From positions 496,001-560,000 of the forward strand of contig NZ_SOEO01000001.1 of the NCBI RefSeq assembly GCF_004365655.1: a stretch of DNA of 64,000 nucleotides, in the 5' to 3' direction. Positions within the stretch are counted from its first letter, which is position 1; every line of letters begins with the position of its first letter. Below are positions 1-64,000 of the stretch, in pieces. The translations under genes and the position numbers were made by a program. This stretch comes from Epilithonimonas xixisoli. Its GTDB lineage: Bacteria; Bacteroidota; Bacteroidia; Flavobacteriales; Weeksellaceae. The notes under the pieces are model-generated. The model was not told the DNA's origin. It saw nothing but the letters and a program-made list of their open reading frames with translations, and did not search any database.

Positions 1-2
1 CC

Positions 3-362
3 TTTGTTTTTAACCTCAGGAACGAATTCTTTATTTTCTACACGATGCTGACTGTCGGGATTGTGATTTTACTTCTTCCATTTTTGACTTTAAAAAGAAT
101 GTCAAAATTATTTTCATCGATATTTATGTTGATAACCATCAATGCATTTCCGATTTTCATTTGGTTGATTTTGATTATCATTAATGAACATCAGACTGCA
201 AATTGTAGATTTAACAGTCAGATTGGCGGTTTAGAAAATGATTGCATCGGCTTTCTGGATGAGTTTGGTTTCACTTTGAGTTATTTGATTCTGATTGTCT
301 CGATGTTGTTTTTATATTTTTACAAAGGTTTCATCAAAAAATGGAAAGCACTTCCGGAATAA
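3..362 (+). CDS. Membrane protein, N-terminus cut by window edge
   Basis: The reading frame is open from base 3 with no stop, so the ATG at position 45 is probably internal and the true start lies outside the window. The visible part has three hydrophobic segments (after the Met at 45, around an NAFPIFIWLI stretch, and a C-terminal one before a KKWK basic tail), so it is an integral membrane protein. Two cysteines lie in the loop between segments two and three. I do not recognise a family. The next gene starts about 200 bases downstream beyond a repeat element, so no operon partner is evident. Confidence 0.6.
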   Translation, partial: FVFNLRNEFFIFYTMLTVGIVILLLPFLTLKRMSKLFSSIFMLITINAFPIFIWLILIIINEHQTANCRFNSQIGGLENDCIGFLDEFGFTLSYLILIVSMLFLYFYKGFIKKWKALPE

Positions 363-445
363 AAAATACTTGTTCAGTTTTCGGTTGTTGATTGATTTTG
401 TAACCTCTAAATTTGTCTCACTTTTCAAAAGTGTTGGTTTTTTTT

Positions 446-529
446 AGGAGCATAATCCCGCTATCCGCTATATCTTTTGCTCTTCGTACCTCATCACAAA
501 AGGATGTCGCTACTATCGGGGCTAGGGGG
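446..529 (+). repeat. Intergenic hairpin element R1 (divergent member of a dispersed family)
   Basis: Between two genes there is a GC-richer block with the order AGGAGC, ATCCCGCTATCCGCT, ATCTTTTGC, a short loop, CAAAAGGAT, GTCGCT, ATCGGGGCTAGG. The inner TTTTG and CAAAA arms can pair. The same architecture (GC-rich left end, T-run ending in GC, loop, A-run followed by GGAT, right end TCGGGCT) is seen in three closer copies at 18639-18822, 32137-32241 and 38342-38442. The relation of R1 to those three is by layout rather than by close identity. Confidence 0.5.
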
Positions 530-564
530 TTTTCAAATCAATCACCGCTTTACCAAAAATTAAG

Positions 565-1620
565 ATGTTATCAATTATGAATCTGACCAATGACATAATG
601 TACCAAGCATCCTTCGAAAAAAACGTCGATTTCGAAGGCGTCTTTTGGATGGGTGTAAAAACGACAGGAATTTTTTGTCGACCAACTTGCACGGCGAGAA
701 AACCGAAACCTGAAAATGTTGAGTTTTTTGAAAATACAAAAGACGCCATCCTAAAAGGTTATCGCCCGTGCAAGGTCTGCAAACCTTTGGAAAATCCAGA
801 TGAAACACCAATCGAAATTCAGAAACTGATGACTGAATTATCCGAAAATCCGGAACTGAAATTCAAAGATTTAGATTTGATAAATCGTGGTTTACAACCT
901 GCAACAGTCAAGCGCTGGTTTCTAAAACACCACGGAATGACTTTCCACGCGTTTCAAAGAACGTTCAAAATCAATTCGGCTTTCAAAAAACTTCAGCAAG
1001 GCGAAAGTGTTTTGGATGTGGCTTTTGAAAATGGTTACGAAAGTCTGAGTGGTTTCAATGACAGTTTCAAATCGATTATAGGAGCTTCTCCAAAGAACTC
1101 GAAATTGGAAAAGATAGTTGACCTCAAAAGAATCGAAACACCGCTCGGAACGATGATTGCGTGTGCCAACGAAAACGGAATCTGTATGCTGGAATTCTCC
1201 GACAGAAAATCACTTTCGAAAGAACTGGACGATATTTCAAAATATTTCAAAGCTAATATTATTCAGGGAGAGAATCCACATTTCAAGACTTTGGAAACAG
1301 AATTAGCAGAATATTTTGAAGGAAAAAGATTGGATTTCACAGTTCCACTTGCGCCTGTTGGAACTGATTTTCAGAAAAATGTTTGGGAAATTCTCAGAAC
1401 CATTCCGTACGGAACGACGAGAAGTTATCAGCAACAAGCCGACATTCTTGGCAATCCAAAAGCCGTGAGAGCCGTCGCGAATGCAAACGGACTTAATAAA
1501 ATCTCAATAATAATTCCTTGTCACAGAGTCATTGGAACTAATGGAACTTTGACAGGTTACGGCGGTGGGATCTGGAGGAAACAGAAATTGTTGGAATTGG
1601 AAAAAGCGATTTTGTTTTAA
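565..1620 (+). CDS. ada: Bifunctional transcriptional activator / methylated-DNA repair protein Ada
   Basis: This 351-residue protein has the full Ada layout. Residues about 15-75 are the zinc-binding methylphosphotriester acceptor domain with Cys38, Cys42, Cys69 and Cys72 (CRPTC and CKVC). An AraC-type helix-turn-helix follows (about 85-175). The C-terminal O6-alkylguanine transferase carries PCHRVIG with the acceptor Cys319. E. coli Ada is 354 residues, so the gene is complete. In the known family, methylation of the N-terminal cysteine switches it into an activator of its own regulon. An ATG at 577 is an alternative start and leaves all domains intact. It stands alone; no alkA or alkB lies beside it. 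Confidence 0.93.
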   Translation: MLSIMNLTNDIMYQASFEKNVDFEGVFWMGVKTTGIFCRPTCTARKPKPENVEFFENTKDAILKGYRPCKVCKPLENPDETPIEIQKLMTELSENPELKFKDLDLINRGLQPATVKRWFLKHHGMTFHAFQRTFKINSAFKKLQQGESVLDVAFENGYESLSGFNDSFKSIIGASPKNSKLEKIVDLKRIETPLGTMIACANENGICMLEFSDRKSLSKELDDISKYFKANIIQGENPHFKTLETELAEYFEGKRLDFTVPLAPVGTDFQKNVWEILRTIPYGTTRSYQQQADILGNPKAVRAVANANGLNKISIIIPCHRVIGTNGTLTGYGGGIWRKQKLLELEKAILF

Positions 1621-1663
1621 TTCAATATTCAAAGTTTAATATTCAAGGTTTAGTAATTTTGAA

Positions 1664-1712
1664 CTATCAACTATCAACTATCAACTATCAACTATCAACT
1701 ATCAACTATCAA
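1664..1712 (+). repeat. Seven perfect tandem copies of CTATCAA
   Basis: The heptamer CTATCAA is repeated seven times without interruption (49 bases) and ends four bases before the ATG at 1717. It therefore occupies the whole region where the ribosome would contact the mRNA of the SnoaL-like gene. Unit number may vary between strains by slippage. Confidence 0.95.
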
Positions 1713-1716
1713 CAAA

Positions 1717-2079
1717 ATGAATCCACAAGATTTAAAAGATATTGCCAACCTTTGGTTCAAGGCATTTAACGAGCAAAACTTGGATGATTTGCTTAATTTA
1801 TATGATGAATCTGCAGAGCATTACAGTCCAAAACTTAAAATAAGAGACCCAGCAACTAATGGTTTAATCAAAGGAAAAAATGCCTTGAGAAATTGGTGGA
1901 AAGACTGTTTCGAAAGATTGCCAACTTTAAAATATCAAGTAAATAAACTAACAGCAGATTCCGAGCAGGTTTTTATGGAATATACCAGAAATGTAGAAGG
2001 CGAAGAAGATATGGAAATCGGAGAGGTGCTGGAAATCAAAGACGGAAAAATTTTATTCTCCAGAGTTTATCACGGATAA
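1717..2079 (+). CDS. SnoaL-like / NTF2-fold protein
   Basis: A 120-residue cytoplasmic protein with the short NTF2-like pattern: an N-terminal helix containing WFKAFNEQNLDDLLNLYDE, then an AEHYSPKL strand, a G-K-N-A helix entry near residue 52, and a terminal strand ending in SRVYHG. Members of this fold include small isomerases, hydrolases and binding proteins, and sequence alone does not tell which. The ATG follows directly on the CTATCAA repeat. The following acetyltransferase starts 49 bases after its stop, so the two may be cotranscribed. Confidence 0.75.
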   Translation: MNPQDLKDIANLWFKAFNEQNLDDLLNLYDESAEHYSPKLKIRDPATNGLIKGKNALRNWWKDCFERLPTLKYQVNKLTADSEQVFMEYTRNVEGEEDMEIGEVLEIKDGKILFSRVYHG

Positions 2080-2128
2080 AATGAATCAAGACTACCACCT
2101 TAAAACAACCACCTAAAACCTTAAACCA

Positions 2129-2647
2129 ATGAACATCCAACCAACTTTAGAAAACGAAAACGTCAAACTTGTTCCCTTAACTCAAAATGACTTCGAAGAA
2201 TTATTTGAAGTCGCTTCTGACCCTTTGGTTTGGGAGCAACATCCGAACAAAGATCGTTACAAAAGGGAAGTGTTCGAGAATTTCTTCAAAGGTGCAATGG
2301 AAAGTGGAGGCGCTTTTAAAATCATTGATAAGAAATCTAATGAGATTGCGGGGAGCACGAGATTCTACGATTATAATGCTGAAGACAACTCAATCCTAAT
2401 CGGCTATACTTTCTACGGTACAAAATTCTGGGGTTCAAAACTGAATCCTCAAGTCAAAAAGCTGATGATGGATTATATTTTCCAATTCGTTGATAAAGTT
2501 AATTTTCACGTTGGGAAAGACAATATCCGCTCGCAAAAAGCAATGGAAAAACTGGGCGCAAAGAAAGTGGACGAGGTCAATGTGGCCTATTTCGGAGAAC
2601 CAGAAAAACTGAATGTTGTTTTTGAAATCAAGAAAGAAAATTATTAG
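2129..2647 (+). CDS. GNAT-family N-acetyltransferase (RimJ/RimL-like)
   Basis: The 172-residue protein starts with a typical GNAT beta strand (NVKLVPLTQNDFEELFEVA) and has the RimJ/RimL-type order: GGAFKIID, EIAGSTRFYDY, ILIGYTFYGTKFWGSKLN, then a helix with VNFHVGKDNIRSQKAMEKLGAKK, which corresponds to the acetyl-CoA region and the asparagine/leucine motif near the C-terminus. The substrate cannot be named. The short gap before it is made of ACC/TTAAA-rich low-complexity sequence. It is followed by the double-hairpin element at 2666-2770. Confidence 0.85.
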   Translation: MNIQPTLENENVKLVPLTQNDFEELFEVASDPLVWEQHPNKDRYKREVFENFFKGAMESGGAFKIIDKKSNEIAGSTRFYDYNAEDNSILIGYTFYGTKFWGSKLNPQVKKLMMDYIFQFVDKVNFHVGKDNIRSQKAMEKLGAKKVDEVNVAYFGEPEKLNVVFEIKKENY

Positions 2648-2665
2648 AAAGATAGAGCTTATTTA

Positions 2666-2770
2666 AAATTTCATCGAAATTATTTCCCCAACCCTAAAGG
2701 GAGTAATTTCGATGAAATTTCTAATTGATTTTTGCTCCCTTTAGGGTTGGGGAAAACAAAAATCAATTAG
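2666..2770. repeat. Tandem hairpins with mutually complementary loops; possible bidirectional terminator
   Basis: Two hairpins stand side by side. The first has a perfect 17-base stem (2666-2682 with 2704-2720) and a 21-base loop (2683-2703) of the form TTTCCCCAACCCTAAAGG-GAG. The second has a perfect 14-base stem (2721-2734 with 2757-2770) and a 22-base loop whose first 21 bases (2735-2755) are the exact reverse complement of the first loop. The element lies between two convergent genes, so it may end transcription from both sides. No known family is assigned. Confidence 0.85.
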
Positions 2771-2817
2771 AAAAAAAAATTAGGCTTTCAATACAGAATC
2801 TTTTCGTTCGAAACTTC

Positions 2818-3213
2818 TCACAAAACCAACTCCTCAAACAACCTCTCAAAAGTCTTCTCCAAATCCAAACTTGCTCCAGGATGCGGACGAGAAGTTTGAA
2901 TAATAGAACTTTTCGCCGCTGTCAGCCATCGGAAACGTTCAGGGATTTCGAGTTGAGCGATTGAGCCAGCCGACTTTTCGCCATTGGCAATATTCACGAA
3001 TGATTCCAGATGTTTTTTCACATCATCAAAATCGATTTTCGATTGGATGACCCGAAATTTCTCCTCACAAAGATGAATTTTAACTTTAATAAATTTCTCC
3101 CTTTTTGAGAACAAAATCAAACCAACGTTGAAGAATTCCTCACGCTCCGGCTTCGGCACTAATCGGATTACCGCGTACTCATATAACTTTTGCTCTTGCA
3201 TTTTTGGCTTCAT
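2818..3213 (-). CDS. DUF3037 family protein
   Basis: A 131-residue protein with the DUF3037 signature near the N-terminus: YEYAVIRLVPKPEREEFFNVGLILF. No signal peptide or membrane segment. Its function is not known. Its 5' end overlaps the 3' end of the HipA-like kinase gene by 35 bases (or by 23 if the second ATG at 3201, MQEQ, is used), which indicates translational coupling. DUF3037 genes are commonly found next to HipA-like kinase genes of exactly this kind, so the two probably act together. Confidence 0.85.
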   Translation of the reverse strand: MKPKMQEQKLYEYAVIRLVPKPEREEFFNVGLILFSKREKFIKVKIHLCEEKFRVIQSKIDFDDVKKHLESFVNIANGEKSAGSIAQLEIPERFRWLTAAKSSIIQTSRPHPGASLDLEKTFERLFEELVL

Positions 3214-3967
3214 TTAAAAAGTTATCAGAATTGTCGCGTCTCAAAGTCAGGAATTTGAAATAAACCTCTTTTATTTCACTTGGATAAAGGTCTGTATCGT
3301 TCCATTGCAACCAATCTTCAGGAATCAGTTCTACGATTTCTCTCAAAATTTCGTCCGTCAAAATCGCTTTGAATTTCTCATTAGCAGAATCCAGGTCAGA
3401 AGCTTGAGGAAGCAAAACGTGGTCTTTAATCATCACAAATGGACTCACAGCATTCTTTTCCCAATTGTCCCAGTTGTGGTGGAAATAGAGCGATGCACCA
3501 TTGTCTATCAGCCAAAGTTCCTTGTGCCACATCAGCATATTCGTATTTCGGAAAGTGCGGTCGATATTTGTAAGAAAAGCATCGAGCCAAACAATTTCGG
3601 AGGACAATTTTGCATCGATTTTTACCGCGCCTGGATCGTAAGTGATTGCGCCGGAAAGGTAATGCAGAGCGAGATTCAGTCCGCAACTGTTTTTCAATAA
3701 GTCCTGAATTTCCTCATCAGCCTCACTTCGTCCAAAATCAACTGAAAGATTAGCAAGCACCAGTTCCGGAATTCGGAATCCCAACACCTGAGATATTTTC
3801 CCGCCAATTAATTCGGAGATCAAAGCCTTCACGCCGTGTCCAGCACCTCGGAATTTCAAAACGTATTTGAAATCATCGTCTGCTTCTGCCAATGCTGGCA
3901 ACGAGCCACCTTCCCGCAAGGGCAGGATGTAGCGGGTGACGGTAACTGTTCTTAAGGATAAGTCCAA
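3179..3967 (-). CDS. HipA-like kinase
   Basis: A 262-residue protein with the catalytic features of the HipA kinase group: Lys38 in VLKFRG, the catalytic-loop motif DAFLTNIDR with Asp136 and following Asn residues, and Asp155 in LWLIDNGASL. It is shorter than HipA toxins (about 440 residues) and lacks their separate N-terminal subdomain. No HipB-type antitoxin is next to it. The only partner is the overlapping DUF3037 gene. No ATG fits the conserved N-terminus TVTRYILPLREGGSLPA; the start is a TTG at 3967. A TATTTTTA box lies about 20 bases upstream of it. Target and role are unknown. Confidence 0.82.
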   Translation of the reverse strand: MDLSLRTVTVTRYILPLREGGSLPALAEADDDFKYVLKFRGAGHGVKALISELIGGKISQVLGFRIPELVLANLSVDFGRSEADEEIQDLLKNSCGLNLALHYLSGAITYDPGAVKIDAKLSSEIVWLDAFLTNIDRTFRNTNMLMWHKELWLIDNGASLYFHHNWDNWEKNAVSPFVMIKDHVLLPQASDLDSANEKFKAILTDEILREIVELIPEDWLQWNDTDLYPSEIKEVYFKFLTLRRDNSDNFLNEAKNARAKVI

Positions 3968-4130
3968 TTTGTAATTTTTTGTAAAAATAGGGATTTGTAA
4001 AAGAATTGGGATGCATATTTACTAATTCCATGTTAGAAATAAATGGTGAAAATTAAATAGTTCTTATTGATTGAAGTGGATTGTTGCTTGTTAATGTTTT
4101 GAAAATCAATAGCTATTATTTGTAAAATCA

Positions 4131-4154
4131 TTTGTCCACCCCTTTGTCCACCCC
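4131..4154 (+). repeat. Tandem duplicate of TTTGTCCACCCC
   Basis: Two perfect copies of a 12-base, C-rich unit lie head to tail in otherwise very AT-rich DNA, about 220 bases upstream of the adhesin start. Confidence 0.9.
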
Positions 4155-4223
4155 TTAATATGTTCAACAGTTTGTTTATGCGATATATTTACATATAGCA
4201 ATATTAAGACACCCATAAAGCTG

Positions 4224-4241
4224 TTACGTATTTTTACGTAA
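4224..4241. promoter_or_regulatory. Palindrome TTACGTA-N4-TACGTAA, possible operator
   Basis: Perfect 7-base arms separated by TTTT, 133 bases before the adhesin ATG and about 50 bases upstream of a TACATTTG minus-7 box. The symmetry suits a dimeric regulator. The regulator is not known. Confidence 0.4.
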
Positions 4242-4373
4242 TTTATATGTAATTTAAATATTTAGTTAGATTATGTCAAATAAATATTTACATTTGTAAT
4301 AAATGTGCTTGGATATGTTGTTATTGTTGAATTTAATTCAAAACTACTATGAATAACCTCAAAAATAATATAT

Positions 4374-7300
4374 ATGAGAAATTTTTACAGAAAAATTGGT
4401 ATTCTCTTAATTGTGTTTTGGGCAAAATTAATTTTTGCACAATCATTTACAGAGAATTTTGACAACATTAGTACACTAGCCGGTAGCGGCTGGTATCAGC
4501 AAAATAATAGTGCACCAGCAGGTACTAATCCTGTTTGGTTTCAAGGTAATCCCCCATCTTCAGGAGGTCCGTTTATTGCTTATAATGGAGCGGAGAATGC
4601 TTACATCGCTTGTAATTTTAATAGTACTGCTGGAGGAACTGGAGTTATTAGTAATTGGCTATTAACTCCTAACAGAACATTTAAGAATGGCGATGTTATT
4701 ACATTCTATACTCGTAAGTATGACGTTGGACAAGATTATCCAGATCGTATGGAAGTACGACTAAGTACAAATGGAGCAAGTACAAATGTTGGTAGTGGAG
4801 CTTCTGCTTTAGGAGATTTTACCACCCTTCTTTTAAGTGTTAATCCATCACTCATTGTTGGTGGTTATCCAAAACAATGGACGCAATATACCATCACAAT
4901 TTCTGGTTTGCCGGCTCCCACATCAGGACGACTGGCATTTAGATATTTTGTTACAGCTGCTGGACCTACAGGAACTAATTCGGATTATATAGGCTTGGAC
5001 AATGTGGTGTACACTTCTTACACTTGTCCTACATTCACAATGACAGCTAGTGGTGCCTTAGCAGGAGGTTCTGCTGGCAATTCTTATAGTACAGCACTTA
5101 CACAGACAGGAGCTTTGGGAACACCGAGTTTCGTTGTGACTGCAGGGGCACTTCCTCCAGGATTGACTTTATCTTCTTCAGGAACCATATCAGGAACACC
5201 TACGGCAACGGGTACATTTAACTTTACAGCAACGGTAAGTGATGCCAGTGGATGTTCTCGTTCACAAGCTTATTCGATTACTGTAGTTTGTCCTTCTAAT
5301 CCAATTACAATGGCTAACTTTCCGGCATTATGCAGTAATGCTGGTTTATACACTTTAACAGAGGCTTCTCCAGCGGGAGGAATTTATAGCGGTATAGGTG
5401 TTAGCGGAGGTCAATTTGATCCAGTAGCGGGAACGCAAACTATTACTTATGATTATACAGACCCCTATGGCTGTGCTCATACTTTGAGCAAAACTATAAC
5501 AGTCAATACAGCGCCAACGGTTACACTGGCAACATTTGCTGAAACCTGTAGTAATGGGGGGGTAATTGCATTGACTGGTGGCTTGCCAGCAGGTGGTACA
5601 TATAGTGGTACTGGAGTGAGTGGCGGTCAGTTTGATCCAGCATCAGGTACTCAAACCATTACTTACACCTATACCGATGCGAATGGCTGTAGTGCTTCCG
5701 CAAGTAAAATAATAACTGTGAATCCTACAACTGTTATTAGTACTCAACCAAGTGCAAGTACAATTTGTGCAGGAGCGAATACCACATTTGCAGTAGCGGC
5801 AAGTAATGCGACGAGTTATCAATGGCAGGTTGATCAAGGTGCTGGTTTCAGCAATATATCCAATGGAGCGCCATATTCAGGAGCAACGACAAGTAATTTA
5901 ACCATAACAACTGCAACAGCCGGACTTAATGGTTACCTGTATCGTGTAGTGATGACAGGACAGGCTGGTTGTAGTTCCGCAGTGTCAAATAATGCCACAT
6001 TAACTGTTAATTCAGCGCCAGCAATAACTTCACAACCAAGCGCAAGTACGATCTGTGCCGGAGCTAATACCACATTTACGGTTGCAGCAAGTAATGCCAC
6101 AGGTTATCAGTGGCAGGTTGATCAAGGTGCTGGTTTTAGTAATATTTCCAACGGAGCACCATATTCAGGAGCAACAACAGCTACATTAACTATTACAAAT
6201 GCAACTGCAGGACTTAATGGTTATGTATATAGAGCTATAGCTACTGGAGCTTGTACGCCGAATGCGACATCAAATAGTGTTGCTTTAACCATTAATTCAG
6301 CGCCAGCAATAACTTCACAACCAAGTGCAAGTACAATTTGTGCAGGAGCAAATACTACATTTACAGCAACAGCAAGTGATGCTACAGGTTATCAATGGCA
6401 GGTTGATCAAGGTGCTGGTTTTAGTAATATTTCCAACGGAGCACCATATTCAGGAGCAACAACAGCTACACTAACTATTACAAATGCAAACGCAGGACTT
6501 AATGGTTATGTATATAGAGCTATAGCTACTGGAGCTTGTACGCCGAATGCGACATCAAATAGTGTTGCTTTAACCATTAATTCAGCGCCAGCAATAACTT
6601 CACAACCAAGCGCAAGTACGATCTGTGCAGGAGCTAATACTACATTTACAGTAGCGGCAAGTAATGCTACAGGTTATCAATGGCAAGTAGATCAAGGTGC
6701 TGGTTTTAGCAATGTATCGAATGGAGCACCATATTCCGGGGCAACAACAGCTACACTAACTATTACAAATGCAACCGCAGGACTTAATGGTTATGTATAT
6801 AGAGCTATAGCTACTGGAGCTTGTACGCCGAATGCGAGATCAAATAGTGTTGCTTTAACCATTAATTCAGCGCCAGCAATAACTTCACAACCGAGCGCAA
6901 GTACAATTTGTGAGGGAGCTAATACTACATTTACAGCAACAGCAAGTGATGCTACAGGTTATCAATGGCAGGTTGATCAGGGTTCTGGTTTTACTAATGT
7001 CAGCAATACAGCACCATATTCAGGGGCAACAACAGCTACACTAACTATTACAAATGCAACCGCAGGACTTAATGGTTATGTATATAGAGCTATAGCTACT
7101 GGAGCTTGTACACCGAATGCGACATCAGAAAGTGCAACATTAACAGTGTCTTCTGTAACTGGTTCAACAACTAAGACTAATGTAAGTTGTAATACAGGTT
7201 CAAATGGAACAATTACACTCACTCCATCTGGTGGAACCGCTCCGTACACATTTGATTGGGGTAATGGTATCATTACACAGGATAGAACAGGTCTTGCTGC

Positions 7301-8099
7301 TGGTGAATACACTGTTATTATAAAAGATGCCAATGGTTGTACAGGAAGTCTTTCGATAACTATTACAGAACCTACCGCATTGGTAGCAACTGCTGGTACG
7401 CAAAATAATGTTGCTTGTAATGGCAGTGCAACAGGCTCAGCTACAGTAAATGTTACAGGAGGAACTGGAGCTTACACTTACAGCTGGTCACCAAGCGGTG
7501 GAACAGCGGCTACGGCAAGTGGTCTTGCTGCTGGTGAATATGTGGTAACGGTTACAGATGCTAATAACTGTCAGACCACTCAATCATTTACAATCACAGA
7601 AGCAGAAGCGGTGGATGCGCCAACAGGTGCTGCCACACAAACCTTCGAGGCTGGAGATACACTAAGTGTTTTAGTTGCGACTGGTGAAGGAATTAAATGG
7701 TATGCAACAGCTGACGATGCAACCAATCATATTAATGATTTACCGCTAAGTACTTTGATTGTAAACAATACAACTTATTTTGCAACTCAAACTGTTGGCG
7801 GATGCGAATCTAAAACATCATTAGCCGTTTTAGCTTGGAATGAAGATCTGGGAGTTAATAATGCGAATGGTAAAATTAAAATCCAAATCTATCCAAACCC
7901 GGTGAGAGAAGTGTTACACTTCAGTGGACAGGATAAGATTAATAAGATTGTGATTATGTCAATCGATGGTAAGAAAGTCTCTGAGAAAACAATGTTGGGC
8001 GAACGAAAACTGAATGTCCATACATTAATTCAAGGAACATATCTGATTAAGATCTTTACAGATAAAGGTGTACAGACCATCAAGTTTATCAAAAACTAA
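4374..8099 (+). CDS. Large secreted repeat adhesin with T9SS type A sorting domain
   Basis: A 1241-residue exported protein. Residues 1-22 form a signal peptide ending in FAQ. Residues about 25-215 resemble a cleaved-adhesin/choice-of-anchor lectin-like domain (FTENFDN to YIGLDNVVY). A putative Ig domain with LPPGLTLSSSGTISGTP follows (about 220-305), then two CSNxG...GGQFDP...YTD repeats (about 307-452). Five near-identical Ig-like units of 95-96 residues (about 455-930) contain CAGANTTF, GYQWQVDQG and LNGYVYRAI. Two SprB-like repeats (GTAPYTFDWG, GTGAYTYSWSP) come next. The last 80 residues are a type A sorting domain with IYPNPVREVL and a KFIKN end. It is predicted to cross the outer membrane by type IX secretion and be surface-anchored. 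A strong terminator follows. Confidence 0.9.
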   Translation: MRNFYRKIGILLIVFWAKLIFAQSFTENFDNISTLAGSGWYQQNNSAPAGTNPVWFQGNPPSSGGPFIAYNGAENAYIACNFNSTAGGTGVISNWLLTPNRTFKNGDVITFYTRKYDVGQDYPDRMEVRLSTNGASTNVGSGASALGDFTTLLLSVNPSLIVGGYPKQWTQYTITISGLPAPTSGRLAFRYFVTAAGPTGTNSDYIGLDNVVYTSYTCPTFTMTASGALAGGSAGNSYSTALTQTGALGTPSFVVTAGALPPGLTLSSSGTISGTPTATGTFNFTATVSDASGCSRSQAYSITVVCPSNPITMANFPALCSNAGLYTLTEASPAGGIYSGIGVSGGQFDPVAGTQTITYDYTDPYGCAHTLSKTITVNTAPTVTLATFAETCSNGGVIALTGGLPAGGTYSGTGVSGGQFDPASGTQTITYTYTDANGCSASASKIITVNPTTVISTQPSASTICAGANTTFAVAASNATSYQWQVDQGAGFSNISNGAPYSGATTSNLTITTATAGLNGYLYRVVMTGQAGCSSAVSNNATLTVNSAPAITSQPSASTICAGANTTFTVAASNATGYQWQVDQGAGFSNISNGAPYSGATTATLTITNATAGLNGYVYRAIATGACTPNATSNSVALTINSAPAITSQPSASTICAGANTTFTATASDATGYQWQVDQGAGFSNISNGAPYSGATTATLTITNANAGLNGYVYRAIATGACTPNATSNSVALTINSAPAITSQPSASTICAGANTTFTVAASNATGYQWQVDQGAGFSNVSNGAPYSGATTATLTITNATAGLNGYVYRAIATGACTPNARSNSVALTINSAPAITSQPSASTICEGANTTFTATASDATGYQWQVDQGSGFTNVSNTAPYSGATTATLTITNATAGLNGYVYRAIATGACTPNATSESATLTVSSVTGSTTKTNVSCNTGSNGTITLTPSGGTAPYTFDWGNGIITQDRTGLAAGEYTVIIKDANGCTGSLSITITEPTALVATAGTQNNVACNGSATGSATVNVTGGTGAYTYSWSPSGGTAATASGLAAGEYVVTVTDANNCQTTQSFTITEAEAVDAPTGAATQTFEAGDTLSVLVATGEGIKWYATADDATNHINDLPLSTLIVNNTTYFATQTVGGCESKTSLAVLAWNEDLGVNNANGKIKIQIYPNPVREVLHFSGQDKINKIVIMSIDGKKVSEKTMLGERKLNVHTLIQGTYLIKIFTDKGVQTIKFIKN
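5736..7163 (+). repeat. Five tandem Ig-like coding repeats of about 285 bp
   Basis: Units begin at 5736, 6024, 6309, 6594 and 6879. The first is 288 bases and the next three exactly 285. Units 2-4 are nearly identical at the DNA level, including silent positions, which points to recent duplication or gene conversion. Unit 1 is more diverged in its second half, and unit 5 carries TNVSNTAPYS instead of SNISNGAPYS. Confidence 0.92.
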
Positions 8100-8122
8100 A
8101 ACTTAAATTATAATTGTATGAG

Positions 8123-8149
8123 AGCCATCACACTGTGTGATGGCTTTTT
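8123..8149 (+). terminator. Rho-independent terminator of the adhesin gene
   Basis: A perfect 10-base stem AGCCATCACA / TGTGATGGCT with a 3-base loop, followed by a T-run, starts 24 bases after the adhesin stop codon. Confidence 0.9.
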
Positions 8150-8193
8150 GTATTTTCTTAATGATTAAACATCATTTTCAAGATATGATTAAT

Positions 8194-8227
8194 TAGCAGG
8201 CTTGCCACCACTCAATAGCAGGCTTGC
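8194..8227 (+). repeat. Direct repeat of TAGCAGGCTTGC, 22 bases apart
   Basis: Two perfect 12-base copies start at 8194 and 8216, two helical turns apart, about 100 bases upstream of the promoter of the next gene. Such spacing suits paired binding of a regulator on one face of the DNA. No regulator is known. Confidence 0.5.
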
Positions 8228-8324
8228 TTTCTGTGGCTAGAATCTTTCATTTTTTTGTGAAGCTTATTTCAAGTTTGTAAAAAGCTAACTTTTTGGAAAT
8301 TAAAATTGAATGGAAGAAAGGTTT

Positions 8325-8356
8325 TTTGAATAATAGAAAACGAATCCTTATTTTTG
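8325..8356 (+). promoter_or_regulatory. Bacteroidota-type promoter TTTG-N20-TATTTTTG
   Basis: TTTG at 8325-8328 and TATTTTTG at 8349-8356 match the known Bacteroidota minus-33 and minus-7 boxes. Transcription would start near 8362, so the coding start must be at 8372 or 8420. Confidence 0.6.
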
Positions 8357-8419
8357 AAAAAAATAAAATCAATGTCCAGCTTCATAGACTTCGGAATTGC
8401 TCAAAAACAATATCACGGA

Positions 8420-9355
8420 ATGAACAGAATCACACAGCTTTTCAATATCAAATATCCAATCATCCAAGGCGGAATGATTTGGCATTCAGGTTGGAAGTTG
8501 GCTTCTGCGGTTTCTAACAATGGTGGATTAGGGTTGATTGGTTCCGCAAGTATGTATCCGGATATTCTCAGAGAAAATATTCAGAAGTGTAAGGCGGCGA
8601 CTGATAAACCTTTTGGGGTTAATATCGCTTTGCTTTATCCAAATATTGAGGAGATCATCAATATCATTCTGGAAGAGGATGTGAAGATTGTCTTCACATC
8701 AGCAGGAAATCCCAAAACCTACACCGAAACTTTGAAAAAAGAAGGCATTAAAGTAGCTCACGTGGTGGCGAGTTCCAAATTTGCTTTGAAGTGTCAGGAC
8801 GCAGATGTAGATGCAGTTGTAGCAGAAGGTTTCGAAGCAGGCGGGCATAATGGGAGAGAAGAAACCACAACACTTTGCCTAATTCCAAATGTCAAAAAAC
8901 ATATCGATATTCCACTCATCGCAGCTGGCGGAATTGGACTAGGAAGTCAGATGAAAGCAGCTATGATCCTTGGAGCAGACGGCGTTCAAATCGGTTCTCG
9001 TTTTGCAGCGACAGTTGAAGCCAGTTCACACGATAATTTCAAAAACAAAATCACAGAACTCAAGGAAGGCGACACGCAATTGACTTTGAAAGAATTGGCG
9101 CCCGTTCGATTAATTAAAAATAAATTCTACCACGATTTGGAAAGTCTTTACGAATCTGGCAGAAATGTTGAAGCGTTGAAAGAAACTTTGGGAAGAGCCC
9201 GCGCAAAACTCGGAATGTTTGAAGGTGATCTCACAGAGGGCGAATTGGAAATCGGACAAGTTTCTGCTTTGATTGATGAAATTCTTCCCGTTGAAAAAGT
9301 TTTTGAAAATTTAATTAAAGAATTCAACGAAGCGAAAGTAGATTTGAGTTTATAA
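8420..9355 (+). CDS. NAD(P)H-dependent flavin oxidoreductase, nitronate monooxygenase-like
   Basis: From the chosen start (MNRITQLFNIKYPIIQGGM) the protein has 311 residues, the usual size. It has the FMN-dependent TIM-barrel features of the 2-nitropropane dioxygenase family: YPIIQGGM at the N-terminus, NNGGLGLIG, a GFEAGGHNG motif and IPLIAAGGIGLG followed by GADGVQIGSRF for phosphate binding. The frame is open further upstream to 8354 (a TTG) and there is an ATG at 8372, but the conserved family start and the promoter position favour 8420 or 8372. The family oxidises nitronates; many members reduce other substrates. Confidence 0.85.
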   Translation: MNRITQLFNIKYPIIQGGMIWHSGWKLASAVSNNGGLGLIGSASMYPDILRENIQKCKAATDKPFGVNIALLYPNIEEIINIILEEDVKIVFTSAGNPKTYTETLKKEGIKVAHVVASSKFALKCQDADVDAVVAEGFEAGGHNGREETTTLCLIPNVKKHIDIPLIAAGGIGLGSQMKAAMILGADGVQIGSRFAATVEASSHDNFKNKITELKEGDTQLTLKELAPVRLIKNKFYHDLESLYESGRNVEALKETLGRARAKLGMFEGDLTEGELEIGQVSALIDEILPVEKVFENLIKEFNEAKVDLSL

Positions 9356-9428
9356 GAAACAAGATAAAAGGCAAAAGAATAAAATTTGAAAATCAGCCTG
9401 ACAAAGTCAAATTTCTCTTTTCTTTTTT

Positions 9429-9461
9429 CAATTATCAATTATCATTCATCAATTATCATTT
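9429..9461 (+). repeat. TTATCA / TTCATCA low-complexity leader
   Basis: A string of ATTATCA and ATTCATCA units runs up to the ATG at 9462. Very similar strings precede the starts at 50919 (plus strand) and 20627 (minus strand), and the CTATCAA array before 1717 is a related case. Confidence 0.6.
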
Positions 9462-9890
9462 ATGTTCTCCAAGCAAGAAGCGCAACAACTCAAGACAGAA
9501 TTCTGGACAGCTTTCGGAAAGGCTTTCCCGAGGAAATGGTTGTTGTATGATACCAAAATCAAGGATTTTTCTTTCAAGTTTTATGCGGACAACAAAAAAG
9601 CTGAGGTTTCTTTGGACATCGAGATGAAAGATGAACTGTTCCGAAATGCTTATTATGAGAAAATTTGGTCACTTGAATCAATTCTGGAAGATGAAATTGG
9701 AGCGTTTACAAAAGATGAGTTTTATGTTTTGGAAAACGGAAAAGTCATCAGTCGAATTTGGGTGGAGAAAACCGGAGTGAGTATCTATAACAAACAAACT
9801 TGGCCAGACATTTTTGAATTCTTTGTAGAAAAGATGAATGCCTTTGAGATGTTCTTTTATGAGTATGAAGATTTTATCAAAGATGTTTAG
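9462..9890 (+). CDS. DUF4268 domain protein
   Basis: A 142-residue soluble protein with the DUF4268 pattern: an N-terminal QLKTEFWTAFGKAFP helix, a WLLYDTKIKDFSFKFYADNKKAEVSLDIE strand pair and a long aromatic C-terminal part (WPDIFEFFVEKMNAFEMFF). DUF4268 is sometimes attached to nuclease-like proteins; here it stands alone. Function unknown. It sits between the flavin oxidoreductase and a 78-residue hypothetical gene, all on the plus strand with AT-rich leaders. Confidence 0.8.
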   Translation: MFSKQEAQQLKTEFWTAFGKAFPRKWLLYDTKIKDFSFKFYADNKKAEVSLDIEMKDELFRNAYYEKIWSLESILEDEIGAFTKDEFYVLENGKVISRIWVEKTGVSIYNKQTWPDIFEFFVEKMNAFEMFFYEYEDFIKDV

Positions 9891-9908
9891 TTAGCATTCA
9901 AGGAAATA

Positions 9909-9938
9909 CATTTTACTTTTTACAAAATACATTTTACA
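9909..9938 (+). repeat. CATTTTACTTTTTACA leader, copy 1
   Basis: This 30-base leader ends 3 bases before the ATG at 9942. It is identical at 28 of 30 positions to 30317-30346, which precedes the tyrosine phosphatase start. A shorter related piece (ATACATTTTACATAATACA) precedes 32351. Confidence 0.85.
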
Positions 9939-9941
9939 TTT

Positions 9942-10178
9942 ATGAAAAACATTACGATAAAAGCCAACGACTTCTTCGAATTATTAAAACTAAAAGGGGA
10001 ATCTATGTGGGATATTTTCGCCCAAATGATTGATGGTGAAGAGAAAGAAATAGGTTTTACAGATGAGCACGACCAATATATTTTCCATTACATTTTGCCA
10101 AAGACCTTAGAAAAATTACAAGAAGATAAAGAGCTTTTTGCCAAAGAATATGCGGAGAAATTATCAGGACTTAATTGA
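9942..10178 (+). CDS. Small hypothetical protein
   Basis: A 78-residue acidic protein without membrane segments or signal peptide; the sequence looks largely helical (DFFELLKLKGESMWDIFAQMIDGEE, PKTLEKLQEDKELFAKEYAEKL). I do not recognise a family. It ends tail to tail with pnuC, overlapping it by 15 bases. The clean ATG and the shared leader support it as a real gene. Confidence 0.65.
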   Translation: MKNITIKANDFFELLKLKGESMWDIFAQMIDGEEKEIGFTDEHDQYIFHYILPKTLEKLQEDKELFAKEYAEKLSGLN

Positions 10179-10826
10179 GTTTTTCTTCCATTCCAAGTAT
10201 CCGATAATCGCCATCGCTGTGAAAACAATATATTGAATAGAAGTAATAGCTAATCCCTTTTTATACATCATCGGAACGCAAATAATATCAGCAACAATCC
10301 AGAAAAGCCAATTCTCGATGTTTCGTTTTGCCATAAAATACATCCCAACCAAAAATAGGGAAGTGGTGATGATGTCTGTATAATTGGCCCAGTCGAGATG
10401 ATAAAGTCCCATTTCTACATTCTCCATAGAAAACTGATTATCGATGAAAGGTTTGTAGTAATAGATCAATCCTACCAAAAACAAACTTCCAAGGAACAAG
10501 ACTGTTCCAATTTTCCAATCACTCAAACTTGCTTTTTTGACTTCCACGTGGATGCTGTCTTCAGAACTTCTTGACCAAAGAATCCAACCGTAAACACTCA
10601 TCACTGTGTAGTAAACATTAATGAGCATATCACCCAAAAGACCGAAAACGTACATAATGTAAATGAACAAAACTGTGGAAATGATTCCCGTTGGGTAAAC
10701 CCAGATATTTTTTTTGATAGAAAAGAAAACGCTGAGTGTTCCAAAAATGACGGCAACCGCTTCACAAATAATTAGATAAGTCTCGTAAGATTGGTACTGA
10801 GCAGTGAGGGTTTCTAGGAAATTCAT
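10164..10826 (-). CDS. pnuC: Nicotinamide mononucleotide / riboside transporter PnuC
   Basis: A 220-residue membrane protein with the PnuC layout: about seven hydrophobic segments, IWVYPTGIISTVLFIYIMY, GDMLINVYYTVMSVYGWILW, and a terminal part NWLFWIVADIICVPMMYKKG. The family takes up an NAD precursor by facilitated diffusion, driven by intracellular phosphorylation. No NadR gene and no thiamine-riboswitch signature lies next to it, so vitamin specificity rests on family resemblance. The start codon lies only a few bases after the minus-7 box. Confidence 0.88.
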   Translation of the reverse strand: MNFLETLTAQYQSYETYLIICEAVAVIFGTLSVFFSIKKNIWVYPTGIISTVLFIYIMYVFGLLGDMLINVYYTVMSVYGWILWSRSSEDSIHVEVKKASLSDWKIGTVLFLGSLFLVGLIYYYKPFIDNQFSMENVEMGLYHLDWANYTDIITTSLFLVGMYFMAKRNIENWLFWIVADIICVPMMYKKGLAITSIQYIVFTAMAIIGYLEWKKNSIKS

Positions 10827-10831
10827 AGACT

Positions 10832-10863
10832 CAAAGATAATTATTAATGTTGTAAAAAGACAA
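10832..10863 (-). promoter_or_regulatory. pnuC promoter TTG-N21-TATCTTTG
   Basis: On the minus strand TTG (10863-10861) is followed after 21 bases by TATCTTTG (10839-10832). The pnuC ATG starts at 10826, five bases on, so the transcript would have almost no leader. Confidence 0.5.
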
Positions 10864-11006
10864 TGCTTATTGATAATTAATACAGATAGGTAAAATTAAT
10901 TAGTTAAAAAAAGTTAATGAAAGCAATTTTTTAATATTTTCGTAATTCAAAAATAAATATAGAAGAAAAAGCCCCCTTAAATTTTTGGGGATTAAAAAAT
11001 TGAATT

Positions 11007-12650
11007 ATGGCAAATATTTGGATTAAGAAGCCAATGGAAGCGTATGAAGCAGACATCAAAAAGAGTCAGCTAAAACGCGTATTGGGAAAATGGAGTTTAA
11101 CGGCTATTGGAATTGGTGCTATCATTGGAGGTGGCATTTTTGTTTTGACAGGTACAGGCGCATATTATAATGCTGGTCCTGCTTTGGCACTTTCCTTCGT
11201 AGTCGCTGGTATTGCCTGCGTTTTTGCAGCGCTTTGCTATGCGGAATTTGCATCCATACTTCCCGTAGAAGGTTCTGCGTATGCTTATGCTTATGGAACT
11301 GTTGGCGAGATTTTCGCTTGGATCATCGGTTGGGGATTGATTTTGGAATATGCGATGGGATCTATGACGGTCGCCGTTTCGTGGTCGGGATATTTCGGAA
11401 AATTGCTCAAGATGTTTGGTCTGCATTTGCCATATTGGATGACGACTGATCCGGGAACTGCAAACAAAGCTTTTGGTGAAGCTACTTCGCAGATTGCGAA
11501 AGGAGGCTTGCCATTAGAAAAACTGCAAGCTTTTCAAGAGACAATCAACAATTTCAATGCAGCTCCACAACTTTTAGATTTTAAATTGTTTCTGAATCTT
11601 CCTGCATTGGTGATCGTATTGTTTGTGATTTCAATCTTAGTTAGAGGAACCAAAGGCGCGGCAAAAGCAAATAATGCGATTGTAATCCTAAAAGTTTCAG
11701 CGATTCTTTTCGTAATTATTGCAGGTGTATTTTTCATCAATGTTGAAAATTGGACACCTTTTATTCCAGAAGCTACAACAATCATTGAAAATGGAAAATC
11801 CGAGCCAGCCTATGGTTATGGTGGGATTATTGCCGGAGCCGCCGCTATTTTCTTTGCTTACGTAGGTTTTGATGCTGTTTCTACTCAAGCGGGAGAAGCT
11901 ATTAATCCTAAGAAAGATGTTCCTTTTGCCATCATCACATCATTGGTGGTTTGTACGGTTTTATATATTTTGGTATCATTGGTTTTGACAGGAATGATGC
12001 ATTACACAGACTTCAACCCACTTGGTAAATATCCAGACGCTATCAAAGCGCCGGTAGCTTACGCCTTTGATATTGCAGGACAAGCTTGGGCAGGTTACAT
12101 CATTACAATTGCGGCTACAGTTGGTTTGATTTCAGTTTTGATGGTAATGATTATGGGACAATCCAGGATTTTCTTGGGAATGTCCAAAGACGGTTTGATT
12201 CCTCAGACTTTTGCAAAAGTAGATGCAGAATCTGGCGTTCCAAGAAAAAATCTTTACATTTTAGGAGCTGTCATCGCTATTGTAGCAGCATTTACACCAA
12301 TCAATGATTTGGCGCACATGACGAGTTTCGGGACATTGTTTGCCTTCACAATGGTTTGTGTTGCCGTTTGGATCCTAAGAAAAAAAGAACCGAATCTTCA
12401 AAGAAACTTCAGAGTTCCGGCTTTGCCAGTGATTGCAACTTTAGGGATTTTAATCAATGTTTATTTGATTTTCAACCTAAGTCCAGAAGCTCAGAAATAT
12501 TCTTTAATTTGGCTGGCTTTAGGATTTGTGATATATTTCCTTTACAGTAAGAAGAATTCAAAACTTCAAAACGGTGGATTTGGAGAGACTTTCAAAGCAG
12601 AGCAAAAACCTTTGGAAGACGTAGATATCAATATCGACAACAAAGATTAA
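11007..12650 (+). CDS. APC-family amino acid permease
   Basis: A 547-residue inner-membrane transporter with 12 or more hydrophobic segments. The first carries the APC signature IGIGAIIGGGIFVLTGTGAYYNAGPALALSF, followed by ALCYAEFASILPVEGSAYAYAYGTVGE, typical of the cationic amino acid (CAT) branch. The C-terminus is cytosolic and acidic. Likely a proton- or substrate-coupled uptake system for an amino acid; specificity cannot be read. It is divergent from pnuC across a 180-base gap and ends with its own terminator, so it is monocistronic. Confidence 0.88.
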   Translation: MANIWIKKPMEAYEADIKKSQLKRVLGKWSLTAIGIGAIIGGGIFVLTGTGAYYNAGPALALSFVVAGIACVFAALCYAEFASILPVEGSAYAYAYGTVGEIFAWIIGWGLILEYAMGSMTVAVSWSGYFGKLLKMFGLHLPYWMTTDPGTANKAFGEATSQIAKGGLPLEKLQAFQETINNFNAAPQLLDFKLFLNLPALVIVLFVISILVRGTKGAAKANNAIVILKVSAILFVIIAGVFFINVENWTPFIPEATTIIENGKSEPAYGYGGIIAGAAAIFFAYVGFDAVSTQAGEAINPKKDVPFAIITSLVVCTVLYILVSLVLTGMMHYTDFNPLGKYPDAIKAPVAYAFDIAGQAWAGYIITIAATVGLISVLMVMIMGQSRIFLGMSKDGLIPQTFAKVDAESGVPRKNLYILGAVIAIVAAFTPINDLAHMTSFGTLFAFTMVCVAVWILRKKEPNLQRNFRVPALPVIATLGILINVYLIFNLSPEAQKYSLIWLALGFVIYFLYSKKNSKLQNGGFGETFKAEQKPLEDVDINIDNKD

Positions 12651-12662
12651 TCTTATAAATAT

Positions 12663-12693
12663 AAATTCCGCTTTAACGAGCGGAATTTTTTTT
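12663..12693 (+). terminator. Terminator after the amino acid permease
   Basis: A 10-base stem AAATTCCGCT / AGCGGAATTT with a 6-base loop and a T-run lies 12 bases after the stop codon. Confidence 0.9.
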
Positions 12694-12736
12694 GAGCTAA
12701 TTGATTACATCGAACAGTTTTCCTTAATTTTATAAA

Positions 12737-13759
12737 ATGAAAAAACTAATCACTTTTACATTCGTAACTCTTTCCACGTTTTTACTATCTCAGAAATTCA
12801 AAATCGATACATTACTGACAGATAAAATCAGCATCCGGGCTATTCAACTCTGGGATGGAAAAGTTTGGTATGCAGGTACAGATTCCAAGTTTGGATATGT
12901 GGATTTGAAGAATGTCAATAATAAAAAGCAACTCCAATTTTCTCAAAAATCTCTTCAGTTTCGAACTTTAGCTCAGAATAAAAAATATTTTTATGCTATT
13001 AATATAGAAAGTCCGGCTTATTTTTTTCAGGTTGATAAAAAGACTTTAGACTTTAAAGTTGTATTTAATGATAATGATTCAACAGCTTTTTATGATGCTA
13101 TGAAATTTACGGATAATGATTTTGGCTTGGCATTTAGCGATCCGTCTGCAAATCAAAGATTAAATATTTCTCAAACCAGAAATGGCGGATCAAAATGGAT
13201 TCATTGCAATGACTGTAAAGATTTTCCTTATTTAGAAAAAGGAGAAGCGGCTTTTGCGGCAAGCAATACCAATATTGCAAGTTTTGGAAATGTTATTTGG
13301 ATTGCTACTGGCGGGATGAAATCTAGAATATATCGGATGAGATACAAAGATTGCAATTGGAAAGTATTCGAAACACCATTTGCTCAGGGAACTTCTTCTA
13401 AAGGAATTTATTCTATTGATTTTTATAGTGAGACTTCTGGAATAGCAGTCGGCGGAGATTACACCAAACAAGCTGATAACATCAACAATATCGCCACCAC
13501 AAACGACGGTGGACAAACCTGGCAAATCCAAGCCAGCGGACAAAATGCCGGTTATATGACTTGCGTCAAATTCCGTCCGAAAACTAGAGGAAAAGAAATC
13601 GTGGCAGTTGGTGATCAGCACATCAGTTTTTCTTCAGACTATGGTAAAAGTTGGACAAAAATTTCAGACGAGAAAAATCTCTACGCCTGCGAATGGGTAG
13701 ACAAAGACACTTTAATCTTAGCAGGAAAAGATAAAATCATAAGATTAACTTTTCAATAA
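12737..13759 (+). CDS. Exported BNR/WD40-like beta-propeller protein
   Basis: 340 residues with a signal peptide (residues 1 to about 18, ending in LLSQ). The mature part has BNR-type repeats with aspartate-box motifs, clearest in NDGGQTW and SSDYGKSW, and others such as RNGGSKW, so it folds as a beta-propeller related to sialidase-like and Ycf48-like proteins. There is no type IX sorting domain, so a periplasmic location is likely. Enzymatic activity is unproven. It follows the permease terminator and is probably a separate unit. Confidence 0.78.
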   Translation: MKKLITFTFVTLSTFLLSQKFKIDTLLTDKISIRAIQLWDGKVWYAGTDSKFGYVDLKNVNNKKQLQFSQKSLQFRTLAQNKKYFYAINIESPAYFFQVDKKTLDFKVVFNDNDSTAFYDAMKFTDNDFGLAFSDPSANQRLNISQTRNGGSKWIHCNDCKDFPYLEKGEAAFAASNTNIASFGNVIWIATGGMKSRIYRMRYKDCNWKVFETPFAQGTSSKGIYSIDFYSETSGIAVGGDYTKQADNINNIATTNDGGQTWQIQASGQNAGYMTCVKFRPKTRGKEIVAVGDQHISFSSDYGKSWTKISDEKNLYACEWVDKDTLILAGKDKIIRLTFQ

Positions 13760-13917
13760 TTCTTACAAATAATCTTTGCTGAGCGTCTTCGCGAACACTG
13801 AAAATATTTTCATTAAGCTCAAAGAAACCTTTGCGGACTTTGCGTTTAAATCAAACATTAAAATCAAAATCCTTATTTTTGTACCGAATTAATGAAATTG
13901 AAAAGAGAAATTTGAAG

Positions 13918-14571
13918 ATGAAGAACACGGTTATTTTTGATATGGACGGCGTGATTGTAGATACAGAACCACTTCACAAAAAAGCTTACTACCAACATTT
14001 CGCGGAATTGAATATCGAAGTTGACACAGAACTTTTCTCAAAATTCACAGGCAAATCTACCCGAAACGTCTATCAAATGGTCAAAGATATTTTCGGAATT
14101 GATAGTGAAGTTGAAGATTTAATTGCAAGAAAAAGAATTATTTTCTACGGTTTATTCGATTCAGATCCAGCTCTGAAATTGCTAGATGGCGTAGAAGTTT
14201 TGATTAATGAGCTTCACTCTGCCAATTTTCAATTAATTTTAGCATCTTCAGCAGCCAAATCTACAATTGACCGAGTTTTCAAACGTTTCAATTTATTTCC
14301 ATTTTTTACGCATCTCGTGAGTGGCGAAGATTTCCCGGAATCCAAACCACATCCGGCGATTTTCATAGAAGCCCAAAGACTTTCAGGAAATGACAAGTCC
14401 AAATGCATCGTCATAGAAGACAGCACCAACGGAATTTTGGCGGCGAATGGCGCAGACATATTTTGTGTTGGTTATAAAAGTGAAAACAGTAAAAATCAAA
14501 ACTACGAAACCGCAGATTTGGTCATTCATCATTTTGATGAGTTGAAAGTGGAAGAATTGGAATTGATTTAA
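13918..14571 (+). CDS. HAD-superfamily phosphatase, beta-phosphoglucomutase-like
   Basis: From the ATG at 13918 the protein has 217 residues and begins with HAD motif I, VIFDMDGVIVDTEPLHKKAY. Motif II is LILASSA; the motif III lysine is in ESKPHPAIF; motif IV is CIVIEDSTNGILAANGA. The cap domain is of the beta-phosphoglucomutase/GPH type. The frame is open upstream to a TTG at 13831, but that part is not conserved and overlaps a TATTTTTG minus-7 box at 13874-13881. It ends tail to tail with the DUF421 gene with a 4-base overlap. Substrate is a small phosphorylated sugar by family analogy. Confidence 0.86.
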   Translation: MKNTVIFDMDGVIVDTEPLHKKAYYQHFAELNIEVDTELFSKFTGKSTRNVYQMVKDIFGIDSEVEDLIARKRIIFYGLFDSDPALKLLDGVEVLINELHSANFQLILASSAAKSTIDRVFKRFNLFPFFTHLVSGEDFPESKPHPAIFIEAQRLSGNDKSKCIVIEDSTNGILAANGADIFCVGYKSENSKNQNYETADLVIHHFDELKVEELELI

Positions 14572-15272
14572 GAAATCCTCTTTTTGTTTGAAGATTCCAC
14601 CCATTCCTCTTTGCCACAAACCTTGCAAGTGCTTTTTTCGTGAGTCTCAAATTCTTTTGTATAACCGCAAAATGTGCAGGAATAATGAGCTTGTTGATGA
14701 AATGTTTTGACAGCTTTTTCTAATGAATTCGGCATTATTGGCAAACCATATTTGATGTCTTTGTCTTCATAATAAAATACGCTGATTTCACCCGAAATTT
14801 CCTCAATTGCTTTTTCGATTTGGCCAAGATGAGAAACACCTTTCAATCTCAATTCAGAGAAAAATTCATCCTCGCCAAGAGATTCTTTTTTGAAATCCTC
14901 AATGCAGAAAACACCTTGATCAATCAAACAAATTGGTTTTCCTTCAACCAGTTTTTCGAACTTTTTACTTTTGCTAATAATGTAAGTGATGATCGTGTAA
15001 AGACTGATGATCATTGTGAAAACCACCAAAGCCGGCATAATTCCAACATCTTTGTAAAACATCGGATCTCCCGCCGCAGAACCCAATCCGATAATTACCA
15101 CCAATTCAAAAACGGATAATTGCTTAACACCTCGTTTCCCCAAAAGCCGAAGTCCGAAAATGATAATAAAGAACATAATACTTGTTCTTAGAATCGTTTC
15201 TAATAGAAAACTCCATTCTTCAGAACCGAGTAGAATTTGTTTAAGGTCGAAAGAATCGCTGGTGAGGAACAT
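14568..15272 (-). CDS. DUF421 (YetF-type) membrane protein with C-terminal zinc ribbon
   Basis: A 234-residue protein. Three membrane helices (about 23-95) are followed by the DUF421 soluble domain (KFEKLVEGKPICLIDQG, FSELRLKGVSHLGQIEKAIEE). After it come about 45 residues with two CxxC pairs (CTFC and CKVC), forming a rubredoxin-like zinc ribbon that is not part of the basic YetF layout. YetF-type proteins are linked to spore and stress membranes in Bacillus, but their role in Bacteroidota is unknown. It is the last gene of the long minus-strand run, 81 bases after the ATP-grasp-like gene. Confidence 0.8.
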   Translation of the reverse strand: MFLTSDSFDLKQILLGSEEWSFLLETILRTSIMFFIIIFGLRLLGKRGVKQLSVFELVVIIGLGSAAGDPMFYKDVGIMPALVVFTMIISLYTIITYIISKSKKFEKLVEGKPICLIDQGVFCIEDFKKESLGEDEFFSELRLKGVSHLGQIEKAIEEISGEISVFYYEDKDIKYGLPIMPNSLEKAVKTFHQQAHYSCTFCGYTKEFETHEKSTCKVCGKEEWVESSNKKRIS

Positions 15273-15353
15273 AGTTTTTTTGAGAAGCTATGTCAAAAAA
15301 TACGCCAGAGGAAAATTAATATTTTGATTGTACCATTTGATACTTAAAAATAT

Positions 15354-16535
15354 TTACTCCCCAAAAAACGCCATAGAACTCCCGATCCAAATCGCATCTT
15401 TCTTATTGAAATCTACATTCACCATCGCTGCTTTCGTCATTCTCACAAGATTGACAAGAAGTTCTGGGTCTTCTTTCTTTGGATCCCAACCAAATAGCAA
15501 ACGGATTTCTGCTTTGGAAAATTCACCATTGATGTCTTCAAAAAGTGGAGCGTATGTGACTTTTCTTTGAAGGATGTAATTTTCCTTGTCATTAATTTGA
15601 TTAATGATTTCTTGAGTCGGATCCAGATTGACGCCACTTCCTGCAAACGAGAAAAGTGGTTTCAATACAAAATTTTCAAGCGTTTCAGTCTCAGGAAAAT
15701 CAGATAAGAAATAACTTTTCGGGACAAACGCGTGTTTCAACTTTGGAAGAATATATTTTGAAACTTTGAAAAACCAATTCGGATGCGTGACCCATTCAAC
15801 ATCCACATTTTCACGGAAATCAAATTCTGTTTTCAAGCCTTCGATCTTATCCAACTCATCAAAGATCACTCGATTGTAAATTCGGTTGATTGGAATTAAT
15901 TTTCCATCTTTCTCATAAAATAATTTTTTGCCTTCTTTTTTAACTTTTGTCAGACAAACCGTTTTGATTCCCAACAATTGCTCTGTCAATATAAAATCAA
16001 CCGCTGTTTTTTGCTTCTCAGGATAGATTTCCAGCAAGATGACATTCTCAGGATTCTCGTCTCCTACAATTACAGCTTTCAATTTTTCAACAAATTCTTC
16101 CTGTGAAAGTGACTTTTTCAAATCATTCAAAAAAGGATAAACTTCCGTGATCACTTCCTCAAATAATCTTTGAAAACCGAACAAACTTGGGAAAGCCTGC
16201 AACTCTATCAACTGCGGAATGATCTCGCCATTTTCATCCTGACAAATTCCGAAATCAATCGCCAAAAAATGAGGTTGCTTGGTGTCATTCGGAACGTTGC
16301 AATTGGCAGGAATCGCTTTGCTCAGTTCTTCATCAGACATATTTTTGATTTGCGAAATGATTGACTTCGAAGCGTCGTCCAGCTTGTTCCAAAAATCATT
16401 AGTAAGGAAAATCGGACTTTCAGAAAGGCGAAACGCGGCTTCGTGACCGCATTTCTCTATGATTAGCTCGTGTGTTTTCTTGTAAGTTTCTGCAGAAAAT
16501 TCTATGTTAAATTGGGTTCTGTATTTTGGAATCAT
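15354..16535 (-). CDS. ATP-grasp-like ligase (third of the cluster)
   Basis: A 393-residue soluble protein. The C-terminal half looks like an ATP-grasp fold: FVLKPLFSFAGSGVNL resembles the lysine and glycine-rich ATP loop, and YILQRKV fits the adenine-contact strand. The N-terminal half holds HFLAIDFGICQDENG and RIYNRVIFDEL. This arrangement recalls circularly permuted, glutathionylspermidine-synthase-like enzymes, which join a carboxylate to an amine using ATP. The assignment is weaker than for the two other ATP-grasp genes. It lies 25 bases downstream of the amidotransferase gene, the tightest spacing in the cluster, so the two are surely cotranscribed. Confidence 0.6.
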   Translation of the reverse strand: MIPKYRTQFNIEFSAETYKKTHELIIEKCGHEAAFRLSESPIFLTNDFWNKLDDASKSIISQIKNMSDEELSKAIPANCNVPNDTKQPHFLAIDFGICQDENGEIIPQLIELQAFPSLFGFQRLFEEVITEVYPFLNDLKKSLSQEEFVEKLKAVIVGDENPENVILLEIYPEKQKTAVDFILTEQLLGIKTVCLTKVKKEGKKLFYEKDGKLIPINRIYNRVIFDELDKIEGLKTEFDFRENVDVEWVTHPNWFFKVSKYILPKLKHAFVPKSYFLSDFPETETLENFVLKPLFSFAGSGVNLDPTQEIINQINDKENYILQRKVTYAPLFEDINGEFSKAEIRLLFGWDPKKEDPELLVNLVRMTKAAMVNVDFNKKDAIWIGSSMAFFGE

Positions 16536-16560
16536 AGTTTGTGTTTGGTGTTTTTTTTAA

Positions 16561-17403
16561 TTAACTATAAGCTAAATTTTTCGCAATTTTTTCTGAAGCA
16601 AATTTCAGAAACCTTGGAATGATTTGCGCTTGTGTCAGTACAATCTTGTCTTCATCATTCATTCTGTCGATGGTTTCTAGATATTTTTCCATTCCGAAAG
16701 TTTCGATCATTGCAGTCTTATTTTTTTCATCCTCCAGATTTTTCACAAATCCTGTTGGATCAGCTTCTGGATGGAATTGTGTTCCAAAGATTTCATCGGA
16801 AAAACGAACCGCCATCAGCGCTCTTTCCAAATGAACTGTTGGGCGGATTTTTTCAAGAGCGACAACTTTCATTCCCAATTCATCGATTTTTTCCTGATTT
16901 GGTTCAATGCATTGATAACCTCTGGAATCTACTGCGTAGAAAGGATCTGGCAAGTTTTTGAACAAAAATTCTTTCTCGCCGTCTTCCGATTTGTGAATGG
17001 GCATCACGCCAAAAGAATAGGATTTTCTCTTGCAAACATTTGCAATTCCAAAATGAATCACCGCCAATTGGAAAGAATGACAAACCAAAAAAGCGTATTT
17101 TTTCTGTTCATTATTTTGATTATGTTCCCAAATTTGATTTAAGAAATCAGCATATTTATTTTCCCATTCGTAGCCTTCTCTGTGAGGATTTCCAGGTCCT
17201 CCGGAAGATAAAAATATATCAAAGTCATTAATGTTTGGTATTTCGTTTTTGTAACGAACGTCGAAGATTTCTACCGAAACATTATCGTCGGACTGCTCCT
17301 GAAAAGTTTGAGATAATTCTTTAATATTGCGCATCCCTTGATTCGGATGGTTATTATTCATATCCAAAAGCGCAATTCTTACATCATTCTTACTCATATT
17401 CAT
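16561..17403 (-). CDS. Class I glutamine amidotransferase
   Basis: 280 residues with a class I glutaminase domain: SSGGPGNPH (oxyanion part), nucleophile Cys108 in LVCHSFQLAV, and His211/Glu213 in GTQFHPEAD. The nucleophile elbow is V-C-H-S-F-Q rather than the usual G-x-C-x-G-x-Q, but the triad is complete. It should release ammonia from glutamine for a partner ligase or act as a related gamma-glutamyl hydrolase. Its neighbours are the GCS2-type ligase (73 bases upstream) and the ATP-grasp-like gene (25 bases downstream). A TAATTTTG minus-7 box lies 11 bases before the start. Confidence 0.83.
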   Translation of the reverse strand: MNMSKNDVRIALLDMNNNHPNQGMRNIKELSQTFQEQSDDNVSVEIFDVRYKNEIPNINDFDIFLSSGGPGNPHREGYEWENKYADFLNQIWEHNQNNEQKKYAFLVCHSFQLAVIHFGIANVCKRKSYSFGVMPIHKSEDGEKEFLFKNLPDPFYAVDSRGYQCIEPNQEKIDELGMKVVALEKIRPTVHLERALMAVRFSDEIFGTQFHPEADPTGFVKNLEDEKNKTAMIETFGMEKYLETIDRMNDEDKIVLTQAQIIPRFLKFASEKIAKNLAYS

Positions 17404-17476
17404 AAATTTTCTACAAAATTAAGAATTTTAAATTTGAGGTCATTTTATATGAAAAATCGGATTCATCAGTTATCAA

Positions 17477-18580
17477 TTAAAACAATCCTTTTTCCGTCTC
17501 ATAAATCATATAATCCACGACTTTTTTCAGGTCGCCACCACTTTCGTGGAAGACTTTCAATTGACGGTCTGCGCCAGTTCCCATTTTGCAGATTTCTCTC
17601 GCATATTCCACTTCCTTTCTACAGCCCAAATCATCAACAACATCATCGATGAAAGCCAATAATTCTTCCAAAAGGTCACGATAAGGAACGCTTGCTTCTT
17701 TCCCAAAATCAATCAGATGAGCATCGATTCCGTCTTTGGAAGCGCGCCATTTGTTTTCGGTCAATAGCAATCTTCTGTAACTTCTGTAGCTCGTATTTTG
17801 CTGGTGCATTTTGTATATTTTTGCCACCAGCGATTGCATAATTGCCGCAAGACAAACCGTTTCGTCAATCGTCATTGGCATATCGCAAATCCTGAATTCG
17901 ATAGTCGGGTAGAAGGGATGAACTCGCAAATCCCACCAGATTTTCTTGGCATTGTCGATCGTTCCGGTTTTTACCATTAGATTCACATACGCATCAAACT
18001 CCGCAACACTACCGAAATAACTTGGCAAACCTGTTCTTGGGAACTTAGCGAAAACTTCCTGTCTGTAAGATTTGAAGCCCGTCAATCTCCCAACCCAAAA
18101 CGGCGAATTGGTGGACAAAGCGTAAACGTGTGGCAAGAAATAGCGCATCACATTTTGAATTCTAATTCCCTCTTCACGATCTGGAATCCCGATGTGAACG
18201 TGCAATCCGAAGATTAGATTTGATCTTGCAACATCGCCCAAATCGCTGACAATTTTGTCGTATCTCGCATCTTTTGTGATAAGGTTGTCTTTCCAATGCG
18301 AAAATGGATGTGTTCCACCACCAGAAACTCGCAATCCCTGGTCGTGAGCCGTTTTTACAAGATGTCTTCTGAGGTCTGTTAATTCTTGTCGTGCTTGTTG
18401 GATATTTTCACAGATGCCAGTTTCCATTTCCACCACAGATTCGTGCATTTCGTGTTTTAAGTTTTCGCTGAGAACGGCTTTTCCACCTTCGATTATTTTT
18501 GAAACGTGCGAGACCAGATCCCGAGTTTCTGCGTCTATGATTTGATATTCTTCTTCTACACCTATTGTAAATCTGTGCAT
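17477..18580 (-). CDS. GCS2-type carboxylate-amine ligase (YbdK family)
   Basis: 367 residues, close to the length of E. coli YbdK (372). It opens with FTIGVEEEYQIID, the family signature with metal-binding glutamates, and continues with GGTHPFSHW, FGLHVHIGIPDREEGIRIQN and EFRICDMP. The family forms gamma-glutamyl-type amide bonds using ATP and glutamine-synthetase-like chemistry; YbdK itself has weak glutamate-cysteine ligase activity. The substrate here is unknown. It sits between the amidotransferase and the second ATP-grasp gene, with a repeat element (18639-18822) just upstream. Confidence 0.9.
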   Translation of the reverse strand: MHRFTIGVEEEYQIIDAETRDLVSHVSKIIEGGKAVLSENLKHEMHESVVEMETGICENIQQARQELTDLRRHLVKTAHDQGLRVSGGGTHPFSHWKDNLITKDARYDKIVSDLGDVARSNLIFGLHVHIGIPDREEGIRIQNVMRYFLPHVYALSTNSPFWVGRLTGFKSYRQEVFAKFPRTGLPSYFGSVAEFDAYVNLMVKTGTIDNAKKIWWDLRVHPFYPTIEFRICDMPMTIDETVCLAAIMQSLVAKIYKMHQQNTSYRSYRRLLLTENKWRASKDGIDAHLIDFGKEASVPYRDLLEELLAFIDDVVDDLGCRKEVEYAREICKMGTGADRQLKVFHESGGDLKKVVDYMIYETEKGLF

Positions 18581-18638
18581 ATTATTTGTGTTTGTTAGTT
18601 AAAGTTAGTTAGTAGTTGCTTTATTAATGATACAATTT

Positions 18639-18822
18639 GGGCAGCTTAATCCACTTTCCGCTCCCAAACCTAACGAAGTGGTTCGACGAAGTCAATCTTT
18701 TTTGCTCAAGATTTCAGTTTAAGTAGAACTCGAGTACAAGCAAAAAAGGATTCGCTTAAACCTAACGCAGTGGTTCATCGATTCAAATAAAAAAATAGAA
18801 AAGATTAGATAAGTCGGGCTGC
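18639..18822 (+). repeat. Intergenic hairpin element R2, enlarged by two inserted direct repeats
   Basis: It begins GGGCAGCTTAATCC and ends AAGTCGGGCTGC, with an inner hairpin AATCTTTTTTGC / GCAAAAAAGGATT. Compared with R3 it contains two extra blocks of about 23 bases, AACCTAACGAAGTGGTTC (from about 18667) and AACCTAACGCAGTGGTTC (from about 18759), placed symmetrically on either side of the hairpin. It separates the GCS2-type ligase from the upstream ATP-grasp gene. Confidence 0.85.
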
Positions 18823-18861
18823 AAAGATTCTGCGTTCCAAATTGTGTCATCAAATAAAATT

Positions 18862-19812
18862 TTAAAGTTTATTTGTTACAAATTTCCCCCAGTTGATATT
18901 CACTTTTCCTGGTTTGTAATCTTTTGCTTTTTCGATGGCCAATTTTGCAGAGTGCTCTACAATCCAAGCAAAGTTTTCTTCTCCAACAGAATTCTTGTCC
19001 GCATCTGGCGCAGGATTACAGAAGTCAATCGCGTAAGGAATGCCGTCTCTCACCGCAAATTCTACGGTGTTGAAATCATAGCCCAATGCTTCATTCATTT
19101 TTAAAGTATAATCCGTGATGGTTTTAAGCAACTTTTCTCTTGCTGCACCTTCGGTTTGATGTGTTGTTGCATATCTCAAATGATGTGGATTTCTAGGTTC
19201 GTACGGCATTATGTGAACGTACTTTCTGCCCAAACAATACACGCGATAGTAATCCTCGAAAATGATTTCTTCCTGCACCATCATTACCAACTGCTCTGTC
19301 TCAGCGTGTTTTGCCCACATATCTTCTGGACTTTCAACTCTGTAAACATTTCTCCAGCCTCCACCATCGTGCGGTTTCATATAAGCTGGAAATCCAACAT
19401 AATCAAAAATATAATCCCAATCGTGAGGGAATTTTAAGTTTCTGAATGATGTTTCTGATGTGTTTTCTGGTCTTTCATAAGACGGGAGCAAAACTGTTTT
19501 CGGCAAAGGAATTCCGATTTTTGACATCAATGCGTTGTTGAAAAATTTCTCATCTGCGCTCCACCAAAATGGATTGTTGATGACGTAAGTTCCGCTCATT
19601 GCTGCATTTTTAAGATAAGCTCTGTAGAATGGAACGTCTTGCGAAATTCTGTCGATAATCACGGCGTAACCGTAATCTGCGCCTTGTTCCAATTTGTCAA
19701 TTTGGACAGCTTCTGCGATGTATTCGCCTTTCCCGAGTTCGTTCACTTTATCAATAAATGCCCACGGAAAAGTGTCTTCCATTCCGAATAAAATTCCAAT
19801 TTTTTTTGCCAT
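18862..19812 (-). CDS. ATP-grasp ligase
   Basis: 316 residues, soluble. ATP-grasp features: the ATP-binding lysine in AYMKPHDGGGWRNVY, the adenine strand VMMVQEEIIFEDYYRVYCLG, and the metal-binding part EFAVRDGIPYAIDFCNPAPD with Asp and Asn. The N-terminal GILFGMEDTFPWAF is a typical Rossmann-like start of a RimK/D-Ala-D-Ala-type enzyme. Members activate a carboxylate as acyl phosphate and join it to an amine. Substrates are unknown. It lies between an esterase gene (101 bases upstream) and the GCS2-type ligase. Confidence 0.85.
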   Translation of the reverse strand: MAKKIGILFGMEDTFPWAFIDKVNELGKGEYIAEAVQIDKLEQGADYGYAVIIDRISQDVPFYRAYLKNAAMSGTYVINNPFWWSADEKFFNNALMSKIGIPLPKTVLLPSYERPENTSETSFRNLKFPHDWDYIFDYVGFPAYMKPHDGGGWRNVYRVESPEDMWAKHAETEQLVMMVQEEIIFEDYYRVYCLGRKYVHIMPYEPRNPHHLRYATTHQTEGAAREKLLKTITDYTLKMNEALGYDFNTVEFAVRDGIPYAIDFCNPAPDADKNSVGEENFAWIVEHSAKLAIEKAKDYKPGKVNINWGKFVTNKL

Positions 19813-19913
19813 AATTTATGATTTGTTAATTTGTTAATTTGTTGAATCGTTTATTGTATATTTCAAAGTTTAGCGATTTTACAATTTTACGATTAATGAG
19901 TATTCAATAATTT

Positions 19914-20627
19914 TTATCCAAAAAACCGCCCAATGAATTTCGGGAAAACCATTCTCCAAAGTACCCAATCGTGGTCTATCCATTTTGCTTCATCATACCA
20001 GTGATTGATTCCTTTTGATGTTAAAATGCCTGCCATTTTTCTCGTTGGTTCAAGGCAAATGTCACGGTCAGAAGTACTGAGGACGATGTGCATATGCTTG
20101 TACTTCCAGGCTTCATCATTCTTGATAAATTCATCTGGACAATTGAAATAAATTAATTGGTCATCATAACCATCCATAAAACTTCTAATTGTAAAAGCGC
20201 CAGACAGACAGAAAAGATGTGAAACCAAATCCGGAAACCTAAAAGCAAAATTAGCTGCGTGATAACCACCGAAACTTGCGCCTGCTACGACAACTCGATG
20301 CGTATTGTGCGTTCTCTGGATGTATGGAATAAACTCCTGAACCAAGAACTGAACGTACATTTCGTAGTTTCGAATTCTTTCGTAAGGCGAAATTCCCTTG
20401 TCGTAGAAACTGAATTTGTCGATAGTTTGAATATTAAACAATTTCAATTTTCCACTGTCTGTAAAATGCGAAATGCTTCCGTTGAGATGGAAATCTGCAT
20501 TCTGAGTATAAGAACCTTGTGACGTCGGAAACATAATAACTGGAATTCCAAAATGTCCGGTAACTTCCACCTGAAGGCTCATCCCGAGAATATGTGAGTA
20601 GTAATCTGTATGTGTAATTTGAGGCAT
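19914..20627 (-). CDS. Esterase-family alpha/beta hydrolase
   Basis: 237 residues, no signal peptide. The nucleophile elbow is GASFGGYHAANFA, the acid is probably in STSDRD, and the catalytic His in KWIDHDWVLW, all as in the putative-esterase (esterase D) group. It starts IPVIMFPTSQGSYTQNADF, a pattern often seen in cytoplasmic members. It is embedded between the two ATP-grasp genes, so it may cleave or transfer an ester or thioester of the cluster product. Its start is preceded by a TTATCATT/TCATTCATCA leader (20628-20690) very like that of pdxJ. Confidence 0.82.
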   Translation of the reverse strand: MPQITHTDYYSHILGMSLQVEVTGHFGIPVIMFPTSQGSYTQNADFHLNGSISHFTDSGKLKLFNIQTIDKFSFYDKGISPYERIRNYEMYVQFLVQEFIPYIQRTHNTHRVVVAGASFGGYHAANFAFRFPDLVSHLFCLSGAFTIRSFMDGYDDQLIYFNCPDEFIKNDEAWKYKHMHIVLSTSDRDICLEPTRKMAGILTSKGINHWYDEAKWIDHDWVLWRMVFPKFIGRFFG

Positions 20628-20690
20628 ACCTTTTTATAATTGATGAATGATAGTTAATGAATGATAAATGATAAACGATGAATGATTAAA
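20628..20690 (-). repeat. TTATCATT / TCATTCATCA leader before the esterase gene
   Basis: Read on the minus strand this region is a chain of TTTATCATT and TCATTCATCA units followed by AATTATAAAAAGGT and the ATG. The end matches the pdxJ leader (ATTATAAAAAATATG) closely. Confidence 0.6.
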
Positions 20691-20711
20691 CCTTGAACCT
20701 TGAATCCTGAA

Positions 20712-21923
20712 TCAGTTCGTTGGTTTGTCTTTCGGTGGCAAAATATTTAGAATTTGCTCAGTCACAATTAAAGCAGCTTCGTCCAATCTTTCCTCTATAA
20801 TGTCAGCTGTTTTGGCTTTGTAAACAATTCCAATATGATAATCGATAGGTAAGAATTTTTCCACGTGTTCATTGTTCAAATCATCGGTGTTTGAATGCTT
20901 TTCTTTTGCAAGTGAAACAATTAATCCTGAATATAATTTCTGAGTTTCTTCAACCGTATATTTTTCGCCGTCCAATAATGCATTTTCCAGTTTTGCCCAT
21001 TCTCTCCAAATGTTGACGCCGGTTGCAGCTTCTACCATATCCGGAATGTGCGCACCACCAACTCTGGAAGATGTTTCCAGAAAATAGAATTTCCCATCAT
21101 TTCCTCTGATAAATTCACTGTGCGTTGCCCCATTTTGAATTCCAAATTTGTCCAAAACTTCTTTGTTGATTTTTTCCAGACCAATTGCTTCCTCAGATTT
21201 TTTATCCAAAGTTTTGGTTCGGAAAACACCACCTTCGTGAGAAACCTTCATCGGTGGAGAAAGGTATTTTGAAAAGCAGGAAAACACGATTTCTTTATTG
21301 TAAACCAAACAATCCACGTGGTAAACATCACCAGGTTTGAACGCCTCCAGCAAAAATTTGAAACGCTCGTCGCCCAGATTTTCTACCGCTGGCCAAAGTT
21401 CTTCGGCAGAATTTATTTTTATAATTCCGCTTGCCGAAGCTTCAGAACGTGGTTTCAAAACCCAGGGTCCAGGAACATCTTGCGTGAATTTATGAAGTTT
21501 TGCATCATTGAAAATCGATGAAAATTCGGGTACGGAAATCCCATTGTCTTTTGCTTGTTGGCGCATTGCCAGCTTATCTCGGAAATAACGATGCGTCGTT
21601 TGTCCCATTCCCGGAATACGATAAGTTTCGCGAATCATCGCCGCTTTTTCCACATCGAAATCGTCCAACGCAATCACTGCATCTATCTGATGATTTTTCA
21701 TCAAATAAGCAAAACCTTGAACCAAGTGGTCGAGATTCCAAACCGATGCTTCGATTTCGGGCATATAATAAACCTCGTCTATCGCGTGCCAAGGCCAGTT
21801 TTTTTCTTTCAAATTTTCTGACGTGATGAGAATGACTTTGTTTCCAAGCTTTTTGCACTCGTCCATAAAGTCGTAGCCTTTGTAATAACAGGAGATGCAG
21901 ACAATCGTTTTTTCCATATTCAT
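20712..21923 (-). CDS. ATP-grasp ligase (carbamoyl-phosphate-synthase-like)
   Basis: 403 residues, soluble. An N-terminal Rossmann-like part (ICISCYYKGYDFMDECKKLG) is followed by an ATP-grasp domain: GPWVLKPRSEASASGIIKI with the ATP lysine, FLLEAFKPGDVYHVDCLV, and the metal site FLETSSRVGGAHIPD. The usual E-x-N-x-R is E-T-S-S-R here, so the asparagine is replaced by serine. The layout is close to the CARNS/dipeptide-ligase type that joins amino acids. It is the first ligase of the cluster, 107 bases downstream of the M17 aminopeptidase. Confidence 0.86.
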   Translation of the reverse strand: MNMEKTIVCISCYYKGYDFMDECKKLGNKVILITSENLKEKNWPWHAIDEVYYMPEIEASVWNLDHLVQGFAYLMKNHQIDAVIALDDFDVEKAAMIRETYRIPGMGQTTHRYFRDKLAMRQQAKDNGISVPEFSSIFNDAKLHKFTQDVPGPWVLKPRSEASASGIIKINSAEELWPAVENLGDERFKFLLEAFKPGDVYHVDCLVYNKEIVFSCFSKYLSPPMKVSHEGGVFRTKTLDKKSEEAIGLEKINKEVLDKFGIQNGATHSEFIRGNDGKFYFLETSSRVGGAHIPDMVEAATGVNIWREWAKLENALLDGEKYTVEETQKLYSGLIVSLAKEKHSNTDDLNNEHVEKFLPIDYHIGIVYKAKTADIIEERLDEAALIVTEQILNILPPKDKPTN

Positions 21924-22030
21924 TTATTTTTGTCGGAAGTCAGAAGTCGGATGTCCGAAGTATGATTTCTTATTTGTAATTAGTTTTTAATTTTATTTAA
22001 AGCAAAATGTCGTAAGTTAATCGCTATTTG

Positions 22031-23437
22031 CTAATTATAATTCTCAATAAAATCCAACAGCAATTGCACGCCGTAACCTGTTGCCGCTTTATCTTTCGCA
22101 TAACCAACATTCCCAAAAGCAACTCCTGCAATGTCAAGATGTGCCCAATTTTGATGACCTTCTATAAATTGTTCCAAAAATTTTGCAGCTACAATACAAT
22201 CGCCAAAAGGCTTCATTGAAATGTTCTTAAAATCCGCAACATCCGATGTGAAATCGTCCTTCCAAACATCCCAAAGTGGCAAATTCCAAAGTCGCTGATT
22301 GGTTTTATCTGCGGACTTTTCCAATGATTTTTTCAAATCGTCATTGTTGGAAAAGTAAGCGCCACAAGTGTAACCGAACATTCGGACTGAACTTCCCGTC
22401 AAGGTTGCTAAATCAATCAAAACATCGGTTTCGTAATTCTTTGACAAATACGAAAGTCCGTCTGCAAGCGTCATTCTGCCTTCTGCATCGGTGTCCAAAA
22501 CTTCAATCGTTTTTCCACTGTAGGCGGTAATCACGTCACTTGGCAAATACGCTTTTTCTGAAACCGCATTGTCCGTGATTGGCAGAATTGCAATGATATT
22601 CACCGGAAGTTTAAGCTCTGAAGCTGTAATCAAAGCGCCAATCACCGCACTGGCGCCACCCATATCGCTTTTCATATAATGCAGATTGGCAGAGCCTTTG
22701 ATGGAAATTCCGCCCGTGTCGAATAAGACGCATTTTCCTACTAAGCCGATGGTTTTTGCATTTTCTTTTTCAGATTTATACTCCAAAATCGTGAACGAGG
22801 CTTCCTGAGAACTTCCTTGATTGACTGCTACAAATGCACCCAAACCTTCTTTGATGGATTCTTCTCTGTTTAATGACTTGTATTTCAAGCCATATTTTTC
22901 TGAGGTTGATTTCAGAAATTCTGAGATTTGGTCAACTTTTTTATAGTTCGCAGGTTTGTTAAGCCATTCCATTCCGGCAAATTGTCCGTTGCAAAGTGCT
23001 TCTGTTTTTAAAGCTAAATTTTTTGCTTCATCATCAGAAATGTTTTCAAAATAAAGTTCAAAATTCTCCTGCCAAAAGGGATGCGATCTTTCAAAAGGGT
23101 AGAGGTAAGTTCCCAAGAACAGACCTTTTACAAACTCCTCAGTCAAATCCAATCCTAATTTTGAATGAACCGAAGTTGCAACAGCTTGCAGATTTTTCTT
23201 GTAATCGTTCGCAAATTTGTTCGCCACATTTTGAATTTCAAAACCTTTTGAATCTCTACCAATTCCAATGAAAAAATTGATTTCGTTGGAGTCGGTTTTG
23301 ATGAAAACTTCGCTTTTTTTTCCGTTGAAAAAGTGCTCTGTATTCGGGTAATTCGATTTTTCCTGCTCCCAATCGTCTTCGCTGAACAGGAATATATTTT
23401 GTGTGGTTGTTTCTTTTTTATTGTAGATTTTAATCAT
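22031..23437 (-). CDS. M17 leucyl aminopeptidase family protein
   Basis: 468 residues. The C-terminal catalytic domain holds the family signatures: VGKCVLFDTGGISIKG, MKSDMGGASAVIGA, and DTDAEGRMTLADGLSYL, which give the two-metal site and catalytic lysine and arginine. The N-terminal regulatory domain is present, so the length is normal. It removes N-terminal residues from peptides in the cytoplasm. It stands directly upstream of the first ATP-grasp gene, so it could process or recycle peptides made by the cluster, but a general housekeeping role is equally possible. Confidence 0.92.
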   Translation of the reverse strand: MIKIYNKKETTTQNIFLFSEDDWEQEKSNYPNTEHFFNGKKSEVFIKTDSNEINFFIGIGRDSKGFEIQNVANKFANDYKKNLQAVATSVHSKLGLDLTEEFVKGLFLGTYLYPFERSHPFWQENFELYFENISDDEAKNLALKTEALCNGQFAGMEWLNKPANYKKVDQISEFLKSTSEKYGLKYKSLNREESIKEGLGAFVAVNQGSSQEASFTILEYKSEKENAKTIGLVGKCVLFDTGGISIKGSANLHYMKSDMGGASAVIGALITASELKLPVNIIAILPITDNAVSEKAYLPSDVITAYSGKTIEVLDTDAEGRMTLADGLSYLSKNYETDVLIDLATLTGSSVRMFGYTCGAYFSNNDDLKKSLEKSADKTNQRLWNLPLWDVWKDDFTSDVADFKNISMKPFGDCIVAAKFLEQFIEGHQNWAHLDIAGVAFGNVGYAKDKAATGYGVQLLLDFIENYN

Positions 23438-23454
23438 AATTACTTTACTGTTAT

Positions 23455-23506
23455 CATAGGAATAAATTCCTATGTTGAAATATTGGTCGTCCCGATGGGA
23501 CTTTTT
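23455..23506. repeat. Palindrome plus small hairpin between peptidase and esterase genes
   Basis: CATAGGAAT and ATTCCTATG form a perfect 9-base palindrome with a 2-base centre (23455-23474). Sixteen bases on, GTCCC-GAT-GGGAC followed by TTTTT (23489-23506) forms a second hairpin. The T-run is on the plus strand, so as a terminator it would face away from the cluster. Confidence 0.6.
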
Positions 23507-23511
23507 GGGTT

Positions 23512-24636
23512 TTAGTTTTTGATCTCATTTTCCAATTCATTTTTTGCTTTCACTGGACTTTCCAAACTGTCGATGAATAGCCATTCTACAGCTCTTGGAA
23601 ATTCCTGGGACCAATAGAATTCCTGATGTGTTCCTTGCTCGTTGATATTGGTTTTTACTTCAAAATCAAACAATTTCTGAGCATTCAGCCGTTTCAAAGA
23701 TTTTTCGAAAAGCCTGATTCTGCCAACCATTCTGGAGCCTTCTTGTCTTCCGCCGTACAAATAAACCTTGATTTTATAAGGATTACTGAAGCTTATCATC
23801 GGAAAATCATTCTCAGGTTCTACCCAAAGCGACGGCGAAAAAATCAACAGTTTGGAATAGACTTCAGGATAAAGAAATCCACCATAAATACTAATCAAAC
23901 CACCCAAAGAACTTCCGCCAATTCCTGTATTTTCGCGGTCTTTTTTTGTTCTGTAATTTTTATCAATCCAAGGTTTCAACGTGTCTGTGATGAACCTCAA
24001 ATATTTTTTCCCTTCCGCATCTTTTGTGACGGCATCATTATCAAAAATATATTCCTTGATTCTGTCGTCGTTGCCGTGTTCTACAGCGATAACAATCAAT
24101 TCACCACGTCCGTATTCCGCCAAAAGCGCTAACTTTTTATCAATTTCCCAATTCCCGTAAGCCGAACCTTCATTAAACAAATTCTGCGCATCCTGAAGGT
24201 AAAGCACAGGATAACTTTTCTCAGATTTGTGATAATCAAAAGGCAAAAGCGCCCAAACTTTTCTGGTTTTATCGAGCTGAGGAATATAGAACGCCTCATC
24301 TACCAATTCCACCGTTGGGAAAAATTCCTTTTTGAACGGTCCCCAATTCAGTCGCCATTTTTCTATATTGACCTGGACTTTTTTCGCCTCTTTTCTAATT
24401 TTTCGGTTAGGCGTTATGTTGTCGTATCTATCGATTTCTACATTTTCCCAACCACCTTTTGTAAATTTAAATTCTATCTCATCACTCAGTTGTTCATCGG
24501 GAATCTGGATGTAATAATTGCTATCATTCAATTTTTCCAATTCAAATTTGGAATCGCGTGGATTCCACTTGTTAAAATTTCCGGTAATGAAAATCGCTCG
24601 GTCATCATTGTCTTCTGACTTCAGAAAAAACTCCAT
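23512..24636 (-). CDS. Esterase with N-terminal CBM48-like domain
   Basis: 374 residues without signal peptide. Residues 1-90 look like an AMPK/CBM48-type carbohydrate-binding sandwich (IFITGNFNKWNPRD, IEFKFTKGGWENVEID). From about 115 on it is an esterase D-type alpha/beta hydrolase: LPFDYHKSEKSYPVLYLQDAQNLFN, nucleophile elbow GIGGSSLGGLIS, FSPSLWV, and a C-terminal His in EQGTHQEFYW. Similar two-domain proteins include enterochelin-esterase-like and feruloyl-esterase-like enzymes. It is the first gene of the minus-strand amidoligase/peptidase run. Confidence 0.83.
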   Translation of the reverse strand: MEFFLKSEDNDDRAIFITGNFNKWNPRDSKFELEKLNDSNYYIQIPDEQLSDEIEFKFTKGGWENVEIDRYDNITPNRKIRKEAKKVQVNIEKWRLNWGPFKKEFFPTVELVDEAFYIPQLDKTRKVWALLPFDYHKSEKSYPVLYLQDAQNLFNEGSAYGNWEIDKKLALLAEYGRGELIVIAVEHGNDDRIKEYIFDNDAVTKDAEGKKYLRFITDTLKPWIDKNYRTKKDRENTGIGGSSLGGLISIYGGFLYPEVYSKLLIFSPSLWVEPENDFPMISFSNPYKIKVYLYGGRQEGSRMVGRIRLFEKSLKRLNAQKLFDFEVKTNINEQGTHQEFYWSQEFPRAVEWLFIDSLESPVKAKNELENEIKN

Positions 24637-24802
24637 TCTTATTTTTAATTCTCTTATTGAGTTATAAATTTATAAAATTATTTTTATTAATCAATTAATG
24701 TTGCGTTTTTTTCTTTAAAAAATATATTTCTTTATTAAATATTAATGTAAAAATTAAAAACGTTGAATTTTTGTAAATTTTGATTTTCGAAAAAATAATC
24801 AC

Positions 24803-24842
24803 AAAAAATAAAAAAGCTTTCGAAGAATCACTCCGAAAGCTT
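24803..24842 (-). terminator. Terminator downstream of the GH43 gene
   Basis: On the minus strand a 9-base stem AAGCTTTCG / CGAAAGCTT with an 11-base loop is followed by a T-rich run (24813-24803). It separates the GH43 unit from the esterase gene. The remaining 24637-24800 is AT-rich and shows nothing else. Confidence 0.8.
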
Positions 24843-24869
24843 GAATTTTTATTGAAAAAACTTTAAAAT

Positions 24870-26630
24870 TTATTCCGATTTTATAACCTCGGTTCTTTCC
24901 GAGATTCCATTGGCGTTGAAAGCCTCGATTTGGAAATAATAAGAATCAACTCTGTCGGCTCCGGTGAAAAAATATTCGTTTTTACCATAAACCATAATGC
25001 TTCCGTACAATTTGTCCGGCGATTTTCCCCAATAGATGACGTAACCATCAGCATCAGAATTCTGTTGCCATTTGAACCAGATGCTTCTTCTTTCGCCATA
25101 TTTTTTAGGGTCAGCGCGCAGTGGAACAAATCCTTGAACTTTTCCTGGTTTCGTTCCTGCACCTTTTCCAAACACTCGAAATCCGCTCAATGCAAATTTT
25201 CCTGTTGGCATTTTCAGGTTTTCCATTTTTAGAAATCTTGCTTTTGCCGGTTTTTCAAGTTCGATATAATCGTGCGGAACATCGGTTTGGTTTTTAGATT
25301 TGTCAACAATTACTGTCCATTTTTTGCCATCATTAGAACCATAGATTTTATATTGATGCATTTTGCCGAGCGTTTTTCCCATAAACTCCGCATCTTGGTC
25401 AGCGTAATTAACTTGGATTGCATTGATGGTGGAAACTTCACCCAAATCCGTCTGAAACCATTCGCCGGAATTTCCGGTTTTCGCACTCCAATATGTTTTA
25501 ATATCTTCATCCACTGCAAGATTTGCCTGATAACCGCCCAAAGTTGATGAAACCTGAACGGGTTTGTTATAATTCAAAAGCATCCAACCTGGGAACAATC
25601 CTTTGGAAAAATCTTTCCCTTGCGCATATTGCGGTAGCAAAGTCGGATAATCGCCATAAGCGGTGTTGGTGTACATCACATCGTCTTTGTCGAAGCCAGT
25701 TGGCCAGATTCCCAATCGGCGTTCAAAATTGTTTTTTGTTGAAATGAAAATCGTGGAAACGTGCCACCAATTATTGAAATTATCCTGAAATGTTGCACCG
25801 TGACCAGCGCCTCTAGCAAATCCGCCCGGCTTGTAAGAAAACGGATTGTGTTGCTGGTATTCATAACCTTCCAATGGATTTTTGGAAACATAAACACCAT
25901 CAGAATAACCACTGAATTCCGTGGCTGGCGCGCCATATTGCATATAATATTTGTCTTTGTATTTGGTGACCCAAGCGCCTTCTACGAATGGTTGCAGGAA
26001 AACATTATCGTTGTATTCACCAAATCTTTCCCAGCCGTGGTCTTCTGGTTTCAATCTTAAAATTGGTTTTACGAAACCTTCGGACTGCATCGTTTTTGTC
26101 TTGATTTCAGTTCCTAAAAGTGGCCATTCGTTGCTGGAACCCCAATAGAGATATAGTTTGTCTTTGTCTTCATCATAATGAAAAGCCGGGTCCCAAGCGC
26201 CAACTTTCAACGTGTCAACTGCGATTTTCCAATCGTCTTTGGTTGGATTGGTGCTTTTCCAAATCGGGAAATCCTGTTCCCAAGTCGAGCCATAAACGTA
26301 CAATGTATCTTTCATTGCCCAAACTGCAGGCGCGTTCAAATCGTGCGTGTATTTGTTGTCTCTAAGGAATTTTCTGTGGATGAATTTCCAATTCAACATA
26401 TCATCAGAATGCCAATAGCCTTCTTGATTCGTGGAAAATAAGAAAAGCTTTTTCTGAAAATTGACAATCACTGGGTCGGCTGTTGCACGGTGTTTTCCTT
26501 GCTTGGAAAAAACTTCGAAAGGCGTGTATCCATAATCGATGTTGATGGGATTGCAATAGGTTTTTTGTTGCGCCGAAATCTGACCGATGAAAAGTAAGAA
26601 TGCGGACGCAAATATTGTTTTTAAATTCAT
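24870..26630 (-). CDS. Secreted family 43 glycoside hydrolase with F5/8-type C domain
   Basis: 586 residues. Residues 1-20 are a signal peptide. A five-bladed GH43 propeller follows (about 22-340): HRATADPVIVNFQKKLFLFST carries the catalytic base Asp, KVGAWDPAFHYDEDKDKLYLYWG the second Asp, and FVEGAWVTKYKDKYYMQYGA the acid Glu. A discoidin/F5-8C domain (about 355-485; LGGYQANLAVDEDIKTYWSA) and a fibronectin-like C-terminal part complete it. No sorting domain is seen, so it is probably periplasmic or surface. The family cleaves arabino- or xylo-oligosaccharides. No SusC/SusD genes accompany it. Confidence 0.87.
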   Translation of the reverse strand: MNLKTIFASAFLLFIGQISAQQKTYCNPINIDYGYTPFEVFSKQGKHRATADPVIVNFQKKLFLFSTNQEGYWHSDDMLNWKFIHRKFLRDNKYTHDLNAPAVWAMKDTLYVYGSTWEQDFPIWKSTNPTKDDWKIAVDTLKVGAWDPAFHYDEDKDKLYLYWGSSNEWPLLGTEIKTKTMQSEGFVKPILRLKPEDHGWERFGEYNDNVFLQPFVEGAWVTKYKDKYYMQYGAPATEFSGYSDGVYVSKNPLEGYEYQQHNPFSYKPGGFARGAGHGATFQDNFNNWWHVSTIFISTKNNFERRLGIWPTGFDKDDVMYTNTAYGDYPTLLPQYAQGKDFSKGLFPGWMLLNYNKPVQVSSTLGGYQANLAVDEDIKTYWSAKTGNSGEWFQTDLGEVSTINAIQVNYADQDAEFMGKTLGKMHQYKIYGSNDGKKWTVIVDKSKNQTDVPHDYIELEKPAKARFLKMENLKMPTGKFALSGFRVFGKGAGTKPGKVQGFVPLRADPKKYGERRSIWFKWQQNSDADGYVIYWGKSPDKLYGSIMVYGKNEYFFTGADRVDSYYFQIEAFNANGISERTEVIKSE

Positions 26631-26637
26631 TTAAATT

Positions 26638-27156
26638 TTATTCTGAGGTTTTACTGTAATGTTCAAGTATGTTGTTGACGAATCTGAAAGTGTCTTGTTT
26701 GATTTTCATTTCGTCTTCTTGGTCTCTGTAAAAGAAAAGAATATTGTCTTCGTTATCAATCCTAAGTTTTTTGCCGGCAGATTTTGCATCATAGAATTTA
26801 TCTAATTTATAAACGACATATTTTCCATTTTTCATCGTAATGATAATTGGGAAATATTGAGAAGGCGCCACGTTGGTACGATTGAAATTATTAATCACAT
26901 TCGCAATATAATCTTCCTCGCCATCTTGGTTGAAATCGCCTTGGTCAATAGTTATGACGTTGTTTTTACTCAGGAAATTCTCAAACTCAATGTCTTGCAC
27001 GCCGTCTGGCTTGTAATATTTCATCTCGTCATTCACATTTAGCTTGTTGGTGAAACTGCTTTTGCTGATGATGCTTTGCAAAGTTTTGAGGTCCATATCA
27101 CTTCTGATGCAGGAAACGAGGCAAATCAATATTAAGAAACAGGATGGAATTTTCAT
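26638..27156 (-). CDS. Lipoprotein with one EF-hand-like loop
   Basis: 172 residues. The N-terminus has a lipobox (LICLVSC). A single calcium-loop-like stretch DFNQDGEEDYIANVI, followed by an FPIIITMKNGKYVVYKL strand pair, resembles VCBS/FG-GAP-type units. Function unknown. It lies seven bases upstream of the GH43 gene, so they are cotranscribed. A second lipoprotein of the same general design lies at 63082-63645. Confidence 0.72.
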   Translation of the reverse strand: MKIPSCFLILICLVSCIRSDMDLKTLQSIISKSSFTNKLNVNDEMKYYKPDGVQDIEFENFLSKNNVITIDQGDFNQDGEEDYIANVINNFNRTNVAPSQYFPIIITMKNGKYVVYKLDKFYDAKSAGKKLRIDNEDNILFFYRDQEDEMKIKQDTFRFVNNILEHYSKTSE

Positions 27157-27226
27157 TGAGAAAATATTTATCCCAAGTTAATTAAAAATGCCGAAAGATT
27201 GACTTTTTTGAAAAGAATTAATGAGA

Positions 27227-28231
27227 TTAAATTAAAATGCCATTCATTGGGACAATAGGTTCTGGCAAATCTTTTTCGTTCAACATATCGCGCATATCGA
27301 TTTCTATCATTCTGCTGATTTGCGAAATTGGGACATCGTTGGCGCCACCTTCAAAGGGATTTTCGCAACTTTCGCCAATCTGTTCCAAAACCAAAAATAC
27401 CCAGCCCAATAACATACTGAACGGAATCGTGAGCCAAATATAATTGCTTTCCAATTTCGCAAATTCATTCAGGAAACCCAGAGGTAGAAGCACGCAGAAA
27501 AGATTAGTGAAGTAAGTATTAATCGTGGAAAATTGTCTTGGATAAGGGAAATTCTTGATTCTTTCGCATTTGCCTTGTTGGTCGTAGAAATCTTTTAATT
27601 GATTTTCCAAAGTTGTGTAATTGTAATCATTAATCAAGCCTTCCGTATGAAGTTTTCTCAAAGTTTCGGATTGAAGCGTGATGATTTGCGTGGCTCGGTT
27701 TTTCTTTTCTAGGAGGAAATTAATTTCATTTTGATTAATGTATTTTTTCAATTCTTCGCCAAGTTCAGATTCCCATTCCGGAACTTTGTAATATTGAAGA
27801 TAACGTCTGTTGTAAGGTCGTGTTTTCACATTTTCCCAAGTTTTTGTTTCTCTCAATTGAAATCTCAGAGCTGTCATCCAAGCAAAATGACGGTAGAATA
27901 ATTCTTTGTGCAACAGTTTTTCTTCATCGGAATTGTTTTGTCTGATGAAATCTTTGACCATAATTCCGAAAGTTCGACTGTTATTGATAATCGAACCGTA
28001 AATCTGTCTCGCTTCCCAAAGTCGCCCGTAAGTCTGCGTGTTTCTGAAACCGGAAATAAAAGCCGTCGCTGTTCCCAAAAGTGCAATCGGAACCCACGGA
28101 ATTGCCAGCCATTTCCAATCTAAGAAATAAAACAAAAGTGTTGGAATCGTGCTGATGATGAGCATTTTGATGATTTTTTCACGGCTCCACATTATGAAGT
28201 GGGAAACTTTGTAGCGGTTGGATGCGTTCAT
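27227..28231 (-). CDS. Bestrophin-like anion channel protein
   Basis: 334 residues with four main hydrophobic segments (about 25-65 and 235-285). The bestrophin/UPF0187 pattern is clear: LLGTATAFISGFRNTQTYGRLWEARQIYGSIINNSR after the first helices, then FYRHFAWMTALRFQLRE and a C-terminal NPFEGGANDVPI. Bacterial members form pentameric ion channels in the inner membrane. It starts 18 bases after the thioesterase stop, so the two are in one unit reading away from dnaA. Confidence 0.87.
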   Translation of the reverse strand: MNASNRYKVSHFIMWSREKIIKMLIISTIPTLLFYFLDWKWLAIPWVPIALLGTATAFISGFRNTQTYGRLWEARQIYGSIINNSRTFGIMVKDFIRQNNSDEEKLLHKELFYRHFAWMTALRFQLRETKTWENVKTRPYNRRYLQYYKVPEWESELGEELKKYINQNEINFLLEKKNRATQIITLQSETLRKLHTEGLINDYNYTTLENQLKDFYDQQGKCERIKNFPYPRQFSTINTYFTNLFCVLLPLGFLNEFAKLESNYIWLTIPFSMLLGWVFLVLEQIGESCENPFEGGANDVPISQISRMIEIDMRDMLNEKDLPEPIVPMNGILI

Positions 28232-28249
28232 TTATGTTTTTTTATTAAT

Positions 28250-28672
28250 TTAATTTTCAATATTTGGATTCCATTTTTTCTCAATCAATTCCATAAGGTA
28301 ATCCGGACATTTGACGATTTTATTGGATTCTGAATCGAGGAAAAATAGAGTAGTGGAAGCTTCTGTAATTTTTACATTTTCTTCGTTATAAATTTCATAA
28401 TCGAACTCAATTCTGATTCCCGGAATTTTTCTAACGTAAGTTCGGATTTCTAAAAGTTGGTCATAAAGTGCTGGTTTCAAATACTTAATTTTGTATTCCG
28501 AAACTGGCAAGAAAATTCCCCTTTTTTCGATTTCGTCGTAAGACATTCCCAAGCTCCGAAAAAGTTCGACTCTGGCAACTTCAAAATATTCTGCATAGTT
28601 GCCATAATAGACGTATTTCATAGGGTCTGTTTCTCCGTAACGTACTCGTATTGAGGTGGTTGTGTTTATCAT
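28250..28672 (-). CDS. YbgC-type acyl-CoA thioesterase (hot-dog fold)
   Basis: 140 residues with the 4-hydroxybenzoyl-CoA thioesterase signature VRYGETDPMKYVYYGNYAEYFEVARVE, including the catalytic Asp of ETDPM. The fold and length are normal. It hydrolyses acyl-CoA in the cytoplasm. A TATATTTG minus-7 box on the minus strand (28702-28695) lies 22 bases before the start. It is divergent from dnaA, an order I recall as typical of Chryseobacterium chromosomes. Confidence 0.88.
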   Translation of the reverse strand: MINTTTSIRVRYGETDPMKYVYYGNYAEYFEVARVELFRSLGMSYDEIEKRGIFLPVSEYKIKYLKPALYDQLLEIRTYVRKIPGIRIEFDYEIYNEENVKITEASTTLFFLDSESNKIVKCPDYLMELIEKKWNPNIEN

Positions 28673-28806
28673 TTGAAGCGCTTAATAATTCATACAAATA
28701 TATTTTTTAATAATCAATAGAGAAAAAATTTTTTTATGAAAATTAATAATTAGATATTTGTTGTCTTCTTAAAAAACTAAAATCCCGCAGAAAATAGCAG
28801 CAGAAA
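28673..28806. other. Divergent dnaA promoter region, candidate origin neighbourhood
   Basis: 134 very AT-rich bases separate the thioesterase and dnaA. Genes from 14.57 to 28.67 kb are all on the minus strand and those from 28.81 to 35.50 kb all on the plus strand, as expected around an origin. I see no clear TTATCCACA-type DnaA boxes inside it, so the origin itself could lie elsewhere nearby. Confidence 0.35.
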
Positions 28807-30261
28807 ATGAATGAAAATTTAGTATTGATCTGGGATAGGTGTCTCCAATTTATGAGGGACAATCTAAACGCAGCGGAGGACAACACAGACCTCAAAAAGT
28901 TAGAAAACTCTTTCGACTTGTTATTTGATAAAGTTCAGCCAATTTCTTTGGTGAACAATAATCTCACGTTGCTTGTTCCCAGTGATTTTTACAAAGAATA
29001 TATCGAGGACAATTACTTGTCTTTACTGTCTGCTGCGCTTAAGAAAAATATCGGTAAAGGTGTGAAATTGTGGTATTCTGTGATGGAAAACAAACCATCT
29101 GGGAAAGAAAAACCAATTACGATGAATGTAAAAGGAATTTCTACACAACAGCCTAAGATTCAAGAAGCTAGACCGGTTTTAAGAGAAAATAACGTCAATG
29201 CTTTTGCTGTTCCCGGAATCAAAAAAATCAATATTGATTCCAACTTGAAAGCAGATCAGTCTTTTGATAATTTCATCGAAGGAGAAAGCAATAAGTTCGC
29301 ATCAACTGTTGCGAGATCGATTGCAAAAAGACCAGGTTCTACGGCTTTCAATCCATTATTCGTTTATGGAGGTTACGGCGTTGGGAAAACGCATTTGGCA
29401 CAAGCGATTGGATTGGAAGTGAAATCGACTTATCCGGAGAAAGTAGTTTTGTATCAATCTTCTGAAAAATTTATTCAGGATTTTGTGAAAGCGGCGAAGT
29501 CTCAGAACAAAACAGATTTTCAACATTATTATCAGATGATCGATGTTTTGATCATCGATGATATTCAATTCCTTTCTGGTAAAGCAGCGACGCAAGATAG
29601 TTTCTTCCATATTTTTGATTATTTGCATCAGAATGGAAAGCAAATTATTTTAACTTCCGATAAGGCTCCAGCTGATATTCTTGACACTCAAGAAAGAATT
29701 ATTTCCCGTTTCAAATGGGGACTATCTGCGGAGATCAAATCACCAAACTTCGACACAAGAAGAAAAATCATCGTTGATAAGTTAAGCAGGGACGGAATCG
29801 AATTGACTGACGATATGTTGGATTATCTGGCATCGGAAGTTAAGACAAACGGTGTGAGAGAACTGATTGGCGTTGTAAATGCTGTGATCGCTTACTCTAC
29901 AGTTTATAAGTCAGATTTCAGTCTTGATTTACTAAAAGATACAATCAACAAATTAGCGACAACTCAGAAGAAAACCATCAATATTCCTTATATCCAAGAA
30001 ATAGTTTGTGACTATTTCGGGATTCAAAGAGAACAATTGTTATCTAAAACTAGAAAAAGAGAAATCGCTTTGCCTAGACAATTAGCAATGTATTTCGCTA
30101 AAGAATATACCAACGCAACCTTCACAAAAATTGGTGAAGAAATGGGAGGAAAAGACCACTCAACCGTGATGTACGCTTGCGATACAATCCGAGATGTTTC
30201 GAAGATTGATAAAGAACTTAAGAAATACATTAAGGATCTGAAAGAAAAGATTGCTCAATAA
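28807..30261 (+). CDS. dnaA: Chromosomal replication initiator DnaA
   Basis: 484 residues with all four domains: an N-terminal interaction domain, a variable linker (about 95-145), an AAA+ domain with Walker A GGYGVGKTH and Walker B DVLIIDDIQFLSGK, and a C-terminal DNA-binding domain with GGKDHSTVMYACDTI. It binds DnaA boxes at oriC and opens the duplex in its ATP form. A terminator follows the gene, so it is monocistronic or ends a unit, although the tyrosine phosphatase gene lies only 97 bases on. Confidence 0.97.
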   Translation: MNENLVLIWDRCLQFMRDNLNAAEDNTDLKKLENSFDLLFDKVQPISLVNNNLTLLVPSDFYKEYIEDNYLSLLSAALKKNIGKGVKLWYSVMENKPSGKEKPITMNVKGISTQQPKIQEARPVLRENNVNAFAVPGIKKINIDSNLKADQSFDNFIEGESNKFASTVARSIAKRPGSTAFNPLFVYGGYGVGKTHLAQAIGLEVKSTYPEKVVLYQSSEKFIQDFVKAAKSQNKTDFQHYYQMIDVLIIDDIQFLSGKAATQDSFFHIFDYLHQNGKQIILTSDKAPADILDTQERIISRFKWGLSAEIKSPNFDTRRKIIVDKLSRDGIELTDDMLDYLASEVKTNGVRELIGVVNAVIAYSTVYKSDFSLDLLKDTINKLATTQKKTINIPYIQEIVCDYFGIQREQLLSKTRKREIALPRQLAMYFAKEYTNATFTKIGEEMGGKDHSTVMYACDTIRDVSKIDKELKKYIKDLKEKIAQ

Positions 30262-30268
30262 CAAATAC

Positions 30269-30299
30269 AAGGATTTAAATTTTTTTAAATCCTTTTTTT
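30269..30299 (+). terminator. dnaA terminator
   Basis: An 11-base stem AAGGATTTAAA / TTTAAATCCTT with a 4-base loop and a T-run starts 7 bases after the dnaA stop. Confidence 0.82.
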
Positions 30300-30316
30300 A
30301 TTTTTAAATTTAAAGT

Positions 30317-30346
30317 CATTTTACTTTTTACATTATACATTTTACA
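30317..30346 (+). repeat. CATTTTACTTTTTACA leader, copy 2
   Basis: It lies 12 bases before the phosphatase ATG and differs from 9909-9938 only by TT for AA in the middle. Confidence 0.85.
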
Positions 30347-30358
30347 GTTTTTTAAATT

Positions 30359-30799
30359 ATGAAAATACTAATGGTTTGCCTCGGAAATATCTGCAGAAGT
30401 CCTTTGGCAGAAGGAATTTTGAAACATAAATTAGGCGATGGTTATTTTGTGGATAGCGCTGGAACGATTAATTATCACGAAGGAAGCCAGCCGGACGAAC
30501 GTTCCATAAAAACCGCAAGCAAAAATGGGATTGATATTTCCACACAAAAATCAAGACCGATTACAAAATCAGATTTTGACAAATTCGATTTGATATTCTG
30601 TATGGACAAAAACAATTACAAGGACGTTCTGAAACTCGCAGAAGATTCTCAGAAACACAAAGTAAGATTGATTTTGGATGATGAGCTCGAAGTTCCAGAT
30701 CCGTATTTCGGAGGAATCGACGGTTTTGATAAAGTTTACAAGATGCTCGACGAATCTTGTGAAATAATTGCCGAAAAAATCAAGAACAATAGCATATAA
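30359..30799 (+). CDS. Low-molecular-weight protein tyrosine phosphatase
   Basis: 146 residues with the P-loop VCLGNICRSP near the N-terminus (nucleophile Cys7, Arg13) and the general-acid aspartate in VPDPYFGG. The length is normal. In other bacteria such enzymes act on tyrosine kinases of capsule export or on protein arginine phosphates; neither partner is visible here. It follows dnaA, consistent with Chryseobacterium gene order. Confidence 0.92.
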   Translation: MKILMVCLGNICRSPLAEGILKHKLGDGYFVDSAGTINYHEGSQPDERSIKTASKNGIDISTQKSRPITKSDFDKFDLIFCMDKNNYKDVLKLAEDSQKHKVRLILDDELEVPDPYFGGIDGFDKVYKMLDESCEIIAEKIKNNSI

Positions 30800-30838
30800 C
30801 TCGCAAACAATTCTAAATTTGTAAGACAACATTTTCTT

Positions 30839-32116
30839 ATGAATTTTGACATTGAACAAAGACCGATGAAGCCCAAGAAATTCTATCAGCATCTCTATAT
30901 TCAGGTTTTGATAGCGATTATTTTCGGCGTTTCCCTTGGATATTTCTATCCAGATCTTGGCGAGAAAATGAAACCTTTGGGCGATGGATTCATCAAGTTG
31001 GTGAAGATGATCATCGCACCCGTAATTTTCCTCACAGTTTCAACTGGAATTGCTGGAATGAGCGACCTCAAAAAAGTCGGACGAGTTGCAGGGAAAGCAT
31101 TCGCCTATTTCTTTACATTTTCAACTTTAGCGTTGATTATTGGTTTGGTTGTCAGTAATCTCGTTCAGCCGGGCAAAGGACTTAACATCAATCCAAATAC
31201 TTTGAACAGCACGGAAATCGAGAAATATGTCAAAGCCGCACACGACAACTCGATGGTGAGTTTTGTCTTCAATATTATTCCGGAAACTTTGTTTAGTCCG
31301 TTGACGGGCGACAATATTCTTCAGGTTTTGTTGGTCGCAATTTTGTTCGGCGTTGCTTTGGCAATAACTTCCGAGAAAAGTTATCCCGTTTACGATTTCC
31401 TTCAAACCTTAACCATTCCGATTTTTAAAATTGTAGAAATCTTAATGAAACTCGCGCCAATTGGTGCTTTCGGTGCAATGGCGTTCACGATTGGGAAATA
31501 TGGTTTAGAATCTTTGAAAAATCTGGCGATGCTCGTCGGTACATTTTACGTTACGTCCGCGTTGTTTGTCGTTTTGATTTTGGGAAGTGTCGCTTGGTAC
31601 AACGGATTCAATATTTTCAAATTCCTAAGATATTTGAAGGACGAAATTCTCTTGGTTCTCGGCACAAGTTCATCAGAACCTGCGCTTCCGGGATTGATGA
31701 AGAAACTCGAAAATGCAGGTTGCGAAAAAGGCGTTGTTGGTTTGGTGGTGCCAACTGGCTATTCCTTCAACCTCGATGGAACCAATATTTATATGACATT
31801 GGCGGCGCTTTTCATCGCTCAGGCTTGCAACATCGATTTGAGTTTGGAGCATCAGCTTGGTTTGCTTTTGGTGGCGATGTTGAGTTCCAAAGGTGCGGCG
31901 GGCGTTTCTGGTGCAGGATTTATCACGTTGGCAGCGACTTTGGCGGTCGTTCCAGAAGTTCCGATTGCAGGAATGACTCTGATTCTCGGCATCGATAAAT
32001 TTATGTCCGAATGTCGCGCATTGACCAATGTCATTGGAAATGCTGTTGCCACAGTTGTGGTTTCCAATTGGGAAAATCGTTTGGACAAAGAACGATTAAA
32101 AGAAGTTTTGAATTAA
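30839..32116 (+). CDS. Dicarboxylate/amino acid:cation symporter
   Basis: 425 residues, eight or more membrane helices with the re-entrant hairpins of the DAACS family: [24 protein letters not shown], a serine-rich [16 protein letters not shown] hairpin, and [24 protein letters not shown], which is the substrate site. It imports glutamate, aspartate or C4-dicarboxylates with protons or sodium. A TAAATTTG minus-7 box at 30814-30821 lies shortly before the ATG. Element R3 follows the gene. Confidence 0.92.
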
Positions 32117-32136
32117 CTTTGTATGTAAGAAAATTT

Positions 32137-32241
32137 GGGCAGCTATTTCCGCCTTCCACTCCCAATCTTTTTTGCATGACGATTTCCATTAAGTTGAACT
32201 TAAGTAAACGCAAAAAAGGATTTCCGTTCAAGTCGGGCTGC
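32137..32241 (+). repeat. Intergenic hairpin element R3
   Basis: 105 bases running from GGGCAGCTATTTCCGCC to CCGTTCAAGTCGGGCTGC, with an inner hairpin AATCTTTTTTGC / GCAAAAAAGGATT. Both ends match R4 (minus strand, 38342-38442) closely. It starts about 20 bases after the symporter stop. Confidence 0.9.
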
Positions 32242-32285
32242 AGATTCAATATAAAAACAACAGACAACATATAACAACATTAGAA

Positions 32286-32318
32286 AGCCTTGTCAAGGTT
32301 TCGAACCTTGACAAGGCT
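32286..32318. repeat. Perfect 15-base hairpin with nested palindrome
   Basis: AGCCTTGTCAAGGTT and AACCTTGACAAGGCT are separated by TCG. Each arm contains CCTTGTCAAGG or its complement, itself a palindrome. There is no T-run on either side, so it is not a standard terminator. Confidence 0.9.
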
Positions 32319-32350
32319 ACAAGTAATACATTTTACATAATACAACAAAA

Positions 32351-33049
32351 ATGCTCTACCTTCTACCAGCCTATCTTTCCGAAAATTCCCCAACAGATTA
32401 TTTTGCTCCAATTATCAAAGACATCATTATGAATGTCGACCATTATTTTGTAGAGAATGAAAAAACGGCAAGAAAAGTCATCAAGTTTTTTGCGCCGGAA
32501 AAAAAGCAACCTGAACTGAAACTGTTTCTCCTCGACAAATATTCCGAAACAGCCGATTTGAAAGAAGCTCAAAAACTAATGAAAGAAGGCGTAGATTTCG
32601 GATTGTTGTCCGAAGCTGGTTTGCCTTGTATCGGTGATCCGGGAAATATCATCGTTGGCTGGTCTCATAAAAATAATGTGAAAGTCATTCCGGTTAACGG
32701 ACCAAGTTCTTTTGTTTTGGCTTTGATTGCAAGTGGTTTCAACGGTCAGCAATTTTCATTCAACGGTTATTTGGCGATTGAAAAAGACAAGAAGAAAAAG
32801 GAAATTCAACATTTGGAAAGTTTGGTTGAGAAAACCGGATTCACTCAGATTTTTATGGAAACGCCTTACCGCAACAACCCACTTTTCGAAGATTTGACAA
32901 AGTTCTTAAATCCAAACACAAAACTCTGCATCGCTTCCAACATCAACGACCCAGAAAACGAATTCATCAAAACAAAAACCATCAACGATTGGAAAAAAAA
33001 CAAACCAGAATTGCATAAAATCCCAACTGTTTTTTTGATTGGAAAGTAA
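32351..33049 (+). CDS. SAM-dependent methyltransferase, RsmI-like (tetrapyrrole methylase family)
   Basis: 232 residues. The sequence follows the RsmI-type order: LYLLPAYLSE at the start, FVENEKTARKVIKFF, GLLSEAGLPCIGDPGNIIVGWSH, IPVNGPSSFVLALIASGFNGQQFSFNGYL and FMETPYRNN. Such proteins methylate 16S rRNA, but this short paralogue type is common in Bacteroidota and its target is not established. In Chryseobacterium it usually lies near dnaA. Confidence 0.85.
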   Translation: MLYLLPAYLSENSPTDYFAPIIKDIIMNVDHYFVENEKTARKVIKFFAPEKKQPELKLFLLDKYSETADLKEAQKLMKEGVDFGLLSEAGLPCIGDPGNIIVGWSHKNNVKVIPVNGPSSFVLALIASGFNGQQFSFNGYLAIEKDKKKKEIQHLESLVEKTGFTQIFMETPYRNNPLFEDLTKFLNPNTKLCIASNINDPENEFIKTKTINDWKKNKPELHKIPTVFLIGK

Positions 33050-33135
33050 CTAAGAGAGATTAGATATCAGAAGTTAGAAATTAGTCCAGATTCTAACATC
33101 TAACATCTAAAACCTAACTTCTAATACCAATAAAT

Positions 33136-34281
33136 ATGAATCAAACTTATCCTTTTTATTTCAAGTTGTCTTGTATTCTCATCAGTGTCGTTATTTTAGG
33201 ATTCTTGGCGATGATTGGTCAGCAGATTTTGATTCCGATGGTTTTGGGATTGTTATTGGCCATTTTGTTGATGCCAATGTGTCGTTTTCTGGAGAAGCGG
33301 TTGAGATTTCCGAGAGGTTTATCTTCGATTGTTGCGAGTGTTTTGGCGTTGGCAATAATTGGTTTCGTTATTTATGAATTATCCATCCAAGTAGCGAAAT
33401 TGTCCAATGACTGGCCTCAATTTCAGAAGCAATTTATCACGTTGACGGACGATTTGCAGAGTTGGATTTCCAAAACTTTTGGAGTGAGGAGGAAAGACCA
33501 GCTGGAATATTTGAATGACACAGCCAAAAAATCTATCAGCACAGGAACGGCGATTGTAGAAACCGCGCTTCGTTCCATTGGTTATGTTTTGATGTTGACG
33601 GGTTTTACGTTTCTTTTTACTTTATTTTTCCTTTTGTACAGAACGCATTTGCTCAAATTTTTGGTGGCAAGTTTTTCTGAAACTTATCATAAAACGGTTT
33701 TCGAGATCATCGATAATATTCAGTTTATGGTGAAGAAATATTTGGTGGGATTGTTTCTGCAAATGATTATTGTGACGATTTTGTCCTTCATTGCGTACAC
33801 AATCATTGGTGTGAAATACAATTTTATGCTCGCCATCTTGACTGGAATTTTAAATATTTTACCATATATCGGGATTTTTACTGCGTTGTTGATTGGTGCT
33901 TTGATTACGTTTGCGACAGCAGGAATCAGTCACGTTTTGTTTATTGTGATTGCTATTATCGTGATTCACGCGATTGACGGAAATATCATAATGCCGAGAG
34001 TTGTAGGCTCCAAAGTAAAGATTAATTCTTTGATTGTGATCATCGGTTTGGTGGTTGGCGAGATGATTTGGGGAATTGCCGGAATGCTTCTCACGATTCC
34101 GATTTTGGCAATTTTGAAAATCATTTTTGATAGAGTAGAAGGTCTTCAGTCTTGGGGATTCCTGATGGGTGAAGATGACGATGTTCCGGTTTTCAAATCG
34201 ACTTTTGATAAATATTTTTTGGTGAAGAAAACTAAAATCGAAAAAATAATTTCAAAATCTGATGATAAAGCTCCAGAATAA
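33136..34281 (+). CDS. AI-2E family transporter
   Basis: 381 residues with about seven to eight hydrophobic segments and the family features: an N-terminal QILIPMVLGLLLAILLMPMCRFLE helix pair, a soluble part (about 90-150), and a C-terminal IIGLVVGEMIWGIAGMLLTIPILAILK. Members include autoinducer-2 exporters and sodium/proton antiporters, so the substrate is open. The leader is built of TCTAACATCTAACATCTAA-like repeats. An inverted-repeat element follows the gene. Confidence 0.87.
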   Translation: MNQTYPFYFKLSCILISVVILGFLAMIGQQILIPMVLGLLLAILLMPMCRFLEKRLRFPRGLSSIVASVLALAIIGFVIYELSIQVAKLSNDWPQFQKQFITLTDDLQSWISKTFGVRRKDQLEYLNDTAKKSISTGTAIVETALRSIGYVLMLTGFTFLFTLFFLLYRTHLLKFLVASFSETYHKTVFEIIDNIQFMVKKYLVGLFLQMIIVTILSFIAYTIIGVKYNFMLAILTGILNILPYIGIFTALLIGALITFATAGISHVLFIVIAIIVIHAIDGNIIMPRVVGSKVKINSLIVIIGLVVGEMIWGIAGMLLTIPILAILKIIFDRVEGLQSWGFLMGEDDDVPVFKSTFDKYFLVKKTKIEKIISKSDDKAPE

Positions 34282-34295
34282 TCTAAATTAAAATT

Positions 34296-34417
34296 AACCA
34301 TAAAAGTCACAAAGTAATTGAGCATTATAACTTGTAGAAAAGTTCAAAAAAGAAGAAGTATTTATTTTGCTTTTTTAAGCTTTTGAATAACTTAAATCTT
34401 TTGTGACTTTTGTGGTT
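34296..34417. repeat. MITE-like intergenic element with 18-base terminal inverted repeats
   Basis: AACCATAAAAGTCACAAA (34296-34313) and the reverse complement of AACCACAAAAGTCACAAA (34400-34417) frame 122 bases. Seventeen of 18 arm bases match. There is no ORF inside. It ends 20 bases before the next start codon. No target-site duplication is obvious. Confidence 0.6.
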
Positions 34418-34437
34418 CGAAAAAACAATATTAAACT

Positions 34438-35052
34438 ATGAAAAAATTAAGTTTCCTATTTATTATATTTTCTTTATTTCTGAATGCGCAATCGGAAAAA
34501 GAGAATATTTCTGCCATCAAAAAATTCCAAAATGAGCTGAATACAGAATACCTGAATCCGAAAGAATCGCCGTTGCGAGGCGACAATCTGAAGAATTTTA
34601 AACAACATCCGTTCTTTCCGATTAATTTGAAATATCGTGTGGAAGCGAAATTGACAAAGGTGAAAAATCCTGTTCCGTTTGAGTTGCCGACTTCTTCGGG
34701 TCATTTTCAAAAATATCAGGAATATGGAATTGCGGAGTTTGAGCTGGATGGGAAAAAATATGCTTTGACAATTTATCAAAACTTGAGATTGATAGAAATG
34801 GAAAAATATAAGGATCATCTTTTCCTGCCTTTCCGCGACGAAACGAATGGAAAAGAAACTTACGGCGGTGGGAAATATATGGATCTGAGAATTCCGAAAG
34901 GTGATGAAATTGTTTTGGATTTCAACCAATCTTATCAGCCGTTTTGTGCTTACAATGCATTTGATTACAATTGTCCAATCGTGCCGGAAAAGAACAAATT
35001 ACCTGTGAGAATAGAGGCTGGCGTGATGTATGAGGATGTTTATCACCATTAG
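34438..35052 (+). CDS. Exported DUF1684 family protein
   Basis: 204 residues with a signal peptide (1 to about 18, ending in NAQ). The DUF1684 core is evident: SPLRGDNLKNFKQHPFFPINLKYRVEA, KETYGGGKYMDLRIP and DFNQSYQPFCAYNAFDYNCPIVPEKNKLPVRIEAG. Function unknown. It is probably periplasmic. It begins right after the inverted-repeat element and is followed after 71 bases by the small eRF1-like gene. Confidence 0.85.
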   Translation: MKKLSFLFIIFSLFLNAQSEKENISAIKKFQNELNTEYLNPKESPLRGDNLKNFKQHPFFPINLKYRVEAKLTKVKNPVPFELPTSSGHFQKYQEYGIAEFELDGKKYALTIYQNLRLIEMEKYKDHLFLPFRDETNGKETYGGGKYMDLRIPKGDEIVLDFNQSYQPFCAYNAFDYNCPIVPEKNKLPVRIEAGVMYEDVYHH

Positions 35053-35123
35053 ATTTGAACTTTAACGTTCCTTAACAGCGCATTAGCACGAAGCTTGGAA
35101 CTTATCATTCAAATCAAAAAATT

Positions 35124-35501
35124 ATGAGCGATAAAAAATTAGCCGGACTTTGGATAGACGGCAGAAAAGCAATTGTAGTAACGAATCACGACGGGCAAGA
35201 TGTTTCTGAATTTGAAGTAAGAGAAACCGTAAAAGCAGACGTTCAACACGGAAATTCTAACGAAAACGCGGCGAACAATGTAGAACAAACCAACAAAGTG
35301 AAATTCTTCAAAGAAATCGAAAAAATCATTACCAACAGTACAGATTTGTATGTGACAGGACCGGGAACTTCTCAGGAAGAATTGAGAAATCACCTTTTGG
35401 ATACAGCACAGTACAAAAACCTAAACATCAAACTAGGAACCGATTCGCAACTCAGCGAAGATCAAGTTCTGGAAGAAGTGAAATCTCACTTCAATGCATA
35501 A
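35124..35501 (+). CDS. Small eRF1/host-attachment-like protein
   Basis: 125 residues, soluble. The N-terminus AGLWIDGRKAIVV and the C-terminal half IITNSTDLYVTGPGTSQEELRNHLLD resemble small proteins annotated as translational machinery or host-attachment proteins, which share the peptide-release-factor (eRF1) domain 3 fold. The resemblance is by pattern and needs a profile search. The middle (about 40-58) is a Gln/Asn/Glu-rich low-complexity linker. Likely stress- or ribosome-related, but unproven. Confidence 0.55.
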   Translation: MSDKKLAGLWIDGRKAIVVTNHDGQDVSEFEVRETVKADVQHGNSNENAANNVEQTNKVKFFKEIEKIITNSTDLYVTGPGTSQEELRNHLLDTAQYKNLNIKLGTDSQLSEDQVLEEVKSHFNA

Positions 35502-35504
35502 ATG

Positions 35505-35534
35505 AAAAGCGATCAAGTTTTGATCGCTTTTTTT
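35505..35534 (+). terminator. Terminator, convergent genes
   Basis: A perfect 12-base stem AAAAGCGATCAA / TTGATCGCTTTT with loop GTT, followed by T's, starts three bases after the stop codon. The A-run on the other side makes it usable for the convergent gene at 35536 as well. Confidence 0.9.
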
Positions 35535-35535
35535 A

Positions 35536-36030
35536 TTAGTCTTTTCTTAAATCAGCTTTTAGATTATTTCCAATAATTATATTTCTAAATTCTTCAATTT
35601 GAGTTTTTGTCATTGTTCTTTTTGGTAAAAAACCATAGGCTGTCGAATTATGATAAACCAATATCCAATTCTTGAGCTCTTTGACTTTATAAACATTTTT
35701 CCAAAGAATCTTTGCTTCGAAACCTTCTCCTTCGTCACGAAATCTTTCATTGCTAATTTCTGTAAAGGTTTTTAATCCTAAAATTTTATGAGATTTGTAA
35801 AAATTCCTAAATCTTACATAAAGCAAAATTGGATAAAATATTAAAGAAAAAAAAGCGATAAATATTGAAGTATAATCATCGAATGTTTTATATAAAAACA
35901 AATCTTTTATGATGAAAATTAAAAAGATAAATCCTAATATCGATACATAGATAAAGATTGGTCTTTTGTAAGTTTGATAAAACATTAATTTTATATATTC
36001 CGATTGTTCAATTTTATATGCAATTTTCAT
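35536..36030 (-). CDS. YcxB-like membrane protein
   Basis: 164 residues. Two membrane helices (about 25-42 and 55-72) are followed by a soluble part with ILGLKTFTEISNERFRDEGEGFEAKILWKNVYKVKELKNWILVYHNSTAYGFLPKRTM, matching the YcxB domain pattern. Function unknown. It lies ten bases after mutS2 on the same strand, so it is cotranscribed with it. Its codons look more AT-rich than those of mutS2. Confidence 0.8.
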   Translation of the reverse strand: MKIAYKIEQSEYIKLMFYQTYKRPIFIYVSILGFIFLIFIIKDLFLYKTFDDYTSIFIAFFSLIFYPILLYVRFRNFYKSHKILGLKTFTEISNERFRDEGEGFEAKILWKNVYKVKELKNWILVYHNSTAYGFLPKRTMTKTQIEEFRNIIIGNNLKADLRKD

Positions 36031-36040
36031 AGTTTATAAT

Positions 36041-38188
36041 TTAAATTCTTTCCAATTCCCCAGAATCAATCGTCGTTTTGAAAGTTCCGTAGTTCACGGT
36101 CACTTTGTTTTTCTTGATTTCCTCGATGGTTCCTACGCTCGTGCTACCTTTGATGCGGACACGCTGACCTGGCTTCATCCAAACTGCTCGTTCTGCAACG
36201 CGTTTTTCTTCCAGCTTTTCGTTGGTTTCCACTATTTTTTCTTGGACATCTTCTTTCTTCAGCTGTTGTGTGATTTTTCGCTTGATGATTTGTAAGCGTT
36301 TGCTCTCATCTTTGTCCACGCCAATTTTTCTGAATTTTTCCTGCTCCAAAATCTTTACGAAATCCTTCACCACATCTTTTCGAGATTTCCCTTTTACATA
36401 GCTGTCGATGAAAGCTTCAATCTTGTTTCCGAATTGCAATTTTCTGTGTTCATCTTCATATAATTTCTGGAAATTATGAAGTTTTTGCTGAAGTTGTTCG
36501 TTCAGTTTTTGAAGATTATCACGCTTGTCTTCTACGGAATCTCGTTTTTCCGAAAGGTCAGATTTGATTTTTTCAACTTCAAATTTTTCTTGCTGAAGTT
36601 TCACAATCGTTTTGTCGAGATTCACAATGTCGTGCTCGACTTTCTTTTTGGCGTTGTTGATGATGAATCTCGGAATTCGGTTTTTCTCAGCCACTTCGAA
36701 AGTGAAAGAACTTCCAGCTTGTCCGATTTCTAATTTATAAAGTGGTTCAAGAGTTCTTTCATCAAAAAGCATCGCCGCATTGGTAGCCGCAGGAAGGTTT
36801 TCTACAACCAGTTTGATGTTGGTGTAATGCGTCGTGATGATTCCGAAACTCCTTTTGTCATAGAAATATTCCATAAAACTTTCCGCCAAAGCGCCACCCA
36901 ATTCCGGGTCAGAACCAGTTCCGAATTCGTCGATTAAGAGCAACGTTTTATTGTCGGATTCCTTAATCATTCCAGACATTTTTCTAAGTCTTGAGGAATA
37001 AGTGGAAAGGTGATTTTCTATGGATTGATTGTCACCGATGTCCGTCATTATTTTATCAAAGAAAAACATTTCGGATTTTGGATGACACGGAACTAAAATC
37101 CCAGTCTGAATCATCAATTGCAACAATCCAACAGTTTTCAAAGTGATTGATTTTCCACCGGCATTTGGCCCGGAAATGCAGATGATTCTGTTGTGTTCGT
37201 TTAATGAAATGCTTTGCGAAAAGATTTCTTTGTTTTCATTTTTATTTCGAATCCAAAGCAACGGATGAAAAGCTTCTCGCAATTTCAAAGTCTGATGTTT
37301 GTTGATTTTGGGTAAAATCCCATTCACTTTTTCAGCGAATTTTGCTTTGGCTCGAATTAAATCTAAATCAAAAATATAATCCTGATAATCCGAAAGTTGA
37401 GGCTGGAATTCCGAAATCTCTGCAGTCAGTTGACGCAAGATTTTATCGATTTCCTTTTTCTCTTCTTCCTGGTTTTCCTTCATTTTGAAGTAATGTTTCA
37501 CCACATTTTCCGGCTGGATAAAAGTAATAGAACCAGTTTTTGAAATGCCCAAAACTCGTCCGTCCACTCGTTTCTTGAATCCTGATTTAACTGCCAAAAC
37601 ACGTTGATCTTCGATAATGCTTTCCTTGATGTCATCCAAAAACTCGCTCTGTCCGTAGTTGAACAAGGCGCGGTTGAAATTTTCATCAATTGCTTTTCTG
37701 GCGTGTTGGATTTCTGCTCTCAAGGTTTTCAGAATCGGAGAAGCTTCACTTTTGACGTCGCCAAATCGGTTGAAAACTTTGTCAATTTTATCAATGATTT
37801 CTTTTCGGAACTCGAGAACTTTTACTTCTTCCAAAAGTGTTGGAAAGGTTTCTGAAAGTTGAGGCAAGAATCTTTGCAGTCTCCCGATTTGCTCCGTCAT
37901 CGTTTTGATTCTGATGAACGATTTGTTTTCCAAACGGAAATTTTCGATGTGCATCAATTTCAACTCTTCTTCGATGTCTTCGTACTCGCTGAAGGGAATT
38001 GCGGTGGCGCTTTCGAAACTTGTGAGGAATTCTGAGGTTTTTTTCAAGGATATTTCGGCTTCATCTATTGGCATTGGACGAAGTTCCATTATTTTGTCTG
38101 CCGTTTTTGGCGAGAATGCGAAAGGAGCGATCTCCGAAAGAAGTTCCGGAAATTCTAATTCATTGAGGTCTGCTTGATTGATATTCAC
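36041..38188 (-). CDS. mutS2: MutS2-type ATPase lacking the Smr nuclease domain
   Basis: 715 residues. The MutS core and clamp helices (1 to about 330) precede the ATPase with Walker A GPNAGGKS (340-347) and Walker B LLLIDEFGTGSDP. A long charged coiled coil (about 515-600) and a KOW-like end (KPGQRVRIKGSTSVGTIEEI) follow. The usual C-terminal Smr domain is absent; the protein stops after the KOW-like part. MutS2 proteins act on recombination intermediates or on stalled ribosomes. The start is GTG at 38188, and a TAAATTTG minus-7 box (38200-38193) lies only four bases upstream of it. Confidence 0.9.
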   Translation of the reverse strand: MNINQADLNELEFPELLSEIAPFAFSPKTADKIMELRPMPIDEAEISLKKTSEFLTSFESATAIPFSEYEDIEEELKLMHIENFRLENKSFIRIKTMTEQIGRLQRFLPQLSETFPTLLEEVKVLEFRKEIIDKIDKVFNRFGDVKSEASPILKTLRAEIQHARKAIDENFNRALFNYGQSEFLDDIKESIIEDQRVLAVKSGFKKRVDGRVLGISKTGSITFIQPENVVKHYFKMKENQEEEKKEIDKILRQLTAEISEFQPQLSDYQDYIFDLDLIRAKAKFAEKVNGILPKINKHQTLKLREAFHPLLWIRNKNENKEIFSQSISLNEHNRIICISGPNAGGKSITLKTVGLLQLMIQTGILVPCHPKSEMFFFDKIMTDIGDNQSIENHLSTYSSRLRKMSGMIKESDNKTLLLIDEFGTGSDPELGGALAESFMEYFYDKRSFGIITTHYTNIKLVVENLPAATNAAMLFDERTLEPLYKLEIGQAGSSFTFEVAEKNRIPRFIINNAKKKVEHDIVNLDKTIVKLQQEKFEVEKIKSDLSEKRDSVEDKRDNLQKLNEQLQQKLHNFQKLYEDEHRKLQFGNKIEAFIDSYVKGKSRKDVVKDFVKILEQEKFRKIGVDKDESKRLQIIKRKITQQLKKEDVQEKIVETNEKLEEKRVAERAVWMKPGQRVRIKGSTSVGTIEEIKKNKVTVNYGTFKTTIDSGELERI

Positions 38189-38341
38189 AATGCAAATTTA
38201 CGAATTTGAAATGTTTTAAAATTTGAAAATTCATATGGATAATTTCTTTCAGAAATTGAGTTTTTTATTGGTCTTCGAGAGCCTCAGACTGACAATTGTG
38301 AAATCTTGATTTGGAAGTAGAATCGTCGATCATTGCGAAGC

Positions 38342-38442
38342 GCAGCCCGACTTGAACGGAGCTCTTTTTCTTTTCTGCTGCTTGGATTTGGGTTTGGAAG
38401 CAGAAAATAAAAAAGCGGGAGTGGAAGGCGGAAAAGCTGCCC
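38342..38442 (-). repeat. Intergenic hairpin element R4
   Basis: On the minus strand it runs GGGCAGCTTTTCCGCCTTCC to CCGTTCAAGTCGGGCTGC, 101 bases, matching R3 at both ends, while the centre differs. It lies in the 351-base gap between mutS2 and the YceI gene; the rest of this gap shows nothing I can assign. Confidence 0.9.
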
Positions 38443-38539
38443 AAATAAACAGTTCTACAAAAAACAACATCACCAGAAACCCAGTGATGCTGCATTGAAA
38501 AATCTAATTGTATGAAAAAGTATTATGAAAAATTTGTTT

Positions 38540-39040
38540 TTAGATTTTGGTTGATAGGCTGAAGATGAGATTCAGGTCGTCTTTTACCACGATCATTCCG
38601 CCCATTTTTTTCGGTGGCGTGATGTTGAAATCACTAAATTTTACATTTTTGCGTCCGATGAGTTTGTTGTTTTCTATATTGAATTCTACGTTGTATCTTT
38701 TGCTTTGGTTCATCATTCTGACTTCTACGACTGCGTTGTAACTTTTTTGAGTTTTGGTGAAATTGATGAACTTGATTGTCATGTCCGGATATTTTTCTGA
38801 GTTCAGGATTTTCTGAAAATCTTTGGTCATCATCTTGTTTCCGCAATCGAAATCGTTGACTTTTAGAATAATGTTGGGAAGTTTTCTCTCCGTGAATGTG
38901 AAAACACCGTTTTCTGCTTTGAACTTGTTGTTCACACATTGAAACTTGTTTACGTTGGTGCTTCCATTGATTTTAACAAAGTTTTCTTGTGCCTGAGCCA
39001 AAATGGTGATGAAACCGAAAAGCAAATAAAGAAATTTCAT
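38540..39040 (-). CDS. Exported YceI-family protein (diverged)
   Basis: 166 residues with a signal peptide (1 to about 17, AQAQ). The lipocalin-like YceI fold is suggested by VKINGSTNVNKFQCVNNKF, YPDMTIKFINFTKTQ and KFSDFNITPPKKMGGMIVVKDDLNLIF. Compared with the paralogue at 40436 it is more diverged, with cysteines at about 35 and 66. YceI proteins bind isoprenoid or amphiphilic molecules in the periplasm. It is the last gene of the YceI / porin / YceI group. Confidence 0.83.
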   Translation of the reverse strand: MKFLYLLFGFITILAQAQENFVKINGSTNVNKFQCVNNKFKAENGVFTFTERKLPNIILKVNDFDCGNKMMTKDFQKILNSEKYPDMTIKFINFTKTQKSYNAVVEVRMMNQSKRYNVEFNIENNKLIGRKNVKFSDFNITPPKKMGGMIVVKDDLNLIFSLSTKI

Positions 39041-39106
39041 AACTTAAGTTTTGAAAAAAAACAGAGGATTCCCAAGAGTTTCCTCTGCTTCTTGTTAATT
39101 GAGAAT

Positions 39107-40396
39107 TTAGAAAGCTATGACCGCCTCCAGAACATATCCGTTGAACTTACCTTCATGCAGGATGTTTGTTGGTTTGTAGCCATCGTATTTTTGGTTCACA
39201 TATTCTGCTTTTACCAAAATGTTTTTTGTCATAAACCAGCCACCGCCGAGGTTGAATCTGTCAACTTTGATGTCTTCGCCAGTTGCCATCTCGCCATTCA
39301 CTTGGTTGTATCTACCGCCGATGTAGAAGTTTTCTGTGTTTCCAAATCTGTAGATCAATTCTCCTGCAAACTGAGTCCAGCTTCTTCTTTCTGTCTCTGT
39401 GAAGTTTCTGCCAGAAGCACTCTCGAAGGTTCCGAAGAATTCTAATCCTTGGTATTTTACAAATGGATTAATCATGAGGCTTGTGGTCTTGTTTTTGAAA
39501 TCTGGTACCACTTGTCCGGATTTGAAGTTGGCAGAAGATGTAGCTGCTGTGTTTTCCATTACGAAGTAATATCTAGATCCAGCTCTGTCGCCATCGTAGA
39601 AATCCAGTCTTTGAGATCTTGCGGTATTGTAAACAGATCCTGTAAGTCTGACTCTCAAATCTGTATTGAGTTGCTTGTCGTATCCTATTTTTGCATACAC
39701 GCCTGGACTTGTTTTGCTGGTTGCAGTTTGATTTAGTTTACCATTGGTAACTCCGACCATTCCTATGAATCCGTCTCTTCTGTAGTAAACTTCTCCAAAA
39801 ACAAGCGTTGCATAAGCATCCATCAATAGATTTCCAACAAATGGATTGTTGATCGCGTAAGCATTGTCTGATCTTCTGAAATGTGCATCACCATAGTTGA
39901 TCTCATCGTGACCGAATTTAATCGTTGTATATTTCATCACATCTTTCAAGAAGTCTTTTTTGATGAAATCTAACTTGTTGATTTGCAAGTATCCGCCTTT
40001 TACATAAGACTCTGGATGGTGTCTGGATGATAGAAAGGTTCTAAGGTGTAAGTTAACGCCATCATACAAAGCGACATCGATGTCCATATTCGCAGTTGCA
40101 AGGTTGAAGTTGTTTCCGATGGTGTAAAGTTGATTGGCATTAACTCCTGTGGCAGAATTTACAGCTGGTGTTGCATTGTTCTCGTGTTGCAGTCCTTGGA
40201 ATTGTAAAGCAAATGCACCGCCTAGTCTTACCTTCAGTCCGTCAAAAGTACTAATGGAATCTTTAGGATTTTCGAAGGCGTTGACTCCTCTTTGATCTCT
40301 TGGGTTCAAATTGTCTATTGGGAATTCCTGCGCATTGGTGAAGTTTGCCAAAAATAGAGCTGCAATGAAACCTGCTTTGATTAGAGTTGTTTTCAT
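39107..40396 (-). CDS. Outer-membrane porin-like beta-barrel
   Basis: 429 residues with a signal peptide (1-22, TNAQ) and a C-terminal phenylalanine (EAVIAF), typical of outer-membrane barrels. Alternating strands include VRLGGAFALQFQGL, YTTIKFGHDEINYGDAHFRRSDN and NFYIGGRYNQVNGE. The pattern resembles phosphate-selective-porin-like or carbohydrate porins, but specificity is not clear. It sits between two YceI genes (39 and 66 bases away), probably in one unit. Confidence 0.82.
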   Translation of the reverse strand: MKTTLIKAGFIAALFLANFTNAQEFPIDNLNPRDQRGVNAFENPKDSISTFDGLKVRLGGAFALQFQGLQHENNATPAVNSATGVNANQLYTIGNNFNLATANMDIDVALYDGVNLHLRTFLSSRHHPESYVKGGYLQINKLDFIKKDFLKDVMKYTTIKFGHDEINYGDAHFRRSDNAYAINNPFVGNLLMDAYATLVFGEVYYRRDGFIGMVGVTNGKLNQTATSKTSPGVYAKIGYDKQLNTDLRVRLTGSVYNTARSQRLDFYDGDRAGSRYYFVMENTAATSSANFKSGQVVPDFKNKTTSLMINPFVKYQGLEFFGTFESASGRNFTETERRSWTQFAGELIYRFGNTENFYIGGRYNQVNGEMATGEDIKVDRFNLGGGWFMTKNILVKAEYVNQKYDGYKPTNILHEGKFNGYVLEAVIAF

Positions 40397-40435
40397 AATA
40401 TAATTGTTTAATTCTTTATTAATAATAGTTTCAAG

Positions 40436-40972
40436 TTATTCTGCTACCACGTTCACTTTTACAGTGACAACATCTCCGGTTTTGATTCCCATAAAGCCTG
40501 GTCTTTCCATCCCGAATTCTGATAGTTTGATAGTCTCGCTACCATCTATGACGTAAGTCTCGCCTTTTTTTGCAACTGCAACTGGAAAAGACACATTTTT
40601 AGAAGTTCCAGCGATGGTCAATTTTCCTGATACATTACTTTTTCCAATATTGATTGAGCTAGCTGTAAAAGTTACGTTGGGCGCTTTTTCTGATTTTAAT
40701 GCTTCATAAGCTTTCTTTTCCATTGTTTTACCTTTGGCAGCTTTCAAGGTTTTCACAGGAACTGTAAATGATACATTTGTGATTGCGTTTCCGGCTACTG
40801 TTCCAGTAAAAGTTCCAGTGGCGCCCTTCATTTCCCAATCGTGCATAGGTGAAGTTCCAGAAATTGTAACCGCTGTGGTTTTTTGGGTTATTTTTTGCGC
40901 ATTTGACAATTGTGCAATACCTAAAGTTCCCATTGCCATCAACATTGTAATTAGATTTTTCGTTGTTCTCAT
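40436..40972 (-). CDS. Exported YceI-family protein
   Basis: 178 residues with a signal peptide (1-25, SNAQ). The YceI pattern is clear: AVTISGTSPMHDWEMKGATGTFTG, FTVPVKTLKAAKGKTMEKKAYEALKSEKAPNVTF, and KLTIAGTSKNVSFPV, with KLSEFGMERPGFMGIKTGDVVTVKV at the end. It is the first gene of the porin group. A TACCTTTG minus-7 box on the minus strand (41027-41020) lies about 48 bases before the start. The long upstream region holds two CRP/FNR-like palindromes. Confidence 0.9.
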   Translation of the reverse strand: MRTTKNLITMLMAMGTLGIAQLSNAQKITQKTTAVTISGTSPMHDWEMKGATGTFTGTVAGNAITNVSFTVPVKTLKAAKGKTMEKKAYEALKSEKAPNVTFTASSINIGKSNVSGKLTIAGTSKNVSFPVAVAKKGETYVIDGSETIKLSEFGMERPGFMGIKTGDVVTVKVNVVAE

Positions 40973-41223
40973 TTTCCTAAATTTTAATTGTTATAATTAT
41001 GTCTTCATTATTGATAGGACAAAGGTATAAGGATGCAAATAAGAATACTATTTTTTAGGTATGACAAAAATCGTACATTTATGTCCGATTATAGATTTGA
41101 TAAAATTTTTTTATAAATAATATTTATTATAACCAATTTAAACCCGTTAATTATAAATAAAATTGTAATTGCTATTAAAGAATAAAGAAAATATAGATAT
41201 GATATTTGTTAGGTTGATAATCT

Positions 41224-41237
41224 ATGATGAAAATCAC
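41224..41237. promoter_or_regulatory. CRP/FNR-like site TGATGAAAATCA
   Basis: TGAT-GAAA-ATCA has the symmetry and spacing of FNR/CRP-type half-sites (TTGAT-N4-ATCAA). It lies about 250 bases upstream of the YceI start. Confidence 0.35.
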
Positions 41238-41294
41238 AAAGGTTATTTTTGAATATCTATAAAAAATGTTAAATTGTTAAGAAATTTATAATTT

Positions 41295-41314
41295 GATATG
41301 ATGGAAATCATATC
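41295..41314. promoter_or_regulatory. CRP/FNR-like palindrome GATATGAT-N4-ATCATATC
   Basis: A perfect 8-base inverted repeat with a 4-base centre, sharing its TGAT-N4-ATCA core with the site 74 bases away. Two similar sites in one region make a regulator target plausible. Confidence 0.45.
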
Positions 41315-41502
41315 GGTTGTGTTTGATAAAATCGAATTTATCATTACGTATTTTACTAGATTTTTTTAAGGTCTAATTAATGGGAGAAGCAGTCAATCTA
41401 AAAGGATTAAATGAGTTAGTTTTTTGGATTTTAAATAAGTGAATACAGTTATAATAATTGCATTTCTTGTAATTGATTTCCCTTTATTATATTAAGCCAG
41501 GA

Positions 41503-42276
41503 TTACAAACTAGCTTTCCACTCATTCGTAAAATCAATGAAATCTGCAACAGACAATTCCTCTGCTCGAATATCCAGAAAACGATGAGAACTCATAGCTT
41601 CAGGAATTCCAAGAACTTTCAAAGAGTTGCTCATTTTTTTGCGTCTTTGTCCAAATCCAGCTTTCACGATTTGCTTGAATAGAACTTCATTTCCAGCTAA
41701 TCCAGGTTTCAGATTTCGGGTCATTCGGATCACGCCGGATTTCACTTTTGGTGGCGGATTGAAAACATTTTCGTGAACAGTAAAAAGATATTCCACATCG
41801 TAATAAGCCTGAACCAAAACCGATAGAATTCCGTAATCTTTCGTCCTTGGAACTGCCGCAGTTCTTTCGGCAACCTCTTTTTGGAACATTCCGCTCATTT
41901 CCGGAACGTATTGGAAATTATCAATGATTTTAAACAAAATCTGAGACGAAATGTTATATGGAAAATTCCCAATCACAGCCAATTCTTCGCCATCAAAAAC
42001 TGCTGGAATATCAGTTTTCAGAAAGTCGCCAACAAAATGCTGTTCTTCTAATTTTGGATAATGTTTTTTAAGATAATCGATGGACTCGTTATCGATTTCC
42101 GCAACGTAAGTTTCAACGTCTTTTTCCAGAAGAAATTTCGTAAGAACGCCCATTCCCGGACCAACTTCCAAAACTTTTTTGTAACCTTCCAAGGAAAGCG
42201 AATCTACAATGTCACGTGCGATGTTCTGGTCTGTAAGAAAATGCTGACCGAGGTGTTTTTTTGCTCTAACGTCCAA
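41503..42276 (-). CDS. rsmA: 16S rRNA dimethyladenosine transferase
   Basis: The KsgA/RsmA family pattern is complete: AKKHLGQHFLTDQNIARDIV, the SAM loop VLEVGPGMGVLTKFLL, and the catalytic GNFPYNISSQILFKI. It methylates the two adjacent adenines of the 16S 3' hairpin. The frame is open to a TTG at 42339, but the extra 21 residues overlap a TATCTTTG minus-7 box and are not conserved. A TTG at 42276 gives MDVRAKKHLGQHF, the usual family start, so I place the start there (258 residues). Confidence 0.92.
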   Translation of the reverse strand: MDVRAKKHLGQHFLTDQNIARDIVDSLSLEGYKKVLEVGPGMGVLTKFLLEKDVETYVAEIDNESIDYLKKHYPKLEEQHFVGDFLKTDIPAVFDGEELAVIGNFPYNISSQILFKIIDNFQYVPEMSGMFQKEVAERTAAVPRTKDYGILSVLVQAYYDVEYLFTVHENVFNPPPKVKSGVIRMTRNLKPGLAGNEVLFKQIVKAGFGQRRKKMSNSLKVLGIPEAMSSHRFLDIRAEELSVADFIDFTNEWKASL

Positions 42277-42346
42277 TTTCGATTTTTTGCAAAGATAAGG
42301 TAATTTATAAGTATTTTTAGAACCCGAAAAATTAGACAATGTAATT

Positions 42347-42916
42347 ATGAAATATTCGATATTAATTATTGTTTTTTTGTTATTTGTTGGATGTGAAAAG
42401 CAAGCAAATAGAATTGAAGAACAAACTGCAGATAATGGAGAACTTTTATTAAAAAATTATTTCATAAATAATTCAAAATTCAAAACAGAAGTATACGATG
42501 TTAAAGAAAAGTATCTTTTAAGATTATATGAGTTCAAGGATATGCAAACAACAAAAATTATTAATTATTTTAAAAATGGAAAAATTGATTTTTTGGCTAA
42601 TCTAATTCATAAACCAAATTTTTTTTCAACCAAATCTTACTATGAAAATGGAAAACTAAAATGTGAAGGATCTTTTATTTATGATGAAAAAACTGGCGCT
42701 TTGTTGAATACAGATCTATGGATTTTTTACAATAGAAATACAGGAGAAGCAGATTCAATTTGCACATTTTATACTTTTAACCAAGAGGTTTTATTAGTTC
42801 AATCAGAAATTCCAGATAAAAAAAATAAAAAAATGATAACAAAGAAATATTTTGATATTAAAGAAATATCTAAATCAAAAGATTCAACATCCGTACAGAT
42901 AAAAAAGATCAGATAA
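42347..42916 (+). CDS. Lipoprotein with MORN/YwqK-like repeats
   Basis: 189 residues with a lipobox (LFVGC). Repeated NGK-type strands such as IINYFKNGKIDFLANLI and SYYENGKLKCEGSF resemble MORN/YwqK-like repeats. Base composition is markedly AT-rich, more so than the neighbours. It is divergent from ksgA with 70 bases between them and convergent with the lactonase gene. Function unknown. Confidence 0.7.
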   Translation: MKYSILIIVFLLFVGCEKQANRIEEQTADNGELLLKNYFINNSKFKTEVYDVKEKYLLRLYEFKDMQTTKIINYFKNGKIDFLANLIHKPNFFSTKSYYENGKLKCEGSFIYDEKTGALLNTDLWIFYNRNTGEADSICTFYTFNQEVLLVQSEIPDKKNKKMITKKYFDIKEISKSKDSTSVQIKKIR

Positions 42917-42924
42917 TATTAAAA

Positions 42925-44049
42925 TCAATAAATCTTCGTTTTCACACAAGTCACGTTTTTAATATTGATTGGTTTCCCGACTTTTTTCAACATTCCGGTT
43001 TCCAGATTTCTTTTGAAAACGGTTACATTTTGTGAAATAACATTAGTGACAATAATAAATTTTCCGGTTTCATCTATCGCAAAAGTTCTTGGATGTTTTC
43101 CTTTCACAGATTGATATCCGATAGATTCCAAAGTTCCATCTTCCTTGATTTTAAAAATCGCAATATTGTTTTCTTTTCCTCTGTTGCTGGCGTAAAGGAA
43201 CTTTCCGTCTGGCGAAATATGAACATCGGAACTTTCAAAACCTTCTTTGATTTTGTCTGTGTGCGTTGCAATTCTCTGAATTTCTTTCAGCTTGTTTTCA
43301 GAAAAATCATAAACGGAAATCATTCCCGCCAATTCCTCAATAGAATATGCCAATTTCCCATCTTTGCTGAAAGTAATATGTCTCGGTCCGCTTCCCGGTT
43401 TTGTGCTGGTAAATGTACTTTTACTGTCTACCAAAGGTTGTTTCAGATTGGCGTCAAAAGGATATTGTAAAATTTTGTCCGCGCCCAAATCTGCAACCAG
43501 CAAAGTCTTATAATCTGGTGAGAAAACCGCAGAATGCGTGTGCGCTTTGTCCTGTCTTTTAGGATTTACACCGCTTCCTTCTGTGAATGTGAAATGTTGC
43601 GCTATCGAGTCGATTTTTCCACTTTCAAGAAGTGGAAAAACAGAAATTCTTGGTTGATTGTAAGTCGCATTGATGAGCCATTTTCCGCTTTTATCAACAT
43701 TCACATAAACGGGATTTTCACCGCCAGTTTTTTGTTGATTAAGAAAAGTCAATGATTTTTTATCAGCATCAAAAGCGAAAGCGCTGACAGTTCCGTTTGG
43801 CATTTTGGCGTCAGACGAAGCGTAAACATATTTTCCATCATTGGAAACTGTGATGTAGCCTGGATTGATAACATCCGAAGAGGACGCAACTTTGGTCAAT
43901 TTTCCGGTTTCATTATCAAGTTCATAAACATAAACTGCCTCTGAACCTTTGTCCCAATTGTAAGAACCAAAAAATACAAATTGTCTTTGTGAATATAAAT
44001 TTAACGCAATTAAGAAACTTAGTAATAGAGCAATCTTTTGGATTTTCAT
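42925..44049 (-). CDS. Exported lactonase-type seven-bladed propeller protein
   Basis: 374 residues with a signal peptide (1 to about 20). The lactonase/6-phosphogluconolactonase (Pgl) pattern is clear: GYITVSNDGKYVYASSD, ENPVYVNVDKSGKWLINATYNQPRISVFPL, HTHSAVFSPDYKTLLVADLGADKI and GPRHITFSKDGKLAYSIEEL. The signal peptide suggests a periplasmic or surface role, not the cytosolic pentose pathway. A close paralogue lies at 46479-47591, and both flank a DUF5686 gene. Confidence 0.88.
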   Translation of the reverse strand: MKIQKIALLLSFLIALNLYSQRQFVFFGSYNWDKGSEAVYVYELDNETGKLTKVASSSDVINPGYITVSNDGKYVYASSDAKMPNGTVSAFAFDADKKSLTFLNQQKTGGENPVYVNVDKSGKWLINATYNQPRISVFPLLESGKIDSIAQHFTFTEGSGVNPKRQDKAHTHSAVFSPDYKTLLVADLGADKILQYPFDANLKQPLVDSKSTFTSTKPGSGPRHITFSKDGKLAYSIEELAGMISVYDFSENKLKEIQRIATHTDKIKEGFESSDVHISPDGKFLYASNRGKENNIAIFKIKEDGTLESIGYQSVKGKHPRTFAIDETGKFIIVTNVISQNVTVFKRNLETGMLKKVGKPINIKNVTCVKTKIY

Positions 44050-44109
44050 TAATGATTTTATTAGAAAAAATTAGAGAGATTCCAGATGAATCTGTGCTTC
44101 ACAAATTTC

Positions 44110-46422
44110 CTAAAAATTCGCCTGAAAACCAAACTGAACCCCGAATTTTCTAACCTGCGAAGTCGGCGTACTGTTATTAAGGTAATTGCCTCTCCAGTTA
44201 AAATCGATTCTCAGGATTCTGAAATTTCCCCAACCAATGTTCTCGATTCCAAAACCGTATTCGTAGTATGGTTTTTCGGGAGCTGTCAATTTGATATTTC
44301 CAGCGTGCATATCAATGGATTCTTGTCTCAAACTTCCAACACCAGAACGGAAAAATGCAACTTCTCTTAGTTTTAATTTTTTGATTAATGGAATCTGAGA
44401 CAGGATTTTCCCGTTGAAATGATGTTCCAAAAACAAAACCGCATAAGAATCTGCCACAAACTCATAATAATTCATCAAAGAAAAAACGCCTCGCACCAAA
44501 CCATAAGATTGATTGGCAGGCAAAACGTTTTGTAAAGCGAGTGGGAGAGAATCGAAGTTTTTTCCTGCTTCTACATTGGCAAAAAGTCTTCCCCAGTTGC
44601 CCAAAATCACGGGTTGAGAATAATAAAACTGAAGCTTGTTGTAATTATAATCAGAATTGAAAATACCTTCAAAACCTTTGGTATATTTCAAAATAATAGT
44701 CGGATTGGTTGCCAAAGCAGTCATCTCGTAACGGTCTATCCCATAAGTTGAGAATTTTGCGCCAGGTCTTGCAATCACGGTTGCGGTAAATCGGGTATCA
44801 TTCAGATTGCTTCGCAAAACACCATTTTTGTAAAAATTGATGTTGAACAAATTAGAATCCGCCGATTGGATGCTCTGTTGTGTCGCATCCAAACGCAATT
44901 GTATGTTTTTCCAAGGCTCAATGCTAGTGTAGATATTGGTCTGTTTTACAGAACTCATACTTGTTGTTTCGCCGCTGTTCAAAACGGATGAGGAAGCAAA
45001 TGATCTGGTCATAATTCCCTCGTCTGTGGTGAGCTGAACGCCCAATTGCAGAACATCTTCTCTGAATCCTGTTCCGATTTGGAATCGATTGGTTTTATTG
45101 AACATATACTTAGCTTCTGCGCCAAATTTCCATTTCTGATCGCGGAAACCGTAAGCCGTATAGCCTTGGATTCGCCACATATCATTTTTACCACGGTAAG
45201 TTCGGAAACCGCCTCGCAGTCGTACGCCTTCAATATCATTATATCCAAAAGACTGGAAAATATTTCCTAAATCCAAACCACTATCCACAACAGGAATATA
45301 GCCGGAGTTCGCAATTTCTATCACCTTCACGACTTTCTTGTACTTGGGATTATCCTCCAGTTCTTCGTACATTTTATAGATGTTTTGCTGGCTGGTGGTC
45401 AGGATTTCTGTTCTGTTGGCTTGCCAATAGCTTTCATCTTTGCTCACAGCTTCGTCTTCGGGCACAATTATTTTATTGATGAAATCATCTGTGATTCCTT
45501 TGTCAAATTGATATTCTGTGTAATTTGCCACCCTTTTTGCAATCACAGATTTTGCTTTTTCCTTATCATTCATTACCAATTGCAACGTTGTTTCGTTTCG
45601 GATTGGGATAAATGTAGAATCATCTGGATTGTCAAATTCTAAATCTGTAGCAATATTTTTTACGAAATTGATATTGATTTTTTTATTGGTCTGCATTTCC
45701 ACTTTCATCACATTATATTTGTCCATGGAAATATAAAGTCTGCCTTTCAGAGCCAATGCATCAGGGTTTTTGGGAGTGAATCGGATTTCGTAGCTTCTCA
45801 CAGTATTGATCTCAATTGTATCCGTGATATTATAGTCGAAAATTCCAAAACCGTCCGTGGAAACAGGGCTTACAAAGCCAATGTTCAAATAATTGATGGT
45901 GTTGTCATAGATATTAATATCCTGATACATATTCTGTATCGTTTTGGAAACAATTTGATTATTCTTCAATCCGGAAAGTCTGGTTGCAACAAGATCTTTA
46001 CGTTCTTTTTTAGGGTCATTTTTTCCGTAAGTCTGAAAAATACTTTCGGTGATGAAGATTGGTAAAACAGCTTTCCCAGCTATCTCAGACGAATCATTGT
46101 ATTTGAAAAGAATAGAATCCATTCCTTTGAAAGCTCTTTTTTTTGTGAAAGCGCTGTCAATATTATCCAGTCGGAAATCGATCTTTTCGTACGTTTTGTA
46201 TTGGTAATCTTTGTGGAGCAGGAGCCCGTTGGATTTCTTTTTTTTCCAGACTTCCCGCATTATGGCGTAGGCTGGATTTTCCTTTTTGTTCTTATATTTT
46301 TTAACGCCTTGGATCACGACGTTTTCGATTTCGTTTTCTTTTTCCGTCTGCGAGAAAAGCAAACCGGTTACAAAAATCAGAAAAAAAGAGAGAATAAATT
46401 TTTTATCAAGCATCGATTTCAT
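44110..46422 (-). CDS. DUF5686 outer-membrane barrel protein
   Basis: From the ATG at 46422 the protein has 770 residues. The signal peptide (LLFSQ) is followed by the DUF5686 motif NPAYAIMREVWKKK, a long soluble region with YNVMKVEMQTNKK, and a C-terminal half of amphipathic strands ending in GVQFGFQANF, an outer-membrane barrel. Many relatives carry a carboxypeptidase-regulatory-like domain after the signal peptide; here only about 25 residues lie there, so it is missing. Function unknown. It is 60 bases upstream of one lactonase gene and 53 bases downstream of the other. Confidence 0.85.
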   Translation of the reverse strand: MKSMLDKKFILSFFLIFVTGLLFSQTEKENEIENVVIQGVKKYKNKKENPAYAIMREVWKKKKSNGLLLHKDYQYKTYEKIDFRLDNIDSAFTKKRAFKGMDSILFKYNDSSEIAGKAVLPIFITESIFQTYGKNDPKKERKDLVATRLSGLKNNQIVSKTIQNMYQDINIYDNTINYLNIGFVSPVSTDGFGIFDYNITDTIEINTVRSYEIRFTPKNPDALALKGRLYISMDKYNVMKVEMQTNKKININFVKNIATDLEFDNPDDSTFIPIRNETTLQLVMNDKEKAKSVIAKRVANYTEYQFDKGITDDFINKIIVPEDEAVSKDESYWQANRTEILTTSQQNIYKMYEELEDNPKYKKVVKVIEIANSGYIPVVDSGLDLGNIFQSFGYNDIEGVRLRGGFRTYRGKNDMWRIQGYTAYGFRDQKWKFGAEAKYMFNKTNRFQIGTGFREDVLQLGVQLTTDEGIMTRSFASSSVLNSGETTSMSSVKQTNIYTSIEPWKNIQLRLDATQQSIQSADSNLFNINFYKNGVLRSNLNDTRFTATVIARPGAKFSTYGIDRYEMTALATNPTIILKYTKGFEGIFNSDYNYNKLQFYYSQPVILGNWGRLFANVEAGKNFDSLPLALQNVLPANQSYGLVRGVFSLMNYYEFVADSYAVLFLEHHFNGKILSQIPLIKKLKLREVAFFRSGVGSLRQESIDMHAGNIKLTAPEKPYYEYGFGIENIGWGNFRILRIDFNWRGNYLNNSTPTSQVRKFGVQFGFQANF

Positions 46423-46478
46423 CAAGCATTAATCTATTAAAACAGAATTATTATTAAAATATTATTGTGGCAAAGAAT

Positions 46479-47591
46479 TTATTTTCCTTTTTCGTAAAAT
46501 ATAACATTTACCGGACTGCAGACGGGGATAGATTTCTTAGTCGTAGTGAGTATTCCTGTTTTTTTATCGCGTGCAAAAATATTAATTTTATTGGTGTCTT
46601 GGTTAGCAATTAACACCAATTTGTTATTCGGACTGATGGCAAAATTTCTGGGATTTTTTCCCGTTGTTTTGATTTGTTGAATTTTCTCAACTCTTCCGTT
46701 TTTCAAAACTCTGAATGTGGTAATGTCATCGGCATCATCGCGGTTCGTGACGTAGGCAAATTGTTCATCATCGGAAAGGTGAATATCGGCCGCGCGAAAT
46801 TTGAAATGGACTTTTCTGGATATTAGAGTTTCCTCTTGTACCAATTCGATTTTACCATCATTAAAACTTAAAACCGAAAGGTCGCCACTGAGTTCCTGTA
46901 CGAGATAGATTAATTTTCCGCTTTTATCAAAAACCAAATGACGCGGACCAGATCCTTTTTTCGCTTCAAATTCATCAACTTTTTCCAGGGTTTGTTCTTT
47001 ATCAGAATGATATTTAAAAACATAAATTTTGTCTAATCCCAAATCTGTCGCCAAAACATATTTTTGATCTGGCGAAAATTGAACCTGATGAATGTGAGAT
47101 TTGTCCTGTCTTTCTTTCTTAAAACCTTTCCCTTCGAACTTGATAGTTTGGGAGACTTCGGACAATTTTCCATCATCAAGACGTTTGTAAACATTGATGC
47201 TACCGCCGGAATAGTTGGCAACAATTACATTTTTTTCATCGGAAATCAAGAAGCAAGGATCTTCACCTTGGGTTTTTCTTTCATCAATTTTTGTCAAAGT
47301 TCCTTTAGGTTCATCAATTGAAAAAGAAGTGATTGTACTTTTATCACCATTTTCGTTCACAGAAAAGAGAAATTTTTTGTCAGGACTTAGGCTTACAAAA
47401 CTTGGGTTGATGACGTTTTCTGTCTGATAATTTAATTTGTATTCATAAGTGTCCTCATCGAAATCAAAAATATGAATACCGCCACTGTCGCACTTTTCAC
47501 TATTGGTGTAAGTCCCTACGATAACGGTGTTTTGCGCTGATATATTAATCATAAAAAGCATTGAAAGGATAAAAAAGACCTTGATTTTCAT
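46479..47591 (-). CDS. Exported lactonase-type propeller protein, second copy
   Basis: 370 residues with a signal peptide (1 to about 19, SAQ). It has the same propeller motifs as its paralogue: NPSFVSLSPDKKFLFSVNE, DKSHIHQVQFSPDQKYVLATDLGLDKIYVF and GPRHLVFDKSGKLIYLVQEL. The paralogues differ substantially, so the duplication is old. The first gene of the lactonase / DUF5686 / lactonase group, transcribed divergently from ung. Confidence 0.88.
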   Translation of the reverse strand: MKIKVFFILSMLFMINISAQNTVIVGTYTNSEKCDSGGIHIFDFDEDTYEYKLNYQTENVINPSFVSLSPDKKFLFSVNENGDKSTITSFSIDEPKGTLTKIDERKTQGEDPCFLISDEKNVIVANYSGGSINVYKRLDDGKLSEVSQTIKFEGKGFKKERQDKSHIHQVQFSPDQKYVLATDLGLDKIYVFKYHSDKEQTLEKVDEFEAKKGSGPRHLVFDKSGKLIYLVQELSGDLSVLSFNDGKIELVQEETLISRKVHFKFRAADIHLSDDEQFAYVTNRDDADDITTFRVLKNGRVEKIQQIKTTGKNPRNFAISPNNKLVLIANQDTNKINIFARDKKTGILTTTKKSIPVCSPVNVIFYEKGK

Positions 47592-47714
47592 TATGTTGAA
47601 GAACTATTTTTAAGGTTTTGATTCCAAAAAATCGTCCGAATGTATTACAATAAAAATTAAGCCAAAGGGATTTTATGATTAATTAACTTAATGATGCAGA
47701 GAAAAGTCAGAGAA

Positions 47715-47746
47715 TTTGCTTTAATGGATTTGTAAAATTAATTTTG
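47715..47746 (+). promoter_or_regulatory. ung promoter TTTG-N20-TAATTTTG
   Basis: TTTG at 47715-47718 and TAATTTTG at 47739-47746, exactly 20 bases apart. The ATG follows 15 bases later. Confidence 0.6.
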
Positions 47747-47761
47747 TAAAAATTCTAAAAG

Positions 47762-48406
47762 ATGACGTGGACAGAAGTTCTGAAACCGATAAAAAAAAGT
47801 GATTATTTCAAAAACCTTTGGGAAAACGTGAAGATCGAATTCAATTCCAGCCAATGTTTTCCGCCAAAGAATGAAATTTTTCGCGCTTTGGAACTCACGG
47901 AATTTGATGATGTGAAAGTCGTAATCATCGGGCAAGATCCTTATCATAATGATGGGCAAGCCAACGGACTATGTTTCTCGGTTTCCGAAAATGTAAAAGC
48001 GCCACCATCGCTCAAAAATATTTTCATCGAGTTAAAAGATGATGTCGGCGTTGATAGAAAAAACAACGATTTGCAGGATTGGGCAAAACAAGGCGTTCTA
48101 CTTCTCAATGCAACTTTGACAGTAAAAGCGCACGAGCCAAATTCTCACAAAAATCTTGGTTGGGAAACATTTACTGATTTCATTATCAAAGAAATCTCGG
48201 ATAAGAAAGAAAATGTCGTTTTTGTACTTTGGGGTGCATTTGCACAGAAAAAAGCTTTACTAATTAATCAAAACAAACATCACATCATTCAGTCTGCACA
48301 TCCATCGCCGTTTTCTGTTTACAGAGGATTTTTCGGAAGCAAACCTTTTTCTAAAATAAACAATTACTTATTTGAAAAAGAAAAAAATCCGATTGTTTGG
48401 GGATGA
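47762..48406 (+). CDS. ung: Uracil-DNA glycosylase
   Basis: 214 residues with all family motifs: the water-activating Asp59 in VVIIGQDPYHNDGQANGLCFSV, LLLNATLTV, and the His of the AHPSPFSVYRGFFG loop. It removes uracil from DNA. A clean Bacteroidota-type promoter lies just upstream. It appears to be transcribed alone. Confidence 0.96.
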   Translation: MTWTEVLKPIKKSDYFKNLWENVKIEFNSSQCFPPKNEIFRALELTEFDDVKVVIIGQDPYHNDGQANGLCFSVSENVKAPPSLKNIFIELKDDVGVDRKNNDLQDWAKQGVLLLNATLTVKAHEPNSHKNLGWETFTDFIIKEISDKKENVVFVLWGAFAQKKALLINQNKHHIIQSAHPSPFSVYRGFFGSKPFSKINNYLFEKEKNPIVWG

Positions 48407-48491
48407 GAGTTCTGTGGTGCTGAAATTGAAACGCAAAGATTTATTTTGAAACTGTAAAAGTTTAAGACTACAAAGACAGATAAATCTGTAG

Positions 48492-48538
48492 TGATGAAGC
48501 GTGTGGTTCTCTTCATTTTAGAATTCGATGCTTCATCA
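48492..48538. repeat. Inverted repeat TGATGAAGC / GCTTCATCA
   Basis: A perfect 9-base inverted repeat with a 29-base centre lies in the 217-base convergent gap after ung. It may help end transcription. Nothing else is seen in this gap. Confidence 0.4.
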
Positions 48539-48623
48539 AATCAATTTATTGATTCTTCTTTGCTATCTTAAATCATCGAAAATTAAATAAATCTTTGTGA
48601 TAATTTTTCTTCAATAATAAAAA

Positions 48624-49040
48624 TTATTCTTTCTCATATTTCAAGGTCACAACTGTTGGTTCTTCTTTTCCGCCAGGTTGCGGTTTCAGTTGTTGCCAAG
48701 TGATTTTGTAACCGGAAACTGTGACAGATCTTGTGATGTTTTTGTCTTCCAGATTTTGATTGGAAATTTTGAAATTCGTTTTTTGATTGCCGTTGGTTGC
48801 ATCAATATTTACGATTGCAATGCCTTCCCAAACGCAGGTTACATCTACCGGACAACGGCTGTCTTCCACAATTTCTTTGAATTCTAAACTGATTTTGGAA
48901 TTCGGAATAGTGATTTTTTTATTGATTTCGATACTTATGGTTTTGCTATCAGAAGTCTGAGTGTGAGTTTGAGATTGCGTTTTGCAATTGCTCATCAACA
49001 GCAAAAGTGGAAGCAGGAAAAGTGTTTTGTAATTCATCAT
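48624..49040 (-). CDS. Lipoprotein with DSRCP...CVWEG motif
   Basis: 138 residues with a lipobox (LLLMSNC). The motif EDSRCPVDVTCVWEGIA is one I recall from many small secreted proteins of Bacteroidota; the two cysteines are close enough for a disulfide. The core is all-beta. Function unknown. It begins eight bases after the DUF456 gene on the same strand, so the two form a unit. Confidence 0.72.
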   Translation of the reverse strand: MMNYKTLFLLPLLLLMSNCKTQSQTHTQTSDSKTISIEINKKITIPNSKISLEFKEIVEDSRCPVDVTCVWEGIAIVNIDATNGNQKTNFKISNQNLEDKNITRSVTVSGYKITWQQLKPQPGGKEEPTVVTLKYEKE

Positions 49041-49048
49041 TTTTGTTT

Positions 49049-49534
49049 TTAAAAGAAAATATAATAGCCAACCACCAAAAACATTGCCAGCCCAACCATA
49101 AAACTGAAACCCGTTCCATAAACGAATCCGATGAAAGCCCCTTTCATAGAGTTGAACGCTTTTTTTCTATCGCTGATGTCGTGTAGTAATTCGCCAACAA
49201 AAACTCCAATTAGCATTCCAAAGAAAAATCCAAATGGAGGAAAGAAAAATAATCCTAATATAGTTCCGATGAATGAGCCAATGCTTCCGTAGCGCGTTCC
49301 TCCGTATTTTTTGTTTGTTTTTGCAGGAATCACGTAATTGAGAACTGTAGAAACGATTGTCAAGAGCGCAAAAACCCAGACGTACATCATTGGCATTTCG
49401 TTTTCGGTCCCGAATTTGAAAATCAAAAGTCCGCAAATGCTGAGCAAAAGTCCAGGCAAAACGGGCAGAAAAGTTCCTAACATTCCAATGAAAAGTAAGG
49501 CTAGCGAGACAATATTTATTAATGTCGAATCCAT
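49049..49534 (-). CDS. DUF456 membrane protein
   Basis: 161 residues, about four hydrophobic segments. DUF456 features: LLFIGMLGTFLPVLPGLLLSICGLLIF, a Lys/Gly-rich loop KYGGTRYGSIGSFIGTILGLFFFPPFGFFFGMLIGVFVGE, and a terminal glycine-rich helix. Function unknown; inner membrane. A TAAATTTG box lies four bases before the ATG, so the mRNA may be leaderless. Confidence 0.86.
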   Translation of the reverse strand: MDSTLINIVSLALLFIGMLGTFLPVLPGLLLSICGLLIFKFGTENEMPMMYVWVFALLTIVSTVLNYVIPAKTNKKYGGTRYGSIGSFIGTILGLFFFPPFGFFFGMLIGVFVGELLHDISDRKKAFNSMKGAFIGFVYGTGFSFMVGLAMFLVVGYYIFF

Positions 49535-49538
49535 TGTT

Positions 49539-49568
49539 CAAATTTATTTTAAAAATACAATATTCAAA
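49539..49568 (-). promoter_or_regulatory. DUF456 promoter TTTG-N18-TAAATTTG
   Basis: On the minus strand TTTG (49568-49565) and TAAATTTG (49546-49539) are 18 bases apart; the ATG starts at 49534, four bases on. Confidence 0.45.
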
Positions 49569-49620
49569 CTAATGCCAAAAGATTTTTTTTATACTTAAAT
49601 TTGTGAAATAATTCCTCTCA

Positions 49621-50880
49621 ATGAAAAACGAACTCATAGATTACAAAGATTTTCTTCAACGGATCAGTGACGAAATTCATTTCTTCTGTAAAGATTTTTT
49701 CCCTGACGAATTTGTCTTGACTTTTCAGATTGCAATAAAGTTTATTTTTCTGTTTTTCCTTATATATGCCGTTGCTTTTATTCTGAAAAATGGAATTAAT
49801 CTTACATTCAGATTCTTTTTTGATAAAGAGAAATATCCTGTAATGAAGTCCGTTTACAAAGCCAAAGTGACCAATTCTGTAGCCAATATTTTGGCGCTGG
49901 GTTTTGGTAGTTTTGCGTATGTGTCTGTTTTTTACAGACATCCTCAGAGTAAGATTTTTCTTGAGAGGTTAATAGGGATTTTACTAGTCTTCGTGATTGC
50001 CAATATGGCATTTCGTTTTATCAAAGTTTTACAGAATTATTATCTGATTCAGAAGGATTATTATAAAATTATTGCCATCAATTCTATTTCGCAAACGGTT
50101 AAGATTTTTGGTATTTTTATTTTTACAGTGATTGCTATCTGTGTTTTGCTTGGCATTAGTGGAACTACGGTTTTAGGAAGTCTTGGAGCGATTACGGCTG
50201 TAATTGTTTTGGTTTTTCGAGATACAATTTTGGGTTTTGTGACTGGGATTCACGTCGCCACTTCTAAGAATTTGAAAGTGGGAGATTGGGTTGCGATTCC
50301 GAAATATTCTATCGAAGGTAACATTGAAGATATTGATTTATTAACAACCAAAATCAGAAATTTTGACAAAACATTATCAACGATTCCGACTTATGATTTG
50401 CTGACAACTGAGATCAAAAATATGCAGGTAATGTCCGAAACCAACACGAGAAGAATCAAAAAATCGATTGTTTTTAACATCAAATCTTTTAAATTTCTTG
50501 ATGAGGAATTATTTGGAGAGTTGTTGAAAATCAATTTGATTCACGATTATCTTGTGGAGAAAAAGAAAGAAATAGACCAAGAGAAGGCAAATCTTATCAA
50601 TGCAGACGAGATCATCAACGGACAGCAACTTACGAACATCGGAACCTTCCGAAAATATGCCATGAGCTATCTGAAAAATAATCCCAATATAGATCAAAAC
50701 GGCGCGATGATGGTGCGACAAATGGAAATCACGCCACAAGGAATGCCTTTGGAAATCTACTGTTTTGCCAACGATTCCAAATGGGAACATTTTGAACAAA
50801 TTCAGGCAGATATTTTTGATCATCTTTTGGTCGCTTCCAAAGAATTTGATTTGGAAATAATGCAGGTTCATAAAATTTAA
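49621..50880 (+). CDS. Mechanosensitive channel, MscS family
   Basis: 419 residues with about five hydrophobic segments in the first half. The pore helix and beta domain follow the MscS pattern: [49 protein letters not shown]. The C-terminal part includes a conserved [10 protein letters not shown] and ISQT-like strands and extends beyond MscS (286 residues), as in the YbdG type. It opens under osmotic downshock. A TAAATTTG minus-7 box lies at 49596-49603. No minus-33 element is clear. Confidence 0.9.
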
Positions 50881-50882
50881 AA

Positions 50883-50913
50883 TCATTTATCATTCATCAT
50901 TTATCAATTATAA
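50883..50913 (+). repeat. TCATTTATCATTCATCA leader of pdxJ
   Basis: A chain of TTATCA/TCATTCATCA units runs from the MscS stop to the pdxJ ATG. It is close to the leaders before 9462 and, on the minus strand, before 20627. Confidence 0.6.
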
Positions 50914-50918
50914 AAAAT

Positions 50919-51638
50919 ATGACAAAATTAAGTGTCAATATCAATAAAATCGCAACGCTCAGAAACGCTCGAGGTGGTGATGTTCCAAGTGTAACTCAAG
51001 TGGCTTTGGATTTAGAAAGATTCGGCGCGCAGGGAATTACAATCCATCCACGACCGGACGAAAGACACATCACAAGAAAGGATGTTTACGATTTGAAACC
51101 TTTGGTAAAAACGGAATTTAATATTGAGGGAAATCCTCACAGACCTTTTATCGATATGGTTTTGGAAGTAAAACCTGAGCAAGTGACTTTGGTTCCCGAT
51201 GCTGATGATGCGATTACTTCCAACGCTGGCTGGGATTGCGAAAAGAATCTTGACTTCCTAAAATCGGTCATTTCTGAATTTAAAAATGCGGGGATTAGAA
51301 CTTCTATTTTCCTTGACCCAAATCCCGAAATGGTGAAATTTGCCTCCGAAACAGGCGCAGATAGAATCGAACTTTACACGGAAGCTTACGCTAAACATTA
51401 TCTTCAAAACAAAGAATTTGCGGTAGAATCTTATTTTAAAACCGCTGTTGTCGCGAGTGAATATGGCTTGGGAATCAATGCAGGACACGATTTGAGTTTA
51501 GAAAATCTAAAATATTTCGCAGACAACATCCCGAATCTTTTGGAAGTTTCCATCGGTCACGCTTTGATTTCTGAGGCTTTGTATTTGGGATTGGAAAATA
51601 CGGTTCAGGCTTATTTGAAACGTTTAGCTAAATGGTAA
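50919..51638 (+). CDS. pdxJ: Pyridoxine 5'-phosphate synthase
   Basis: 239 residues with the PdxJ signatures: [50 protein letters not shown] and [12 protein letters not shown]. It condenses 1-deoxyxylulose 5-phosphate with 3-amino-2-oxopropyl phosphate to make vitamin B6. The length is normal. An alpha/beta hydrolase gene follows after 16 bases, so they are probably cotranscribed. Confidence 0.96.
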
Positions 51639-51654
51639 TTATATTTTATTATTA

Positions 51655-52431
51655 ATGGAAATTTTACACTCAAAAATATACGGAGAAGAGAGAACAGAAA
51701 CGCCACTTTTGGTTTTTCACGGATTGTTCGGAATGTTGGATAACTGGGGAAGTTTTGGAAAAGAATTTGGAGATTTGATGCCGACTCACATCTTAGATTT
51801 GAGAAATCACGGTAGAAGTTTTCATTCAGATTCTATGTCGCACGACGATTTGGCTCAAGATATTGTCAATTATATGGACGCTCACAACATCCAAAAAGCC
51901 AATGTTTTAGGTCATTCTTTAGGAGGAAAAGCCGTGATGCAATTTGCCATCAATTTTCCGGAAAGATTAGAAAAACTCATTGTTGTAGACATTACGCCAA
52001 AAGCCTATCCGCCACATCATCAGGGGATTATCAAAGCTTTACAAAGTGTAGATTTCTCAACTGTAGAATCTCGGCAAGATGTAGAAGCTGTTTTGGGAGA
52101 GTACATTCACGAGAAATTTGTGATTCAGTTTTTGATGAAGAACTTGTACTGGACAGACGATAAAAAGCTAGCTTGGAGATTCAATCTGAAAACGTTGGCG
52201 GAGAAATATACAGAGTTTGTATCAAACGCAATTAGATTCGGTGTTTTCAAAGGTCCAACTTTGTTCATTGGAGGTGCAAATTCCAATTATATTTTGCCTC
52301 AAGACGAATTGCTCATCAGACAACAATTCCCAGATTCGAAAATCATCAAAATCAAAAATGCAGAACATTGGGTTCAAGCGAATAATCCAGTTGATTTTGG
52401 TATCGCTGTGAAAGAATTCTTGCAGGGTTAG
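51655..52431 (+). CDS. Alpha/beta-fold hydrolase, YbfF-like
   Basis: 258 residues, cytoplasmic. FHGLFGMLDNWGSFGKEF carries the oxyanion HG, LGHSLGGKAVMQFA the nucleophile, and NAEHWVQANNP the catalytic His. The pattern is that of the YbfF/esterase group acting on short acyl esters or acyl-CoA. It is 16 bases downstream of pdxJ. Substrate unknown. Confidence 0.88.
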   Translation: MEILHSKIYGEERTETPLLVFHGLFGMLDNWGSFGKEFGDLMPTHILDLRNHGRSFHSDSMSHDDLAQDIVNYMDAHNIQKANVLGHSLGGKAVMQFAINFPERLEKLIVVDITPKAYPPHHQGIIKALQSVDFSTVESRQDVEAVLGEYIHEKFVIQFLMKNLYWTDDKKLAWRFNLKTLAEKYTEFVSNAIRFGVFKGPTLFIGGANSNYILPQDELLIRQQFPDSKIIKIKNAEHWVQANNPVDFGIAVKEFLQG

Positions 52432-52450
52432 TTTTCAAGTTTTATCTTTG
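52420..52450 (+). promoter_or_regulatory. Promoter TTG-N20-TATCTTTG
   Basis: TTG at 52420-52422 and TATCTTTG at 52443-52450, 20 bases apart; the ATG at 52457 follows after six bases. The minus-33 element lies inside the end of the hydrolase gene. Confidence 0.45.
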
Positions 52451-52456
52451 AGACTT

Positions 52457-52717
52457 ATGATTAGACATCAACAACTTATCTACAAATTGATACTTGGTTT
52501 TTCTGCCATCGTCAATCTTTTTCTTTTAGGACTTCTGTTTTTCGTGCTTCGGGATTCACTTTCTGGGAGAGGAAATTGGTTTCTAATTTTGGAAGGCAAA
52601 AGCTTGTGGTATTTTGTTGGTATAGTTTTAATATTTTCAATTTTGAACGCTGTTTTCATCATTCAGCTTTTCAAAAAAACGTCCGACATCGGTCATCAAA
52701 CCTCTGACATAGAATGA
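52457..52717 (+). CDS. Small two-helix membrane protein
   Basis: From the ATG at 52457 (MIRHQQLIYK) the protein has 86 residues and two membrane helices (LGFSAIVNLFLLGLLFFVL and YFVGIVLIFSILNAVFIIQLF). No family recognised. Its frame is open to a TTG at 52448, but that overlaps the minus-7 box. It overlaps the next gene by ATGA, so the two are translationally coupled. Confidence 0.65.
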   Translation: MIRHQQLIYKLILGFSAIVNLFLLGLLFFVLRDSLSGRGNWFLILEGKSLWYFVGIVLIFSILNAVFIIQLFKKTSDIGHQTSDIE

Positions 52718-53715
52718 TTTTAGTTACTGGCGCAACAGGAATTTTGGGACGAGTAATCGTTCTCGAGCTTTTGAAAAAAGGAAAGAAAGTCCGCGCGACC
52801 AAAAGAAAATCCAGCAACCTGAAAGATGTTTTAGAATCTTACCGATTTTATACAGACCAGCCTGATTTTTATTTCAACCAAATCGAATGGATGGATGTAG
52901 ATTTCGAAGATTCGGAATCAATCGAGAATGTTTTGAAAGGTGTGGAGGAAGTCTATCATTGCTCTGCCAAAGTCAGTTTCAATCCAAAAGATGAGAAGGA
53001 ATTGTACCGAAATAATTCTGAAGTTACTGAGAAATTACTTTTTGCCATCGATTCCAATCAAGTCAAAAAGTTTCTTTTCGTAAGTTCCATTGCAGTTTTG
53101 GATGGTTATAATGAGAAAGGTGAAATGGATGAAAATTCTGATTTCAACGAAAAACTTCACCATTCGGATTATGCGATTTCCAAATATGTTTCAGAAATGG
53201 AAGTTTGGCGCGCGCAATACGAAGGTCTTAATACTGTCATCATCAATCCAGGTTTAATCATCGGTTCCGGAAATTGGAATCACAGCAGTGGAAAATTGTT
53301 CAAAGAATTGTCAAACGGTTTTACATTTCCCGGTTCTACGGCTTATGTGGATGTGCGAGATGTTGCGAATATTGCGATTGAATTAATGGAAAAATCAATT
53401 TTCGGACAACGTTTTATTGTGACTTCTGAAAATATTAAATACAAAACGATTTCTGATAAAGTCAGAAAAGCCTTTGGAAAATCGCCTGCGAAAATCATCC
53501 CGAATTCGATTCTTGATATTTTACCGATATTCTCAGTTCTGTTTGGTTGGTTGATTCCAATTCTGAAATTAGCGAACAAAACCAACGTAGAAACCATCAA
53601 ATCCGATTCGAAAATTACCAATCAAAAAATTCGTGAAACTTTGAATTACGAATTCATTCCCATCGATGAAAGTGTGGATTTTCATCTGAAAAACTACCTT
53701 TCAGATAGGAAATGA
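52714..53715 (+). CDS. NAD-dependent epimerase/dehydratase-family protein
   Basis: 333 residues with an N-terminal Rossmann motif VTGATGILGRVI and the catalytic YAISKYVSE (Tyr and Lys). SSIAVLD provides the serine. The pattern matches the extended SDR branch with dihydroflavonol-reductase- or cinnamoyl-CoA-reductase-like members. A C-terminal hydrophobic stretch (ILPIFSVLFGWLIPILKL) may touch the membrane. It starts within the last codon of the small membrane protein gene. Confidence 0.87.
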   Translation: MILVTGATGILGRVIVLELLKKGKKVRATKRKSSNLKDVLESYRFYTDQPDFYFNQIEWMDVDFEDSESIENVLKGVEEVYHCSAKVSFNPKDEKELYRNNSEVTEKLLFAIDSNQVKKFLFVSSIAVLDGYNEKGEMDENSDFNEKLHHSDYAISKYVSEMEVWRAQYEGLNTVIINPGLIIGSGNWNHSSGKLFKELSNGFTFPGSTAYVDVRDVANIAIELMEKSIFGQRFIVTSENIKYKTISDKVRKAFGKSPAKIIPNSILDILPIFSVLFGWLIPILKLANKTNVETIKSDSKITNQKIRETLNYEFIPIDESVDFHLKNYLSDRK

Positions 53716-53738
53716 TATTTTCTATCGTTATGTTAAGC

Positions 53739-53770
53739 TTTGTTTAATTATCTCAAAAGTCGTATTTTTA
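53739..53770 (+). promoter_or_regulatory. gcvP promoter TTTG-N20-TATTTTTA
   Basis: TTTG at 53739-53742 and TATTTTTA at 53763-53770, 20 bases apart; the last base differs from the consensus G. The 12-mer CGTATTTTTACG around the second box also occurs at the adhesin palindrome (4227-4238). No glycine riboswitch is seen in the leader. Confidence 0.5.
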
Positions 53771-53809
53771 CGCAACATATTTTAATAAAATCTAATCTTA
53801 AGTCTTATA

Positions 53810-56668
53810 ATGAATACACAACAATTCGTAAACCGCCACATCAGTCTCAACGAAGCTGATAAAGCGGAAATGCTGAATAAAGTAGGAGCAAAAAGTATAG
53901 AAGAATTAATCTCACAAACCATTCCTGATTCCATCAGGTTAGAAAAAGATCTCAACATCTCAGAGCCGCTTTCGGAGTACGAAATGTTATTGCATTCTAA
54001 AGATTTGGCTTCTAAGAACCAAAGTTTTGACAACTATATTGGGTTTGGATATCACAATACGATTTTGCCTTCGCCAATCCAGAGAAACATTCTGGAAAAT
54101 CCAAGCTGGTACACCGCTTACACACCTTACCAGGCAGAGATTGCGCAGGGAAGATTGGAAGCTTTGCTCAATTTCCAAACAGTCGTTTCGGATTTGACTG
54201 GATTTCCTTTAGCAAACGCTTCATTGCTTGACGAATCTACGGCTGCTGCAGAAGCAATGCATATGTTCTTCAACAACAGAACGAAAGACCAAAAGAAAAA
54301 TAATGCTTCGAAGTTTTTCATTTCAGATTTGGTTTTGCCACAAACGATTTCTGTTCTTAAGACAAAGGCAGAAGGTCTTGGAATCGATGTAATTGTTGGG
54401 AATCACATCAATCACCAGTTCAATGATTCTTACTACGGCGTTTTGTTGCAATATCCTGGGAAAAACGGAATCGTTTTAGACTATACAGAAAATATTACTT
54501 ATTACAAAGAATTCAACCTGCAAGTGGTTGTAGCTTGCGATCCGATGGCTTTGGTAAAGCTAAAATCTCCTGCTGATATGGGCGCAGATTGTGCGGTCGG
54601 AACTTCTCAAAGATTCGGGATTCCGATGGGTTACGGTGGTCCTCATGCAGCGTTCTTCACTTGCAAGGAAGATTATAAAAGAGATATTCCGGGAAGAATC
54701 ATTGGTGTTTCTCAAGATATGTACGGCAAACGTGCGTTGAGAATGGCGCTTCAAACCAGAGAGCAGCACATCAAAAGAGAAAGAGCAACATCCAATATCT
54801 GTACAGCTCAGGTTTTATTGGCGGTGATGGCTGGAATGTACGCGGTTTATCACGGACCAAAAGGTTTGGAATTTATCGCCGATCAAATCCATTACAAAAC
54901 CAATGCTCTAGGCGATGCGTTGAAAGTTTTGGATTATGACATCGTGGACGAGCCTGTTTTTGATACGGTGAAATTCAGATTGCACGAGGAGGAAAAATCT
55001 TCTTTGAGAATGAAAATGAGAGATCAGAAAATCAATCTTAATTATTTTTCTCAAGGCATCGTGAGTATTTCATTAAACGAAACTACAACTGTTGACAAAC
55101 TAAACCAATTGATCGAAGCTTTTGCCCAGTTCAAAGGGAAACAAGGTTATAAAGTATCATTAAAAGAAGAATATTCTATTCCTGCAGAATTATTGAGAGA
55201 AGATAAAATATTAGAAGAAGAAGTTTTCAACAAATACCATACAGAGACAGAATTGATGCGTTACATCAAACGTCTGGAAAGAAAAGATCTGTCTTTGACA
55301 CATTCTATGATTTCTCTTGGATCTTGTACAATGAAATTGAATGCTGCAACTCAAATGATCCCGCTATCTTGGGGCGAGTGGGGAAGTGTTCATCCATTTG
55401 TACCAACGGAGCAAGCAGGCGGTTACCAGGAAATGATCAAAGAATTGGAGAAAGATTTAGCAGAAATCACTGGTTTCGCTGGAACTTCTCTTCAACCAAA
55501 TTCTGGTGCGCAAGGCGAATATGCTGGACTAATGGTCATCAGAGAATATCACAAAAACAGAGGCGAAGGCCATAGAAATATCGTTTTGATTCCTCAATCT
55601 GCACACGGAACCAATCCGGCTTCCGCAGCAATGGCTGGTATGAAAATCGTAGTTGTGAAGAATCTTGAAAACGGCGAAATTGATTTTGAAGATTTCAAAG
55701 CGAAAACTGAGTTGCATTCTGAGAACTTGTCTTGTGTGATGATCACTTATCCTTCGACTTACGGATTCTTCGATGCTAATATCAAAGAAATAACAAAACT
55801 AACGCACGATCACGGCGGACAAGTCTATATGGACGGTGCGAATATGAATGCGCAGGTTGGATTCACAAGTCCGGGGAATATCGGGGCAGATGTTTGTCAC
55901 CTGAATCTTCACAAGACTTTTGCTATTCCTCACGGTGGCGGAGGTCCTGGTGTTGGTCCAATCTGTGTGGCGGAGCATTTGGTTCCATTCTTACCAACCA
56001 ACGCGAATATCCAAATCGGTGGAAAAGAAGCCATCGAAGGGATTTCTGCAGCGCCTTATGGTTCTGGATTGATTTTGAATATTTCTTACGCTTACATCAA
56101 AATGTTGGGAACTTCAGGTTTGAAAAAAGCAACGGAGCACGCCATCCTTAATGCTAATTATTTGAAAGAAATCTTAGCTGAGCATTTCCCAATCCTTTAT
56201 GCAAATGACAAAGGTAGAGTAGCACACGAATGTATCGTAGATTTCCGTCAGTTCAAATCTTTGGGAATTGAAGTGGCAGATGTGGCGAAACGACTAATGG
56301 ATTACGGTTTCCACGCGCCAACAGTGAGTTTCCCAGTTGCTGGAACATTAATGATAGAACCAACCGAGTCTGAAAACAAAGACGAAATTGATAGATTTGC
56401 GGAAGCATTGATCAGCATCAAAAAAGAAATCGATGAGATTGCAAACGGCGATGCAGACAGAGAAAACAATGTTTTGAAAAACGCACCTCACACCGAGCAA
56501 TTGGTGATCTCGGATTCTTGGGACAAACCTTATGGCAGAGAGAAAGCTGCTTATCCATTGGATTGGGTGAGAACTCATAAGTTCTTTGCAACAGTTGCAA
56601 GAATTGATGAAGCTTATGGCGACAGAAATCTAGTTTGTACTTGTGAGCCGATAGAAGCTTATATGTAA
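53810..56668 (+). CDS. gcvP: Glycine dehydrogenase (decarboxylating), P-protein
   Basis: 952 residues, the full-length fused P-protein. The N-terminal half (FVNRHISLNEADKAEM) and C-terminal half both have the PLP-dependent fold; the cofactor lysine lies in DVCHLNLHKTFAIPHGGGGPGVGP. It decarboxylates glycine and transfers the aminomethyl group to the H-protein. gcvT and gcvH are not adjacent. A good promoter lies just before it and a terminator follows. Confidence 0.97.
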   Translation: MNTQQFVNRHISLNEADKAEMLNKVGAKSIEELISQTIPDSIRLEKDLNISEPLSEYEMLLHSKDLASKNQSFDNYIGFGYHNTILPSPIQRNILENPSWYTAYTPYQAEIAQGRLEALLNFQTVVSDLTGFPLANASLLDESTAAAEAMHMFFNNRTKDQKKNNASKFFISDLVLPQTISVLKTKAEGLGIDVIVGNHINHQFNDSYYGVLLQYPGKNGIVLDYTENITYYKEFNLQVVVACDPMALVKLKSPADMGADCAVGTSQRFGIPMGYGGPHAAFFTCKEDYKRDIPGRIIGVSQDMYGKRALRMALQTREQHIKRERATSNICTAQVLLAVMAGMYAVYHGPKGLEFIADQIHYKTNALGDALKVLDYDIVDEPVFDTVKFRLHEEEKSSLRMKMRDQKINLNYFSQGIVSISLNETTTVDKLNQLIEAFAQFKGKQGYKVSLKEEYSIPAELLREDKILEEEVFNKYHTETELMRYIKRLERKDLSLTHSMISLGSCTMKLNAATQMIPLSWGEWGSVHPFVPTEQAGGYQEMIKELEKDLAEITGFAGTSLQPNSGAQGEYAGLMVIREYHKNRGEGHRNIVLIPQSAHGTNPASAAMAGMKIVVVKNLENGEIDFEDFKAKTELHSENLSCVMITYPSTYGFFDANIKEITKLTHDHGGQVYMDGANMNAQVGFTSPGNIGADVCHLNLHKTFAIPHGGGGPGVGPICVAEHLVPFLPTNANIQIGGKEAIEGISAAPYGSGLILNISYAYIKMLGTSGLKKATEHAILNANYLKEILAEHFPILYANDKGRVAHECIVDFRQFKSLGIEVADVAKRLMDYGFHAPTVSFPVAGTLMIEPTESENKDEIDRFAEALISIKKEIDEIANGDADRENNVLKNAPHTEQLVISDSWDKPYGREKAAYPLDWVRTHKFFATVARIDEAYGDRNLVCTCEPIEAYM

Positions 56669-56732
56669 ATCAATTATAAGTGATTAATTATGAATGATAA
56701 ATGATTTTGTGATTCATTAATTTATATAAAAG

Positions 56733-56762
56733 AAACCTCTCAAGTGATTGAGAGGTTTTTTT
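56733..56762 (+). terminator. gcvP terminator
   Basis: An 11-base stem AAACCTCTCAA / TTGAGAGGTTT with loop GTGA and a T-run, 65 bases after the stop. The sequence in between is of the TTATCA-repeat type in reverse orientation. Confidence 0.88.
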
Positions 56763-56806
56763 GGTTTAGGACAATATAGATTTGGAAAATTTCAACGCAA
56801 TTAAAG

Positions 56807-57880
56807 TTATTCATAATTTTTTATTGTTGCTAATAACTCGCTTTTGAAGTTATAAATTTCGTCCAAAGAAGCAATTAGTTTTTTCTCTCCGTTATCTTTT
56901 CCGTTGTTAAAAAGTTCAATATATTTATTGGATGAGTTAAAATGTAAACGACAAATTGGTTTACGATTGTTGTCATCTAATAAAATACCAAAATAAGATT
57001 GAGTATCTCTAAATGCAATTCTTGAAGCTGGTAAAATTTCTCTTAAAATCGCTTTTATAATTTGAGAACCTTCCATTTCTTCGTCTGTTGTGATGAATTT
57101 TGGAGTTTCAGTATTTTCGTCGATTGGTTCTATTTTTTCAGCCGTTTTGGAAGGAAGCGTTTCATTAATATTCAGTGCGTTTTTCAATCTGAAATTGATT
57201 GATTCATTTATTGAATTTGAAAATGCTTTTCTAGTGTATTCTTTGAACGTTACTAATCTTGAAGCCGTCAAAAGTTTGTCGAAAAATCGATTTACTAAAA
57301 GTCGAACGATTTCATCAGAAGGATTTTGAAGTTCTTTTTCAAATTCATTTCTGATTGCTTTTATGTATTTTAAAGATTCTGCTGAATCCAAAATCTGCTC
57401 TAAATTATAACCGTTTTTAGAAAATTTTTCTAATATTTTCAAACTCGAATCTTTTAAGTTTGATAAATCCAAAGTGAAAAATGGTTTCTCGTCCATGATG
57501 TTTGGTTTTTCCAGATCTGCGTAGAAATTGTATTGATGACCGTTTGTCAAAACACCAAAACGGGATTTAGAAACGTGGTAATATCTGTGAAGTTGAGAAT
57601 TGTGAGCGTCAACTTTTTCTTTCCAATGCTTACATTCAATGATTAAAATTGGTTCGCCATCTCTTTTGATGACGTAGTCAATTTTTTCGCCTTTTTTTGT
57701 TCCAATATCACAAATAAATTCCGGAATTACCTCTGTTGGATTAAAAATGTCATATCCTAAAATTTGAATAAATGGCATAACGAAAGCATTCTTAGTTGCT
57801 TCTTCGGTATTAATTTGGTCTTTTAAAGAGTCAACTCTTTGATGCAATTGTTCTAATTTTAATTTTAAATCTGATTCCAT
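56807..57880 (-). CDS. Orphan restriction-type nuclease (HsdR-N-like, PD-D/ExK)
   Basis: 357 residues, soluble. Residues about 1-175 look like the N-terminal nuclease domain of type I restriction R subunits: KNAFVMPFIQILGYDIFNPTEV, EKIDYVIKRDGEPILIIECKHW with Asp68, Glu82 and Lys84 of the PD-(D/E)xK motif, and VLTNGHQYNFYADLE. There is no helicase domain. The C-terminal third (about 265-355) is a separate conserved region with RIAFRDTQSYFGILLDD. No methyltransferase or specificity gene is adjacent. Such stand-alone proteins are often prophage or defence related. Role unknown. Confidence 0.78.
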   Translation of the reverse strand: MESDLKLKLEQLHQRVDSLKDQINTEEATKNAFVMPFIQILGYDIFNPTEVIPEFICDIGTKKGEKIDYVIKRDGEPILIIECKHWKEKVDAHNSQLHRYYHVSKSRFGVLTNGHQYNFYADLEKPNIMDEKPFFTLDLSNLKDSSLKILEKFSKNGYNLEQILDSAESLKYIKAIRNEFEKELQNPSDEIVRLLVNRFFDKLLTASRLVTFKEYTRKAFSNSINESINFRLKNALNINETLPSKTAEKIEPIDENTETPKFITTDEEMEGSQIIKAILREILPASRIAFRDTQSYFGILLDDNNRKPICRLHFNSSNKYIELFNNGKDNGEKKLIASLDEIYNFKSELLATIKNYE

Positions 57881-58080
57881 AGTTTTTGTTTTTCTATAAT
57901 AATTTGTTTTATTAATAATTTGAAATTATTTTGAAAAATTAATTGGTGATAAGTTCTCAAATTAATTCACTTTGTTGTTAAATCTATTTAGTGAGTTTAA
58001 CAAAACTATCATTAATAGAATTTACTTTTTTACGGTTTTCCTTACTTTGATGAAATATTTCAAATCAAGTATCACTTACA

Positions 58081-58110
58081 ACAAGAAAACCCCACGTGAG
58101 TGTGAGGTTT
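58081..58110 (-). terminator. Terminator of the YdeI-type gene
   Basis: On the minus strand AAACCTCAC pairs with GTGGGGTTT, with one G-T pair, followed by a T-rich run, 28 bases after the stop. The remaining 57881-58080 is AT-rich and featureless. Confidence 0.65.
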
Positions 58111-58138
58111 ATTAAATATTGTAACGTGAATTTTTTTA

Positions 58139-58726
58139 CTAAAACTGTTTCGGTTTCATCTTCCTCTCCGCAGATTCTGCGATTTCCAAAATCCTTTTCT
58201 GTCTGGTTTCAGGCCGTTTCGCACTGATAATCCAGTAAAGCATCATTTTCTTGATAGATTTGCTGAGGCTTTGGAAAAACTCTAGGGCGTTTGGTCTTGA
58301 GGAAAGTTCAAGCAATAGATCTTCGGGGACGGTAAGTTCCTCTACGCTATCCAGGATTTCCCACGAACCGTTTTCCTTGGCGATGTTGATACAGTCTAAT
58401 CCGGCTGGGGACATTCGGTTTTCGGCGGTGAGTTTTTCGATTTTTTGTTTGTTGATTTTGGACCAAGTGCTTTTTGGTTTTCGTTTGCAGAAGTATTGGA
58501 TTGAGGATTCGTCGTCCAGTTTTTTCTTGAGACTGTCGATCCAACCAAAACAGAGCGCTTCGTCCACAGCATCGCTCCAGCTGACAGATGCTTTACCGGA
58601 TTTCTTGTTGTATTGAACCAGCCAAATTCCATTGTCGCGCGTGTGATTTTCTATGAGCCAATTGCGCCATTGCTCTGGCGTTTCTGGGTAGAAAGTTTCT
58701 TGGATTTTGGTGGGTTTGGAAGTCAT
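58139..58726 (-). CDS. YdeI/OmpD-associated family protein
   Basis: 195 residues with the family pattern: TPEQWRNWLIENHTRDNGIWLVQYNKKSG, VSWSDAVDEALCFGWIDSLKKKLDD and PKSTWSKINKQKIEKL. YdeI-type proteins have been linked to resistance against polymyxin and bacteriocins, but the mechanism is unclear. It is the last gene of the Crp/Fnr-led unit, 12 bases after the SMR transporter. Confidence 0.86.
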   Translation of the reverse strand: MTSKPTKIQETFYPETPEQWRNWLIENHTRDNGIWLVQYNKKSGKASVSWSDAVDEALCFGWIDSLKKKLDDESSIQYFCKRKPKSTWSKINKQKIEKLTAENRMSPAGLDCINIAKENGSWEILDSVEELTVPEDLLLELSSRPNALEFFQSLSKSIKKMMLYWIISAKRPETRQKRILEIAESAERKMKPKQF

Positions 58727-58738
58727 TGGTGATGGAAA

Positions 58739-59068
58739 TTAATGCGTTGCCGATTTTGAAAACAAATTAATGACCAAAACGCCGACGATGATGATTGCTA
58801 TTCCCAAGATGGCTGGCAAATCCAGTTTCTGTTTGAAAAATAAAACGGAAACCAAAGCCGTCAAAACAATGCCCAATCCTGCCCAGATCGCATAAGCCAC
58901 GCCCAATGGAATCTCCTTGATGGCGTGGGAGAAGAAATAGAAACAGCCTGTAAATGCGACAACGGTGAGCAAACTTGGCCATAGTCTGGTAAAGTTCTCG
59001 GATCTTGCCAAACTGCTCGTCCCAAGGACTTCTAAACAGATGGCTAATCCTAAAAATAAGTATTTCAT
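58739..59068 (-). CDS. Small multidrug resistance (SMR/EmrE-type) transporter
   Basis: 109 residues with four membrane helices and the conserved glutamate (Glu13 in LAICLEVLGTSSL) that drives proton-coupled exchange. GVAYAIWAGLGIVLTALVSVLFFKQ is the SMR signature. The sequence suits either the drug-exporting or the guanidinium-exporting branch. It lies six bases downstream of the reductase gene, in the same unit. Confidence 0.92.
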   Translation of the reverse strand: MKYLFLGLAICLEVLGTSSLARSENFTRLWPSLLTVVAFTGCFYFFSHAIKEIPLGVAYAIWAGLGIVLTALVSVLFFKQKLDLPAILGIAIIIVGVLVINLFSKSATH

Positions 59069-59074
59069 AATCTG

Positions 59075-59938
59075 TTAATTAATAAATGTGTCTTCCAAGT
59101 AGATTTCCAAATCGGTATTTCTGTGTCCCAACAATTCTTCCAAATCCGATGAAACAACATTGTACTCATCATTCCTGATAATAGAAGCCAATAATGTTAA
59201 ATACCAAATGTCCATTTCGCCGACGCCATACTCTTTCAGTTTCTTTTCATAATCTTTTGGGGCAGGGCTTTCATAGGCTACTTTTTCCCCTGAAAATTCA
59301 GAAAGTAATTCTGCAATCTCCGCAAAAGAGTAGGATAGAGCACCTGTTAATTTGTAGATTTTGTAGATGTGACCATCGTCAGCCAAGACATTGGCAATCG
59401 CTTTTCCCATTTCGTCGCGTGTGGCAAAAGATGCTTTTCCGTTCTCGGCTGGGAAAGAGATTCCAGTGTTCACGACATCATAACCAATGAAGAATGGAAG
59501 CGTTTCTGAGTACAATCCGTTTTGAAAAATGGTGTAAGGTAAACCGCTGTTTATAATGTAATTTTCAGTCGTGCTGTAAGCGTCTGTCAAAGGACCTAGT
59601 TTGGATTCCGAAACGTTTTCATTTCGTGCGCCACTGGTGTAGTATATTTGTGAAACCCCCGCATCTTTGGCAGAATCTATCACGTTTTTGTGTTCTGTCA
59701 GAGCATCTTCACTACTTCCACTTATTAATAATAATTTTGAAATACCATCAACTGCTTTTTCAATCGAGGTTTTGTCTGCATAATCGCCAATTCGAACTTC
59801 GATTCCTTTTGCTTTTAATGCTTTTCCTTTTTCCGTATTTCTTACCAATGCGACTATTTTATCAGCGGATATTTTTGTTAAAAGATGATTGATGACTGCA
59901 GTTCCCAAATGTCCTGATGCGCCTGTAATTAAAATCAT
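59075..59938 (-). CDS. NAD(P)-binding reductase, NmrA/YtfG type
   Basis: 287 residues with a Rossmann motif ILITGASGHLGTAVINHLL and the pattern of NAD(P)H:quinone reductase 2 (YtfG)-like atypical SDRs: ADKIVALVRNTEKGKALKAKGIEVRIGDY, and TSGARNENVSESKLGPLTDAYSTTENYI. There is no catalytic YxxxK, as in other members of this group. It is the second gene of the unit, between the Crp/Fnr regulator and the SMR pump. Confidence 0.88.
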   Translation of the reverse strand: MILITGASGHLGTAVINHLLTKISADKIVALVRNTEKGKALKAKGIEVRIGDYADKTSIEKAVDGISKLLLISGSSEDALTEHKNVIDSAKDAGVSQIYYTSGARNENVSESKLGPLTDAYSTTENYIINSGLPYTIFQNGLYSETLPFFIGYDVVNTGISFPAENGKASFATRDEMGKAIANVLADDGHIYKIYKLTGALSYSFAEIAELLSEFSGEKVAYESPAPKDYEKKLKEYGVGEMDIWYLTLLASIIRNDEYNVVSSDLEELLGHRNTDLEIYLEDTFIN

Positions 59939-60009
59939 AACTCATTAAATTTATGATGCAAAGAAACTGGATAATTAAACTGAATTTTTTGACAAAAGTC
60001 AAATTAAAT

Positions 60010-60570
60010 TTACTTCTTTCGTATGCGACTGAGCGTCTCCTGCGTGATGCCAAGATATGATGCAATGTGACCCAATGAAATACGTTGCGAAACTTCTGGT
60101 TCCTCTTTCAGTAAGGTTTGGTAGCGTTGTTCAGCCGATTGTGTATGCAAAGACATTATGCGTTCTTCCATAATTTTACAATATTCCTCCGCCATTATTC
60201 TGCCAATAGTTTCCATTTGGTGGTATTTTTTATAAAGCTCGTTGAGGTCGTCGGACGTGATGTAATAAATGTTGGATTGCTCCAAAAACTGAATGTTTTC
60301 AAAGGAGGGAAGTTTGTAGAACAAAGACAATATAGAACCCAAAATGATGTTTTCAAAACCAAACCAAGCATTGACTTCTTTGTCATCTTTAATGAAAAAA
60401 GAACGTACCAATCCTGTCTCAATGATGAACAAACTGGAAACAATTTGGCCTTGCTTCAGGAAAAAATCACCTTTTTGTTTTATTTGGGATTTGATTCTTT
60501 TAGATAATTCTTCCTCGATTTCTGGATTTAAATTTCCGTATTCCTTGAATTTTTTAATTAATGGATTCAT
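60010..60570 (-). CDS. Crp/Fnr-family transcriptional regulator
   Basis: From the ATG at 60570 the protein has 186 residues. A cNMP-binding fold (GDFFLKQGQIVSSLFIIETGLVRSFF) is followed by a dimer helix and a C-terminal winged helix (ISLGHIASYLGITQETLSRIRKK). No cysteine cluster for an iron-sulfur centre is present. The open frame runs to a TTG at 60585. A TATCTTTG minus-7 box (60601-60594) lies upstream. It leads a unit with a reductase, a SMR pump and a YdeI protein, which it probably controls. Confidence 0.88.
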   Translation of the reverse strand: MNPLIKKFKEYGNLNPEIEEELSKRIKSQIKQKGDFFLKQGQIVSSLFIIETGLVRSFFIKDDKEVNAWFGFENIILGSILSLFYKLPSFENIQFLEQSNIYYITSDDLNELYKKYHQMETIGRIMAEEYCKIMEERIMSLHTQSAEQRYQTLLKEEPEVSQRISLGHIASYLGITQETLSRIRKK

Positions 60571-60658
60571 ATCGCGTGAAGACAATGTAACTTCAAAGAT
60601 AGCTAAATCAGGATTTACATTAATTGAAAACTCAAATCATTAATAAGAAAAACAAAAA

Positions 60659-61993
60659 TTATTTAGTTTGATGCAAAACCAAATATTCCCAAGGTTCCAT
60701 CGTGATGATGAAGGTTTCGGAAACCGTTTTTTCTTCGTCGGTAAAAAGATTTTTATAAATTCCCTTATCAAATGACGTATCAAATTGAACCATTATCAAT
60801 TCTTTGCTGAGGTTGACAAATGCTAAAACTTTGTCGCCGTTTTTTTCTCGGACAAAGGAAATCACTTGGTCCATTCGGTCATTCATAATTCTCACCATTT
60901 CTCCGCCCCAATCGCCGTTCCAGAGCGCTTGGTTTTGATGTTTTAATGAAAAAAGAGTGGTATAGAGTTTTTCGAATTTGTGAGGTGTCCAGTCAATCGG
61001 GTCTTTTTCAAAAAACTCCAAAGAGCGGTCGAGTCCGGCTTCTTGTCCACTGTAAACCAACGGAATTCCGTCCATTAAAAAGGTAAAAACTGTGGTCGCT
61101 TCCAACGCTTCTCCAAAATTATCATATTGATTGCCTTCCCAGGAATTCTTGTCGTGATTGTCGATGAAGTTCATTCGGATTCCGGCTTTTGGGAAAATGG
61201 AAACGTGCTCGGCAATGTAAGCTTCGGTAAGGGTTTTCACGCTAAGGTCATTCTGAACAATCTGATGCAGAATATTCCAAAGTGTCCAGTTGTACGTGGA
61301 ATCAAATGCCTTGCGGTGAAGTTCCTTGTCTTCGGCTTCTGCGAGCATAAAAATCGGTTTGATTTTGTCAAGTTCTGCTCGTATATTTTCCCAGAAATCA
61401 ATCGGAACAAAACTCGCAATGTCGCAACGGAAGCCATCAATATTATATTCTTTGACCCAATATTTCATTGCGTCGGTCATATATTTTCTGAGTTCCGGTT
61501 CTTTGTAATTTAATTCGATAATATCATCATAATCGCGCCAGCGCGTGGATTGGAAGGTTCCTTTTCTGGATTTCATATACCATTCAGGATGTTCCGTCAC
61601 CAGATGATTGTCCCAACTCGTATGATTCGCAACCCAATCCAAAATCACGTACATTCCTTGACTGTGAATCGCCTCCACCAAACTTCGAAAATCGTCTTCT
61701 GTCCCAAACTCCGCATTGATTCCCAAATAATCTTTTACGGAATAATAACTTCCCAAACTACCTTTCCGATGCAATTCTCCAATCGGATTGATGGGCATCA
61801 ACCAAATGATATCAATTCCCATTTTCTTGAGTCGCGGAAGTTGTTTTTCGATGGCCTGAAAATTACCTTCTTCGGAAAACTGACGGATATTCAATTCGTA
61901 AAGCGTTGCATTTTTCACCCAATCGGGCGTGGAAAGTTCTACGTATTTCTTTGGCTGGTAATTGTTTTCAGGCTGATTTTCCATAGATGTCAT
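60659..61993 (-). CDS. Cytoplasmic GH13 alpha-amylase family protein
   Basis: 444 residues without signal peptide. The GH13 regions are present: DIIWLMPINPIGE, VILDWVANHTSWD (region I), FRCDIASF with the nucleophile Asp (region II), FMLAEAED with the acid Glu (region III) and MNFIDNHDKNS with the transition-state Asp (region IV). Cytoplasmic location suggests intracellular glycogen or maltodextrin use. It is monocistronic or divergent from the glycosyltransferase gene; the 242-base gap between them shows no clear feature. Confidence 0.9.
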   Translation of the reverse strand: MTSMENQPENNYQPKKYVELSTPDWVKNATLYELNIRQFSEEGNFQAIEKQLPRLKKMGIDIIWLMPINPIGELHRKGSLGSYYSVKDYLGINAEFGTEDDFRSLVEAIHSQGMYVILDWVANHTSWDNHLVTEHPEWYMKSRKGTFQSTRWRDYDDIIELNYKEPELRKYMTDAMKYWVKEYNIDGFRCDIASFVPIDFWENIRAELDKIKPIFMLAEAEDKELHRKAFDSTYNWTLWNILHQIVQNDLSVKTLTEAYIAEHVSIFPKAGIRMNFIDNHDKNSWEGNQYDNFGEALEATTVFTFLMDGIPLVYSGQEAGLDRSLEFFEKDPIDWTPHKFEKLYTTLFSLKHQNQALWNGDWGGEMVRIMNDRMDQVISFVREKNGDKVLAFVNLSKELIMVQFDTSFDKGIYKNLFTDEEKTVSETFIITMEPWEYLVLHQTK

Positions 61994-62235
61994 TAATCAA
62001 ATTAAAAAAATATTGCAACGAATATCATACCCAACGGTTTATCATTATTAAATATGACATTAATTGATTTGAATATCTGATTTAATTAATGAAATCTTAA
62101 TCATATCAACACTTCATTAAATATTTTTATTAATAAAATTTCCCTTGAGATTGCACAAAGGTTTGATGTTTGCAAGGAATAAACGAGTTGCAGAGATTTC
62201 TGCTTTCTTTATTAACATTCAAAAAATAAAAATTT

Positions 62236-63006
62236 ATGATTCCAAAAAAAATACATTATTGTTGGTTTGGCGGACAAGCGAAAACCGAATTGGCAGAACA
62301 TTGCATCGCCACTTGGAAAAAAGTACATCCGGATTTTGAAATTGTGGAATGGAACGAAAGCAATGCGCCTCTGGAAGACAACAACTATGTGAAAGAAGCT
62401 TTTGCCCAGAAAAAATGGGCGTTTGTTTCAGATTACGTTCGTTCGAAAGTAATGCTGGACCACGGTGGAATCTATATGGACACGGATATGGAACTGAAAC
62501 TTCCGCTGGATGAATTTCTGGATGAGAAGGCCGTTTGCGGTTTCGAAGTGAAAGGTGTTCCTTATTCCGCATTTTGGATGGCTGAGCCGGATCATCAACT
62601 TTCTAAGGATTTTGTAGATTATTACAACAAACAAGATGGTTTTGTAGAGCGCATCAACACGGATATTTTTTCCGAAATGCTCGAAAAGGAATATGGCGCA
62701 GACCGATACAGCGACACGATTCAAAAACTGAAACACGATGTGACACTTTATCCATCAATTTACTTCTCTCAGGACTTACCGAAAAATTATGTGAGCCATC
62801 ACTTCAGCGGATCTTGGTTTGGCGGTGACGAGGAAAGTACACACAAAAAAATGGTAAATACCTACGGACTTTTGGAACAATTGGTCAATCAGCCCGATGC
62901 GAAAAAAGCGGTGGAAAGTATCATCAATGAACATAAAATCATCGATGTGAATTCTATCTTGGATTTGATTCCGCAAGAACAGATTGAAGCCTATTTGAAA
63001 GCTTAA
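62236..63006 (+). CDS. GT32-like glycosyltransferase
   Basis: 256 residues with the DXD sugar-binding pattern: PKKIHYCWFGG at the start, FVSDYVRSKVMLDHGGIYMDTDMELKL with the DTD metal site, and a C-terminal SHHFSGSWFGG. No membrane segment. Relatives add a sugar to capsular or surface polysaccharide, or are related to mannosyltransferase OCH1. No other polysaccharide genes are adjacent. A terminator follows. Confidence 0.87.
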   Translation: MIPKKIHYCWFGGQAKTELAEHCIATWKKVHPDFEIVEWNESNAPLEDNNYVKEAFAQKKWAFVSDYVRSKVMLDHGGIYMDTDMELKLPLDEFLDEKAVCGFEVKGVPYSAFWMAEPDHQLSKDFVDYYNKQDGFVERINTDIFSEMLEKEYGADRYSDTIQKLKHDVTLYPSIYFSQDLPKNYVSHHFSGSWFGGDEESTHKKMVNTYGLLEQLVNQPDAKKAVESIINEHKIIDVNSILDLIPQEQIEAYLKA

Positions 63007-63013
63007 TAATTTT

Positions 63014-63052
63014 AAATCTCTACTGATTCATTTGATTGGTAGAGATTTTTTT
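63014..63052 (+). terminator. Terminator of the glycosyltransferase gene
   Basis: AAATCTCTAC and GTAGAGATTT form a 10-base stem with a 15-base loop and a T-run, eight bases after the stop codon. Confidence 0.8.
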
Positions 63053-63081
63053 ATGAGATCAAATTTCCTATTCCAAACCAA

Positions 63082-63645
63082 TTACTCCTGCTGAATCCAT
63101 TCGTATTTTCCGTTTTTCAAGTAGATGACGCCACCGCCACAAGATTCGGCTTGATGGATGAAAATCCCGTCGTTCGGAAGTTTGATTTTGTCTGATTCTT
63201 TCACTTGGTCTTCGGTAAGGATTTCTCCATCGTCGCTGACGTTATTATAATAAATTTCGTTCTTCGAAGCAACTTCGAAGATGCCAACCCAATCGATGTC
63301 ATCAATTCCTTGATTTGCAATATCTTTTCCCATTCCAAGGTAATCCACTTTTTTGTTGCCGAATAGAATTTCCAATCCGTATTTCTGGTTCTCAATATTC
63401 TGAACGATATTCACAACATCTTTCAATCCATCGCCATCCAAATCTAAAGAAATAGAATTTGGCTTGTGCTTTTTTGAAATGATAATTTTGTCGTTTACTT
63501 CTGGAGTTGGTTTTGGATTTGAAATTTGAAGCGTGTCTTTCGCAGGTTCAACAGATTTGTCAATGAGAACTTCCTGAGTCTTTTCTTTTAGACAACTGAG
63601 AATCATTAAGGTTGAAATGAAAAGTGTGGTTATCGGTTTTGTCAT
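63082..63645 (-). CDS. Lipoprotein with one EF-hand-like loop
   Basis: 187 residues with a lipobox (LMILSC) and a flexible Lys/Pro-rich stretch (about 22-60). A single calcium-type loop DLDGDGLKDVVNIV follows, then a globular beta-rich part with HQAESCGGGVIYLKNGKYEW. The design is like the lipoprotein at 26638-27156. Function unknown. Confidence 0.75.
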   Translation of the reverse strand: MTKPITTLFISTLMILSCLKEKTQEVLIDKSVEPAKDTLQISNPKPTPEVNDKIIISKKHKPNSISLDLDGDGLKDVVNIVQNIENQKYGLEILFGNKKVDYLGMGKDIANQGIDDIDWVGIFEVASKNEIYYNNVSDDGEILTEDQVKESDKIKLPNDGIFIHQAESCGGGVIYLKNGKYEWIQQE

Positions 63646-63736
63646 CGGTTTTTGTTTTAAATTAATTTCTGGTTGGCTTGAACTTTATCATTTTTATTTT
63701 TGATTATCTTGATTTCATTAAAATTAATAAATCGAA

Positions 63737-64000
63737 TCACTTTTTGTGTTTTATTTTGATAATCAAAAAGATATAGAATAACAGTATAACAGCAATCGAA
63801 GTGTAGGTTACCAAGTGATTTCTGCCATTATCACCAAAAAAATAGATGACGAGAAAAACCAAAATAAGAGGTAAAACCAGCAACAGTTTTGAAAGGTACA
63901 TTTCACTTTCGTTCTTCAAAGCTTTGTGATGTTCACTTTCGAGATTTAATTTGTCAGGGAAGTTTTCTTCGATAAATTTTTTAATTTTTTCAATATTTTG
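63737..64000 (-). CDS. Small membrane protein, N-terminus cut by window edge
   Basis: The frame stays open from the stop codon region at 63737 to the last base, so the start lies beyond the window. The visible 87 residues begin QNIEKIKKFIEENFPD, have an acidic helical part and then two membrane helices (LLLVLPLILVFLVIYFF and YTSIAVILLFYIFLII) and end in KIKHKK. No family recognised. Confidence 0.6.
   Translation of the reverse strand, partial: QNIEKIKKFIEENFPDKLNLESEHHKALKNESEMYLSKLLLVLPLILVFLVIYFFGDNGRNHLVTYTSIAVILLFYIFLIIKIKHKK

Follow-up and report, generated by a model that had tools for sequence, protein, structure and literature searches.

A conserved cluster of amide ligases and peptidases in Bacteroidota that may build and dismantle an amine-capped peptide

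The window, by which we mean the whole stretch of 64,000 nucleotides from Epilithonimonas xixisoli analysed here, carries a run of ligase, peptidase and esterase genes on one strand, and the question is whether these enzymes share a pathway and what such a pathway would make. A first-pass annotation, drawn up from the DNA letters, had described eight consecutive genes on the same strand; all eight ORFs were found exactly where it placed them, running on the minus strand from 24636 down to 15354 as A to H, with products of 374, 468, 403, 237, 316, 367, 280 and 393 amino acids, respectively. The features are as follows.

24814..24842, minus strand: terminator-like hairpin separating A from the gene upstream of it (hairpin scan)
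23512..24636, minus strand: A, esterase (PF00756) with a GGSSLGG serine-hydrolase motif and, by eye, an N-terminal CBM48-like FITGNFNKW (Pfam, conservation)
22031..23437, minus strand: B, M17 leucine-type aminopeptidase with putative metal ligands K235, D240, D258, D317 and E319 (PF00883)
20712..21923, minus strand: C, ATP-grasp ligase homologous to L-amino acid (dipeptide) ligases (Pfam, NCBIfam and PDB matches)
19914..20627, minus strand: D, alpha/beta hydrolase resembling esterases, with S118 as candidate nucleophile (PF00756)
18862..19812, minus strand: E, RimK/LysX-fold ATP-grasp ligase (predicted structure)
18624..18853, no strand assigned: interspersed repeat lying between E and F, with imperfect terminal inverted repeats of 28 nt (inverted-arm and genome matches)
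17477..18580, minus strand: F, YbdK-type GCS2 carboxylate-amine ligase (NCBIfam, Pfam, PDB)
16561..17403, minus strand: G, class I glutamine-amidotransferase-fold enzyme, putative triad C108-H211-E213 (PF00117)
15354..16535, minus strand: H, circularly permuted ATP-grasp protein with the glutathionylspermidine synthetase/YgiC fold (predicted structure)

The families first proposed for A, B, C, D, F and G were recovered by Pfam or NCBIfam, while E and H were recognised as ATP-grasp proteins by predicted structure. A and D match PF00756 with 87 and 36 bits, respectively; S118 of D is present in 95/97 and H219 in 96/97 non-redundant sequences. Pfam reports no CBM48 on A at E<0.01, so that this part of the annotation holds only as a likeness: the N-terminal motif G19-N20-F21-W24 is invariant, as are S243 and H337, in 31/31 A sequences, and a related esterase gives a sub-threshold AMPK1_CBM match. 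B is an M17 peptidase (338 bits against PF00883) in which the five positions listed above, which we take from the M17 family to be metal ligands, are invariant in 42/42 non-redundant sequences; against the NCBIfam equivalogs for leucyl aminopeptidase it stays short of the cut-offs, scoring 359 of 552 bits at best. C matches PF13535 with 36 bits and is homologous to characterised L-amino acid ligases in the PDB (4wd3, E=2e-15; 3vot, E=5e-12; also 30vh), but misses the curated cut-offs for such ligases, for example DdaF with 34 of 840 bits. F, the sole GCS2 match in the genome, belongs to the YbdK group: it scores 225 bits against PF04107, exceeds the cut-offs of NF010039 (532 bits, cut-off 371) and TIGR02050 (306 bits, cut-off 176), and matches 1tt4 and 1r8g in the PDB. 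G matches PF00117 with 47 bits and gave no match in a PDB sequence search; its putative Cys-His-Glu triad and GGP motif, invariant in 104/104 non-redundant sequences, point to class I membership.

Searched as a single sequence, H has no Pfam match at E<0.01, and single-sequence PDB searches with H, as with E, returned nothing useful. Its predicted structure matches the circularly permuted ATP-grasp fold over the full length, best to YgiC, YjfC and Gss and then to eukaryotic glutathione synthetases, at about 12-15% identity to YgiC/YjfC and Gss (15% to YgiC over the aligned part). When a sequence profile of H was compared with the PDB, YgiC was the sole match at E<1 (0.033), and a local profile comparison of H and YgiC (Prob 81, P 1.2e-5) aligned the nucleotide loop, KPLFSFAGSGV at 292; global profile alignment with YgiC and Gss, and local alignment with Gss, gave nothing significant. 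The metal-site candidates D94, E111 and Q113 are invariant in 31 sequences and can be paired by eye, with Gln for Asn, with Gss D318, E330 and N332, which we take to be metal-binding residues. H is thus predicted to work like the glutathionylspermidine synthetase/YgiC family without being assigned to it, because its PF03738 score of 15.4 bits lies under the curated cut-off of 29.3; weak matches to this model occur in 7/31 members at E up to 0.1. YgiC is annotated in the K-12 record as a peptide--spermidine ligase, and YgiC and YjfC are termed peptidylpolyamine synthetases in PMC12568646. The amine used by H could be anything, because H falls below the family cut-off and is that distant from YgiC. 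Three genomes with E but lacking H have a different ORF in the position between E and G, and the slot seems to retain its ligase chemistry, because the one ORF tested is itself a circularly permuted ATP-grasp protein (PF14403).

The gene order exceeds chance. Among at least 583 loci, 80 named ones anchored on E, with 80 distinct E sequences, were kept, bearing Bacteroidota names throughout; F is present in 76 of them, and D, G and H in 72 each. Around H (60 loci, L001 left out), the fetched stretch contains E in 36, F in 35, G in 31 and D in 26, and in many Bacteroidota H lies far from E. Named and unnamed loci share four E sequences, so counts pooled over all loci hold a few duplicates. H occurs in 92/296 and E in 108/296 sampled Bacteroidota genomes; E accompanies H in 89 of the 92 and C in all 66 genomes that have C (genus-level P 3e-16), counts that are uncorrected for shared ancestry. 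The first-pass annotation had made its proposal depend on the genes staying together in relatives, which D to H mostly do and A-B-C do only in part.

A ribosome-independent peptide or amide pathway is the best reading of the cluster, because D to H are mostly linked and C is never found without E. Linkage and phyletic profile thereby favour the ribosome-independent small molecule suggested earlier, and the gaps between the cluster genes contain no convincing peptide precursor gene, as had been noted; the gamma-glutamyl nature of the product is not retained, its sole basis being that F is a YbdK relative. We propose, tentatively and at a little under an even chance, that the cluster builds, and can dismantle, a small non-ribosomal peptide that is amine-capped by H and cleaved by G; that the peptide is capped with an amine is probable. 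In this scheme free amino acids would be joined through peptide or isopeptide bonds by C, of the L-amino acid ligase type, by the YbdK-type F and by the RimK-fold E, and H would then amidate the peptide end with an amine, its fold being that of glutathionylspermidine synthetase and the YgiC/YjfC peptide-spermidine ligases. G, with its Cys-His-Glu residues, would most likely hydrolyse an amide of the product, like the amidase half of E. coli Gss on glutathionylspermidine, and B, or in other lineages a peptidase of the M14 or M29 family, together with the esterases A and D, would trim the product or release building blocks. The gene content and order, their conservation, the phyletic linkage, the predicted folds and the intact active-site residues are observed, as is an M29 peptidase at the position of G where G is absent; the direction of the steps, the order of the bonds, the amino acids and amine used and the role of the esterases are inferred. 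A broader version, rather unlikely as a whole, would be that Bacteroidota have an old and widespread pathway to an undescribed peptidyl-amine, functionally equivalent to glutathionylspermidine, which ligases of the YbdK, RimK-fold and YgiC-like types assemble, which an amidase or peptidase of its own turns over, and whose amount is tuned with carbon and nitrogen stores.

Alternatively, G could feed ammonia to H, which would finish the peptide as a primary carboxamide, like that of the osmolyte N-acetylglutaminylglutamine amide, and B would recycle the peptide. The intact class I triad of G and its tight coupling to H (median gap 8 bp in 71 pairs) agree with this, yet we consider it unlikely: the fold of H belongs to ligases that use a preformed amine, and G was found nowhere in five genomes (G271, G255, G093, G055 and G001) although E, F and H are adjacent there, with a peptidase in its place in most. 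The earlier suggestion that one enzyme supplies ammonia is doubtful, because an M29 peptidase occupies the position of G in five loci, where it may do the job of G. (In G251, F and H are present and the contig ends there.) Three unrelated peptidase families recur: M17 with C, M14-type beside C in four loci, and M29 between F and H in those five. A close M29 group is found in six genomes, all of which lack G, compared with G in 43/80 genomes overall (P=0.008, with no ancestry correction); the group was delimited after a gap in E-values had been seen, and the exclusion of G holds for that group only, since more distant M29 relatives (27-31% identity) occur in 16/80 genomes, 14 of them with G. 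G is missing from 37/80 H genomes, and the close M29 peptidase is present in only 6 of those 37.

Less likely again is that E tags a protein or polymer with amino acids in the manner of RimK, its best fold match by predicted structure, and that the other ligases lengthen or remove the tag. No gene for a target protein was seen in linkage, E stays below the RimK family cut-off (TIGR00768, 34 of 143 bits), and LysX, synapsin and D-Ala ligases score just ~1 to 4 Z units below RimK. E has no match in Pfam, and its profile finds only weak ATP-grasp matches in the PDB.

A product linked to carbon or nitrogen storage, such as a modified glycogen or a cyanophycin-derived peptide, is suggested by the neighbours of the cluster but seems improbable. 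In the Chryseobacterium group A has GlgC, GlgA and GlgB as neighbours, GlgB is no more than 603 bp from A in 16 relatives' loci (pooled), and Glg genes also approach C (GlgA at 20 bp in L160, GlgC at 10 bp in L051) or E (GlgC at 1.0 kb and GlgA at 2.3 kb in L177). GlgA lies within 10 kb of C in at least 3 genomes, two of one family, among the 37 C genomes with GlgA places listed, against ~0.3 expected, a mild enrichment by a hand count that assumed 1.8 copies and a 4 Mb genome. However, GlgA is present in 264/296 genomes and does not track the cluster; we rejected it as a co-occurring gene because its profile is uninformative. Near H, the Chryseobacterium group has CphA, an S51 cyanophycinase-type peptidase and a type 2 asparaginase, but CphA neighbours were seen only in Chryseobacterium and Halpernia loci and the single CphA match of the window's genome is ~53 kb from H, so CphA was rejected as a pathway gene.

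That unrelated housekeeping enzymes merely lie side by side, as the first-pass annotation allowed, is the least probable reading: although YbdK relatives occur as orphans and B is the only M17 match in the genome, the order is preserved across several families and co-occurrence is near-strict even where the genes lie apart, which contradicts it for C, E and H and less so for A, B and D. B may have a general role beside the cluster, because no other M17 was found in the genome.

The pathway proposed here, of a peptide capped by H and cleaved by G, resembles parts of several known systems. H has the same full-length predicted fold as E. coli Gss, YgiC and YjfC, with candidate metal-site motifs that may correspond, and as in Gss a Cys-dependent amidase-like protein, here G, is paired with the ligase; unlike them, H lies below the family cut-off, three further ligases and peptidases are linked, and the Gss amidase fold presumably differs from the class I fold of G. 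In glutathione synthesis an ATP-grasp ligase acts after a GCS2-type ligase, and the cluster likewise has a GCS2 member, F, together with the ATP-grasp ligases E and H, but F falls in the YbdK group, far under the cyanobacterial GshA cut-off (TIGR02048, 70 of 249 bits), and the best fold match of E is RimK. The NAGGN osmolyte system also brings genes for a ligase, an amidotransferase and an aminopeptidase together at one locus; its amidotransferase is of the asparagine-synthase type, its ligase a GNAT/ATP-grasp fusion and its peptidase an M42 enzyme, and no model for these components is among the Pfam and NCBIfam matches listed for A to H (for C, among the best 25 of 27 NCBIfam matches). C is clearly homologous to the bacilysin/dapdiamide-type L-amino acid ligases, which act in other settings such as antibiotic clusters, whereas here it is tied to E.

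A 2009 survey by Iyer et al. reportedly linked ATP-grasp and other amide ligases to peptidases. The present gene order was not mentioned in the titles and abstract openings searched, nor is it described in the passages of PMC4431377 that were consulted; a prior report is possible. If the proposal is true, roughly one in three of the Bacteroidota genomes sampled make a small metabolite for which we found no name, and the hypothetical protein H, the orphan-type YbdK ligase F and several peptidases acquire one joint function. Peptides that resemble glutathione or are conjugated to polyamines control redox state, the handling of metals and the supply of polyamines in other organisms. A search for the product of the cluster is now possible.

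A search of 72,556 plasmid records did not recover E and so gave no sign of plasmid carriage, and plasmid mobility was set aside. The hairpin at 24814..24842 may mark the upstream edge of the unit; it is weak on its own, with 9 terminator-like sites found against 8.0 expected from shuffles. The repeat at 18624..18853 is outside the pathway; its arms are 75% complementary, and the genome holds 36 matching stretches, this copy included.

Eight minus-strand ORFs fill 15354-24636 of the window (G000:C1:496001-560000 in a genome of 3.39 Mb), bearing out the run of eight consecutive genes proposed by the first-pass annotation. The Pfam scan of E and H returned no model at E<0.01; the other genes have Pfam/NCBIfam support. 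In order of transcription the features are:

A, 23512-24636, minus strand, esterase
B, 22031-23437, minus strand, M17 aminopeptidase
C, 20712-21923, minus strand, ATP-grasp of the L-amino acid ligase type
D, 19914-20627, minus strand, esterase
E, 18862-19812, minus strand, ATP-grasp of RimK fold
Repeat of ~230 bp with 28-nt imperfect terminal inverted repeats, 18624-18853, between E and F
F, 17477-18580, minus strand, GCS2/YbdK
G, 16561-17403, minus strand, class I amidotransferase fold
H, 15354-16535, minus strand, glutathionylspermidine synthetase/YgiC fold

The repeat has 36 matching stretches genome-wide, most of them to a single 60-bp part, and resembles a small mobile or REP-type element tolerated by the putative operon. 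H is likely the 3' edge of the cluster, because the YetF-like gene directly downstream lies alongside it only in the window's genome among 61 loci. A is likely the upstream edge, since it is preceded by a terminator-like hairpin, of a kind no more frequent here than in shuffled sequence. The gene upstream of A (24870-26630) carries an F5/8 type C domain (PF00754, Pfam); judged by eye, it also has a signal peptide, and its N-terminal part resembles a glycoside hydrolase. A gene of similar size occupies the same place in Epilithonimonas arachidiradicis (L064), and no relative was found among the 60 H-anchored loci.

H is present in 92 of the 296 Bacteroidota genomes searched. Of 60 loci fetched around H, some ending at contig ends and the own-genome locus L001 left out of the counts, 36 hold E, 35 F, 31 G and 26 D. 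An independent scan with E only, covering the best 80 of 583 loci (all named, no two alike in E sequence, biased towards close relatives, and four identical in E to an unnamed locus), gave F in 76 and D, G and H in 72 each, with D-E-F-G-H in 37 and all of A-B-C-D-E-F-G-H in 17. Among named organisms in this set, the E of a Chryseobacterium MAG comes nearest to the window's E (98%), followed by Flavobacteriaceae bacterium PS02293 (96%) and two Epilithonimonas species (93-94%); relatives of H include that of Epilithonimonas sp. UC225_85 (92%). These matches point to a Weeksellaceae bacterium near Epilithonimonas as the source of the window. Spacing is tight; the gap from G to H, for example, has a median of 8 bp (71 pairs). 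Thus the premise that the genes stay together in related genomes held mostly for D to H and in part for A-B-C, which lie elsewhere or are incomplete in other lineages. Neighbourhoods of ATP-grasp and GCS2 genes are already known as a kind, reportedly from Iyer et al. in 2009; for the A-H order and the H-type enzyme in Bacteroidota, no description was found in the portions of the open-licence literature available.

We propose that C, E and F would assemble a non-ribosomal peptide, that H would cap it with an amine, and that G and the peptidases would then cleave the capped peptide. We hold this model, whose bonds, building blocks and amine we infer, to be nearly an even call. After removal of near-duplicate sequences, the residues C108, H211 and E213 of G are kept in 104/104 sequences, K235, D240, D258, D317 and E319 of B in 42/42, S243 and H337 of A in 31/31, and S118 and H219 of D in 95/97 and 96/97; their roles are presumed from family knowledge.

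An M29-type metallopeptidase (Pfam on the L014 copy) sits between F and H, the usual slot of G, in L014, L017, L026, L046 and L048. Both genes were sought in 80 H genomes, 12 from already sampled genera being left out. G was found in 43, a close M29 (identity of at least 59% to the L014 copy, a group delimited after seeing an E-value gap of 1e-127 vs 1e-29) in 6, and both in none (one-sided P 0.008, five families, uncorrected for ancestry). In the sixth close-M29 genome, G208, the gene lies at another place. Mutual exclusion is confined to the close group, because distant M29 relatives (27-31% identity, 16 genomes) coexist with G in 14, none of which has a close M29. This coexistence, the 31 of 80 H genomes with neither G nor a close M29, and the post hoc grouping lowered our confidence in the whole model slightly, from evenly balanced to a shade under. 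We lean towards G being a hydrolase, by analogy with E. coli glutathionylspermidine synthetase/amidase (Gss), in which an amidase partners the ligase. A primary amide product, with G, true to its amidotransferase fold, as ammonia donor, seems unlikely given the loci where M29 takes the slot of G.

Other slots are also refilled. An amidohydrolase (PF07969, L053 copy) lies between F and G in L043 and overlaps or abuts H in L053, L057, L059, L060 and L061; in the genomes outside the E-F-G-H row (G086, G027, G101, G059 and G043) E is at a distance and G is absent in 5/5. The peptidase adjoining C is M17 in some lineages and another gene in four loci, the tested copy being M14. Where E is present and H absent (L161, L177, L178), a related ORF sits between E and G, one tested copy being a circularly permuted ATP-grasp (PF14403, 37 bits, cut-off 32); in two further E-without-H genomes (L179, L180) no E gene was called. 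Such ligases keep turning up beside peptidases and amidases drawn from unrelated families, the strongest hint we have that both substrate and product are peptides. Tagging of a protein or polymer by E, in the manner of RimK, is decidedly improbable.

None of the neighbouring genes fixes the product. In the Chryseobacterium group GlgC, GlgA and GlgB flank A, and 16 loci have GlgB no more than 603 bp away from A. The distance to C is 10 bp for GlgC in L051 and 20 bp for GlgA in L160; in L177 these two genes are no farther than 2.3 kb from E. Since GlgA is almost universal (264/296 genomes), only its proximity is informative: it lies within 10 kb of C in 3/37 genomes vs ~0.3 expected (hand count, among the matches listed). 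Cyanophycin synthetase (CphA) is close to the H end in 14 Chryseobacterium/Halpernia loci (L003-L006 and ten more), with an S51 peptidase in 12, and in these loci a storage island surrounds the cluster. A storage-linked modification is nevertheless very improbable; the window's genome has no CphA near H, its sole match lying ~53 kb away. CphA itself has 876 aa in L003. Most of the 14 CphA loci carry a type 2 asparaginase besides the S51 peptidase, which is of cyanophycinase type, and their glycogen genes lie on the opposite side. Twelve loci of Dyadobacter and its relatives (L095, L096, L099, L100, L101, L103, L104, L106, L109, L111, L113 and L117) have a class III aminotransferase (Pfam, L008 copy) directly 3' of H; in 10 of them an ammonium-transporter-like gene, recognised by eye, precedes D or E by ~4-5 kb.

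In other lineages A-B-C are at a separate place or partly absent. C was called in 33 of 36 C-anchored loci, 9 of which show the order A-B-C; in G226 (L029) and three named loci C-B-A adjoins H convergently. The presence/absence test, covering C, E and H in the same 296 genomes, gave 108 genomes with E, 92 with H and 66 with C; H occurs together with E in 89 and with C in 53. E was found in 66/66 C genomes (chance ~3e-16 at genus level, uncorrected for ancestry); therefore C depends on E even where the two are unlinked. Set against this co-occurrence, a chance assembly of housekeeping genes is the least credible reading.

Many E proteins, among them those of L123, L114, L116, L090, L086 and L029, bear a long Lys/Ala/Pro-rich C-terminal tail (164 aa in L123), absent from the window's E, that resembles DNA- or polyanion-binding tails.
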